A stretch of 41,173 bases of DNA from a virus: IMG/VR virus record IMGVR_UViG_3300045996_002223, positions 1 through 41,173 of that record; one strand, written 5' to 3'. This document shows positions 1 through 41,173 of this stretch, piece by piece (within the stretch, counting starts at the first letter, position 1; every line of letters begins with the position of its first letter). Below the pieces are notes generated by a model. The model was not told the origin of the DNA. It saw nothing but the letters and a program-made list of their open reading frames with translations, and made no database searches. A program made the translations under genes and the position numbers.

Positions 1-11
1 ATAAGAGCGTC

Positions 12-179
12 ATGCTGAGATTCGCGCATTGCAACTGCAAGGCCACGTACAGCCGGATCCCGCGCTCCATCTGGATGCGTGTTTTTCTGGGTCGCCACCT
101 GTATCGGTGTGATGAGTGCGCTGCGCGCATGCTTCTGCCGACCAGTGCCGTCGCCACGGCCCACAAGCCAACCCTCTAA
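12..179 (+). CDS. Small Cys-motif (zinc-ribbon-like) protein, 55 aa
   Basis: An ATG-started frame of 55 residues ends two bases before the ligase start. It has a CNC motif near residue 7 and a CDEC motif near residue 34, a spacing that suggests a single small zinc ribbon, with a basic, aromatic stretch between the two Cys pairs. The function is unknown. The close coupling to the ligase frame (TAA, two bases, then GTG) suggests cotranscription, so a DNA-related role is possible, but this is inference. I did not see a strong ribosome binding site because only 11 bases precede the ATG. It could instead be the end of an upstream-regulated operon outside the window. Confidence 0.5.
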   Translation: MLRFAHCNCKATYSRIPRSIWMRVFLGRHLYRCDECAARMLLPTSAVATAHKPTL

Positions 180-181
180 GC

Positions 182-802
182 GTGCTCTCGATCCCGGCGC
201 CGATGCTCGCGAGCGACGGCGGCAAGCCCTTCACTTCGCCCGACTGGCTATACGAGATCAAGTGGGATGGCTACCGGTGCCTGGCGCGAGCCGGCGGCGG
301 GCTGCCAGTGCAGCTGCGCACGAAGAACGGCACGGACTGCACTGGCTGGTACCCTGAGGTGGTGAGCGCCCTTGCGACGCTGCCCGGCGGCCCGCACGTG
401 CTGGACGGCGAGGCCTGTGTGCTGGATGACGTCGGTCGCAGCGACTTCAACCGCCTGCATGCCCGCGCTCGTCGGCGCCGTGGACACTCCGGCGACGATC
501 AGGTGACCCTCATGGCGTTTGATCTGTTGGTTGAGAATGGGCAGAGCACCATGGACCTGCCACTGTTCGAACGCAAGGCACGCCTGTCGGAGCTGCTAGC
601 CGCGACGCCCAAGACCGGCCTGCTGTACGTGGGCGACTTCACGGCGCATGCGGATCTTTTCCATGAACTGGTGCTGAGCTTGCAGCTGGAAGGTTTCGTG
701 GCGAAGCGGCTGGCCAGCCCCTACCTTCCTGGCATCCGCACGCGGGACTGGCTGAAGATCAAGCGCAAGGGCTGGCAGGAAGGACGCACATGGCGGAAGT
801 GA
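182..802 (+). CDS. Short ATP-dependent DNA ligase (catalytic domain only)
   Basis: This 206-residue frame carries the nucleotidyltransferase motifs of ATP-dependent DNA ligases in order: motif I with the adenylated lysine (KWDGYR), a central DGE motif (LDGEACVL), motif IV (EGFVAK) and motif V (DWLKIK). It seals DNA nicks through a ligase-adenylate. The usual C-terminal OB-fold is missing because the stop falls about 15 residues after motif V. It resembles the ligase domain of LigD-type repair ligases or small mobile-element ligases. I chose the GTG at 182 because it follows the stop of the Cys-motif gene; a GTG at 116 in the same frame would overlap that gene. Whether it belongs to the host or the prophage is not clear. 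Confidence 0.8.
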   Translation: MLSIPAPMLASDGGKPFTSPDWLYEIKWDGYRCLARAGGGLPVQLRTKNGTDCTGWYPEVVSALATLPGGPHVLDGEACVLDDVGRSDFNRLHARARRRRGHSGDDQVTLMAFDLLVENGQSTMDLPLFERKARLSELLAATPKTGLLYVGDFTAHADLFHELVLSLQLEGFVAKRLASPYLPGIRTRDWLKIKRKGWQEGRTWRK

Positions 803-995
803 CGCGCGTCACAGCGACCGTCATCGTCCTTCGTGCACGATGTCTGGATGCGTCTTGAACATCTAGCTTGGGCCGGCCTGCGCTGCAGCAGGATGAAGCT
901 GCGGGAGCGGTCGTTGCGCTGGCGGCGGCGGCAGGCCCAGATGCGCACCTGAACCACTTCAGGGACTCGCGATAGATCCTGCGCACAGCCTTCCG

Positions 996-1256
996 TCAGT
1001 GCTTCTGATCTGGTGTCGACCGCTGCTGGGGCCGGACGGCGAACGCTTGTCCATCACTGATCTGTGCCAAGGCCTGATCAAACGCATCGGCGGCCAACGC
1101 CCTAAGCTCCTTGGCTGTTTGACGCTCCTCATCGGAGGGCATCGGGCCACGGCCTGCTATGTGGTGGAGGGTTTTCTCAAAGAGAGCCTCCTCCGCAGCA
1201 CTCGCTACATGACTCGCAACTCGCCAAGGCTCGAGAAAAGACTTTTGATCAGACAT
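996..1256 (-). CDS. Hypothetical protein, 86 aa
   Basis: The ATG-started minus-strand frame has a natural-looking composition: an acidic, alanine-rich helical middle (residues about 40-65) and no membrane segment. I do not recognise a family. There is no clear ribosome binding site upstream. It diverges from the small plus-strand gene at 1324, leaving about 67 bases that could hold promoters. It lies between the ligase and the late-operon terminator, where the left prophage end might be, so it may be host or phage. Confidence 0.4.
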   Translation of the reverse strand: MSDQKSFLEPWRVASHVASAAEEALFEKTLHHIAGRGPMPSDEERQTAKELRALAADAFDQALAQISDGQAFAVRPQQRSTPDQKH

Positions 1257-1323
1257 GGTTTCGACCCGGCTGGAGGTCAGTGAGTGTGCTTATACGCTCA
1301 TTCGGCGTCGGACACGTCCTACA

Positions 1324-1521
1324 ATGTTTTTTGTGACAATCGACGAATACGCCAAAGCCATCGCCGCCGAACAGGAGGCGTGGGAAGCGGTTAAGGATCG
1401 CCTCCCGGGTAGCCCTGGCTATTCAAAAGAACTTTGGGAGCTGTGGCGCGATGCTGCCCAGCGAGCCAACGCAATGCGCCGTCAGGTTCTGGACCTGACG
1501 CCACCAAAGTCACCGCCTTAA
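1324..1521 (+). CDS. Hypothetical protein, 65 aa
   Basis: A 65-residue frame rich in charged and aromatic residues in a helical pattern (EAWEAVKDRL, ELWELWRDAA), ending 25 bases before the convergent terminator of the late operon. There is no recognisable family and no strong ribosome binding site. A TTATAC hexamer near 1288 might be a -10 element. The amino-acid composition favours coding, but support is modest. Confidence 0.4.
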   Translation: MFFVTIDEYAKAIAAEQEAWEAVKDRLPGSPGYSKELWELWRDAAQRANAMRRQVLDLTPPKSPP

Positions 1522-1546
1522 CCCATTTGCGGTAGCCTGATCAAGG

Positions 1547-1578
1547 AAAAAACCCCCGCGACCTTCCCGCCGAGGGGG
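1547..1578 (-). terminator. Rho-independent terminator of the late operon
   Basis: On the minus strand CCCCC (1578-1574) pairs with GGGGG (1557-1553), with further imperfect pairing inside, followed by six Ts (1552-1547). It lies downstream of the last late gene, so it most likely ends the leftward late transcript. No T-run follows on the plus strand, so it is not bidirectional. Confidence 0.75.
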
Positions 1579-1586
1579 TACGAAGA

Positions 1587-1615
1587 GCCGGGGAGAAACT
1601 TGAAAAGACCCCGGC
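1587..1615. repeat. Inverted repeat before the late terminator
   Basis: GCCGGGG at 1587-1593 and CCCCGGC at 1609-1615 are perfect 7-bp arms around a 15-base loop. It stands between the last late gene and the T-tract terminator and could be a second hairpin at the 3' end of the late mRNA. Confidence 0.5.
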
Positions 1616-1638
1616 CCAATGGCAACCGCCCCAGGCGG

Positions 1639-1896
1639 CTATGTGGTGCGGCGAGGCGCGTCGTTGGGAGGCTGCACCGCGGGCTTCGGCGGCGGCGCCT
1701 GATTCCGGATGCACACGTCCGGCGGCAGCGGCACCTGGTAGACGCCCGGGTGCACCGCGATGATGGTCACGATCACCGGCTTGCCGTCCACGCACGTGAA
1801 GGCAAGCGTGCCCGTCGGCTGGTCCTGGGCGGCCGCCAGCGGCACCAGGAAGGCCAAGAGGAACGTGATCGCGGCGAAGTGATGGCGGAAGCGCAT
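1639..1896 (-). CDS. Small secreted protein, 85 aa
   Basis: The last gene of the leftward late operon. It starts at an ATG with an excellent ribosome binding site (AGGAGG, about five bases upstream). The N-terminus is a classic Sec signal: basic start, hydrophobic core LLAFLVPL and a likely AAA/Q cleavage at about residue 23. The mature part has two cysteines that could form a disulfide and a proline-rich, probably disordered tail. Its place after the lysis genes suggests a periplasmic lysis accessory or a conversion protein. No family is recognised and the role is unknown. Confidence 0.65.
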   Translation of the reverse strand: MRFRHHFAAITFLLAFLVPLAAAQDQPTGTLAFTCVDGKPVIVTIIAVHPGVYQVPLPPDVCIRNQAPPPKPAVQPPNDAPRRTT

Positions 1897-1906
1897 GGTG
1901 ACCTCC

Positions 1907-2218
1907 TCAGGCCAGGTTGTGACTCGGATAGATCGGCAGGGGAACGGTCAGCCCGGCCAGCGCGTGGGTGCTGTCGGACAGGAAGTGGATGCGCTGGTCG
2001 GTGATGTAGTAGTGGCACACGCCGCCGGCCATCCCCTCGACCAGCAAGTCCGGCGAGAACGTCGGCCTGGCCATGTTGTCGTTCCACTCCCAGCGCTTGC
2101 GCTGCGCGTGCGAGGACGCCTGCAGGTGGATCTCGTGCGGGCGGTTGCAGGCGGGGCACCAGTGCAGCAGCACGCCGATGGCCTGCAGGCGCAGGTGGGG
2201 GCCCAGGCCGGTGCTCAT
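1907..2218 (-). CDS. DUF6527-like zinc-motif phage protein, 103 aa
   Basis: This 103-residue protein has a CPAC motif near residue 21, a WEWN segment near 43, and a C-terminal block CHYYITDQRIHFLSDSTHAL near residue 68. That arrangement (CPxC, later C-x-Y-F/Y-I, then DSTH-x-LAG) matches my memory of the DUF6527 family found in phages and defence contexts; no database was searched. The family's function is not known to me. Its ATG overlaps the stop of Rz by four bases (ATGA), so it is translationally coupled to the lysis cassette. Confidence 0.6.
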   Translation of the reverse strand: MSTGLGPHLRLQAIGVLLHWCPACNRPHEIHLQASSHAQRKRWEWNDNMARPTFSPDLLVEGMAGGVCHYYITDQRIHFLSDSTHALAGLTVPLPIYPSHNLA

Positions 2219-2748
2219 GGCTTCAGCACAAGGGCGTCGTGCTCGGCTTCGCAGCGCTGGCCGCGGTCGCGGGCGTCATCAACTGCTCCCGCCAGCTGCG
2301 CAACTCGGCTGCTGCAGCGGCCGAACACGTCGAGGGCGTTCTCAACTGCCGCGCGGACGCAGGCAACGGCGGGATCGCCGCTTCGGCCGCCGCAGCCGGC
2401 GGCGTCGAGGTACGTGGCGGCGGTGAGCTGCAGGCCGTCAGCAGCAGCACGCAGGCCAGCAAGGTCGATGGCCACCTTGGCAAGGCGTCGGGCTTGGGCA
2501 TCGTCGTTCTCCTTCTGTTTGTTCAGGCGCCGCAGGGTCTCGGCAGCCTTGCTGCGCGCATCCTCGGCGGCGGCCTCCTGGGCGCGGGCGCGGTCCTCGT
2601 CCCAGAGGTTCTGGATCCGCCCCGCGCCAGCGGTCTCGCCTTCGGCAAAGACGCTGGATCGCCACAGCTCGTAGGCCCACATGGTCCCGCCGACTACGGC
2701 GGCAGCGAGCGCCGCGACCAGCAACCAGGTGACGATGGTTTTGGTCAT
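2215..2748 (-). CDS. Rz: Rz-like inner-membrane spanin (i-spanin), 177 aa
   Basis: The i-spanin acts last in lysis by joining the inner membrane to the outer-membrane partner Rz1. An N-terminal signal anchor (residues about 5-28) is followed by a long charged, helical periplasmic domain (about 35-85) with coiled-coil character. Cysteines near 118, 129, 144 and 165 could form disulfides. The length is typical of DUF2514/Rz-type proteins. Rz1 is encoded inside this gene in another frame, the arrangement known from lambda. It follows the endolysin gene directly and overlaps the DUF6527-like gene by four bases. Confidence 0.85.
   Translation of the reverse strand: MTKTIVTWLLVAALAAAVVGGTMWAYELWRSSVFAEGETAGAGRIQNLWDEDRARAQEAAAEDARSKAAETLRRLNKQKENDDAQARRLAKVAIDLAGLRAAADGLQLTAATYLDAAGCGGRSGDPAVACVRAAVENALDVFGRCSSRVAQLAGAVDDARDRGQRCEAEHDALVLKP
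2223..2501 (-). CDS. Rz1: Rz1-like outer-membrane spanin lipoprotein, nested in Rz
   Basis: A 92-residue frame lies entirely inside Rz in a different frame. It begins with a lipoprotein signal: hydrophobic core LLACVLL, then the lipobox LTAC with the lipidated Cys at residue 24. Immediately after come SSPPP and further Pro/Ala segments, the hallmark of Rz1 o-spanins. The mature protein of about 69 residues is somewhat longer than lambda Rz1 (about 40). Together with Rz it would fuse the inner and outer membranes in the final lysis step. Confidence 0.8.
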   Translation of the reverse strand: MPKPDALPRWPSTLLACVLLLTACSSPPPRTSTPPAAAAEAAIPPLPASARQLRTPSTCSAAAAAELRSWREQLMTPATAASAAKPSTTPLC

Positions 2749-2751
2749 GGT

Positions 2752-3216
2752 CTAGGTCTCCACCACACCAGGCTCGACGCCTCGCCGGCTGATGGTGATC
2801 ACCCGGTTCACCGGCCTGGCGGGCTGGCGCGTGCTGACGTGCACCCAGGCGCCGAACTCGTGGATCAACTGCCCGATCTCGAGCTCGTCAACCAGCGGCG
2901 CCAAGGCCTGCGCCACCTCGTAGGCGGAGCCGAAGGCCGGCGCCTTGAAGTCCGCCGCGGCTGCCCAGACGTGGTCGCTGGTGTCGTTGCTGCCGATTGC
3001 GCGGTTCAGGTCCAGACACCGGTAGCCACTGCTCAGAAGCACCGGCACCGAGCCGCCGGCGAGCTGGCTGAGGCGCCCGCGGATGCGCTCGAGCAGCTCG
3101 CACGTGCGCTGCGCCTGCGGCAGCAGCGTCGCCGGAAGGCTGTTGTCGATGCCGCGGCGCTCCGCCTGGTAGCTGTTGGTGAACTCGGCGACGGTGAAAT
3201 GGGGGGTGAGGATCAC
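2752..3216 (-). CDS. Peptidase M15-type endolysin, 154 aa
   Basis: This zinc peptidase would cut peptidoglycan cross-links at lysis. It has the M15 (D,D-carboxypeptidase-like) signature: SSGYRC at 62-67, the zinc ligands H82 and D89 (SDHVWAAAADF), and a third ligand H126 in WVHVS. There is no signal peptide, so it would need the holin to reach the periplasm. The GTG start overlaps the holin stop by four bases (GTGA), with GGAGAG just upstream. It sits holin-endolysin-Rz/Rz1, a standard lysis cassette. Confidence 0.85.
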   Translation of the reverse strand: MILTPHFTVAEFTNSYQAERRGIDNSLPATLLPQAQRTCELLERIRGRLSQLAGGSVPVLLSSGYRCLDLNRAIGSNDTSDHVWAAAADFKAPAFGSAYEVAQALAPLVDELEIGQLIHEFGAWVHVSTRQPARPVNRVITISRRGVEPGVVET

Positions 3217-3491
3217 GTGTCTCTCCGGAATTGAGCAGGAATGCCCTTGCGCCAGTGGTGTGAGGTGGTGATCTGCACCGCCGTCATGGTCACGAGCAGC
3301 GCCAGGGCGAAGCCGTCGGGCTCGTAACCCCACAGGGGCGCCAACACGGACAGCCAGGCCATGACGCCCAGCCCGGTGAAGGCCCAGCGGATGTCGCGCC
3401 GGGTGTTGGCCTTGGTGGTGTAGGTGGCCCGGCAAAAGCACGAATACACCAGCGCCAGGGCGAACCCTTCCCAGAGTGCCAGCGCCATCAT
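3213..3491 (-). CDS. Putative holin, 92 aa, three membrane helices
   Basis: Three hydrophobic segments are visible at about residues 4-20, 38-58 and 62-80, with a positive loop (TTKANTRRDIRW) between the first and second and a charged C-terminus. Size, helix number and position directly before the endolysin fit a phage holin that permeabilises the inner membrane. The first of two adjacent ATGs overlaps the stop of the preceding membrane gene by four bases. It could instead be the antiholin of the pair. Confidence 0.65.
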   Translation of the reverse strand: MMALALWEGFALALVYSCFCRATYTTKANTRRDIRWAFTGLGVMAWLSVLAPLWGYEPDGFALALLVTMTAVQITTSHHWRKGIPAQFRRDT

Positions 3492-3871
3492 TGCCCGCCC
3501 GCCTTGCGGCCGAACAGGGTGCTGGCCGCTGAGAGCACTGCGTTGAGGATGCCCTGCCACCGTCCGCCGATCCAGCCGATGCAGAAGGCCACCAGGACCA
3601 GGATCTCCGTGGCCGGCACGGCGGTGTAACGCTCGATCAGGTAGCTCAGGGTGCCGGCGGTGAGGCTGGCCGCGATGGTGTACTGCAGCAGGTAGCGAAA
3701 GCCAGCCCAGCGACCGCCAGGCGTCCCTACCTCGCCCAGGCTGATGAACGCGCCGATCAAAGCTCCGGCGGCGACGGTCGCTAGCGCCCCATACTTGCTG
3801 CCGACCAGGCCGACGCCGATGGCAACAAGCGCCGCTCCAGCGGCACCTGTGGTGGATGTGGGTTCTGCCAT
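3488..3871 (-). CDS. Holin-like membrane protein, 127 aa
   Basis: A Gly/Ala-rich protein with three or four hydrophobic segments (about 9-43, 62-82 and 88-106) and a basic C-terminus (GRKAGGQ). It is the first gene of the lysis cassette and overlaps the second small membrane gene by four bases. Two adjacent three-helix membrane proteins ahead of an endolysin suggest a holin/antiholin pair, but which is which cannot be told from sequence alone. Confidence 0.6.
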   Translation of the reverse strand: MAEPTSTTGAAGAALVAIGVGLVGSKYGALATVAAGALIGAFISLGEVGTPGGRWAGFRYLLQYTIAASLTAGTLSYLIERYTAVPATEILVLVAFCIGWIGGRWQGILNAVLSAASTLFGRKAGGQ

Positions 3872-3925
3872 GTCGCGGTCCTTTCGTCGCGTCTGTGTGT
3901 GGGCTCGGTCAGCCTTCCGGCACCT

Positions 3926-4693
3926 TTAGAGGGTGGATACCCCGATAGCCGGGCCATAGGTCGCCGTCAGGTATGCGAGGTTGCTCGCAACGTCGGCATC
4001 GGCGAGCGCCTGGTTGAAGATTGCTACCATCTGGACCTCGATTGGGCCGGTGTATTGCGCTGGCTGGTAGTGCCCGCCGATGCGCAGTGCGCTCGAAATC
4101 GCAACGCGCGTAGCCGCGGCCGACTCGGCCGCAGACACGACCGTTCCGCTGTGAGACCACCAGGCCTTGGCTTCGCCTGTGGACTTGTAGCGCCCCACGA
4201 AGGCGTTCCATTGACCTGCCGTACCTGTCGAAATATCCTGGTTGGAGGCATTGATACCGCCGGAGGTCTGGACCAACGCCGAAACCTTGGCGCCTGTCGC
4301 ATTTCGCAGCGACAGTGAATCACCCGTGTTCGATCCGCCCCCAAGGAAGTTCGAGCAAATCATCGCGGAATCAGCGAAGGGAGAAGCTCCAGCGGGCAAG
4401 ATCACCTTGGCCACGCTGATGATGGTCATGGCCGATGTCGATGGCAGCTGCGTGTCCAAGCAGTTGACTTGGCTGAGGGTCGCTCCGAGCTCGTTGAAAG
4501 TTGGCGAGCCCACCACGAGTGCCGGCGCGTCGCTGTCGGCGTGGTTGATGAGGCTGAGCGACTGGTTGCCCCCGATGACGAAGAGCCCAAGCAGACCGGA
4601 AGTCACCGGAAAATTGGGGACGACAAAGTTCTTCTTCTTCGGGTATCCCGTCCCCGGCAGCGTGACACCGTCGAGCCGCAGTGCATTGGTCAT
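3926..4693 (-). CDS. Tail appendage protein with lectin/LamG-like fold (inferred)
   Basis: A 255-residue protein rich in Ser, Thr, Gly and Asn with alternating beta-strand patterning. The segment QWNAFVGRYKSTGEAKAWW and the later LRIGGHYQPAQYTG near residues 160-215 resemble the strand order of concanavalin/LamG domains. It lies just after the SGNH tail-fibre gene and before the lysis cassette, the usual place for receptor-binding or adsorption appendages. It probably contacts cell-surface glycans. The fold call is pattern recognition only. Confidence 0.55.
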   Translation of the reverse strand: MTNALRLDGVTLPGTGYPKKKNFVVPNFPVTSGLLGLFVIGGNQSLSLINHADSDAPALVVGSPTFNELGATLSQVNCLDTQLPSTSAMTIISVAKVILPAGASPFADSAMICSNFLGGGSNTGDSLSLRNATGAKVSALVQTSGGINASNQDISTGTAGQWNAFVGRYKSTGEAKAWWSHSGTVVSAAESAAATRVAISSALRIGGHYQPAQYTGPIEVQMVAIFNQALADADVASNLAYLTATYGPAIGVSTL

Positions 4694-4706
4694 AAAGTCA
4701 GTCCTT

Positions 4707-6458
4707 TTAGAGTGCGAGGAGCTTGGTGTGCAGCCGTTTGGCGAGCGCGTAGCCGCCGTCGTCGTTCAAGTGCAGGGTGTCGGCCCACGCGCCGAGCGCG
4801 TTCATAGTCGTGTAGTCCGACCACTCGTCATACATGTTGTAAAACTCATACCCATTTCCGACGCAGAACTCGTAGAGCGCGTCGCGGTAGTCGGTGAGCG
4901 GCTCAACTTCAGCCACCGCGTTGTCCGGCGGCGCCACGAAGATGAACGCGGTGTTCGGCGAGGTGGAGCGCACTTGGGCGACGAGCGTGGTGAGCGCCGC
5001 GATGTATTCAGTCGGCGTGCTCTCGCTCAGTCGGGCGTCGTTGGTCCCGAGGATCACCAACACCACGTCCGGCAGGATGTCTGCCATGTAGGTGGCAACG
5101 TTGTCGGCGACGTACATCGCCAGATCGGCGCCCGTCAAGCTGCCGTTTCCTGCCTTGCTTACCTCCACTCCCTTGACTGCGGGACAAGTCGCGCGGAAGC
5201 CGCACAAAGTGACAGTTCCGGTGTTGCCGGTCAGGTCGATGTCCACCGTGTGCGTGGTGTTGCTGAGGCCAGTAATGCTCACTTTCGCGATCGCGCCAGT
5301 GCCCGTGCCGGCAACCGCGGTCCACGCGCCGCCGTCGACGCGCCACCTGAACGTGCCGTTGCCATTGACGTAGTAGATCGCCAGGTCAGTCGTGGTCAGA
5401 TTGGTAATGCCATACGTCGCCGCGGTTCCGGTGGCGATGAGGGCTTTGCCATCAAATCCGCAATGCGAGGCCGGTGCCGTCGTGTCAGAACCGTCGTAAG
5501 TCGTCCACCCGGACGAGGTCACCGCGACCGCGTTGAGGGGTGCCACGTCAAAAAGCGCGATCCAGCCTTCGCCAGACTTCTGCGTGTATGCGGCGTAGAG
5601 AATGTCGGCAAGCGCCTGCGGGATCGGCAGGCGCTCGGCCCAAGAATCGCCCATGACGATGATCTTGGCTTGCGCCACCGTGGTGCCACGCAGGATCTGC
5701 GCGAGCTTAGTGCGCCAGCTGTATAGGCTGCGACCGTCGGTGACGTTCGGGAGCTCGGAGCTTGTGGGGGAGTTTGCAGGCGCCCGCAGGTTCACGGCTG
5801 CGGCCGCCATGCCTTCGATTTCCGCCGCGAGGGTGCTGCCGAACCCCAGGCCGTCCAGCAACCCGTTCTCCAGCCACAGCGGCACCTGCTCGTCCTCGTC
5901 GGTGAAGAGGGGGACCATCCCGGATCCGGACGGCACGGCGTCGATTCCGACATCCTCCTGGATCGCAGCGACCAGGTCCTCGCTCAGGCCCATCGCCGCC
6001 AGCAGGCCGTCTTCCAGCCACACTGCCACATTGCCGACCTCGTCCTCCACGAGCGGCACGCGCGAGGTGCCCACCGGCGCACCCGGAATGGCGGAATCGA
6101 TGTAAGCCTTGACGTAGAAGCGCCCGACTTCCGTCGCCGCGCCAGCGTCGTTGCGATACTGGATGATGTACGAGCCACTGAAGATGCTGAAGGTCTGCCC
6201 GTTCGTGGTACCCGCAATGCCGGCCGTGGTGTCTGCATAGACTCGACCGGACGTGTTGGCAGCATCTCTAGCTGCGGCGGCATCCAGAGCGGCCGCAACG
6301 ACGGCCTCCTCGCTCACGGTGGCCACAAGACCCTGCAGCGTCGGCAGCTCGGTACCCTCTCGCGTGGTCACCGTCGCAGCCGGCGAGTTCGCAAAGTCAT
6401 CGATCACCTGGACGTCTTCACCAGCGTCGATCAATTGTTGGAGCGTGACAGCAGGCAT
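4707..6458 (-). CDS. Tail fibre with SGNH/GDSL esterase domain, 583 aa
   Basis: Residues 1-220 look like a tail-attachment region with two short repeats, near 134-154 and 182-203, sharing the pattern VPLxxDExxxVxLWLExGLL. From about 260 an SGNH hydrolase domain begins: block I GDS at 270-272 (nucleophile Ser272), block III GTND at 471-474, and the catalytic DxxH at D560/H563. A beta-rich insert of about 130 residues (300-430) splits the hydrolase and may bind carbohydrate. The enzyme probably removes acetyl or acyl groups from capsule or lipopolysaccharide O-antigen during adsorption. Confidence 0.8.
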   Translation of the reverse strand: MPAVTLQQLIDAGEDVQVIDDFANSPAATVTTREGTELPTLQGLVATVSEEAVVAAALDAAAARDAANTSGRVYADTTAGIAGTTNGQTFSIFSGSYIIQYRNDAGAATEVGRFYVKAYIDSAIPGAPVGTSRVPLVEDEVGNVAVWLEDGLLAAMGLSEDLVAAIQEDVGIDAVPSGSGMVPLFTDEDEQVPLWLENGLLDGLGFGSTLAAEIEGMAAAAVNLRAPANSPTSSELPNVTDGRSLYSWRTKLAQILRGTTVAQAKIIVMGDSWAERLPIPQALADILYAAYTQKSGEGWIALFDVAPLNAVAVTSSGWTTYDGSDTTAPASHCGFDGKALIATGTAATYGITNLTTTDLAIYYVNGNGTFRWRVDGGAWTAVAGTGTGAIAKVSITGLSNTTHTVDIDLTGNTGTVTLCGFRATCPAVKGVEVSKAGNGSLTGADLAMYVADNVATYMADILPDVVLVILGTNDARLSESTPTEYIAALTTLVAQVRSTSPNTAFIFVAPPDNAVAEVEPLTDYRDALYEFCVGNGYEFYNMYDEWSDYTTMNALGAWADTLHLNDDGGYALAKRLHTKLLAL

Positions 6459-6466
6459 GTTTCTTC

Positions 6467-9328
6467 CTAGTCGTTGATCACGATCTCTTTGTCCGGGATC
6501 GCTGCCTCGTCGGCCGTGTAGTACTCGTCCGCGTAGTTGATGGCCTCCAGGCGCATGTACTTGCCGTCGCTCACGCCGATGCGGCGCAGCAGGTAGGCGT
6601 TGGCCTCGTGTGCGCCGTCGGAGGCGAAGCTGAAGATCGTTCGGATGCCGAGCGTGGCGGTGGGCGTGGTGACGATCGTGGTGGTGGGGGTGCCGGCCAG
6701 CACCACCTGGTTAGGCTCCGCGCCAGCCGTGCATGCGATGCTCTCGATGGTCCCATTGCGATCGATGAGAATGATGCTGTGCGGGTCGCCGGGCTCGAAC
6801 TCCACGTCACAGCTGAGAGTCAGCGTCAGCCCGCTCTGGCCCACCACCTCCCCGTCGAAGGACGTGAAGCAGGTGTTGTCGACGATGTTCAACCGGTCGT
6901 TGGGCAGCAGCGCCCGCGCGTCGGTGGTGGTCTCGGTGACGATGCTGACGCGCTGGTACAGCAGCTGGTTGTACTCGCGGTTGGCGCGCAGCCAGGCCTG
7001 CTCGTAGCTGCGGATGCCGGGGATGTTGACGCGCTTGGGCCGCTCCGCGCTGCCATCGAGCGGCAGCCGGATGGTCTCCGGGCTCAGGGTCTCCGGGTCC
7101 AGGTAGATCAACTCCACGCCGTCCCACTCAGAATGGAAGGACCTGGTGATGCTCTCGGCCTCGGGGTCCGGCCGCTTGTTGCGGTGCGTGAACAGCGCCG
7201 TGCTGGTCGACTGCGGCCGGTCCAGCGCCAGGCGAATCTTGCCGTTCTGCCGGAAGGGGATGCAGAACGCCGCGTTGGCGATCATGTTCATCGCCTCTTC
7301 GAAGCTGACGGAGTCGTTGTCGAAGCAGTAGTTGAACTGGCCGCACTCGGTGTTCCAGGCGTCCAGCTCCTGCTGCACCGCCCAGAGCTGCGCCATGTCC
7401 AGCTCGGACGCGTCGCGATTGCCGATCTTGGGATCCAGCGTCACGGCCGCCAGGATGTCGACGATCTTGCTGCTGGCGGCGATGGTCCCGGTGGCGATCG
7501 CCCCGTCCGCGTCGAAGGTGCCGGAGAACACCGTGCCGTTGTAGGTAGGGATGCGGCGGGAAAAGATGCAGCTGAGCTCGCGGGTGCGCAGCGACGCCGA
7601 CGAGGAGTTTGTTCGCGTAACCGTGTGGATCGTGGTGATGTTGCCGAAGTGGTTGTTGTCGACAGGCGTCACCGCGTAGGCATGGGTCCAGGTGATCTCG
7701 TCCACCACCGCGCCCGTGAAGTCGTAATCGAAGTCGCTGGTGCGGCGCATCCTGATGCGCGCGGGGCCGGTCCAGGCCGTGGTCTGCTCCAGCGTCTCGG
7801 CGCGCTCTTCTGACGTGCCAATGCCGCTGATCGAGCCGGTGACGCTCTCCACCACGCCGGTGGGCACGCCCAAGGCGGTGAGCTCCTCGATCTGGAGCTG
7901 GTAGCTGACCGAATAGGCGGACTTCGCGCCATCGTCCCTGTACATGCCGTAGCGCGCCAGCACGTTCGTCCACACTTCGGTCCGGCCGGTGTCTGGAAGC
8001 GTGAACCAGTCGGTCCAGTCATTCAGGCCGTTGTCGACTTCCAGGTCCGCAACGATGCCACCGCCCAAGGCCGCCACCTCGCTGACCGCCGGCTGGTCCT
8101 CAGGCGAGAACTGCGCCGGTCCGACCAGCACCACGTACCCGTTGCCGACCTCGTGGATCTCCCGCACGCCGCTGTAGTTGATGTCGAGAGTGAAGGTGAT
8201 CTCCGAGAAGATGCCCTGGGTCTCGTCGACCAGCGTCCCACCACTGACAACGATCGATTCATCGGTATGGGAAACCACGGTGAACGTGCCGTTGTTGGCA
8301 GCGTCGGTCCAGCCGTCCACGACCACCGAGGACCCGTCCACCACCCCCCGGAAGAAGCCGGTCACGGCGGTGGAGTAGCTGTTGGTCGCAGCGTCCGCCA
8401 CCAGGTCGCCGGCGATCTGACTCCGGTCGATGGTGACGTCCGCGTGATCGATCGTCAGGTCCTGGCCGGGCTCGCACACCGCGGCGAAATTCGGCCGCCT
8501 GGCGTTCATCCCCTGCCCGACTTCGGCACTCGGCTGGTAGATCACGTCGCGCGAACTGGCCGGGGTGCGCCCGCCACTCTTGCCAGGGCCAGGGCCGAAG
8601 AACTCGTAGTGCTGGCCAGCCTCGAGCTGCAGCTGGTTGGGCGCCTTCAGCACGATGCCATTGACGGCGCTGCTGGCGCGGACGGTCATCACGTCGTCCG
8701 AGATCGCGCCGCCGATGGTGTCCTGGGGAGCGCCGCTGTTCGGCGACGTGAAGGGCGCGTAAATCGCGGCGCGCGCGTCCGTGATGTCTTCCAGGAGCGT
8801 GTCGCCGTCTCGAACGTCCGCAACGTCACCGTAGCCGCGGCTGATGCCGTAGTACCCGTACTCCACAGGCTTGTGGTTGTCGTACTTGATGTAGGTGGGC
8901 ATCATCAACGACGGGATGGCCTGGCAGGTCCCGAAGATGTCCTCGACGCGCTCCATCACCCGCACGCGGTTCTGCCGGTCGGACAGTCTGTTGCTGGAGC
9001 TCTCCTGCGCCTGGTTCTCGAATGGGCGCTGCACCGGCGCGAAGAAGTCGCTGATGGCGAAGCTGAACATCCAGCTGGCCAGCATGCTGCCGATCGACGC
9101 CGGCTCTCCCGGCCGCTCCAGCACCACGTACTTCGGTGCATCGGCAGCCATGATGGCGGGGACGTTGCCGGTGATGTCCGTTTCCCTGGACGGCTCGCCG
9201 GCATACACGGCGAAGGGCGTCGACGGCTTGCCTTCGTACTGGGCAAGCAGCCAGTCGGCCAGGCTGTCCGTCTCGAACGTGGCCGGCGGCTCGCCGGAGA
9301 AGGGGTGTTGGTGAAATTCGATCTTCAT
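6467..9328 (-). CDS. Tail tip / host-specificity protein (lambda J-like), 953 aa
   Basis: The largest tail gene, directly downstream of the NlpC/P60 gene, in the position of lambda J. The N-terminal 180 residues include a hydrophobic stretch (about 80-100) and an ARAAIYAPFTSPN segment typical of TipJ-like tail-tip proteins. The middle has many beta-rich repeats, and around 640-720 comes the element with YCFDNDSVSFEEAMNMIA followed by RQNGKIRLALDRP, as in central tail-hub proteins. It forms the tip complex and determines receptor contact. Its ATG overlaps the upstream stop by four bases. Confidence 0.8.
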   Translation of the reverse strand: MKIEFHQHPFSGEPPATFETDSLADWLLAQYEGKPSTPFAVYAGEPSRETDITGNVPAIMAADAPKYVVLERPGEPASIGSMLASWMFSFAISDFFAPVQRPFENQAQESSSNRLSDRQNRVRVMERVEDIFGTCQAIPSLMMPTYIKYDNHKPVEYGYYGISRGYGDVADVRDGDTLLEDITDARAAIYAPFTSPNSGAPQDTIGGAISDDVMTVRASSAVNGIVLKAPNQLQLEAGQHYEFFGPGPGKSGGRTPASSRDVIYQPSAEVGQGMNARRPNFAAVCEPGQDLTIDHADVTIDRSQIAGDLVADAATNSYSTAVTGFFRGVVDGSSVVVDGWTDAANNGTFTVVSHTDESIVVSGGTLVDETQGIFSEITFTLDINYSGVREIHEVGNGYVVLVGPAQFSPEDQPAVSEVAALGGGIVADLEVDNGLNDWTDWFTLPDTGRTEVWTNVLARYGMYRDDGAKSAYSVSYQLQIEELTALGVPTGVVESVTGSISGIGTSEERAETLEQTTAWTGPARIRMRRTSDFDYDFTGAVVDEITWTHAYAVTPVDNNHFGNITTIHTVTRTNSSSASLRTRELSCIFSRRIPTYNGTVFSGTFDADGAIATGTIAASSKIVDILAAVTLDPKIGNRDASELDMAQLWAVQQELDAWNTECGQFNYCFDNDSVSFEEAMNMIANAAFCIPFRQNGKIRLALDRPQSTSTALFTHRNKRPDPEAESITRSFHSEWDGVELIYLDPETLSPETIRLPLDGSAERPKRVNIPGIRSYEQAWLRANREYNQLLYQRVSIVTETTTDARALLPNDRLNIVDNTCFTSFDGEVVGQSGLTLTLSCDVEFEPGDPHSIILIDRNGTIESIACTAGAEPNQVVLAGTPTTTIVTTPTATLGIRTIFSFASDGAHEANAYLLRRIGVSDGKYMRLEAINYADEYYTADEAAIPDKEIVIND

Positions 9329-9696
9329 CGCACCCAGAACTCCATGAGGGGGTACTGGTCGCGCAGGCTGGCCAGCGCCTGGTGCAGCGTGCCGTCCGGC
9401 TGCGCGTGCAGCACCTTGCCGTCGTAGTAGACCCCGCAGTGGTGAATGCCCCGGGAGAAGGACCGCCCCATCAGCACCACGGCGTAATCCACCGGCTCGG
9501 AGACACGCACGAAGCCGTGCTCACCCTTGTGCAGCACCAATCGGAAAGCCTGGGCGGCGTCTCTCACCGAATTGGCGACGGTCTTGAACTCGTCGACCGG
9601 CATGGCCAGCTCGGTGATGTAGACGTCGGCCACCAGCGACCAGCACGGGCTGCTCGCCGGTTCGTAGACCTTCGCCTGATAGGTCTCGACGTTCAC
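9325..9696 (-). CDS. NlpC/P60-type tail-tip peptidase, 123 aa
   Basis: A compact papain-like domain: SSPCWSLV with nucleophile C18, then GIHHCGVYYDGKVLH with H85/H86 and H97 as candidate second and third catalytic residues. Such proteins (lambda gpK relatives) sit at the tail tip and cleave peptidoglycan during DNA entry, or process the tip during assembly. GTG start, overlapping the DUF1833 stop by four bases and the J-like start by four bases, so it is tightly coupled in the tail-tip module. Confidence 0.8.
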   Translation of the reverse strand: MNVETYQAKVYEPASSPCWSLVADVYITELAMPVDEFKTVANSVRDAAQAFRLVLHKGEHGFVRVSEPVDYAVVLMGRSFSRGIHHCGVYYDGKVLHAQPDGTLHQALASLRDQYPLMEFWVR

Positions 9697-10202
9697 AGGA
9701 AGGCCCTCAGCATCGGGATGCGGCGCGCCGCGTACACCTCGCCGGTGCGAGTGACGTTGTAGCGGGGCGAGACGGCGGTGATCATGGCGGCGCCGCGGCG
9801 GCGGCTGACCAGCTCCACCTGTAGGACGGCCGGGCCTGATTCGATCTCGGTCAGGTCATCGCTCAAGTACTCGCGGATCACCACCCGCACCAGCTCGTTG
9901 GTCTGCTGGGGGATGAGCGCCAGCTCGTTCTTGAATTCGTCCGTCTTGTCGGTGATGTCCAGCACGATGCTGTTCACCTGGTCCATGTTCCCTTCGGAGC
10001 CGGCCATCTCGATGTGGAAGCCCACGGAGCGCATCGTGCGCACGCCGTCCTCTGTGGTGACCTCGCCTTCGTACGGCTCGCTCCACAGGTAGAAGGTCTG
10101 CGACATCGCCGAGTGGCTGATCTCCAGCGTCTCGATGCGCCGGCGGTTCTGCGGCGCCGTGGCGAGCAGGATGCGCAGGCGGTTTTCGACGTCGACGCTC
10201 AT
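9693..10202 (-). CDS. DUF1833-type tail-tip protein, 169 aa
   Basis: The segments LEISHSAMSQTFYLWSEP and the closing VSPRYNVTRTGEVYAARRIP match the DUF1833 family of tail-tip proteins as I remember it. The protein likely corresponds to the distal-tail or hub-linking component (the lambda L/M area), joining the tube to the tip complex. Small soluble all-beta pattern, no signal peptide. It overlaps both neighbours by four bases. Confidence 0.75.
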   Translation of the reverse strand: MSVDVENRLRILLATAPQNRRRIETLEISHSAMSQTFYLWSEPYEGEVTTEDGVRTMRSVGFHIEMAGSEGNMDQVNSIVLDITDKTDEFKNELALIPQQTNELVRVVIREYLSDDLTEIESGPAVLQVELVSRRRGAAMITAVSPRYNVTRTGEVYAARRIPMLRAFL

Positions 10203-11092
10203 GCCAGCTCCGCAAGGTCGTCATTGGCGAATTGCTCGATGGCTTCGAGCAGGCCGTCCAGGTCGGAGCCCACGCTGTTCCACATGTCCACCAACCCGGC
10301 CCCATCCGTCGTGCTCAGGTCGTAGAGTTCGGTTTGCGCCTCCGCCACGAACGTCACCATGGTCCGCGCGCCGCTGCGCGTGGCACGGTAGGATGCCGGC
10401 ATCATCTGCACCAAGTGGCGGCTGGGCCCCATGCCGGTATCCAGGTACAACCGGAACGGCGCGGCGCCCTTGTGGATCACGTGGTGCAGGTAGGCCGTCC
10501 ATGCCAAGTACTCGGCCGCGGACATGGGGATGGTCACCGTGTAGCGCTGGCATGAGCGCGCCCAGGCGCGCGCGAACTGCGCATTCCCACCTGCGGTTTC
10601 CGACCGCCAGGGGCCATCGGGACCGTCGCCGCCGTAGCTGGCCACCATGGGCCGCAGCACGTTCACCAGTTCGCGGCCCGACTCCGTCTCGAAGTCGTCG
10701 ATCACCGTCAGCGCTTCCGCCTCGGTCAGCGTGTAGATCTCGCTTTCGGTCTCGACGGAGAAGCTCACCTCGGTCTTGTCGCCCGCCACCCGCTGCGTCG
10801 CATAGGTGCCCGGCACAATGTTCACCGAGTGCGTGGATACACCCATGCCGCTGTCCAGGTCCATGTCGAAGGCGATGGTCCCCTCGGCAATGACGTGACG
10901 GTAGAAGGCCTCCCAGATCGTGTACTCCAGCTCGGTGAACCTCATCGCCCCGGAGAACATCTGCTTGCCCCTGGCGTAGTCGACGGCGTAGCGCGCCATC
11001 CCGCCGCCCACCGCCACGCGCGACACGCCCACAGGCGGCCCCACGGAGAAGCCATCGTTGATGAAGCCGAAGCCGTTGGGGATGGTCGGCAC
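10199..11092 (-). CDS. Tail protein with two tandem homologous domains, 297 aa
   Basis: The protein is built from two diverged copies of one domain, about residues 35-120 and 165-255. Matching landmarks are: an aromatic segment (YTIWEAFYRHVIAEG versus YLAWTAYLHHVIHKG), then LDSGMG versus LDTGMG, then PGTYATQR versus PASYRATR, then the endings EIYTL versus ELYDL. It lies between the tape measure and DUF1833, the distal-tail position. GTG start, two bases after the tape-measure stop. It is probably a distal tail/baseplate-like adaptor; the function is inferred from position. Confidence 0.7.
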   Translation of the reverse strand: MPTIPNGFGFINDGFSVGPPVGVSRVAVGGGMARYAVDYARGKQMFSGAMRFTELEYTIWEAFYRHVIAEGTIAFDMDLDSGMGVSTHSVNIVPGTYATQRVAGDKTEVSFSVETESEIYTLTEAEALTVIDDFETESGRELVNVLRPMVASYGGDGPDGPWRSETAGGNAQFARAWARSCQRYTVTIPMSAAEYLAWTAYLHHVIHKGAAPFRLYLDTGMGPSRHLVQMMPASYRATRSGARTMVTFVAEAQTELYDLSTTDGAGLVDMWNSVGSDLDGLLEAIEQFANDDLAELA

Positions 11093-11093
11093 G

Positions 11094-13523
11094 TCAGTAC
11101 CTCCGCCGGCCGGCGTTGGTGAACTTGCCGAGGTTCTCGCTGAAGCGGCTGTTCGGCTGGCTCATGTCGCGCTGCAGCTTCTTGTCCACGCGGTCCAGGA
11201 CCAGGGCGATCTCGTCCTCGGAGATCCGCTGCTGGCCGGTCACTTGCACCGGCTCGCCGTTATTGATCACGGACACCTTCAGGTCGCGGACGCCGCCGCC
11301 GGCGGCGCCCGCGCCCAGGGCCTTCATCTGGCTCTTGGTGAAGACGCCCTCGCCGCGCTCCAGGATGGCAGGCACCTCGTTTCCCGCCAGCCCGCCCACG
11401 TGGTAGCGCTTGGCGCCTTTCCACACGCTGGGATGCACGGACCGATGGAACGTGCTGTCGTTCCCGGCAATTCCGCCGCTGTGGAGGAAGGTGCCGAGGT
11501 CGAAGTTGCCGTAGGAGTAGCCACTGCCGAAGCCACCGCCACCCCATGACGTCTGGCTGAATGCCCCCTGCAGGCCTCCCAGGCCGCCGCTGTATAGGCC
11601 GCCCAGCATGCCGCCGATGCCGGCCGTACCCTGCTTGCCCAGCAGCGCTTCCGTCAGCGAATCGGCGATGCTGCTGGTGAGGCGATCCCGCACGGCATTG
11701 CCCAGGGCCATCGCGAAGGCCTCGGCCGGGTTTTCACTGGTGCGGAAGGCCTCGTTGATCGCGCCGCGCAGGTCGTCACGGACGCCGTCGGACATCGCGG
11801 TGGACTGCGCGCGCGCCGTCTCGGCACTCTCGACCGTAATGCGCCGCGTACCCATCTGCTGCTCGAGGCCAAGCTGGCGCTCCATCAGCGCGATCTTCCG
11901 TTCGAGATGCGCCACGCCCAGTTCATTGTTCTCCTTGCTCTTCTCAATCAGGAGGTTTTCGCGCTCGCGCTCAATGTTGCTGGCCAGCCGCATCTGCCGC
12001 AGGATGTCCAGCGCGTCGGCGGTGAGGCCAAGCTCATCGATCTCGTCAGCCAGGTCCGCATTGCGCTTCATCACCGCATCGGCCTCACTGGCCAGTCCAG
12101 CCAGGTATCGATCCTGCATGTCCGAGGTCTTGGCCTTGGTGTCCGCGAGATCCTTCTCCGCCCGCGCAGCATCCTCGATGAGCTTCTTCGCCATCGGCTG
12201 CTTCTCGATGAGGTTCGTCACCAGCTGGACGTACTGCTCCTCGGAGAGATTCGAGTCCTTGCGGATGCGCTGCAGGCGCGCGAGCTGCTCGTTGTAGTCG
12301 GCCTGCACGCCGGAGAGCTCGGCCAAGATGCGCGCGCGCTCCTGCATCTCGCGCTCGGCTTCCTTGGCGGCCTTGCCGCCGTCGGTGACCACAGGCGCCG
12401 CGGTCTGGCGGCCGATCGCGAGCCGACGCGACATCGCGTCGCTGGTGTCGCCCGTGTACTGCGCTTCCTGCGCCTGGTAGACGCGGGCGACCTTCAGCAG
12501 GTCTTCGATGCGCTTGCGCTCCTTTTCCAGTTTTGCCTTCTCAATGGCCAGATGTTCGCGGGCGAGACCGTCGGTGGGCTCGCCCCTGCTCTCGAGATTC
12601 TTCTGGCGGCTGTCCAGCGCCTCGCGCTCGCGCAGGAGGCGGTTGATGTCCCCGGCATGGTCGCCCGTCAAGTCGTGGCCACCCCGGATCAGGCTCAGCG
12701 CTCCTGCCAGCGCACTGACGATCGGCAGGTACTTGGCAACGCTGGCGATGCCCTGTTCCATGGCGGTCCACACGGACCCCTGGGCACTGAGCCCGATGTA
12801 GGTTTCCAGCAGCCTGTTCAGGGTGGGGAGCAGCCCCCCCACCAGGTTGACTTTCGCCGCTTCGGCGTTCAGCTCCAGCTTCTTCAGGTTGTCGTTGAAG
12901 GCGGCCGCGTCCTTGGCCAGCTGGCCGCCATAGATCGCGCCCAAGGCCTCAGCCTCGCTGCGCAGCCGCTGGATGCCGGCGGCACCCTGGTTCAGCAGCG
13001 GGATCATCTCCGCGCCGGTCTTGCCGAACGCGCGCTGCGCCAGGGCCGATTTCTCGGCGCCATCCCGGTAGCTGGAGAACCGGTCCGCCATCGCCAGGAG
13101 GATCTGGTCCTGGCTCTTCAGGCTGCCGTCGTTGTTCTTGATCTCGATGCCCAGCGCCTTGAAGGTGGCCACCGCCTCCTTGTTGCCGCCGGCGGCCTCC
13201 GCCATGTTCTTGGACAGCTTCGTGATGCCCGTGGCCAGGGCCTCGATGGGCGTGCCGGTCACCTCGCCGGCGTAGCGCAGAGCGCTCAGGGACTCGGTGG
13301 CGATGCCGGTCTTCTCGCTCAGGTCGTCCAGCTTGTCCAGCGTGTCGATCGCGCCCTTGAGGGTCACGGCGCTGAAGGCCCCAGTGATCGCCAGGCCGAG
13401 CGTGCCGAAGCGGCCCGCGATCGCGCCGGCGCTGTCGCTCAGGGACGAGAGGTTGCGCTTCGCACTCTCGATCGCGATCTTGGTGTGGTCGAACGCACTG
13501 AGGACGATCTTGGCTTCAGCCAC
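11094..13523 (-). CDS. Tail tape measure protein, 809 aa
   Basis: The protein sets tail length and passes into the cell ahead of the DNA. The N-terminal 130 residues have the TMP pattern (hydrophobic AIAGRFGTLGLAITGAF, then LRYAGEVTG). Long charged helices with coiled-coil character follow at about 280-330 and 380-600. A Gly-rich C-terminal region holds the lambda-family ending: HSGGIAG, FHRSVHP, YHVGGLAGNEVP, then RGEGVFTKSQM near 765-775. At 1.5 angstrom per residue it implies a tail near 120 nm. The GTG start lies three bases after the GT stop, as expected for chaperone-to-TMP order. Confidence 0.9.
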   Translation of the reverse strand: MAEAKIVLSAFDHTKIAIESAKRNLSSLSDSAGAIAGRFGTLGLAITGAFSAVTLKGAIDTLDKLDDLSEKTGIATESLSALRYAGEVTGTPIEALATGITKLSKNMAEAAGGNKEAVATFKALGIEIKNNDGSLKSQDQILLAMADRFSSYRDGAEKSALAQRAFGKTGAEMIPLLNQGAAGIQRLRSEAEALGAIYGGQLAKDAAAFNDNLKKLELNAEAAKVNLVGGLLPTLNRLLETYIGLSAQGSVWTAMEQGIASVAKYLPIVSALAGALSLIRGGHDLTGDHAGDINRLLREREALDSRQKNLESRGEPTDGLAREHLAIEKAKLEKERKRIEDLLKVARVYQAQEAQYTGDTSDAMSRRLAIGRQTAAPVVTDGGKAAKEAEREMQERARILAELSGVQADYNEQLARLQRIRKDSNLSEEQYVQLVTNLIEKQPMAKKLIEDAARAEKDLADTKAKTSDMQDRYLAGLASEADAVMKRNADLADEIDELGLTADALDILRQMRLASNIERERENLLIEKSKENNELGVAHLERKIALMERQLGLEQQMGTRRITVESAETARAQSTAMSDGVRDDLRGAINEAFRTSENPAEAFAMALGNAVRDRLTSSIADSLTEALLGKQGTAGIGGMLGGLYSGGLGGLQGAFSQTSWGGGGFGSGYSYGNFDLGTFLHSGGIAGNDSTFHRSVHPSVWKGAKRYHVGGLAGNEVPAILERGEGVFTKSQMKALGAGAAGGGVRDLKVSVINNGEPVQVTGQQRISEDEIALVLDRVDKKLQRDMSQPNSRFSENLGKFTNAGRRRY

Positions 13524-13526
13524 GGC

Positions 13527-14221
13527 TCATTCCTTCGCCAGTTCGTCCCACGTGTTCAACGCGGAGATCTCCATGACCTGCAGCTCGTCCAGGGTCTCGG
13601 CCCAGTCCTCCGGCTTGCCCCCCAGCGCATCGAACACCAGGCGCGCGGCGCTGTACCGCAAGCCGGTGCGATGGCCGAAATCCCGGTACCACTGGGTGAG
13701 CGTGCGGCGGAAGATGGCCAGCGCGAGGACGTGCTCCTCCCACAGCGGGAACAGCTCCTCCGCGACCGGCGCGGCGGCCGGTGCTTTCTTCCGGAGCCCG
13801 AAGGCTGCCAGGGCTTCCCGCTCCGCCTCCTCGTTGAAGACGGTCTTGGGTGATCGCGTGATCAGCCATCTGACAGCCTCTAGAAGTTTTTTCGCTTGCT
13901 CTCCGTCAGCTCGCGCAGGTAGGCGTCTCGGATCTCCCTGGCCGCGGTCGGATACGTATCCAGCAGGTCCGCCAGGGCGGTCTTCGTGAACGGCACCAGC
14001 TCGCCGGCGCGCTTGACGCCCCAGGACTTGATGACGTCGGCGAGGATGTCCTCGTCCGAGCGGGCGACGCCGTCGGCGCTCACCCAGGTGGCGCGCCACG
14101 CCTCCAGCTGCTTCCTGCCCTTGTGGTTGAACTCGAAGGGCACCAGCCAGGGCTCCGGCCTGCCTGGCGCGCTGAGGGGAACGTCGGCCGAAAACGTCGG
14201 CTGCGCGACAAAATCGAACAT
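13527..14221 (-). CDS. Tail assembly chaperone GT, -1 frameshift product
   Basis: The second chaperone form is made when ribosomes slip at A AAA AAC (13892-13886): 112 residues of G are read, then 119 residues from the -1 frame, beginning CTT CTA GAG (Leu-Leu-Glu) and ending at 13527, giving about 231 residues. The downstream part (WLITRSPKTVF, a helical body, ending WDELAKE) has no good start of its own and normal coding composition. The arrangement parallels lambda gpG/gpGT: the T domain binds the tape measure while the G domain recruits tube subunits. Both the slippery site and the frame arithmetic were checked base by base. Confidence 0.8.
13880..14221 (-). CDS. Tail assembly chaperone G, 113 aa
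   Basis: The unslipped product. It follows the tail tube gene and precedes the tape measure, the conserved G position. It begins with a short beta segment and continues as a helical domain (RKQLEAWRATWV, TALADLLDTYPTAAREI) typical of tail chaperones. It ends KRKNF and stop, with the last sense codons forming the slippery heptamer. It is expected to be made in large excess over GT and not to be part of the finished tail. Confidence 0.8.
   Translation of the reverse strand: MFDFVAQPTFSADVPLSAPGRPEPWLVPFEFNHKGRKQLEAWRATWVSADGVARSDEDILADVIKSWGVKRAGELVPFTKTALADLLDTYPTAAREIRDAYLRELTESKRKNF
13886..13892 (-). promoter_or_regulatory. A AAA AAC slippery heptamer for -1 frameshift
   Basis: On the minus strand the G codons CGA AAA AAC contain the perfect heptamer A AAA AAC in the correct phase. 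A Shine-Dalgarno-like GGAGAG lies six bases upstream, a known dnaX-type stimulator position, and a small hairpin TGATC-ACGC-GATCA (13864-13851) begins about 21 bases downstream. The G stop codon follows one codon after the heptamer. Confidence 0.85.
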
Positions 14222-14231
14222 CGGTGTTTCC

Positions 14232-15191
14232 TTACCTCAATGCCAGGACCCACTCGTCGTTGCCCGCGTCGGGCAAGAAGCGAGCGTCGTAACCGAGCAG
14301 GCGACGGCCCTTGTAGTCGGCCTTCGAATAGTTCGTGAGCTGCACGGACGGGCCGTAGAACACGCAGATGTTCCCGGCAACGGTGCCATGGACGAAGCCC
14401 AGGCTTTGCAGCGTGTTGGCCCGCACGTTGGTCGCGAAGGTCACCTCCTGCGCCGCGGTCAGGGCCAGCTGCAGCTTGCCGACGGTCGTCCGGCCGGTCA
14501 GGTCGACGGACTCGTCGCCGAGCAGCGCCACGTGCTCCACCTGGCTGCCGCCGTCGACTTCCAGCCCGCGCGACGGATAGTCCGTGCCGCTGGAAAGCAC
14601 GCCAGCCGTGTACGTGCAGCCCAGGTTCACGTCGCCCGTGTTGGCGTTGGTGACCACCAGCGGCACTTGGAAGTCGTCGTAGTCGGTGGTGGGCAGGACC
14701 GCCGCGGTGACCCCGCCGTACAGCCCGATGAAGTTGTAGGTGATGACGGGCTTGCCACCCAGGCTCATGTTGAACTGCGCCCGGCCGCGGGCGCCGAGCA
14801 TCTTGTGCACCACGCCGGAGTCGTACCAGTAGATGGTGACGGAGTCCGCGTCGTCGGTGATCGGGTTGTACTCGACCAGCTCGTCGGTGGTGATGGTCTC
14901 GGCCGCGCCGCAGGCGCGCAGCAGCGGCGCCCATGCGGGGGCGACGCCCAACGTGCCGCTAGCGGCGAGCTCGACGTCCATCTGGAGCGTCATGTTGGCG
15001 ATGCCCACCAGCTCCTCCGACGCGCCGAAGTACTCGCGCAGCAGGGCGCGGTCGACGTTCTCGGCGTTGAGCGGATTGGAGGTGACGTTGCTGGCCAGCA
15101 TGGCGTTGGCCGAGCCGGTTGGTACCGGGTCGGTGCCGTAGGTGACTTCGGCCTTGGCCAGGACAGCGGTGTTGCGGATGAAGCGCGACAT
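14232..15191 (-). CDS. Major tail tube protein, 319 aa
   Basis: Forms the tail tube. The N-terminus (NTAVLAKAEVTYGTDP, then a GS-rich turn and LNAENVDRALLREYFG) is the recognisable start of the long tail-tube family seen in lambda-like Proteobacterial siphophages. The rest is beta-rich with Gly-Gly-Lys-Pro and TYNFIGLYGG segments and a C-terminal Ig-like or tube extension. Position fits: after the terminator-like protein and small gene, before the G/GT chaperone. No membrane segment. Confidence 0.85.
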   Translation of the reverse strand: MSRFIRNTAVLAKAEVTYGTDPVPTGSANAMLASNVTSNPLNAENVDRALLREYFGASEELVGIANMTLQMDVELAASGTLGVAPAWAPLLRACGAAETITTDELVEYNPITDDADSVTIYWYDSGVVHKMLGARGRAQFNMSLGGKPVITYNFIGLYGGVTAAVLPTTDYDDFQVPLVVTNANTGDVNLGCTYTAGVLSSGTDYPSRGLEVDGGSQVEHVALLGDESVDLTGRTTVGKLQLALTAAQEVTFATNVRANTLQSLGFVHGTVAGNICVFYGPSVQLTNYSKADYKGRRLLGYDARFLPDAGNDEWVLALR

Positions 15192-15197
15192 GGCGTC

Positions 15198-15380
15198 TTA
15201 CTCCTTGTTGGGGGTGGTCTTGGGCGCCGGCGCCGGCGTGGTCGCCTCCTTGGCCTTGCGACGGCTCGGCACCTCGTCGGCGGGCTTGGTGTGCGCCACC
15301 CGCTTGAGCTTCTCGCCCTCGCGGACATAGCTGCCGCCGCGCGACGGCAGAGAGGGCTTCTGTTCGGTGGTCTTTGCCAT
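15198..15380 (-). CDS. Small basic phage protein, 60 aa
   Basis: A Lys/Pro/Thr-rich, probably disordered 60-residue protein between the tail terminator and tail tube genes. Two starts are possible: the ATG at 15380 with GAGG six bases upstream, or an ATG at 15392 overlapping the previous stop as ATGA (64 residues). I chose 15380 for its ribosome binding site. The C-terminus is nearly all Ala, Pro, Thr and Lys. Function unknown. Confidence 0.6.
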   Translation of the reverse strand: MAKTTEQKPSLPSRGGSYVREGEKLKRVAHTKPADEVPSRRKAKEATTPAPAPKTTPNKE

Positions 15381-15391
15381 GGGGTGCCTCA

Positions 15392-15802
15392 TCAGGTGAT
15401 CACGTTGTTCTGGGTGGTGTGGGTGACGTTGATGCGCCAGGTGACCCGGTGCAGCGGCTTCTCGCCCTGCGCCTGGTCCCACTCCATCTCGCCGGGCTCG
15501 ATGTACTCGGACAGGCCGCCCAGCTGCTGGTTGGCCATCACGGCGGCGAACACGGAGCACGCCAGGTCGTCCGCATCCGCCTCCGTCCTGGCCTTCATCT
15601 CGATCGACAGCTCGGTTACCCAGTCAATTGGGAAGCCCGTGGTTGCCTGCGTCGGCGTGGAGCGATCGCGCCGCACGGAAATCTCGTTGTCCAGATCGCC
15701 CGCCAGAGGCTTGGGGTCGTTCTCCCGCACCCGCCCGCCCGCCAGTGCGGCCAGCAGCGCGGCGACGGCATCGCGGATGCCGAGGTGCTTACTTGCGGCC
15801 AC
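15392..15802 (-). CDS. Tail terminator-like (gpU-type) protein, 136 aa
   Basis: Located between the head-tail joiner and the tail tube, the conserved tail-terminator place. The sequence begins with a helix (GIRDAVAALLAALAG), followed by beta strands (WVTELSIEMKART, then a helix, then HRVTWRINVTH), the order seen in gpU-like terminators that cap the tube. The GTG start overlaps the preceding TAG by one base. Assignment is by position and predicted secondary structure. Confidence 0.6.
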   Translation of the reverse strand: MAASKHLGIRDAVAALLAALAGGRVRENDPKPLAGDLDNEISVRRDRSTPTQATTGFPIDWVTELSIEMKARTEADADDLACSVFAAVMANQQLGGLSEYIEPGEMEWDQAQGEKPLHRVTWRINVTHTTQNNVIT

Positions 15803-16083
15803 TACGCGACCTCCAGCACCAGGAGCGTCAAGCCAGTTCCGTCAGGCTCGATGTCGATCACACGGTAGGTGGTGCCTGCGATGGTCAGCGTCGTCGAGCC
15901 CGAGACGTAGGAAGAGACATCAACAGAAACCGCCAGCGCCGCCGGCTGCGTCCCGCTGATGGCCCCTCCCATCGCCTCGATATGCGCCCGGTCGAAGATC
16001 ACCGTGATCGCCGGTCCAGCGGAAGGCGTAGCCTCCACGCCGAAGTCGGCGAAGAACACGGTGAAGTCTTCGACGAAGGCCAC
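15802..16083 (-). CDS. Head-tail attachment (FII-like) protein, 93 aa
   Basis: A 93-residue beta-rich protein: a helical start (VEDFTVFFADFGVEAT), then strands ending LTIAGTTYRVIDIEPDGTGLTLLVLE. The YRVxDIEPDGTG-x-TLLxL pattern is typical of lambda gpFII-type attachment proteins that join the head neck to the tail. GTG start. It lies immediately before the tail terminator gene. Confidence 0.65.
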   Translation of the reverse strand: MAFVEDFTVFFADFGVEATPSAGPAITVIFDRAHIEAMGGAISGTQPAALAVSVDVSSYVSGSTTLTIAGTTYRVIDIEPDGTGLTLLVLEVA

Positions 16084-16094
16084 GAGCTTGCCTC

Positions 16095-16403
16095 TTACGA
16101 ATCGGCTGCTGGCGACGGCGCTGGGGCCGCGCCAGCCTCGGCCGGCGCAGGTGCGGGTGCGGGCGAGCTCGGTTCGCTCTTCTTCCCGGAGCCCTCGACC
16201 AGATCGGCGAGCGACTTCGGCAGCTCGCCGTCCAGGCCGAACGTCTCGCCGGCCTTGAACTCGATCCGCAGCTTGACGGAATAGACGCCCTTCTTGGCGG
16301 TGGCGCTGATCCCGTAGGACCGCGCGGCGGCCTGCTCTTTCGAGAGGCCGACCAGAGCGCCGGGGTTGATGCCCAGCGGCGCAAGTGCGCGAAAGACTTT
16401 CAT
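16095..16403 (-). CDS. Hypothetical head/neck protein, 102 aa
   Basis: A 102-residue protein between the capsid and attachment genes. The first 70 residues have mixed alpha/beta character (SYGISATAKKGVYSVKLRIEF); the last 30 are Pro/Ala/Ser repeats (APAPAPAEAGAAPAPS), a flexible tail. It may be a connector or a small head protein; I do not recognise a family. Confidence 0.55.
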   Translation of the reverse strand: MKVFRALAPLGINPGALVGLSKEQAAARSYGISATAKKGVYSVKLRIEFKAGETFGLDGELPKSLADLVEGSGKKSEPSSPAPAPAPAEAGAAPAPSPAADS

Positions 16404-16432
16404 GCAGTGGTGCTCCTGGTCGCAGCGGTGGA

Positions 16433-17374
16433 TCAGGTGAACGTGGTCAGCGCAGCACGCTGCCAGTAGCCGTAGCCGACGTTGCGCATGGCCTTGATGC
16501 CGTACTGGTGCTTGTCTTCCTTGAACTCCAGCTCGGAGCCCTCGGCGATCGCGCTGACCTTCAGGCCCTCTTCCTCCTGGCGGATCAGCGCCTTGGTGGG
16601 CCGGTCGGTGTTGAACACCGCGAACTTCGTGGTCCAGCTGAGCCGCGAGTTCACCGCCATCTGCACCTGGAAGCCGCCGAGCGAGCCCATCGTGAGGATG
16701 GTGTTGCTGCGGGAGGTGGACGCGTCGACGATGATCTGCGAGCCCAGCGCGGCGGCCGTCGCGCCCATGAAGGGCACCGGCACCATCACCAGGAAGGACT
16801 TGGCGTCCTCGTTCATCGGCTCGCCCTGGTCGTCCTTGAAGCCCAGGATCGCCTCGATGTTGCGCATGATCGCGCTTTCCATCTCGCCGGCCGTTGGCGC
16901 GGTGGTGGTCGCGATGTCGGCGGTCAGGTCGTTGGACTGGGTTCCGCTGTCACCCTCGGCGTGATCGGTGTCGAAGAAGAACTGGCCGTCGTAGCAGACG
17001 CCGGCCTCGGCGGCCACGATCAGGGCCGAGAGCAGCTTCGCCCAGTGGGCGTTGGCGCGATCGGCCATCTCCTGCACCCGCACCATCACCTGACCGGTCT
17101 TGTCGCGGCGAATCTCGTCCATCAGGACTTCGAGGGTGGCCTCGAATTTCTTGTTGACGATCGTGATGCCGTTCTCGCGGAAACCCTTGGCCTGCCGGCC
17201 GCCGATCCACTCGCGCATGGCCGGCGCCATGCCGAGCCACTTGTAGGTTTCCGATTCCTGGTCGCTCTGGAACAGGTTCGACAGCAGCGGAATCCAGGAG
17301 GCGCCTTCGTTCTGGGCCAGGCGGGCGAAGAACGAGCCGATGATGGCGCGGCTGGAGAGGGAAGAAGCACCCAT
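16433..17374 (-). CDS. Major capsid protein, Mu gpT-like, 313 aa
   Basis: The main shell protein. The N-terminal region ESETYKWLGMAPAMREWIG followed by FRENGITIVNKKFEATLEV matches the Mu gpT pattern (TYGWLG-x-P-x-LKEWVG and later IANKTFEGT). It continues with an HK97-like order: DTDHAEGD loop, LVMVPVPF strand and a C-terminal AMRNVGYGYW. It is about the usual gpT length (roughly 305). Its neighbours (portal, protease, terminase) are lambda-type, so the head module is a hybrid. Confidence 0.85.
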   Translation of the reverse strand: MGASSLSSRAIIGSFFARLAQNEGASWIPLLSNLFQSDQESETYKWLGMAPAMREWIGGRQAKGFRENGITIVNKKFEATLEVLMDEIRRDKTGQVMVRVQEMADRANAHWAKLLSALIVAAEAGVCYDGQFFFDTDHAEGDSGTQSNDLTADIATTTAPTAGEMESAIMRNIEAILGFKDDQGEPMNEDAKSFLVMVPVPFMGATAAALGSQIIVDASTSRSNTILTMGSLGGFQVQMAVNSRLSWTTKFAVFNTDRPTKALIRQEEEGLKVSAIAEGSELEFKEDKHQYGIKAMRNVGYGYWQRAALTTFT

Positions 17375-17401
17375 GATGTGGTCCTTTGTGCGAAGTTGGG
17401 T

Positions 17402-18016
17402 TTAGGAGGCCGTGGCCGCCTTGAAGTCGACGATGCAGACGCCGCTTTCCAGCCAGCGCGAGACCTTGCCGATCAGGGTGTTGCTGGTCGAGGTGAGCGT
17501 GAACGTGTCGTCGTCGGAGGCGTACACCGCCACGCCGTCATTCGCGGTGATGGCCGTGGCACCGGCGACTGCCAGCTGCACCTGGCCGGAACGGCGCACG
17601 CGCACGCGCTTGTCCCCGGCGGCGCCAGCCGAGTTGTCCACGTAGGTCTCTGCGAAGCCCAGGAAAGGGTCCGCAGCCACCAGCGGCCGCGCGTAGCCGG
17701 AGCCGTCCTCGCCCACCGCCGCGCCCTCGTAGATGATGTCTGCGGCGATCACCGGGTACTCCTGGATGTTGCCCAGTTCGTACGGCCGCGGCTTGTTCGC
17801 CGCCAGGGTGGTCATGCCGAGGACGAGGCCGGTGCGGGCCATGTAGCCGAAGACCGCGTCGTTCAGGCGTTGCGGCAGGCCGGGAGCCAGCAGCGGCAGC
17901 GAGGCGGCCGCCGCGACGGCGCCGAACACCGCGGTCTGCACCGCGGTGCCGAATGCGGCAGCAGCCGCGCAAGCAGCCGCAGCAACCAGGGCCACGGCGA
18001 TCAGGGATTTCTTCAT
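17402..18016 (-). CDS. Capsid decoration-like protein with hydrophobic N-terminus, 204 aa
   Basis: It sits between the protease/scaffold and the capsid gene, the decoration (cement) position. The C-terminal 135 residues (from about residue 69, PYELGNIQEYPV, then beta-rich to CIVDFKA) look like a cement domain. Before this are about 65 residues with two Ala-rich hydrophobic stretches (4-22 and 28-46) resembling a signal peptide. The upstream ATG (18016) has AAGGAA six bases ahead, while an internal ATG at 17815 (137 residues) has no ribosome binding site, so the long form is favoured. A hydrophobic start is odd for a capsid protein. Confidence 0.65.
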   Translation of the reverse strand: MKKSLIAVALVAAAACAAAAAFGTAVQTAVFGAVAAAASLPLLAPGLPQRLNDAVFGYMARTGLVLGMTTLAANKPRPYELGNIQEYPVIAADIIYEGAAVGEDGSGYARPLVAADPFLGFAETYVDNSAGAAGDKRVRVRRSGQVQLAVAGATAITANDGVAVYASDDDTFTLTSTSNTLIGKVSRWLESGVCIVDFKAATAS

Positions 18017-18047
18017 GGTCGTTCCTTGAGGTTGATAGAGGGGTTGC

Positions 18048-18539
18048 TTAGCCGGCCTTCTTGATCCGGGCTTGCCCGGAGGCGTCCGCCTTCACGAAGG
18101 CGACGTAAGCGTCCAGTGCGCCGAACTCGGCCTGCAGGTCCGCGTTCGCCGCCCATTCCGCCTTGCAGCGCTCGTCGACCGGCAGCTTGGCCAGGCGCTC
18201 CTTCTCCGCGGCAGCAGCTGCCTCGGCGCTCGGCTGCACCGCGGGCGCAGCCGCTTGGCGGACGGGGGGCGGCGCGTCGCCGCGCGCCGCGGCGCCTTGC
18301 TTCTCGCGAATCTCGCGCTCGGCGGCATTCACCGCCAGGGCCGCGTCGCCGCCCGTGGTCTTGCCGTCGAACTTCAGCGAAGCGATCAGCGTCTCGTGGC
18401 CGGGGATCAGCGCAGCTTCGACGCCCTGGATGCGCGCGCGTTCCTGCGCGGCGCCGCGGGTGACGCCGAGGGCTTCGCCTTCGGCCAGGATGGCTTGCAA
18501 CAGCTCGGGGTGCTGGGCTGCCAGTTCGGCACGATTCAT
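18048..18539 (-). CDS. Nested scaffold protein (Nu3-like), 163 aa
   Basis: An in-frame internal ATG (residue 313 of the protease) has AAGGAA eight bases upstream. The product is helical and charged (NRAELAAQHPELLQAIL, a central Ala/Pro-rich stretch, then EKERLAKLPVDERCKAEW), as expected for a scaffold that shapes the prohead and is then removed by the protease. The nested arrangement is established for lambda C/Nu3; here it is inferred from the ribosome binding site and composition. Confidence 0.65.
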   Translation of the reverse strand: MNRAELAAQHPELLQAILAEGEALGVTRGAAQERARIQGVEAALIPGHETLIASLKFDGKTTGGDAALAVNAAEREIREKQGAAARGDAPPPVRQAAAPAVQPSAEAAAAAEKERLAKLPVDERCKAEWAANADLQAEFGALDAYVAFVKADASGQARIKKAG

Positions 18540-19475
18540 GGTCTGGGTTCCTTGATGAAGTTGGGAGGGAGGCTGCTTCTGGGGAGCGACCGCCGGCGGG
18601 GGCGGCGCCGATGCCATCGCCACGACCGCTTTCCGTCGTTGGGCGAAGGCCTCGGGTTTGGTCGCAAGCTTTTCCACCATGGCGTCCACGGTGGAGAATC
18701 CATCCACGAGCCCCACGTCGATGGCTTGTTGGCCGGTGAACATGCGGCCGTCCGCCATGTGCTCCAGCACGATCTCGGAGGTGGTGCCGCGGAACTCCGC
18801 GATGGCATCCACGAAGACGCTGTACATGTGGTCGAGGTAGCCCTCGAAGTACGCCATGTATTCCGGGCTGGGCGCCTGCCCGTTGATGCCGCTGCGCTTG
18901 TACTTACCGCGCGTGAACTCGATGACGCCGGGCTCGGCCTGGCTCAGACCCATGCGGGCGTACACGCCGATGCTCCCAGCCTGCGCAGTGACACCGGTCA
19001 GGTAGACGCCGTTCGCAGCGGACCCGCCCCACATCGCCGCGCTGGCGATCTGCGCGTCGCTGATCGTGATAACTGGCTTCACCGCGGCCACCGCACGAAC
19101 CGCGGCCGCCCATTCCGGAATGCCGAACACGCTGCCACCAGGCGAGTCGATCACCTGGATGGCGGACTTGACGCGGGAATCTGCCGCGATGCTTTGCAGC
19201 TGCTGCACCAGCAGTGCCGCAGAGACGCCGCCACTAATCTGCGTGAACAGGTTGGCCTTCGGGGCAATGACGCCTTCGATGTTCAGCACTGCGACACCGC
19301 CCTCACGGACGGTGTAGGTCTGCTGCTCGTTGTTCAGAGGCCGCCCGAGCCGCGCTTCCACCGCCGCCACATCCGTCTTCTCGCCCTTCAAGTGCGACTC
19401 GTAGATGGCATGGATCTCACGCAGGCTCTCGGGCAGGATGGCCCAAGGCTTGTTGAGAAGTTCGATGAGTTTCAT
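18048..19475 (-). CDS. Head maturation protease with scaffold domain (S49, gpC-like)
   Basis: This 475-residue protein is a ClpP-fold S49 (SppA-like) peptidase that processes the prohead. Visible features are IDSPGGSV at 109-116, the nucleophile S168 in AGSIGV, and the candidate general-base Lys in GKYKRSG near 191-193. Residues 1-290 are the protease; a Pro/Ala linker follows, and from M313 comes a helical scaffold part made also from its own start. The layout is that of lambda gpC/Nu3. A 73-base gap carrying a repeated element and a hairpin precedes the start. Confidence 0.85.
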   Translation of the reverse strand: MKLIELLNKPWAILPESLREIHAIYESHLKGEKTDVAAVEARLGRPLNNEQQTYTVREGGVAVLNIEGVIAPKANLFTQISGGVSAALLVQQLQSIAADSRVKSAIQVIDSPGGSVFGIPEWAAAVRAVAAVKPVITISDAQIASAAMWGGSAANGVYLTGVTAQAGSIGVYARMGLSQAEPGVIEFTRGKYKRSGINGQAPSPEYMAYFEGYLDHMYSVFVDAIAEFRGTTSEIVLEHMADGRMFTGQQAIDVGLVDGFSTVDAMVEKLATKPEAFAQRRKAVVAMASAPPPPAVAPQKQPPSQLHQGTQTMNRAELAAQHPELLQAILAEGEALGVTRGAAQERARIQGVEAALIPGHETLIASLKFDGKTTGGDAALAVNAAEREIREKQGAAARGDAPPPVRQAAAPAVQPSAEAAAAAEKERLAKLPVDERCKAEWAANADLQAEFGALDAYVAFVKADASGQARIKKAG

Positions 19476-19521
19476 GCGTGCTGCTGAGGTTCAGTGCACG
19501 CGACTGTAGAAACAGTGGCCT

Positions 19522-19545
19522 GCAAAAAATAGGGCAACTTGAGCC
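19522..19545 (-). repeat. Head-operon repeat element, copy 2
   Basis: AAAAATAGGGCAACTTGAGCC is identical to the copy at 21433-21455, apart from one extra A at its edge. It lies 46 bases before the protease ATG. On the minus strand it is followed by a perfect small hairpin (ACTGT/ACAGT, 19516-19503). Possible roles are a regulatory RNA element, a processing site or a protein-binding site. Confidence 0.75.
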
Positions 19546-19548
19546 AAG

Positions 19549-21183
19549 TCAGTCGTCCTCGTTCGGACGCCGGGGGCGGCCAGGCAGTTGCTCGTCGTCG
19601 TCCTCCGCTGGCGCGGCTGGGGGAGAGCCAGCACCCGGCTGAGGCTGCAGCGTGCCGGCCTCGCGTTGCGCGCGAATCTCCCGCGCCCGCTGCCGATTCT
19701 TCGTCTCCCAGTCGACACCGTCGTGCAGGACGCTTTCGGCCTGCAGCGTGCTGATGCCGAGGTCCACGCGCCCTTTCGCCGCGGCAACTTCCTTCTGCGG
19801 ATCGATCGATCCCGGCCCGTCGCCGGTCCAGGTCGCTTTGCACCAGGCAGCACGAACATAGTCATCGGCGAAGAAGCCGGGTGCCGCGATGCGCCCTTGC
19901 GAGACCTCGTTGTGTAGCCAGAGCTCGTAGACCGGCTGGCATAGCTGCTTGGCCAGCAGGTCGCGGCGTTCGCGATAGAAGCGCCACGCCATCAGCAGCG
20001 CCCCGCGCGCGGCGCTATAGCTGCTCTGGAAGTGCATCACCAGGACTTCGTATGGCACCTGGATGGCCATGCCGATCTGCCGCACCATCGCAATCCAGAA
20101 CGGATCGAACGCAGGATTCGGCCGGTCCATCGCTGCTGTCTGCACTTCCTCGCCCGGCAGGAGGTTGACGGCCTTGCTGTTCTCCAAGTCTCCGGACCAC
20201 TTCTGCGTGCGCTCGACGAGCGCGTTCTGCGCGTCGTCTTCGAACAGTTGCTCGAATGCGTCGGGATCCATCTTCACGAACAGGGTGAACAGACTCGAGG
20301 TCACCGCCGCGGCGAGCTCGTTGTCAGTCCACCTGGTGAGTTGCTTGAGCGGCTCCAAGATCGGTGCAAGCCACGGCACGCCCCGCACCTGGGCCGGGCG
20401 GATCTGCTTCCAGATCTGCAGCACGTTGCGGCGCCCGGTTTCAGCCCCACGCACCTCCACCCTCGTCCAGCTGTTGCCGGAGCGCAGGTCGCCGGGGTGG
20501 CGCTGCGCCACGTGGATAGCGACCGTTTTCAGGGTCTCTGGATCCAGCTCCACACCGTCCTGCATCGTGTCGGAATTGGGCCGGTGGTTCGGGTTGCACA
20601 CCCGATCGGCCTCGATCACCTGCAGGGCGAGCTCACGTCCCTTACCCGGACGGTCGACCAACGGCGTAAGAACCCACGAATCGCCGCTTTCGAACGCCGA
20701 CCGCAGGGAGAGGTCTTGCTCGCCGTAGAAGTCCTGCCGCTCGCTGAGGTCGACGTCCATGGACTCGGCCCAGGCTTCGAAGCGCTGGCGCGTGTCGCTG
20801 TTCCACTCGGCGGCGTACTCCTCGGTGACTCCCAGCACCGCGTGGTTGATCCCGGGGTTACACGAGAGCCCGGTTCCCACGATCGCGCTGACCGCGTTGC
20901 CGACGGCGCCGGTGGCCACCGGCGCGTTCCGAACAGCATCGCGGGTGCGGTCGCGCAGCATGGGAAGGTCCGCGATGATGTCCGTCTCCGGAGATCCGCC
21001 GCCCGGTTTCCAGTTCTTCAGCGAAGAGCGATCGATGCGCGCACCGGTGTATCCGCCCGCCAGCGCGAGGGCTCCGCGGGCTGCCAAGCGGCGTGCGCCA
21101 GCCTTGGGCGAGAAGTAGGTGATGACCTTGTCGAGGACGTTCTGCTGCACCAGGCGGTGCCGCACGTTCGTGTCATCGCTCAT
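19549..21183 (-). CDS. Portal protein, lambda gpB-like, 544 aa
   Basis: Forms the dodecameric ring through which DNA enters and leaves the head. Family features include NAPVATGAVGNAVSAIVG near residue 85-105, RFEAWAES, a QDLSLRSAFESGD segment and the long stem region RGVPWLAPILEPLKQL. The C-terminus is disordered and acidic (EDDDEQ). Length is typical of lambda portals (about 530). Its ATG overlaps the gpW-like stop by four bases. Confidence 0.9.
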   Translation of the reverse strand: MSDDTNVRHRLVQQNVLDKVITYFSPKAGARRLAARGALALAGGYTGARIDRSSLKNWKPGGGSPETDIIADLPMLRDRTRDAVRNAPVATGAVGNAVSAIVGTGLSCNPGINHAVLGVTEEYAAEWNSDTRQRFEAWAESMDVDLSERQDFYGEQDLSLRSAFESGDSWVLTPLVDRPGKGRELALQVIEADRVCNPNHRPNSDTMQDGVELDPETLKTVAIHVAQRHPGDLRSGNSWTRVEVRGAETGRRNVLQIWKQIRPAQVRGVPWLAPILEPLKQLTRWTDNELAAAVTSSLFTLFVKMDPDAFEQLFEDDAQNALVERTQKWSGDLENSKAVNLLPGEEVQTAAMDRPNPAFDPFWIAMVRQIGMAIQVPYEVLVMHFQSSYSAARGALLMAWRFYRERRDLLAKQLCQPVYELWLHNEVSQGRIAAPGFFADDYVRAAWCKATWTGDGPGSIDPQKEVAAAKGRVDLGISTLQAESVLHDGVDWETKNRQRAREIRAQREAGTLQPQPGAGSPPAAPAEDDDEQLPGRPRRPNEDD

Positions 21184-21404
21184 CGCGGCACCATCGTGAT
21201 GGCGCGGCTGCGGCCGCGCGTGCCGGCACTCAGGGTCTTGACGCGAGAGTCCCAGGAGGCGATGCCTTCCTGGATGTCCTTCAGGTTCGCGCGCGTCAGC
21301 TTCCGTCCGGCAATCTCATACGACTGCCCGGCGAGGACCTTTTCTTCCGCTGCGAGGTAGAGCGCGAGCTGCGCTTCCGCGTGTTCGAGGGTGATTCCGG
21401 CCAT
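21180..21404 (-). CDS. gpW / DUF6148-like head-tail joining protein, 74 aa
   Basis: A 74-residue protein between terminase and portal: an N-terminal helix (TLEHAEAQLALYLAAEEKVL), a short SYEIAGRKLTRA hairpin and a second helix, ending in a basic tail. This is the pattern of lambda gpW-like or DUF6148 proteins that plug the portal after packaging. The start at 21404 gives the family length; upstream in-frame residues would run through the repeat element and are unlikely to be translated. Confidence 0.75.
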   Translation of the reverse strand: MAGITLEHAEAQLALYLAAEEKVLAGQSYEIAGRKLTRANLKDIQEGIASWDSRVKTLSAGTRGRSRAITMVPR

Positions 21405-21432
21405 AGCGCCGGAGTCTAGGAACGGCTGAGCC

Positions 21433-21455
21433 GCAAAAATAGGGCAACTTGAGCC
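21433..21455 (-). repeat. Head-operon repeat element, copy 1
   Basis: The first copy of the 21-bp element, in the 59-base gap between the Mor-like gene and the gpW-like gene, 28 bases before the gpW-like ATG. On the minus strand it is followed by a small CGGCT/AGCCG hairpin. Most other neighbouring genes here overlap by a few bases, so the gap and element look deliberate. Confidence 0.75.
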
Positions 21456-21463
21456 GACCTGAC

Positions 21464-21763
21464 TCACTCACCCGGGCCTTTCTTCACCAGGCGCTTCAGC
21501 GTGGCCAGGCTGATGCGGTGCTTGGACAGCAACTCGCGGGTCGGCATGTTGGTGAGTGCGTCCTGATAGGCGCGAAGCCGCTGCTCAGGGGTCAAGTACT
21601 TGCCGCGCTTCAGGATCCGCACGCGCAGGCCGCCGTATTTCGACCGCACCTCCTGGTCGATCCTCGCGGCCAGCTCGCCATTGAAGCCGGGAGCCACTGC
21701 GAGGACGTGCTGCAGCACCACCTGCACGATGTCCGGCTCTTCACTTTGATCTTCCGGCTTCAC
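21464..21763 (-). CDS. Mor-like HTH protein, 99 aa
   Basis: The C-terminal half reads SKYGGLRVRILKRGKYLTPEQRLRAYQDAL, then TRELLSKHRISLATLKRLVKK, which fits the Mor/C family (a beta strand after a YGG motif, then a helix-turn-helix). In Mu, Mor activates the middle promoter. Here the gene stands between the large terminase and gpW, overlapping the terminase by a GTGA. It may regulate late genes or be a structural relic; the copy of the repeat element directly downstream is suggestive. Confidence 0.6.
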   Translation of the reverse strand: MKPEDQSEEPDIVQVVLQHVLAVAPGFNGELAARIDQEVRSKYGGLRVRILKRGKYLTPEQRLRAYQDALTNMPTRELLSKHRISLATLKRLVKKGPGE

Positions 21764-23745
21764 GCGCCTCCCTTCCGAAGGCCGGCGAGCGTGATCCTGC
21801 CGCCGCTTACCTTCGCAGCCGAGGCGGCTGCAGGCGCCGCAGCCGCGGGTTGAGGTGGCGCAGATCGCGAGACTTCACCATCGGCATGTGGATACGTATC
21901 CACCGGGGCCGTGAGAAGGTCGCCCTGGACCGGATGCAGGCGATCGCGCAGCGACTGCCAACGGGACTCCGTGTTCTTGTGCAGCTGCAGGTAGTGCGCG
22001 GCGCCGAGGTTGTACACCGTCAGGTCCAGTGGTTCGTTGGCCTCGCCCTTCTTTTGCTCCCACCAGCTGACCTTCCGCCCGCGCTTGTAGCCGTAGGTGC
22101 GGTATTCCGCGGTGATGCCCTTGAAGAAGGACTCCGGCAGGCCGTCAGGGAAGTGAATCGCGCCCGGACCAGCGGTGCGCTTCCACCTGGCCTGCAGGTA
22201 GTCCTTCGCGGTGTCCGGGCCCACCAGCCACAGCTCCGCTGCCCTCTTCTCGCTCTTTCCTCGCCAGTTGATGTCCACCTGCGTTGGCTTGCCGCTCAGG
22301 ATCGGACGATTGGGTCGGCTGTGGCCCTTCACGGGAAACACCTTCCGGCGCTTCAAAGCGGATGTGAAGTTGTAGACGTCCTGCGTGTTCGACCCGCCGG
22401 AGTCGACGAAGGCGGCTGTTATCGACAGCATCTGGCCGCTGGTGTGCCGGTACCGGCCCTTCAGCAGTTCGTCCGCCCGCTGCCAAGTTTCGACCTCCGC
22501 CGGCGAACCATGGATCACCTGGTAGTCGACGACCCAGGCCTCGAGGCCCTCACCCCACGCCATGACCATGAACTCCAGCCGGTGCGCCTGCGTATCGATC
22601 GCCGCCGTGAGCACCACGCCACCGGCCGGCACCGTACCCAGCGCATACCCGCCGGCGCGCGCCATCAACTCGTCGTACCGCGTGGTCTCCTTCGTCCGCT
22701 CCCAACACAGCGCCAGGCGCGTGTTGTAGAACGTAATCATGGCTTCTTCGCTGCCCTCTTCCAGCTTCGCCTTCGCCTTGTCGTATTGCTTCAGCAGCGC
22801 GATCCACGGCAGCCAGCCATACGGCAGGAACATCGCGGAGATGTGGAAGCTCTCGGTCTCCCCGTCGCCCGGCACGCCGTCTGACCACATGCCGCGGGCG
22901 AACATGCGCGACTTGTCGCCCTCCTCGTGCAGGCCGCCGCAAGCCTCACACGGGTACAAGGCGCGCTTGCCGTCATCGCTGCGTATCAGCCTGAAGAAGT
23001 CCAGCGCCTGGGCCTGGCCACAGTGAATGCACTCGGCCAGCGCCTCCCGTTGCGTACCGAGGCGGTACAGGTCGTCGATCGCGCTCTCGCCCTCGATCGT
23101 AGGCGAGCTGGGGTAGTAGGCCTTGCGGTCCCGCTCGTGCGACGTCTGCCGCGTCTCGGCCAGTTCCTTCGGATCCCCCTCACCGCCGACGTTTTCCTTG
23201 CTGCGGTCGACCTCGTCGTACACCACGTAGGTGACGGACAACTCGGACAGGTTCGCAGCGGCGCCGGCGGTGACGATGTAAAGCTCGCCGCCGGGGTAGG
23301 CCTTGATGTCGTTGTTGTTGGTTGCGTCACGGCTGTTCGGCTTCGCGACGCGCTGCTCCAGCACCGGTGTGGCCTTGATCACCTTGTTGATCCGACCAGC
23401 TGCGCGCTTGTGCAGCTTCCCGGTGGGCACGATCCACAGGAAGTTCTTCGGCCGCTGGTGAACAGTTTCCCCCAGGAAGTTGAGGCCAACCTGCGTCTTC
23501 AGCATCTGCGAGGCGCCCTTTACCACGACGCGCTTCACGGCGGTGGCGATCGCCGACAGGCAGAACATCGGCAAGCGCGCGTGCGGTGTGCGGCTGGTGC
23601 GGTACTTCCCCGGCTCCGAAGCCCCCGTTTCCCTCGGAACCTGGGCGAACTCATCGGCCCAAGCGTCGACCGTCAGGTTCGGGTCGGGCTCCATCCCACG
23701 AGCGACCGCGTCGAGGATTGCCTGGTAGCCGTCCCGCATGTTCAT
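21760..23745 (-). CDS. Terminase large subunit, lambda gpA-like, 661 aa
   Basis: The packaging motor and nuclease. It shows an ATPase domain with a degenerate Walker A (KGASQMLKT, 76-84) and Walker B (YVVYDEVD, 173-180), a zinc-binding pair CIHCG and CEACGG near 240-270, and nuclease acidic residues AAIDTQ and AFVDSGG. The length matches lambda gpA (641). It cuts concatemers and drives DNA into the prohead with the small subunit encoded just upstream (ATGA overlap). cos-type packaging is expected for this family. Confidence 0.92.
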   Translation of the reverse strand: MNMRDGYQAILDAVARGMEPDPNLTVDAWADEFAQVPRETGASEPGKYRTSRTPHARLPMFCLSAIATAVKRVVVKGASQMLKTQVGLNFLGETVHQRPKNFLWIVPTGKLHKRAAGRINKVIKATPVLEQRVAKPNSRDATNNNDIKAYPGGELYIVTAGAAANLSELSVTYVVYDEVDRSKENVGGEGDPKELAETRQTSHERDRKAYYPSSPTIEGESAIDDLYRLGTQREALAECIHCGQAQALDFFRLIRSDDGKRALYPCEACGGLHEEGDKSRMFARGMWSDGVPGDGETESFHISAMFLPYGWLPWIALLKQYDKAKAKLEEGSEEAMITFYNTRLALCWERTKETTRYDELMARAGGYALGTVPAGGVVLTAAIDTQAHRLEFMVMAWGEGLEAWVVDYQVIHGSPAEVETWQRADELLKGRYRHTSGQMLSITAAFVDSGGSNTQDVYNFTSALKRRKVFPVKGHSRPNRPILSGKPTQVDINWRGKSEKRAAELWLVGPDTAKDYLQARWKRTAGPGAIHFPDGLPESFFKGITAEYRTYGYKRGRKVSWWEQKKGEANEPLDLTVYNLGAAHYLQLHKNTESRWQSLRDRLHPVQGDLLTAPVDTYPHADGEVSRSAPPQPAAAAPAAASAAKVSGGRITLAGLRKGGA

Positions 23746-24332
23746 GCGCTAGCCACCCCCGTCGGCACCGGGCCGATCTTCTCGCGCCAGGCCTTCACCA
23801 GCACGTCGCACACAGCACGGTGGTGTCGGCGCAAAATCTCCGCGCACTTGTCGGCGCTGACCTCGCTGGCCAGTTCGGCCGCCAGCGAGTTGACCGCGGA
23901 CTCCATGGTGTCCCGCAGGTCCCGTCCGACCTCGAAGCCGCCGCGCGAGACGTCCTGCCAGGCCACCAGCTCGCCGCGCAGCTTGGCCACCTCCATCTTC
24001 GCCTTGTCGGCCTCGGCACGCTCGCGCTCGGCCCGGGCCGCGGTGTATCCGGTGTCCGGCGCGGCCGGAGCGGCGGCTGCTGCCGGCGCGCTCGGCGCCG
24101 CCGACCCACCTGACGCTTGGTCGACCAGGTCGGCCCCTGCGGCCTCCTGCTTCCCCACATTCCGCTGGCGGGCCCGAGTGTTCGCCGCCCATTGGATGTC
24201 GGCAACAGCTGGGTCGATCTTGTCCCCGATCAAGCTGATGCGTCCGGCCTTGACCGCCTTGTGCACCGCGACGCCGCTGCAGCCGCGGTGTGCCGCGTAC
24301 TCCGCCTGCGTCATCAGCTTAACTTTGGACAT
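23742..24332 (-). CDS. Terminase small subunit, Nu1-like, 196 aa
   Basis: Recognises the packaging site. The N-terminus is a winged helix-turn-helix (MTQAEYAAHRGCSGVAVHKAVKAGRI pattern, split here: TQAEYAAHRG, then AVHKAVKAGRI). An Ala/Pro linker is followed by a coiled coil (ARAERERAEADKAKMEVAK), then a C-terminal helical domain for the large subunit. The order and size match lambda Nu1. It overlaps the large subunit by four bases. Confidence 0.88.
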   Translation of the reverse strand: MSKVKLMTQAEYAAHRGCSGVAVHKAVKAGRISLIGDKIDPAVADIQWAANTRARQRNVGKQEAAGADLVDQASGGSAAPSAPAAAAAPAAPDTGYTAARAERERAEADKAKMEVAKLRGELVAWQDVSRGGFEVGRDLRDTMESAVNSLAAELASEVSADKCAEILRRHHRAVCDVLVKAWREKIGPVPTGVASA

Positions 24333-24348
24333 GGGATTAACCGTCCGA

Positions 24349-24558
24349 TTAACTAATTGCCGGGCGGTCCGCTAGCGCGTTTTCGCGCTCGCTTCGGCCC
24401 GTGTCAGGGGGCGGGCTGGAAGGACCCGCCGGATTGCCCGCGATGTACGCCTGCAGCTGCGCCACCTGGTGGTCGGCCTCTGCTGCCAGCCGTCGCAGCT
24501 CGTCGGGGTCGCGGTTGTAGTACGCCTCCATGGCGCGCTGGGTGAAGGTGGTGGTCAC
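24349..24558 (-). CDS. Hypothetical protein, 69 aa
   Basis: A GTG-started 69-residue frame overlapping the Z-like stop by four bases and ending 16 bases before the small terminase start. The first 40 residues form a charged helix (AMEAYYNRDPDELRRLAAEADHQ pattern); the rest is Pro/Ser-rich. It could be a small packaging accessory; no family recognised. Confidence 0.5.
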   Translation of the reverse strand: MTTTFTQRAMEAYYNRDPDELRRLAAEADHQVAQLQAYIAGNPAGPSSPPPDTGRSERENALADRPAIS

Positions 24559-25217
24559 AGCCCTGCCCTCCTTGCGTTGAACCTGTCCGTGAAGAACTTC
24601 ACCTCGTGCTCGAAGATGCCGGGGAAGTCCTGCTCGATGCTGCGCACCACCTCGTCGTTGAGGCGGCGCGTGTTGAACATCTGGGGTACGTCGATGGTGC
24701 TGAGCGCCTTGATCGGCAGTCGGGCCGACCCTTCACGGATGAAGACGGTGCGGCCCTGGTTGCCGATGAAGGCCCCCTTGATCACCTTGGGCGCCGAGCC
24801 GCGCTTGATCTTGAACCGCAGCTCCAGCGCCTTGGACACGGTGGTGCTACCCAGCTTGTACGTGCCACCCTCGCCTGCCTTCATTCGCTTCTTCGCCTGC
24901 GCCAGGGATGTGCTGCGCTCGGTGAACACGATCAGGTTGGCACTGCGCTTGGCACCGCGACTGCCGCCACCCACCAGTGCAGCAGCGATCACCGCCTTGC
25001 CCCTCACGAACTTGGCACGCTCGATCCTCAGCCGCTCCCGGACATAGCCCGCAGTCACGTTGTACTCACGGCTGATCACCCGCACCATCCTGGTCTGGCC
25101 CTTGGCGATGGCCTTGTTCACGGCGGACACGGCGGCGCGATCGCGCACGTCCAGGTGCAGCTGGTCCAGCAGCCCCAGCAGCTCCACCGCGTTCAACTTC
25201 GCCGTCACGTTGACCAT
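24555..25217 (-). CDS. Minor tail protein Z-like, 220 aa
   Basis: The pattern of an N-terminal helix pair (VNKAIAKGQTRMVR, SREYNVTAGYVRERL), central strands and the ending IEQDFPGIFEHEVKFFTDRF matches prophage minor tail protein Z (GPZ). In lambda, Z helps to complete the tail tip so that it can join heads. It is normally encoded between the FII and U genes; here it is ahead of the terminase genes, far from the other tail genes. The ATG at 25217 has AGGAG six bases ahead. Confidence 0.75.
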   Translation of the reverse strand: MVNVTAKLNAVELLGLLDQLHLDVRDRAAVSAVNKAIAKGQTRMVRVISREYNVTAGYVRERLRIERAKFVRGKAVIAAALVGGGSRGAKRSANLIVFTERSTSLAQAKKRMKAGEGGTYKLGSTTVSKALELRFKIKRGSAPKVIKGAFIGNQGRTVFIREGSARLPIKALSTIDVPQMFNTRRLNDEVVRSIEQDFPGIFEHEVKFFTDRFNARRAGL

Positions 25218-25261
25218 CACCCTCTCCTCTTCCTTTTCTCTTCTTCTTGAAAAGAGACTGA

Positions 25262-25482
25262 GTTACGCAGTTACGCGCGCGCGTAACCACCAGACCCGCG
25301 CCAGTGCTTGCGAGTTACGCGGTTACGCGGTTACAGCACTCCCCTATATGCAAAATCCACCCACACCCTTCGGACGTACGCGCACACGCGCACGCATTTG
25401 GAGAAGGCCGTAACCGCGTAACCGCGTAACTGGCCGCGCCAGTGCTTGCTTTCGGAGTTACGCGACCCTGTAACCGCGTAAC
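25262..25482. repeat. Iteron block, probable replication origin
   Basis: The motif GTTACGC occurs nine times exactly, five times forward (25262, 25270, 25314, 25322, 25457) and four times as GCGTAAC (25281, 25416, 25424, 25476), with degenerate copies at 25330, 25408 and about 25468. Adjacent copies repeat every 8 bp (GTTACGCG). Between the two clusters lies a more AT-rich stretch (CTATATGCAAAAT, about 25345-25357). No gene occupies the block, which abuts the helicase stop. Iterons next to a replication gene point to an origin. Confidence 0.75.
25296..25449 (+). repeat. 16-bp direct repeat within the iteron block
   Basis: CCGCGCCAGTGCTTGC occurs exactly at 25296-25311 and 25434-25449. Each copy is followed within a few bases by GAGTTACGCG, so the block seems partly duplicated around the AT-rich middle. 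Confidence 0.8.
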
Positions 25483-27012
25483 TCATGAGCCGGCCTTTCC
25501 ACCCTCGTCACCATCCAGCGGGGAGCGGGGTCCATACCCGACGTAGCGCTTGAGCGCCTCGTCGAACTCGTTCACTGTCTCCGTGGCCCAGTCGCCCTGG
25601 GCGTCGTCAGGTGGATCGGTGACCAGCAACATGCGCATGGCCTTGCGGACTATCCCCGCCTGGCCCACCTTCATGACCTTCTCGCGCACGGGTTTGGATA
25701 TGCCCGGCACCACGCCGGTCTCCGAGATCCGCATCACCATGCGGGTGAACACGTTGCGCTGCATGGGGTAGCGGTCGCCGATGCGCTGGGCGTACTTCTC
25801 ATAGGCGCGATAGGCCTGGGCGCAGCTGCAACTGCGGTACGGCAGGTCCAGCTCGCCGCTGGCCCACTCGATCCAGAAGCGCTCCGGGCTCTTCCGGTTC
25901 AGGTCGATCAGGTCTTTCTTCGCTTCCGTGACCGGGGCCGGGGTGGACTCGTCGAAGTCCTCCAGCGGGTACTGCAGCAGGTAGTGGTAGAAGGCCTCGA
26001 CGCCACCCTTCGCGGCCCAGTCCTTCAGCTTCAGGTAGAAGGCGCGCTCGCGCATGCGGGGGGTGTAGATGACCAGGTAGCGCCGGTCGCTGTTGTCCAG
26101 GGCCAGCGGCTGCAGTTCGTTGGATAAGAAACACACGTTGATGTGGTTCGCTTCCTCGCGCCTGGGCAAGTTCTTGGGGTTGATCTGCACCGTGGGCGAT
26201 GTGATCAGCGCCTTCAGCCGGTTCTTGTTGTGCACCAGCTCCTGCCGGCTGGAGACCTCGTCCCCGATGATGAACAGCTTGCGCGATCGCCAGTCGTTGA
26301 ACTTGTCCTCGAGCTCGTCCTGGCCGACCAGCGCGCCATATTCCCCGTAGATCTCCACCAGGCGGTCGAACAGGAAGTTCTTACCGGCCCCCTCGTCGCC
26401 GTGCATGATCACGGCCGTGCGCATCTTGGCGCCGACGTGCTGCAGCGGGAAAGCCATCCACTTGAGCAGCCAGTGCATGACCTCGCCGCACTCGTCGGAG
26501 ATCGAGCTGACGCGGCTGGTGAGGAAGTTCAGCAGCTCCAGCATCGGCTGGACGTCACCCTCCTTCGGCTCCATCTTGATCCCGCCGAACAGGTTGACGC
26601 ACTGCTCGCCGCAGGTCTGGGTGGGATCGAACACCACGTCCGTGGGCATCACCGTGCGGCGCCGCTCGTGGCCCTTCCAGATCTTCACGAAGTCACTGCC
26701 GTGGGCGTGGGCCATGTTGCTGATCTTCATGATCAGCCGGTTGTCGCCATCCCACACGGTGTCGGTGCCGTAGATCAGCGCGAACTTCTCCAGCAGGTAG
26801 TTGACCTGCCCCCAGTCGATGGTCTTCTCGGGCTTCTTCGGCTTGGCCCCTTTCCCGCTGGACTGCGCGCTTGCGCCATCCTTGGGAGGGGGGGAGGACG
26901 ATGCGGCCGCAGCTGCCTTGCTCGCCTTGCGCTTGCCGGCAGCGATGTCCACGACCTTGCCGGCCTCGGGCTCGGAGGCTTCGGGCGGCGTGACCTGGTC
27001 GTTATCGGCCAA
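25483..27012 (-). CDS. Replicative helicase, D5/SF3-like (DUF5906), 509 aa
   Basis: A phage/plasmid-type replication helicase. Residues 1-65 are low complexity (Ala/Ser/Lys/Pro). The ATPase core has Walker A GDEGAGKN at 205-212, Walker B LFIIGDEV at about 246-253, and a sensor/arginine-finger area with FLSNELQPL and RRYLVIYTP. The C-terminal region looks helical. It would unwind the origin together with the Toprim primase, whose gene overlaps its start by 11 bases. It ends directly at the iteron block. Confidence 0.85.
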   Translation of the reverse strand: MADNDQVTPPEASEPEAGKVVDIAAGKRKASKAAAAASSSPPPKDGASAQSSGKGAKPKKPEKTIDWGQVNYLLEKFALIYGTDTVWDGDNRLIMKISNMAHAHGSDFVKIWKGHERRRTVMPTDVVFDPTQTCGEQCVNLFGGIKMEPKEGDVQPMLELLNFLTSRVSSISDECGEVMHWLLKWMAFPLQHVGAKMRTAVIMHGDEGAGKNFLFDRLVEIYGEYGALVGQDELEDKFNDWRSRKLFIIGDEVSSRQELVHNKNRLKALITSPTVQINPKNLPRREEANHINVCFLSNELQPLALDNSDRRYLVIYTPRMRERAFYLKLKDWAAKGGVEAFYHYLLQYPLEDFDESTPAPVTEAKKDLIDLNRKSPERFWIEWASGELDLPYRSCSCAQAYRAYEKYAQRIGDRYPMQRNVFTRMVMRISETGVVPGISKPVREKVMKVGQAGIVRKAMRMLLVTDPPDDAQGDWATETVNEFDEALKRYVGYGPRSPLDGDEGGKAGS

Positions 27013-28081
27013 GGCGTACCCCGTTCTCGATCATGCTCAGAACGCCCACCAGCTGCCGCTCAACCGCCTCAACCCCTTCGCGCAGGTGCAGGTCGTTGAA
27101 GTCGGTGTCCTTCTCCTGGCGCAGATCGCCATCGAACACGGGCCACACGATGTCGCACTGCGGCGTGGTTTTGGCGGCCATCTTGGCCTTCGTTCGCCCC
27201 GGGTTCTTCCCCTCGTGGTCGGCCGTCTTCCAATCGTCATCCGCGCAGATCAGCAGGTGCACGTCCGGGAGCACCTCGCGCAGGATCTCCACCACGAAGA
27301 CCAGGTTGTAGGCGTCCAGGGCCACGAACACCGGCCAGCGCCGGCCCGTTGCCATGCGGATCGACAGGCCGGTGGCGTACCCCTCGCAGATCATGGCCAC
27401 CCTGGTGGATGCGTCGACCTCACCCAGACGCACGGCGCAACCGTTCTTGGACACACCCTCGGTGTAGATCTTGAAACCGTCTGGCTTCACCAGCTGCAGC
27501 CCGCGCAGGGCGTCGGTTTTGGCCTTGTCGTACCGGATGAGGGGCACCACCAGCGTGCCGGGCGGCAGCTCGATCGCACGCTTGCCGGCCTCGTGCCGCT
27601 GCAGCCAGAGCGTCTCGGCCAAGTAGCGGCAGGACTCGCCCTGGACGCCTTTGCGCTCCAGGTACGGAGAGTGCCCATCGCGGCTGGCGCGCGGCCACAG
27701 TTCGGTGGCCGTGACCGCGGCGCGCAGAGCGGCCTGCTCCTTCGCTTCCTTGGCACGGCGCTCAGCGGCCTCGTGTTCGGCCCTGAAGCGGGCCCGGTCG
27801 GCATCGGACAGCGGCTTCCAGTCGACTTCGACCTTCGCCTCGCTGCCGCCGTGCTTGTACGTGCCGAACTTGCCCACCACGTAAGTGCCACCGGTGTGCG
27901 GACGGAACTCCTGCAGCCAGTACCACCACTTCCCCTTCTTGCCGCACGTCTTGCGCTTCGGCGTCGGGATCTGCAACGGCAGATCCTTCGACGTGAACTC
28001 GACGCCGAAGGCTTCCATCTGGTGCACCACGGAGGCGTAGTTGTCCATCAGCGAATTGGCGGGCGCCCGCGACCCCGACAC
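27002..28081 (-). CDS. Toprim-domain primase, 359 aa
   Basis: Makes primers for replication. After a basic N-terminal region with a KTCGKKGKWWYW segment comes a helical linker rich in Glu/Ala/Lys, then a Toprim-type catalytic domain: CEGYATGLSI with the conserved Glu, then a strand VFVALDAYNL, then the acidic motif CADDD, and finally DTDFNDLHL. The start is uncertain: the GTG at 28081 gives 359 residues, while an ATG at 28048 gives 348. It partners the downstream helicase. Confidence 0.8.
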   Translation of the reverse strand: MSGSRAPANSLMDNYASVVHQMEAFGVEFTSKDLPLQIPTPKRKTCGKKGKWWYWLQEFRPHTGGTYVVGKFGTYKHGGSEAKVEVDWKPLSDADRARFRAEHEAAERRAKEAKEQAALRAAVTATELWPRASRDGHSPYLERKGVQGESCRYLAETLWLQRHEAGKRAIELPPGTLVVPLIRYDKAKTDALRGLQLVKPDGFKIYTEGVSKNGCAVRLGEVDASTRVAMICEGYATGLSIRMATGRRWPVFVALDAYNLVFVVEILREVLPDVHLLICADDDWKTADHEGKNPGRTKAKMAAKTTPQCDIVWPVFDGDLRQEKDTDFNDLHLREGVEAVERQLVGVLSMIENGVRLGR

Positions 28082-28126
28082 AATGTCGGTCTCTCACCAC
28101 CATCACTCTCCGAGGAAGGGGCACCC

Positions 28127-28495
28127 ATGAAAATCGAGAGCGACGGCACTTCCGCCACCCTGCAAATTGAAGGAACGTTCACCGCGTCGGAGCTGGAGGC
28201 GCTACTCGTGAAGCTCGCTGTGCTGCGGTCAGGCATGACGCCTCCAGTCCCGCAGACACGCCCAGATCCAGCGACCGATCCCGACAAGCCCATCCTGTTG
28301 GAGGACGGCGCTGCTGTCACCGCTGCTCTTCGCCGCGACGGCGGCGTTCGTATCTGGATGCGCAACCGCGGCTACGGTTGGATGGGCTACCAAGTGGAGC
28401 CCGCGCGCGCCGTTGGCTTGGCGAAGTACATCCTGAGCAAGGTCTCCGGACCAGGCGTCGACCTCTTCGGCGACGGCGACGGACACCGACACTGA
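28127..28495 (+). CDS. Hypothetical protein on the opposite strand, 122 aa
   Basis: A plus-strand gene inserted between minus-strand replication genes. It has a convincing ribosome binding site (GAGGAAGG) before its ATG. The first 40 residues look like a short alpha/beta unit (SATLQIEGTFTASELEALLVKLAVL), followed by a Pro-rich linker and a C-terminal part with RIWMRNRGYGWMGYQVEPARAVGLA. I recognise no family. The isolated orientation suggests an independently expressed accessory (moron) gene or a gene made in the lysogen. Confidence 0.7.
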   Translation: MKIESDGTSATLQIEGTFTASELEALLVKLAVLRSGMTPPVPQTRPDPATDPDKPILLEDGAAVTAALRRDGGVRIWMRNRGYGWMGYQVEPARAVGLAKYILSKVSGPGVDLFGDGDGHRH

Positions 28496-28511
28496 GCGCA
28501 CGTAACCCACG

Positions 28512-28988
28512 TCAGCCCTCCAGGCGGCCGGCGTGAGGAAGCCCTGCAAGGTGCCGCGCGCGAACCGTGGCCAGCAGCTGCTGCAGCTTGGCCACTAGCT
28601 CGCCGCCCTCCCGGTCGATGCGCTCCAATTCGTTGGCGCTGACGTTGCCGTCGTCGGAGAGCGAGGCGCACACCTCCTGCACCAGCTCGGTGAATTCCTT
28701 GCTGGTGTTCGCCAGGGCGCGCATGCAGTCGTTGCTCTCCAGGTCCATGGACTCCGGCAGTGGCACGCACATCTGGCCGCACTCAGCAGCGAACGCCAGC
28801 AGGATGCGCAGGTCCCGCGAGCGCTTGGTCATCTTCAGAGCCGTCTTCAGCCCCAGCTTCGCCCCGGCGGTCTCGGTGACCGCATGGGAGAAGGTGTTGT
28901 GGTTCTCGCCGATCGCTGCAGCCAGGCCGCGAGCTCCACCCGGCTTGTAGTCTTCGGCGACGTTGAACGCCGCAGTCATCACGTCCAT
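28512..28988 (-). CDS. CII-like phage regulatory protein (CP76 family), 158 aa
   Basis: The start AFNVAEDYKPGGARGLAAAIGENHNTFSHAV matches, in shorter pieces, the CP76/CII regulator family (a helix-turn-helix with ALAxxIG-x-N), followed by LGLKTALKMTKRSRD and helical segments with a coiled-coil-like C-terminus. It probably regulates early genes or the lysis-lysogeny choice. Alternative ATG three codons later. It is the gene after the Cro-like one in the leftward operon. Confidence 0.75.
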   Translation of the reverse strand: MDVMTAAFNVAEDYKPGGARGLAAAIGENHNTFSHAVTETAGAKLGLKTALKMTKRSRDLRILLAFAAECGQMCVPLPESMDLESNDCMRALANTSKEFTELVQEVCASLSDDGNVSANELERIDREGGELVAKLQQLLATVRARHLAGLPHAGRLEG

Positions 28989-29016
28989 CTACAAATCCCC
29001 TCGTTTGTTGTTGCTG

Positions 29017-29033
29017 ACGGCTGGCTGAGCCGT
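29017..29033. repeat. Hairpin between cro-like and cII-like genes
   Basis: ACGGCT (29017-29022) and AGCCGT (29028-29033) are perfect 6-bp arms with a 5-base loop in the 84-base gap between the two regulators. No T-run follows in either direction, so it is not a standard terminator; it might be an mRNA element. Confidence 0.4.
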
Positions 29034-29072
29034 GGTCACACTTGGCAAATGAAAAACTCCCGCCCGTGCAGA

Positions 29073-29342
29073 TCAGGCCGCCTTTCGATCCTCAACGGCC
29101 GGTGCACCCTGTGCCGTGATGAGCTCGGGCCAGATCAAGTCCCAGTCAGCCGGCCGCAAATCCCAGCGTTTGACTTGTTGGTAGGTGGCGTTTTCGATTC
29201 GCACGCAGAGCTCCGGACTTGGCTCGCGGCCACCTTGGCGAGCCGAGAGCTGCATCAGGTAGACGGACGAGATGCCGAGCACTCCCGCGAGGGTTGCCAC
29301 TCCTCCGCGAGGGAGCCCGTCAAGGTAGGTTCGAAGAAGCAT
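29073..29342 (-). CDS. YdaS/Cro-like repressor, 89 aa
   Basis: The protein begins LLRTYLDGLPRGGVATLA, then GVLGISSVYLMQL (the helix-turn-helix), then PSPELCVRIENAT and a WDLRPADW segment, the pattern of YdaS-type Cro relatives in prophages. It is the first gene of the leftward operon and diverges from the repressor gene at 29420. It is expected to bind the same operators and to favour lytic growth. Confidence 0.75.
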   Translation of the reverse strand: MLLRTYLDGLPRGGVATLAGVLGISSVYLMQLSARQGGREPSPELCVRIENATYQQVKRWDLRPADWDLIWPELITAQGAPAVEDRKAA

Positions 29343-29401
29343 TGACTATGCAGATTGCGTCGTATTCATCCGAGCATAATGCATCAGGCCGCGCTATGCA
29401 A
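29342..29401. promoter_or_regulatory. Divergent control region between cro-like and cI-like genes
   Basis: Three ATGCA-containing sites are seen: CTATGCA (29346-29352), TGCAT (29380-29384) and CTATGCA (29394-29400), the same half-site found at 30780-30820. For the leftward promoter, TTGCAT (minus strand, 29401-29396) and TATGCT (29378-29373) are 17 bp apart. For the rightward direction CATAAT (29375-29380) is a possible -10. Promoter calls are by eye. Confidence 0.5.
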
Positions 29402-29419
29402 GCCGCTTACTCTCGGCCG

Positions 29420-30145
29420 ATGGCGACAGATCGTGCTTACAGAGAGAACAGGCGCTACTGGCTTGCCAGGTGGGTCGAGGAAACAGGTGGGCCAAAAGCG
29501 TTTTCCGCCTTGGTGGACACGGTTGACACCCACGTGACCGCAATGATGAAGGGGCGGCGAAACGTGGGCGACGAGCTAGCGGAGCGCATCGAACGGAAGA
29601 TGGGCCGCGAGCGGGGTGACATGGACCGCGAACCACCCGAAGGGGAGATTGAAATTTTCACGGCCGAGCCTGGAACCCGCGCAAGTGAGCCGTCTGGTCG
29701 ATACCGCGTCCGCGAGGCGCGGGATACTCTCATCCCCCAATACCTAGCTGGCGGCTCAATGGGAGCCGGCCTGGTGTTACGCGATCAGCCTGGTGTCATC
29801 ACCAGCTGGCGCGTCACTCCGGAATGGATCCAGAAGAACGTGCACAACGTGACGAGCCCAAAGAACCTGGCCATCGTGACCGGGTTCGGTGATTCCATGA
29901 AGCCGATGTACAACCCTGGCGACCCGCTGTTGGTCGACACCGGGGTGAAAGGCGTGGAGTTCGATGGCGTGTACTTCTTTCGAATCGGCGACGAAGGCTT
30001 CATCAAGCGCTTACAGCGCGTCCCCGGAGAGGGCCTGGTGGCGATTTCCGAGAACAAGGCCTACCGCGAGTGGACCATAAAGGACGGAATGGACTTCGAA
30101 GTGTTCGCCCGCGTGGTTAAGGTCTGGCGCGGCGACGACTACTGA
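29420..30145 (+). CDS. CI/LexA-type prophage repressor (S24), 241 aa
   Basis: Maintains lysogeny. The N-terminal part (RRYWLARWVEETGGPKAF, then VDTHVTAMMKGRRNVGDELAERIE) is a Cro/CI helix-turn-helix; the C-terminal half is a S24 self-cleavage domain with S159 in GFGDSMKP and K196 in EGFIKR, and a candidate cleavage site at Ala110-Gly111. RecA-stimulated cleavage after DNA damage is expected. Upstream ATGs at 29348 and 29396 would extend into the operator area, so 29420 is preferred but not proven. Confidence 0.85.
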   Translation: MATDRAYRENRRYWLARWVEETGGPKAFSALVDTVDTHVTAMMKGRRNVGDELAERIERKMGRERGDMDREPPEGEIEIFTAEPGTRASEPSGRYRVREARDTLIPQYLAGGSMGAGLVLRDQPGVITSWRVTPEWIQKNVHNVTSPKNLAIVTGFGDSMKPMYNPGDPLLVDTGVKGVEFDGVYFFRIGDEGFIKRLQRVPGEGLVAISENKAYREWTIKDGMDFEVFARVVKVWRGDDY

Positions 30146-30191
30146 ATCCGCGCCCGCGCGGATCGCGGGACATACTGAGGGAGTGGAGTCA

Positions 30192-30695
30192 ATGAGAGTA
30201 CTAGCAGCAGTGGCCGCCGCATGCGTCCTCGCGGGTTGCGCCACAACCACCACGGTGACCTTGTCCCAACGGTTCGATGCAGAAGTCGCCGAGAAGATGC
30301 TTAAGCCGGGGGCCAACGCCGTCACGGGCAGCGCGTTGATTAGACAGAAGGGCGGCGGTGTTGTGACGTGCGCCGGATTTAAGGTCCACTTGGTCCCGGT
30401 CACTGCCTATGCAGAAGAGCGGATGCGTGCCATCTACGGAGGCGGAAAGCACGCCGACGTGAGCAGGCGAGTGACGTTCACTCCCGACGAGCCCGCGTAC
30501 CGACAGCACACGCGCGAGACGACATGTAATGCCCAAGGCTTCTTCCGATTCGACAATGTTAGCGATGGCGACTTCTTCGTCACCTCTGTGGTGGTGTGGA
30601 AGGTTGGGCAGTACGAGATTCCGCAAGGTGGCGGGCTGATGCAGCGCGTCACCTTGAAGGGTGGCCAGACCGTGGATCTAACCCTTTCGCCGTAG
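30192..30695 (+). CDS. Lipoprotein downstream of the repressor, 167 aa
   Basis: Starts with a lipoprotein signal: VLAAVAAACVLAGC, with the lipobox LAGC at about residue 17. The mature part is an extracytoplasmic domain with several cysteines (including a CNAQGFFRFDNVSDGDFFV segment that resembles carboxypeptidase-regulatory-like beta folds). It follows cI with a 46-base gap and precedes a terminator, so it is probably transcribed in the lysogen as a conversion gene, perhaps for surface exclusion. An in-frame GTG at 30183 is an alternative start. Confidence 0.75.
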   Translation: MRVLAAVAAACVLAGCATTTTVTLSQRFDAEVAEKMLKPGANAVTGSALIRQKGGGVVTCAGFKVHLVPVTAYAEERMRAIYGGGKHADVSRRVTFTPDEPAYRQHTRETTCNAQGFFRFDNVSDGDFFVTSVVVWKVGQYEIPQGGGLMQRVTLKGGQTVDLTLSP

Positions 30696-30714
30696 AGGTC
30701 GCGTCCCTGATTCA

Positions 30715-30739
30715 AGCCCGCCGCGCGCGGGCTTTTTTT
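30715..30739 (+). terminator. Rho-independent terminator after the cI-lipoprotein unit
   Basis: AGCCCGC and GCGGGCT form a perfect 7-bp stem with a CGCGC loop, followed by seven or more Ts. It separates lysogenic transcription from the early rightward promoter. Confidence 0.9.
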
Positions 30740-30779
30740 CGCCTCGCCCGTCACCCATGCATAAGTGAAAACCCTCTAA

Positions 30780-30821
30780 CTATGCATCGTGCTTGACTCA
30801 GCACGATGCATGGTGCATAGT
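30780..30821 (+). promoter_or_regulatory. Repressor-type operator over the early rightward promoter
   Basis: ATGCATCGTGC (30782-30792) and GCACGATGCAT (30801-30811) are perfect 11-bp inverted arms; CTATGCA (30780-30786) and TGCATAG (30814-30820) form a wider 7-bp pair. Inside is a -35-like TTGACT (30793-30798), and 17 bp later CATAGT (30816-30821) is a -10-like hexamer. A further ATGCAT lies at 30757. Binding here would block the promoter. Confidence 0.75.
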
Positions 30822-30858
30822 CGCTCCGAGCCCTGATTGACGGCTACAGGAGAGCGAA

Positions 30859-31062
30859 ATGCAAGTAATGGAACGGCGCAGCTACCGCGCCACCCTGATC
30901 CCGCTGGGGATCGAATCCGACGAAGTTGAGTTCCAGGCATCCCAAGGCCTGCTCCCGACCATTCGGCTGAAAGCCAGCGACGCAGCTCGCGCAGCAGCTG
31001 ACGCGCACCGGGTCACCGGTCGTCCCGTGCTGAAGGTGGAGCGAGTGGAAGCGGCGGCATGA
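30859..31062 (+). CDS. First early gene, hypothetical, 67 aa
   Basis: Small protein starting 8 bases after an AGGAG site, just downstream of the operator-promoter. The composition is mixed alpha/beta with a basic start (ERRSYRATLIPLGIESDEV) and a helix (ASDAARAAADAHRV). No family recognised. Its last codons overlap the next start (ATGA). Confidence 0.65.
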   Translation: MQVMERRSYRATLIPLGIESDEVEFQASQGLLPTIRLKASDAARAAADAHRVTGRPVLKVERVEAAA

Positions 31063-31388
31063 ACCCGCACCGCCGCCACTACCTCGACCTGAACCCGCCC
31101 CCGGGCAGCTGGTTCGACACCATCGGCAAGCTCGGCGCCGCCCGCTACGTGCCGGACTGGATCCTGGTGGTCCTGGCCATCGCGCTGCTGGCCGCGCACT
31201 GGGTGGCCAGCAGCACCGCGCCCGATCCGGCCGCAACCATCGTCACGCCAATCCGCACGCCCGTGGTGGAGCACTACACGCTGCCGTCGCTGGACGTAGC
31301 GGAGGCGCGCATCGAGGGCTTCCGAGCCGGTGTCGCAGCTGCCGGCGAGCAGTGCACGCCGCTGTCGCACCCGCTGGCCACCAGGTGA
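31059..31388 (+). CDS. Single-pass membrane protein, 109 aa
   Basis: A basic N-terminal segment is followed by one membrane helix (about 35-52, ILVVLAIALLAAHWVAS) and a C-terminal part of about 55 residues, probably periplasmic. It overlaps its upstream neighbour by four bases and its downstream neighbour as GTGA. It could be a membrane modulator such as superinfection exclusion; this is inference only. Confidence 0.6.
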   Translation: MNPHRRHYLDLNPPPGSWFDTIGKLGAARYVPDWILVVLAIALLAAHWVASSTAPDPAATIVTPIRTPVVEHYTLPSLDVAEARIEGFRAGVAAAGEQCTPLSHPLATR

Positions 31389-31666
31389 GGACCGTGCGCC
31401 ACGAGCCGAGCCTGGAGGAGCTGCAGCGCGCCTGGGCGCACTGCCGCCGCCCCGACTGGCCCGCTACGTTCGAGGACGCGATGGCGCACCCGCTGCTGTC
31501 GCGCCTGGTGCGCATCACAGCGCTGCACCCGCCCCGCGCCATCCGCGCCGTGGCCCACGCCCCAGCGCCGGCTCCGCAGCGCACCGAGCCCGGCCGCCGC
31601 CAGCCGGCGCGGCTGCACACCTTCGACCGCAAGCGCGCCGCCGCCGGCGAGCGCGAGGACGACTGA
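31385..31666 (+). CDS. Hypothetical protein, 93 aa
   Basis: GTG start overlapping the previous stop by four bases (a second GTG lies at 31394). A tryptophan-bearing helix (SLEELQRAWAHCRRPDWPATFEDA) is followed by an Arg/Pro/Ala-rich basic tail. Similar small proteins are common in prophage early operons, but I cannot name a family. Confidence 0.55.
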   Translation: MRTVRHEPSLEELQRAWAHCRRPDWPATFEDAMAHPLLSRLVRITALHPPRAIRAVAHAPAPAPQRTEPGRRQPARLHTFDRKRAAAGEREDD

Positions 31667-31696
31667 CCCCTTCCACAACCGATCCCGGAGGAAACC

Positions 31697-32092
31697 ATGG
31701 GACAACCTCTCGCCCGCGCCACCGTGCGCCACACCACCCACCGCGGCGCGCACCCGTGGCCGTTCATGCAGCAGCCCGAAGGCGACATCCGCACCACGGA
31801 GTTCGGCGTCGGCGTGCCCCGCCGCCAGGAGGTGGAGTTCGCCGACGGCACCCGCGTCTGGCTGATGCGCGTCGACCGCCAGGGCGTGCCGGATCTCTTC
31901 CTTCGTGAGCTGGGCGACCCGGCCGCCGGCACGCTGGTCGACCTGCGTCGCCTGGCGCCGGACCTGGTCACGGACCTGCCGATCGCCAACACCCGCGATG
32001 TGCCCGGCATCGTGCACTTCTCGCTGCGTGCGCGCTTCAAGAGCCGCGACGCGCTGGTGGAGGCTGCCATCGCGATGGGGAGCCCGGCGTGA
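31697..32092 (+). CDS. Hypothetical protein, 131 aa
   Basis: Strong ribosome binding site (GGAGGAAACC-ATG). A predicted beta-rich middle (EVEFADGTRVWLMRV) and a helical C-terminus. Soluble, no cysteines. Unknown function; it overlaps the next gene by four bases. Confidence 0.6.
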   Translation: MGQPLARATVRHTTHRGAHPWPFMQQPEGDIRTTEFGVGVPRRQEVEFADGTRVWLMRVDRQGVPDLFLRELGDPAAGTLVDLRRLAPDLVTDLPIANTRDVPGIVHFSLRARFKSRDALVEAAIAMGSPA

Positions 32093-32409
32093 AGGCCATC
32101 GTCCTCTACGGCCACGCCTGCGCGGTGGTGACGACGTACGAGGTACTGGATGCCCTGCTGCGCCGGCGCATGCGCACGGCCGGAATCGTCGTGATGGTCA
32201 CAGACAACGTGCACCAGCCACTCGCGGTGCACATGCGCGAGCGCGGCGCCGAGCTCTGGCACTGCAGGTCCACCCACCTTCCCCTGGACAACGAGCAGCT
32301 GCAGGCGACAGCGGATCGCTACGTGCGCTTCGACATGCGCGAACCCCTGCAGCCGCAGGTCGAGCGGCTGATGCACGAGTTCCTGGAAGCGCGGGAGGTC
32401 ACGGCATGA
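32089..32409 (+). CDS. Hypothetical alpha/beta protein, 106 aa
   Basis: GTG start overlapping the preceding stop (GTGA). The pattern strand-helix-strand (KAIVLYGHACAVV, a helix DALLRRRMR, then GIVVMVTDN) suggests a small Rossmann-like alpha/beta fold, followed by a second strand-helix unit. No family recognised. It overlaps the following gene as ATGA. Confidence 0.55.
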   Translation: MKAIVLYGHACAVVTTYEVLDALLRRRMRTAGIVVMVTDNVHQPLAVHMRERGAELWHCRSTHLPLDNEQLQATADRYVRFDMREPLQPQVERLMHEFLEAREVTA

Positions 32410-33122
32410 GCGACCCCGACGACCAGGAAGACGGCGTCCAGCAGCGTCTGGTCAGCGCCGCCGACTCGTCACCCCTGCACTCCGCTGCAGCCAGCAGCGT
32501 CTTCAACTGGCGCGGCGCGGGCAGTGCGGCAGCCGCGGCGCCCACACCACCCGCCGCCGAAGAACCACAGGAACAGGAAGAAACCATGGTCACCACCAAG
32601 AAACGCGCTGCTCGCGGCGCACAAAAGGACGCCTTACCGCCGCAGGTGCAGATCTGCATGGCGCTGCGGGCCGGCGGAGATCTCACGCGCAATGCTCTCG
32701 CCGAGCACTGCAGCGACCTGACGAGCGCGCAGATCTCGCAGGCCCTGCACTACATGGCTGCGAAAGATCGCGTCCAGGTCGTCAAGGTGGCCGTCGACGG
32801 AAGGATCGTGAAGACTTTCCGGCTGACGAAGGCCGGCACGGCCTGGCTACAGGCTGCCACGGACGGCGAAGCGCCGGTGGAGAAGGAGCCCGCCAGGAAG
32901 AAGAGCGCCGGCCGCGGCCGTGCGCACGCCAGGAAGCCGCGCAAACCGAAGGCGGAGGAAGTGGATACGTCGCCAGCGGAGGACGACGAGACCACCTTCC
33001 GCTGTGCCGTGCTGAGCGACGGCGCTTTCTTCCTCACGAAGGACGGCACGACCATCGAGCTCGACGCCGACGAGCACGCCCAGATGCTGCATTACCTCGA
33101 ACGCATGGCCGAACCGGCCTGA
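32406..33122 (+). CDS. Winged-helix regulator-like protein with an internal start, 238 aa
   Basis: A disordered N-terminal part of about 60 residues (Ser/Ala/Pro/Glu-rich), then a basic segment and a winged helix-turn-helix (LRAGGDLTRNALAEHC, SAQISQALHYMAAKDRV, then VDGRIVKTFRLTKAG), a Lys/Arg-rich linker and a C-terminal acidic domain. A second ATG at 32586 with its own AGGAAG site would give a 178-residue protein without the disordered part. It may be a DNA-binding regulator of early functions. Confidence 0.65.
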   Translation: MSDPDDQEDGVQQRLVSAADSSPLHSAAASSVFNWRGAGSAAAAAPTPPAAEEPQEQEETMVTTKKRAARGAQKDALPPQVQICMALRAGGDLTRNALAEHCSDLTSAQISQALHYMAAKDRVQVVKVAVDGRIVKTFRLTKAGTAWLQAATDGEAPVEKEPARKKSAGRGRAHARKPRKPKAEEVDTSPAEDDETTFRCAVLSDGAFFLTKDGTTIELDADEHAQMLHYLERMAEPA

Positions 33123-33146
33123 CCCACCACCACACGGAGAAACTGG

Positions 33147-35204
33147 ATGACCACCAGCCAATTGATCGAAGTCGACCCCTACCTCGTCGCCTTCAGCCTG
33201 AACAACCCGCGCAAACGCCGCGGCCTCGACATCGACAGCCTAAACGCGCTGGCCAGCAGCATCAAGGCGCAAGGCCTGGCGCAACCGATCCTGGTGCGCC
33301 CGCTGCCCGGAGATCGCGCGGAGGAGACCTTCGCAAGCCGCGAGGAGGGCCGACCCCTGGCCACCTACGAACTGGTCTGCGGCGAACGTCGCCTGCGCGC
33401 CAGCCGCCTGGCCGAGCTGGACACCATCCCGATGCTGGTGCGGGATCTGGACGACCAGGCCGCGCTGGAGCTGCAGCTGGTGGAGAACATCGAGCGCGAG
33501 GACCTGGACCCCATGGAGGAGGCCGAGGGCTTCGAGCTCATGAAGGTCAGGCTGGGGTACAGCGTGGAGCAGATCGCCGAGCGCATCGGCCGCGGCAAGG
33601 GTAAGGACTACGTCTACAAGACGATGAAGCTGCTGGCGCTGACGCCGGAGAGCCGCGAAGCCATGTACGAAGGCCACCTGGGCCGCTCCACCGGCTTGCT
33701 GGTGGCGCGCTACCCGGCGGCGCAGCAGGCCGACGTGGTGGCCTTCATCAAGAGCCAGGCCATCAACGGCGAGCCGGCGCCCTTCCGCGAGGTGTCGCCT
33801 CGGGTGTTCACCCGCTTCAACCTGGACCTGAAGAAGGCGGTGTGGATCCTCGACGACGCCGACCTGGTGGCCACCGCCGGCGCCTGCAGTTCCTGCCCCA
33901 AGCGCAGCGGCGCGCATGCTGACCTGTTCGGCGACGACGCCAACAGCCCGGACAGCTGCACCGACCCGGATTGCTTCGAATCGAAGCGCGCCGCCCACGT
34001 GGCGCGCGTGAAGGCGCAGGCGCAGAAGGACGGGATCAAGGTGATCGACGGCGACGAGGCCAAGGCCGCGTTCTTCAGCCCGCACAGCTCGTACATGAAT
34101 GGCTACACCAGCCTGGACGCCATCGCGTACACGGTCAAAGGCGAGGACGAGAAGGAGCGTGCCGTCACCTACGGCGACGCGCTGCGCAGCATGGGGAAGA
34201 AGGCACCTAAGCCGCGACTGCTGATCAACCCGTACACCGGCGCGGCCGTCAAGGTGATCACGGATGAACTGGCGGACAAGCTGGTCCCCGATGACGACGG
34301 CGACCAGCGCAGTGGGAAAGGAGCACGCGAGCCGGAGGTGGACGAGCGTCCCGACGACATCAAGGCCCTGGACGACTACCAGGTGCGGCGCGCCACCCTG
34401 ATCCGCATGTTTGACGCAGTGCGAAACCGCGACCGCACGGACGCTGAGGTGCTGCTCATCGCGAAAACTCTCATCGCGTCGTGCGACGACGGCTGCCCGA
34501 CAGTGCTGAGCACCTACCTGAACTGGGACGCCGACCTCGAGGGCGTGGCCTACGAGGACCTGCAAGGCGTGATCATCGCCAAGCTAGACGCGCTGCCGGC
34601 GGCTGATGTAGCCGCCGTTGCCGCCATGGCGGCAATCGAAATCGCCACCTACATCATCGGCAACGGAAACGACACGCACCTGCAGCTGGCCAAGGCCTAT
34701 GGCGTCGACATCGTGGCGGTGCGCGACAAGGTAGCGGAGGACCTGGAGCGGCAGGAACAGGACGACAGCGGCGAAGCGGATGAGAGCGCCACCGACAGCG
34801 TCGACCTGCCAGCCGAAGCGTCAACTGCCGAAACGGCTTCGGAGCTGCAGCCCGTCGTCGGCGCGCGCGTGCGCATGAAGGAAGACCTGAACGGACGTCG
34901 TCACCGCCGCAAGATCTCCGGCCTCGAAGGCGTGCTGCTGTCCAACCCCCAGGGCGACGACTGGATGTTCAAGGCCGATGGCGGCAAGGACAAGGCCCGC
35001 GTCGAGCGGTCCGAGTTCGTGGTGCTGGCGCTTCCCGACGCGGCCGGCGACAACGAAGCGGGCTCCGCGGCTGACGGCGCAATCGAGACGTCCAGCTGGC
35101 CGCTGCCGCCGGCAGCCGACACGCCCAAGGGTCCGACCATCGACCCCGTGGCCGCCTGGCCGTTCCCGCGCAAGCCGAAGGCCTCGCCGAGGAGCGCGGC
35201 CTGA
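33147..35204 (+). CDS. ParB-like nuclease/binding protein, 685 aa
   Basis: The N-terminal ParB/Srx domain is clear: NNPRKRRGLDIDSL, then GQ-type strand-helix LAQPILVRPL, then LVCGERRLRASRL with the CTP/DNA-contact GERR motif, then NIEREDLDPMEEAEGF and a helix-turn-helix (YSVEQIAERIGRGKGKDY). A cysteine cluster (CSSCPKRSG, CTDPDCF) forms a likely zinc ribbon near residue 250. The C-terminal 350 residues are less conserved, helical and acidic. No ParA gene is seen, so this is more likely a phage ParB-like regulator or nuclease than a partition protein. Confidence 0.8.
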   Translation: MTTSQLIEVDPYLVAFSLNNPRKRRGLDIDSLNALASSIKAQGLAQPILVRPLPGDRAEETFASREEGRPLATYELVCGERRLRASRLAELDTIPMLVRDLDDQAALELQLVENIEREDLDPMEEAEGFELMKVRLGYSVEQIAERIGRGKGKDYVYKTMKLLALTPESREAMYEGHLGRSTGLLVARYPAAQQADVVAFIKSQAINGEPAPFREVSPRVFTRFNLDLKKAVWILDDADLVATAGACSSCPKRSGAHADLFGDDANSPDSCTDPDCFESKRAAHVARVKAQAQKDGIKVIDGDEAKAAFFSPHSSYMNGYTSLDAIAYTVKGEDEKERAVTYGDALRSMGKKAPKPRLLINPYTGAAVKVITDELADKLVPDDDGDQRSGKGAREPEVDERPDDIKALDDYQVRRATLIRMFDAVRNRDRTDAEVLLIAKTLIASCDDGCPTVLSTYLNWDADLEGVAYEDLQGVIIAKLDALPAADVAAVAAMAAIEIATYIIGNGNDTHLQLAKAYGVDIVAVRDKVAEDLERQEQDDSGEADESATDSVDLPAEASTAETASELQPVVGARVRMKEDLNGRRHRRKISGLEGVLLSNPQGDDWMFKADGGKDKARVERSEFVVLALPDAAGDNEAGSAADGAIETSSWPLPPAADTPKGPTIDPVAAWPFPRKPKASPRSAA

Positions 35205-35455
35205 TGGACTACCAGGACACCCCCGGCGCCAGCAAGAACAACGCCTTCTGCTGGCGCACCTACGAGCCCACCATCCAGTGGAAGTCCGGCGCCGGCCAGT
35301 TCACCGGCGACCAGAAGCGCGCGGCCACCGTGGACGCCAAGCGCGCCGCCGGCGTCGACCCGCTGTTCTTCCCCGGCCTGGCCTCCGCGGGGCGCCAGAA
35401 CCCGCTGGACCCCAAGCGCTTCGCCATGGCCACCATCGAAAGGGCGCGGCGATGA
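35204..35455 (+). CDS. Hypothetical protein, 83 aa
   Basis: The ATG shares its A with the preceding TGA. A hydrophilic protein with a short WRTYEPTIQW segment and many Lys/Arg/Gly residues; no family recognised. It overlaps the membrane protein gene by four bases, so it belongs to the same coupled operon. Confidence 0.55.
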   Translation: MDYQDTPGASKNNAFCWRTYEPTIQWKSGAGQFTGDQKRAATVDAKRAAGVDPLFFPGLASAGRQNPLDPKRFAMATIERARR

Positions 35456-35721
35456 AGCTGTACGACATCGAGGAAGAGCACCGCCGGCAGCGGCGGGAGC
35501 GCGCGATCGAGGCCGTGGCGGCCCTGTGCGGCCTGGCAGGCGCCCTGCTGCTCGCGCTGAGGGGCGAGCACGCCGGCTGGGGTTGGGCGGCCTTCCTGGC
35601 CAGCAACGCCGGCTGGATCGTGTACGCCCTGGTGCGCAGCATGCCCTGGATGCTGCTGCAGCAGATCGGCTTCACCGCCACCAGCGTGATCGGGATCTGG
35701 CAATGGCTGGTGCTGGCATGA
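35452..35721 (+). CDS. Small membrane protein with three helices, 89 aa
   Basis: After a charged start (EEEHRRQRRERA) come three hydrophobic segments at about residues 20-38, 44-62 and 66-87. The pattern is like short PnuC-type membrane proteins that prophages often carry. A role in transport or superinfection exclusion is possible but not shown. Confidence 0.55.
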   Translation: MKLYDIEEEHRRQRRERAIEAVAALCGLAGALLLALRGEHAGWGWAAFLASNAGWIVYALVRSMPWMLLQQIGFTATSVIGIWQWLVLA

Positions 35722-36011
35722 CGACGACAGAAGCCCTGGCGCAGCGCCTGGCCATGGTGATCGACACGGCCGACCACGTGCTGCACGGCCCCACCGGCGA
35801 GGAATGGCTGGTGGCCCGCGTAACGAGCACCCACCTCCACCCATGTGGCTGGCCGCCGTCGATGGCGGACCTCAGCGACTGCACGCTGATCAGGAAGGCG
35901 AAGCCGGAGGAGCGGCTGCAGCTGCTGCGGGAGCTGGCGCGCGGGCAGAGCATGAACGCGAGCTGGGCGCGCAGCGCCCTCGACGCGCTGGGGGAGAACC
36001 ACGGTGGCTGA
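35718..36011 (+). CDS. Hypothetical protein, 97 aa
   Basis: ATG overlapping the upstream stop (ATGA). A helical protein of 97 residues with segments EALAQRLAMVIDTADHVL and KPEERLQLLRELARG, and no cysteine motif of note. Unknown function. Confidence 0.5.
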   Translation: MTTTEALAQRLAMVIDTADHVLHGPTGEEWLVARVTSTHLHPCGWPPSMADLSDCTLIRKAKPEERLQLLRELARGQSMNASWARSALDALGENHGG

Positions 36012-36297
36012 CGAAAAACGCGAAGTGACCCGGCCGCTGTGGCTGTACCTCCTCGAGGAAGGCGGGCGCTGGACGGCCAGCGAACTCGCGCGCACCCTGT
36101 CATTCGAGATCAACCAGGCCTGCGCGGCCCTGAGCCAGATGCACACCCGCGGAATGGTGAAGCGGCACGTGCCCACCGAGTACGGCAAAACCATGGCCTA
36201 CGAAGTGGACGATAGCTGCCGGCTGCCGGACAACCTCACCCTGGCGGATGTGCGCGGCCGCGACAACCACTGCAGGAAGGAGAACGGCCAATGCTGA
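36004..36297 (+). CDS. Winged-helix DNA-binding protein, 97 aa
   Basis: GTG start inside the end of the preceding gene (8-base overlap). It contains a winged-helix pattern: LWLYLLEEGGRWTASELARTL split by turn, then helix FEINQACAALSQM, then wing GMVKRHVPTEYG. It may regulate early or late genes. The product is basic in its recognition region. Confidence 0.65.
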   Translation: MADEKREVTRPLWLYLLEEGGRWTASELARTLSFEINQACAALSQMHTRGMVKRHVPTEYGKTMAYEVDDSCRLPDNLTLADVRGRDNHCRKENGQC

Positions 36298-36857
36298 CCT
36301 GGCTCAAGCAACGGCTCTGCTCGCACCGTTATGACCTAGCCGACATGCAGACTCGGGACACGGATGGAATCGTGCGGTGCCGATGCTACAAATGCGACGC
36401 GATCCACGCGGCCGACTGTGGCCTGCATTTGCCTGGCGTCTTCGACCGCAATGGATACGCGCGGCCCGGCAGCTACGTCAACGCCGCAGGCATTGGCATG
36501 GGCGACAAGCCGCACACGGTGGTGGAGAAGCTGGACGCCGCCGCGCTCGCGAAGCGAATCGAAGACTTGCCTGAGGAATGGGCGCTCGCCGTGGGCGGGC
36601 CGAAGGTTGCTGCGCCCCGCCCATTCACGGGCGCGCTTAACGACGTACCCGCCACGCTCACGCACGACGAGGGCGCATATGCGCAGTGCGGTGAGTGCGG
36701 GCGATACACGCTCAACGCCAACACGCTGACCGACCGACCGCCAGCGTGCGATTGCGGCAGCGTGCATGGCTGGTCCGGCAGCTTCAAGAAGCCGGGGCCG
36801 GAGGCGCGCTGGTCGGGCAAGGCCCCTGGCGTGAAGGTACATGGGGAGGGTCAGTAA
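36291..36857 (+). CDS. Zinc-ribbon protein, 188 aa
   Basis: Good ribosome binding site (AAGGAG). It has a CRCYKCDAIHAADC segment near residues 30-44 and a CGECGRYTLNA plus CDCGSVHGW pair near 133-160, so two zinc ribbons are likely. The middle is helical. Possibly nucleic-acid binding; family not recognised. Its TAA overlaps the next ATG by one base. Confidence 0.6.
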   Translation: MLTWLKQRLCSHRYDLADMQTRDTDGIVRCRCYKCDAIHAADCGLHLPGVFDRNGYARPGSYVNAAGIGMGDKPHTVVEKLDAAALAKRIEDLPEEWALAVGGPKVAAPRPFTGALNDVPATLTHDEGAYAQCGECGRYTLNANTLTDRPPACDCGSVHGWSGSFKKPGPEARWSGKAPGVKVHGEGQ

Positions 36858-37306
36858 TGCCGCGCCAGAATTACGACCTGATCGACACCACGGACGGCAA
36901 GGTGCTGGCCAGCGTGCGCTACCTGTGGCCGGAAGAACCGTGCGACTGCTGCATCTGCAACCGGCCGACGCTAGACCACTTCGCGGTGCCGTACTACTGC
37001 GGCGCCACGCGCACCGGAAAGAGTGACGGCGGATACGCGCCAGCCTGCCGCCGGTGCTATGACCGCTGGGAAGTGTGGGACAACGCCATGGAGGAATACG
37101 ACTCCTGGCTGGCCGTGCTCGCCGCTGGCGTGGCGGAGACGGGCCATCAGGTAATTCCGCCGGCAGGTACTGACGACCCGGGAACGACGAAATTAGACCG
37201 CCGAGTCGCCGTCCAGGCCGATCAGTGCATTACCCACTGCCCATTCGGCTGCTGCTCCCAGAGCACGGCACCAGGTGCTCCCATTCGGACGAGCGAGATC
37301 CCGTGA
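36857..37306 (+). CDS. Cys-rich hypothetical protein, 149 aa
   Basis: ATG at 36857 shares one base with the previous stop. It carries a CDCCICNRPTLDH segment near residue 29 and a CGATRTGKSDGGYAPACRRCYDRW segment near 50-72, suggesting a treble-clef or zinc finger. The last 28 residues overlap the antisense DUF1508 gene, so the real C-terminus may be shorter or the overlap may be genuine. Confidence 0.55.
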   Translation: MPRQNYDLIDTTDGKVLASVRYLWPEEPCDCCICNRPTLDHFAVPYYCGATRTGKSDGGYAPACRRCYDRWEVWDNAMEEYDSWLAVLAAGVAETGHQVIPPAGTDDPGTTKLDRRVAVQADQCITHCPFGCCSQSTAPGAPIRTSEIP

Positions 37307-37422
37307 AGGGCGTCTTCTCTTCTTACGTATCCCTCACCACCGATGGCGACTATCTGGCCGTTCGTGGCGACGAAGTGCCAGTACCACTGGCCGTTCGTCC
37401 CCCTGAAAAGCTCGAATTTCAT
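37222..37422 (-). CDS. DUF1508 (YegP-like) protein, 66 aa
   Basis: A minus-strand protein of 66 residues: KFELFRGTNGQWYWHF, then TNGQIVAIGGEGY, then REDALHGISLV. This is the DUF1508 repeat (strands KF-x-LYR, W-x-L, NGQ-x-I, a helix of A-x-GI-x-V). The ATG at 37422 gives the expected family size. It lies antisense to the rightward early operon and overlaps the 3' end of the Cys-rich gene by 85 bases. Function in this family is not established. Confidence 0.65.
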   Translation of the reverse strand: MKFELFRGTNGQWYWHFVATNGQIVAIGGEGYVRREDALHGISLVRMGAPGAVLWEQQPNGQWVMH

Positions 37423-37506
37423 CGTTGTGTCTTTCGTGGTTGCGATGTGCAGCCTACGCCAGCAGCGAGCTGACCGCAACGCGGCAGACCCTTTCGAACA
37501 GCAGCC

Positions 37507-37752
37507 TTGCCCGACATTACCCTCACCTCCAGCGAGATCGAGCGCATCACCGGCGGCTACAAGCAGCCGGGGAAGCAGCTCGCCGAGCTGCACCGCCTGG
37601 GCTTTTATCGGGCTAGGCGGTCCAAGGTGACGGGTGGGGTAATCCTCGAGCGTGCCCACTATGATGCGGTGGCTGCAGGCCTGCCGGCGTCGCCGGCGAC
37701 CTCGAAGGCGGACCGCCCCAAAGTCCGCGTTCCAACCCTGAGAGCCGTCTGA
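37507..37752 (+). CDS. DUF4224-like protein next to integrase (possible excisionase), 81 aa
   Basis: The start DITLTSSEIERITG-x-KQPGKQLAELHRLGF is the pattern of DUF4224 proteins that lie just upstream of prophage integrases. Its basic, winged-helix-like character and position suggest an Xis-like role. The start is a TTG at 37507 and no ribosome binding site is evident, so the start is not firm. Its stop overlaps the integrase ATG (TGATG). Confidence 0.65.
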   Translation: MPDITLTSSEIERITGGYKQPGKQLAELHRLGFYRARRSKVTGGVILERAHYDAVAAGLPASPATSKADRPKVRVPTLRAV

Positions 37753-38819
37753 TGCCCCGATCGCCCGAATTGCCGCCGCGCGTCTTTGCCAAGGGCCGCT
37801 GGTACTACCTGGTGAGCGCCGAGGGGAAGAAGCGCGTCTGGACGAAGCTCACACTGCAGCGCGACGGCGTGCCGGCCCTGTACCGGAAGCTGGCCGACCT
37901 GGCCGCCCGCGACATCGCCCCCGACCGCATGCCGGCAATGATCACCGACTGGCTGGACGAGGTCGGCTCCAAGCATGCGAAGAAGACGCAGGCCAACGAC
38001 AAATGGGTGATGAACGCTCTCAGCGCCGGCTTCGCCGAGTTCCGCGCCAGCCAGCTCACACCGCCGGACTGCACCACGTTCCTGAAGCCGTACAGGGCCA
38101 AGCCGCGCACGCACAACGAAATGCGTGCCGGCCTGCGGGAGCTCATGCGCTTCGCCGAGGAGCGTGGATACAGGCCAGCCGGCAGCAACCCGGTCGACAG
38201 CATCAAGACCCTGCCGACGCCGGCGCGCGATCGCTACCCCACGGACAGCGAGCTGCGCCGGATCAAGGTGGCAGCCTTCTATGGCGCCGACGGCAAGCGC
38301 ACCCGCCAGGGCGCCACCATCGCCGCGCTGATCGACCTGGCCTACCTGACCGGCCAGCGCATCGGAGATCTCCTGGACCTGCGGTGGACGAAGAAGGCCG
38401 CCCTGAACGAGAAGGGCCTGGTCGAGGCCGCCTACATCGCCGACGAAGGCATCTACTTCAAGCCGGGCAAGACGGCCACCAGCACCGGCGCCAAGGTGTT
38501 GATCGAGTGGACGCCGCGGTTGCGGGACACGGTGGCAAGGATCGAGAAGATCGGACGCCGGAACCTGCGCTGGGTGATCACCAGCCAGGAGGCGCAGCGG
38601 TACGACTACGAGGCGTTCAAGTCGGCCTGGGCGCGCGCGATCGCGCGATCGGGGGTTAAGGGCCTGCACTTCCATGACCTGCGCGCCAAGGCGGTCACGG
38701 ACAAGGAAGAGAGCCACGGCATGCAGCAGGCCCGCCGGATGGCCACCCACAGCACCGAGGGGCAGACGGCCAGCTACGTGCGGCACCGGAAAGCGCAGAA
38801 GACCAGCGCAACAAAATAG
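37752..38819 (+). CDS. int: Phage tyrosine integrase, 355 aa
   Basis: Catalyses site-specific recombination between attP and attB. The C-terminal catalytic domain shows the conserved set: R203 in TGQRIGDLLDLRW, K240 in FKPGKTATSTGAK, H308 and R311 in HFHDLRAK, H333 in MATHST, and the nucleophile Y342 in ASYVRHR. The first 60 residues form an arm-binding region and 60-150 the core-binding helices. attP normally lies at the 3' side of such int genes, so the attR is expected just after 38819, but no core could be identified. Confidence 0.93.
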   Translation: MPRSPELPPRVFAKGRWYYLVSAEGKKRVWTKLTLQRDGVPALYRKLADLAARDIAPDRMPAMITDWLDEVGSKHAKKTQANDKWVMNALSAGFAEFRASQLTPPDCTTFLKPYRAKPRTHNEMRAGLRELMRFAEERGYRPAGSNPVDSIKTLPTPARDRYPTDSELRRIKVAAFYGADGKRTRQGATIAALIDLAYLTGQRIGDLLDLRWTKKAALNEKGLVEAAYIADEGIYFKPGKTATSTGAKVLIEWTPRLRDTVARIEKIGRRNLRWVITSQEAQRYDYEAFKSAWARAIARSGVKGLHFHDLRAKAVTDKEESHGMQQARRMATHSTEGQTASYVRHRKAQKTSATK

Positions 38820-38883
38820 GCGGGCCCTGCTCGGGTATGCTCCATCCGACGGCGAGTCGCCAAGAACAAAAGGGCTAATACGC

Positions 38884-39714
38884 ATGGAGGAGTCGGCAGT
38901 CTCCGCGGAGCCGCAGCCATTCCTGAAATGGGCAGGGGGTAAGAGATGGCTGGTCTCCAAGCTACCAGCACTTGTAGCGCCTACAGACGGGCGGTACCTT
39001 GAACCCTTCCTCGGAAGCGGCGCGATTTTCTTTTCAGCACGGCCTCGGCGTGCCGTGCTCGCGGACGTCAACTCTGCCTTGATAGAGGCTTACCGCGTCG
39101 TCCGAGACAAGCCCGAAGAACTTGAGCGCCTGCTGCGGGTGCACGATGCTGCACATGGGGAACTCTACTACTACGAGATCCGCAGTCTCACGCCGTCCAC
39201 TGAGGTCGAACGCGCGGCGCAGTTCATCTACTTGAATCGCACGTGCTGGAACGGCCTTTACCGAGTCAATCGGAAAGGTGAGTTCAACGTCCCGAAGGGC
39301 ACCAAGAAGCGCGCAGTGTTGGAGACTGATGATTGGGCGGCGTTGTCTGCCGCGCTCTCAGGCGCGCAGCTGCTCGTCCGAGACTTTGGCGAAACGATCG
39401 CTCTGGCCGGGCAAGGCGACGTAGTGTTTGCGGATCCACCGTACACAGTGAAGCACAACCTAAACGGCTTCATTAAGTACAACCAGTCATTATTCTCATG
39501 GGACGATCAAATCCGCCTCAGGGATTCACTGCTCGCGGCCAAACAGCGTGGCGCGAAGATATGGGCAACTAACGCTGACCACGAATCCGTCCGTGCACTA
39601 TATCGGGTCGGTTTCCACACCAAAGCTATCACTCGCGCGAGCGTCCTGTCTGGTGATCCCGCCTACCGCGGACGCTTCAATGAACTTCTTATTTGTAGCG
39701 AACCATGGGCCTGA
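38884..39714 (+). CDS. Dam-type DNA adenine methyltransferase, 276 aa
   Basis: Transfers a methyl group from AdoMet to N6 of adenine. D12-class order of motifs: PFLKWAGGK at 12-20 (AdoMet, motif X), YLEPFLGSGAIFF at 38-50 (motif I), DVNSALIEAY, and the catalytic DPPY at 184-187 (FADPPY). The start at 38884 gives a normal Dam length (Dam is about 278). It is the first of three overlapped genes with less GC-rich codons than the prophage. Whether it guards DNA, or works in a modification-based defence, is unknown. Confidence 0.88.
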   Translation: MEESAVSAEPQPFLKWAGGKRWLVSKLPALVAPTDGRYLEPFLGSGAIFFSARPRRAVLADVNSALIEAYRVVRDKPEELERLLRVHDAAHGELYYYEIRSLTPSTEVERAAQFIYLNRTCWNGLYRVNRKGEFNVPKGTKKRAVLETDDWAALSAALSGAQLLVRDFGETIALAGQGDVVFADPPYTVKHNLNGFIKYNQSLFSWDDQIRLRDSLLAAKQRGAKIWATNADHESVRALYRVGFHTKAITRASVLSGDPAYRGRFNELLICSEPWA

Positions 39715-40382
39715 AAGCACTTTCTCGAGTTTGGGCAAGATTCCGTGTGTGGATCCAGCGCCCTATGGAGGAACTTCGCGAACGTATAGCTCGCGTGTGG
39801 CTCCTGGGCACTCTGGTGAACTGCAGTCCCAAGAACTACTTCAGCGCGTTCTATGAACTGTTCCACGGGCTGATTTTTGCGACTATGCCGTTCTGGCTCG
39901 GAGCACTGATCCTTACGGTCGTCAGCACAAGCACGAGCACGGTCGCCGCCGTCCCGGGACAAGAACAGAACCATTTCCTTGCGTATTGGCTTCCAACCTT
40001 TTGGAACAACGCCGTTTCAACATTCAGCCGAGGTGAACTGTTAGTGTTCTCCATTTCGCTGCTCAGCCCGACGCTGTGGCTGGCGACGCATGAACCTGAC
40101 GGCGCTCAGCATTTACCCCACAGGCGCCCCATTTCCACAATTGCAGTTGTAATCATCGTTATCGGCGCAGTGCTATTCGGCGTTCTGAAAAGTGGCGTCT
40201 CAGTCCTCACCAATGCAGTCTTCTGGGTGTCCGTATCCCTGACGATTCTGGCCGTGCTTCTGCGTTACCTTGTGCTGGTCTATCACGGATACCGCCTTCC
40301 AGCGCGCACGGAAAAGGAACTGCTTCGGCCGACGGAGCAATGGATGGAAACCGTGGACCTCCATAGGAGGGGCATGGCATGA
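39705..40382 (+). CDS. Four-helix membrane protein, 225 aa
   Basis: ATG inside the end of the methyltransferase gene (10-base overlap). A basic start (RVWARFRVWIQRPMEELRERIARVW) precedes four hydrophobic segments at about residues 52-74, 112-128, 145-170 and 173-194, with a C-terminal soluble part. Family unknown. Between a methyltransferase and a DGQHR protein, a membrane effector or anchor is conceivable. Confidence 0.6.
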   Translation: MGLKALSRVWARFRVWIQRPMEELRERIARVWLLGTLVNCSPKNYFSAFYELFHGLIFATMPFWLGALILTVVSTSTSTVAAVPGQEQNHFLAYWLPTFWNNAVSTFSRGELLVFSISLLSPTLWLATHEPDGAQHLPHRRPISTIAVVIIVIGAVLFGVLKSGVSVLTNAVFWVSVSLTILAVLLRYLVLVYHGYRLPARTEKELLRPTEQWMETVDLHRRGMA

Positions 40383-41173
40383 AAGGCACCAGCGAAACTC
40401 CTGTCTCCTTCGAAGTACGGGCTCTACGAGTAAAGCAACCCATTGGTGAGTTTTTCATTGCTTCGATTCCGTTCCGTCGGCTCGTAGAGATCTCGTACTT
40501 TGATGTTCGTCGCATGCTCAAAGAACGCGACGTCGAAGAGTACCTCGGTATCCAGCGACCTCTTAGCAAACAGCGCGTCGACGAATTGGGCGAATACGTC
40601 AACACGGTAGATGCCTGCTTCCCAACCGCAGTAATTCTCGCGATCGAGGAACGCTGTGCTTCCTTTGACGAACAAACCGGCATCCTGACGCTCGCCAACG
40701 ACTTGAATCCGGATGATGACCAGGATCCGATCCTATACGCTCAAATCGCAAAGGTACTTGATGGCCAGCACCGAATCGCCGGACTTGAGCAATACAACGG
40801 ACCTGACTTCGATGTCAACGTCAGCATCTTTGTCGACATCGAGCTAGAGGATCAAGCCTACATTTTTTCTGTTGTTAATCTGGCGCAGACCAAAGTCAAC
40901 CGAAGCCTGGCATATGACCTTTTCGAGCTAGCGAAGGCGCGAAGTCCACAGAAAACCGCGCACAACATCGCTGTAGCGCTCGACCGCCACAAGGATAGTC
41001 CGCTGCATGCCCGCATAAAGCGGCTGGGATCTGCCACACCTGGTAGATATGACGAGGTGCTCACTCAAGCAACGGTCGTGGAGGCTGTGATGCCGTTGAT
41101 CACAAGCACACCCGTCTCTGACAGGGATGCTCTGAAGCGGGGGAACTCATTGTCTGTGCCTACGCGCGAAGTT
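40379..41173 (+). CDS. DGQHR-domain (DndB-like) protein, 5' part
   Basis: An open frame from ATG at 40379 (ATGA overlap with the membrane gene; AGGAGG at 40365-40370, eight bases upstream) to the window end, 265 residues visible, no stop. It contains the family signature VLDGQHRIAGLE near residue 137, then FVDIELEDQAYIFSVVNLAQTKVNRSLAYDL and AHNIAVALDRHKDSPLHARIKRLG, in short pieces here. DGQHR proteins include DndB, the regulator of phosphorothioate modification, and related defence components. The gene runs past the window. Confidence 0.85.
   Translation, partial: MKGTSETPVSFEVRALRVKQPIGEFFIASIPFRRLVEISYFDVRRMLKERDVEEYLGIQRPLSKQRVDELGEYVNTVDACFPTAVILAIEERCASFDEQTGILTLANDLNPDDDQDPILYAQIAKVLDGQHRIAGLEQYNGPDFDVNVSIFVDIELEDQAYIFSVVNLAQTKVNRSLAYDLFELAKARSPQKTAHNIAVALDRHKDSPLHARIKRLGSATPGRYDEVLTQATVVEAVMPLITSTPVSDRDALKRGNSLSVPTREV

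Follow-up and report, generated by a model that had tools for sequence, protein, structure and literature searches.

A repeated element in two gaps of the head operon

What is the function of an identical 21-bp sequence that stands in two gaps of the same head operon, and what might read it? We addressed this question in a 41,173-nt stretch of viral DNA (IMG/VR record IMGVR_UViG_3300045996_002223; hereafter, the window). Its minus strand encodes, in this order, the large terminase subunit (gpA type; terL, 21760 to 23745), a 99-amino-acid Mor-like protein whose gene overlaps the end of terL (21464 to 21763), a gpW-like head-tail adaptor (PF19645, phrog_118; 21180 to 21404), a portal protein of the lambda family (PF05136; 19549 to 21183), and an S49 head maturation protease (18048 to 19475). 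As proposed below, the adaptor and portal genes can be viewed as the first and second genes of one unit and the protease gene as the first of another.

The initial annotation had placed identical elements ahead of the gpW-like and protease genes, and our analysis agrees with it: AAAAATAGGGCAACTTGAGCC occurs at 19525 to 19545 and at 21435 to 21455 (GGCTCAAGTTGCCCTATTTTT on the coding, minus strand), that is, exactly twice where zero copies are expected. The annotated ends (21455 and 19545) were correct, whereas the starts had been set 2 to 3 bases too low. Copy 1 lies in the 59 nt that separate the stop codon of the Mor-like gene from the ATG of the gpW-like gene, and copy 2 in the 73-nt gap that runs from the stop codon of the portal gene to the ATG of the protease gene. 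No further copies were detected in the window at up to three mismatches, nor in any of 100 shuffles. A position weight matrix (PWM) built from relatives scored the two copies at 43.9 and 37.0 bits, the next best site in the window reaching −6.2. Each copy consists of a left arm, GGCTCA (21455 to 21450 and 19545 to 19540, respectively), and the core AGTTGCCCTATTTTT. The inverted right arm described below is absent from both, so the window by itself shows a half-site only.

Conservation in relatives

Relatives were gathered through a portal search (14 loci), followed by 80 viral and 23 genome loci and 30 more retrieved via the activator. They are mainly betaproteobacterial phages and prophages, the named hosts of the closer ones being Massilia, Noviherbaspirillum, Janthinobacterium, Nitrotoga, and other Burkholderiales-type bacteria. 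Prophages among the relatives include those of Massilia sp. Root418 (L122), Noviherbaspirillum sp. Root189 (L123), and Janthinobacterium psychrotolerans (L126). A search of this kind had been proposed with the initial annotation, and it was positive, most of the ∼90 relatives carrying the paired element. Specifically, a 20-mer from the first gap recurred elsewhere in the locus with at most two mismatches in 62 of 98 loci, compared with 93 of 1,176 draws of random 150-bp windows from the same loci. The second copy almost always directly precedes the protease gene, even when this gene is displaced by 4 to 7 kb through other genes. Whole phage records typically carry precisely two sites, and in occasional cases a third. 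Both copies of one genome have the same arm sequence in 53 of 55 cases, an agreement that is partly selected because second copies were found by similarity.

As a separate observation, loci L146, L147, and L148 have a third copy, which is on the late strand and distant from the head genes; in some relatives the extra copy lies ahead of small membrane or holin-like genes, as was seen for three of the extra copies. This location suggests that the third copy may serve as a lysis promoter under the same activator.

Promoter-like anatomy of the element

We aligned 87 nonredundant sites on arm and core alone, leaving the downstream sequence unused. In 82 of these 87 sites, a σ70-like −10 motif (nAnAnT) begins at an offset of 37 nt from the arm start; no other offset has it in more than 5. 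T is enriched 3 to 4 nt upstream of this motif, and positions −35 to −30 read TRTTTK. No −35 hexamer was evident; the best TTGACA match at a spacing of 16 to 18 bp was 1 to 3 of 6 positions in the sites and 1 of 6 in the window. The element thus has the layout of Mor-dependent promoters of the Mu Pm type, i.e., a −10 without a −35 and with a candidate activator site instead. Two other promoter types were considered and rejected: a classical σ70 −35 inside the core reaches no more than 3 of 6 matches at proper spacing, and a σ54 promoter fails on spacing, the two copies differing by one base between core and GC.

In the window, the −10 of promoter 1 is TAGACT (21413 to 21418, minus strand), 37 nt from the arm start and at a start-codon distance of 8 nt. 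The −10 spacing predicts the +1 at 21406, 2 nt before the AUG, and hence a leaderless transcript. Promoter 2 has TACAGT (19503 to 19508, minus strand), assigned by the −10 offset of the relatives and their PWM, with a predicted +1 at 19496 and a leader of ∼21 nt in which no clear Shine-Dalgarno sequence was found. On this numbering, copy 1 is predicted to be an activator site spanning about −49 to −29.

The element is an inverted repeat in most relatives (e.g., GTCTCAATTTGCCCTATTTGAGAC). Perfect inverted arms were found in 49 of the 87 sites, whereas 0.7% would be expected from a search of equal latitude; the dyad has 6-bp arms, a span of 24 to 28 bp, and a center at about −36 to −38. The window and about a third of the relatives' sites have lost the right arm while keeping left arm and core. 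The variable arm-to-arm span is unusual for a rigid dimer.

Identity of the Mor-like protein

The initial annotation had recognized a Mor-like regulator immediately before the first copy, and the family-level comparisons uphold this assignment. The window protein alone had no Pfam match, nor did it match any protein in the phage collection searched. However, 37 of 75 relatives matched Pfam Mor (PF08765) at an E value below 0.01 (best, 6.2e-7); the relative L012 scored 24.6 bits against a curated Pfam cutoff of 24.9. The 75-member profile aligned with Mu Mor in hhalign (E value, 1.9e-7; probability, 94; residues 47 to 116) over both the GG-x-V-x-IP segment and the C-terminal helix-turn-helix (HTH), which is why we call the window protein, putatively, Mor-like. 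Among the members inspected, Mor was the only Pfam family in the top matches that extended beyond the HTH, a motif that also resembles the resolvase HTH (HTH_7). The structure model of the activator reached a pLDDT of 91. Fold searches gave matches below significance, with Mu Mor and C ranking second and fourth in the PDB (E values above 0.3) and a Mor family protein at the top of the viral search (E value, 0.06).

Covariation of the arms with the recognition helix

The arm varies among relatives. Across 78 genomes, its type tracks, in a near one-to-one manner, the recognition helix of the Mor-like protein whose gene immediately precedes the element, with the arm registration set by hand for about 17 of these genomes. 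SRA..YR helices are paired with GTCTCA (39/39), SRR..YR with GTGCCA (8/8), D/H-R-A/S with GTCGC (8/8), S-K/N-T..WR (SKT type) with GTTTCA (3/3), SRR helices that carry N, Q, or Y at position 8 are paired with GTGCAA (4/4), and T-R/P-R with GTGACA (2/2). The octamer of the window, ISLATLKR, was located at activator residues 84 to 91 (21491 to 21514, minus strand) by the alignment, the code table, and the model, in which the helix spans residues 86 to 95; this odd helix is paired with an odd arm, GGCTCA. A basic residue at position 7 occurs in just one further helix, ISARSLRR of L086, which is paired with the arm GGGCCA.

Individual positions covary as well. Arginine at helix position 4 coincides with G at arm base 3 in 16 of 16 cases, and on a quickly built portal tree both traits change 14 times, together, giving 8 of 8 supported independent pairs (P = 0.008). 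Likewise, D or H at position 2 accompanies G at base 4 in 8 of 8 cases (6 of 6 pairs; P = 0.03). Exceptions to the code are L066 and L154 (SRS helices with GTCCCA) and L071 (IGRAALYR with GTCTCG). In L076 and L094, the activator lacks a recognizable HTH turn and the element ahead of the gpW-like gene is reduced to a core of the ATCCCCCCTTATTT type plus the −10, with no arms, which hints that the core may be read by something other than the HTH. A by-eye comparison of the code with Mu Pm revealed no clear match.

The rules of the code were fixed beforehand and more divergent loci were then fetched. Arms were to be called automatically, as the best inverted repeat within 160 bp, but in these loci this gave too much noise; a scan for 14 arm palindromes was used instead, which makes the test weaker than planned. 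Among nonredundant divergent loci, the predicted arm was present in 15 and another arm, each off by one base, in 3; none of the 14 palindromes was found in 26 divergent loci. Minority predictions were borne out in L200 (GTCCCA), L244 (GTCGCA), L186 (GTGCCA), and L207 (GTTTCA), whereas the rest of the matches test the code less because most are of the majority type GTCTCA.

Proposed mechanism and alternatives

We consider it highly probable, judging from the sequence comparisons, that the two elements belong to late promoters switched on by the Mor-like activator, which would read them. Of the possibilities raised by the initial annotation, promoter and binding site are thereby supported through conservation, the fixed −10 distance, and helix/arm covariation; RNA processing is not. 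The Mor-like protein, encoded at the end of the terminase genes, would bind each copy, in which the arm occupies about −49 to −44 and the conserved core −43 to −30; most relatives have a further, inverted arm at about −30 to −22. The protein would substitute for the missing −35 and bring host RNA polymerase to the TAnAnT −10, so that promoter 1 would drive the gpW-like and portal genes and promoter 2 the protease gene and those behind it. The computed observations comprise the repeat and its conservation, the constant distance to the −10, the absence of a −35, and the code linking helix and arm; from these we infer actual binding, activation rather than repression, and the start sites.

The same site could in principle be an operator at which the Mor-like protein covers the −35 region and silences the promoters, e.g., until late or in the lysogen. 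Repressors also bind where this site lies, over the −35 region and spacer, and the regulator gene is directly upstream; yet there is no −35 to make the promoter active unaided, and the Mor/C homologues are activators (PMC4390567, PMC4461284), making repression improbable. We regard as more improbable still that the palindrome acts in the mRNA as a hairpin serving as processing site, stabilizer, or attenuator. Complementary and covarying arms, a variable loop size, and the intergenic location would all suit such a structure, but the second arm is gone from the window and from about a third of the relatives' sites while left arm and core stay, the arm type follows a DNA-binding helix and is common to both copies of a genome (53/55), and a −10 follows at a fixed distance. 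The loss of the right arm in the window and elsewhere also led us to reject a Rho-independent terminator.

Identical direct repeats on both sides of a gene cassette, together with the resolvase-like HTH (HTH_7), would befit a site for recombination or packaging, by which the gpW-portal module is exchanged or the DNA processed. This is the explanation to which we give the least credence, a nearly negligible one, since the copies vary between phages but agree within one and keep a fixed −10, some phages have a third copy ahead of holin-like genes, and the protein has no catalytic recombinase domain.

Possible translational masking by read-through RNA

Besides predicted activator-dependent transcription, the relatives likely have a second, translational layer, of which we are less certain. 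The spacings from −10 to start codon fall into a short class of 6 to 9 nt and a long one of 18 nt or more, without intermediates, a pattern that leaderless transcripts on the one hand and genuine leaders on the other would produce. Among 68 nonredundant leader copies, the stretch running from the −10 to about +3 shows complementarity to the leader, the mean longest stem being 4.51 bp versus 3.53 when leaders were swapped between phages (maximum, 3.88 in 1,000 rounds). Stems of at least 6 bp occur in 20 of the 68 leaders, compared with 3.9 expected; masking is thus a tendency. The complementarity is clear for the gpW-like copies and not significant for the protease copies alone, and pairing of leaderless copies to early codons is weak (P = 0.0135). 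For the gpW-like copies, read-through RNA needs 10.1 kcal/mol to open the start region, compared with 7.6 kcal/mol when the upstream sequence is shuffled (P = 5e-5). Because the 5′ strand of the stem lies mostly upstream of the predicted +1, masking would be limited to read-through RNA.

The short hairpins that the initial annotation had reported after each copy are indeed present in the window and probably belong to this layer rather than to the element itself. After copy 1, the stem UCCGGC/GCCGGA (21396 to 21413, minus strand) encloses the gpW-like AUG, and its 5′ arm lies upstream of the +1, so it is predicted only in read-through RNA. After copy 2, GCGUGC/GCACGC (19476 to 19501, minus strand; fold z score, −2.85) closes just before the protease AUG, with its 5′ arm at −5 to +1; according to the prediction, however, the larger read-through RNA of this copy is no more closed than its shuffled counterparts. 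RNA initiated at these promoters would begin at or a few bases before the AUG, or would carry a leader that leaves the ribosome site open, whereas read-through RNA would fold the −10-to-+1 sequence onto the start region and hide the ribosome site. Translation of the head genes would thus be tied to the late promoter.

Relation to known systems

The closest known system is Mu Mor/C, which shares the logic and differs in dyad size, position, and phage background. Common features with Mu Pm/Mor are a small GG-x-V-x-IP protein with a C-terminal HTH, a site that replaces the −35 beside a recognizable −10 (PMC4287176) and that, here in most relatives but not in the window, has dyad symmetry, an activator gene just upstream of its own promoter, and a GC-rich dyad center. 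The Mu Pm dyad, however, is 16 bp with 5-bp arms centered at −43.5 (PMC4390567, PMC4287176; PDB 1RR7, 9L0Y), a geometry not found here, where 6-bp arms span 24 to 28 bp around −36 to −38. The resemblance to Mu Mor in sequence is distant (17% over 70 columns), and here one activator would serve a pair of identical head promoters, the phage being of the integrase type and having a terminase and a portal of the lambda type. In the Mor-to-C cascade of Mu, C acts on four late promoters (lys, I, P, and mom; PMC4461284; PDB 9L0X); a single phage activator, several late promoters, and a weak −35 are shared, but here two (rarely three) promoters lie within or near the head operon. The T4 genes e, soc, 49, and I-TevI offer a precedent for masking, in that a late start located within or beyond the 5′ strand of a stem leaves out the strand that hides the ribosome site in the longer early RNA (PMC3014915). 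T4 employs its own late sigma factor, in contrast to the σ70-like −10 and predicted activator described here, and many copies here would be leaderless instead. We found no described Mor-type system in such phages in the literature searched.

Taken jointly, the data may describe a lineage of integrase phages with two to three identical activator-dependent head promoters, a drifting helix code (position 4 to base 3, 2 to base 4, 8 to base 5, and 7 to base 2), and the same promoters gating translation, with the start codon exposed only in RNA begun there, either leaderless or with the masking strand upstream of the +1. This full combination we rate at slightly below an even chance. The analysis as a whole assigns a previously unexplained repeat to a named regulatory system, one that belongs to temperate phages of a large and hardly studied group, and it predicts, base by base, the sequence that each activator would read. 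Numerous natural changes in helix and arm alike back this prediction, a rare situation among helix-turn-helix families. A coupling of transcription and translation that resembles T4 gene e, but is spread across the head operons of many phages, is indicated as well. The reader protein and its mode of reading are now amenable to direct testing with one small protein and short DNA probes.

The phage of the window is probably temperate and of the integrase type rather than transposing and Mu-like, because the record encodes an integrase (37752 to 38819, plus strand) and a large ParB-like protein (33147 to 35204, plus strand) on the early strand; a Mor-type activator is therefore found in a phage that does not look transposing. 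Its DNA similarity to catalogued phages is confined to ∼200 bp of the portal gene. Finally, iteron-like repeats (GTTACGCGGTTAC and GTAACCGCGTAAC) in direct and inverted copies were observed at 25310 to 25484, between a primase-like gene and a neck gene, a region that is perhaps a replication origin or a regulatory region.
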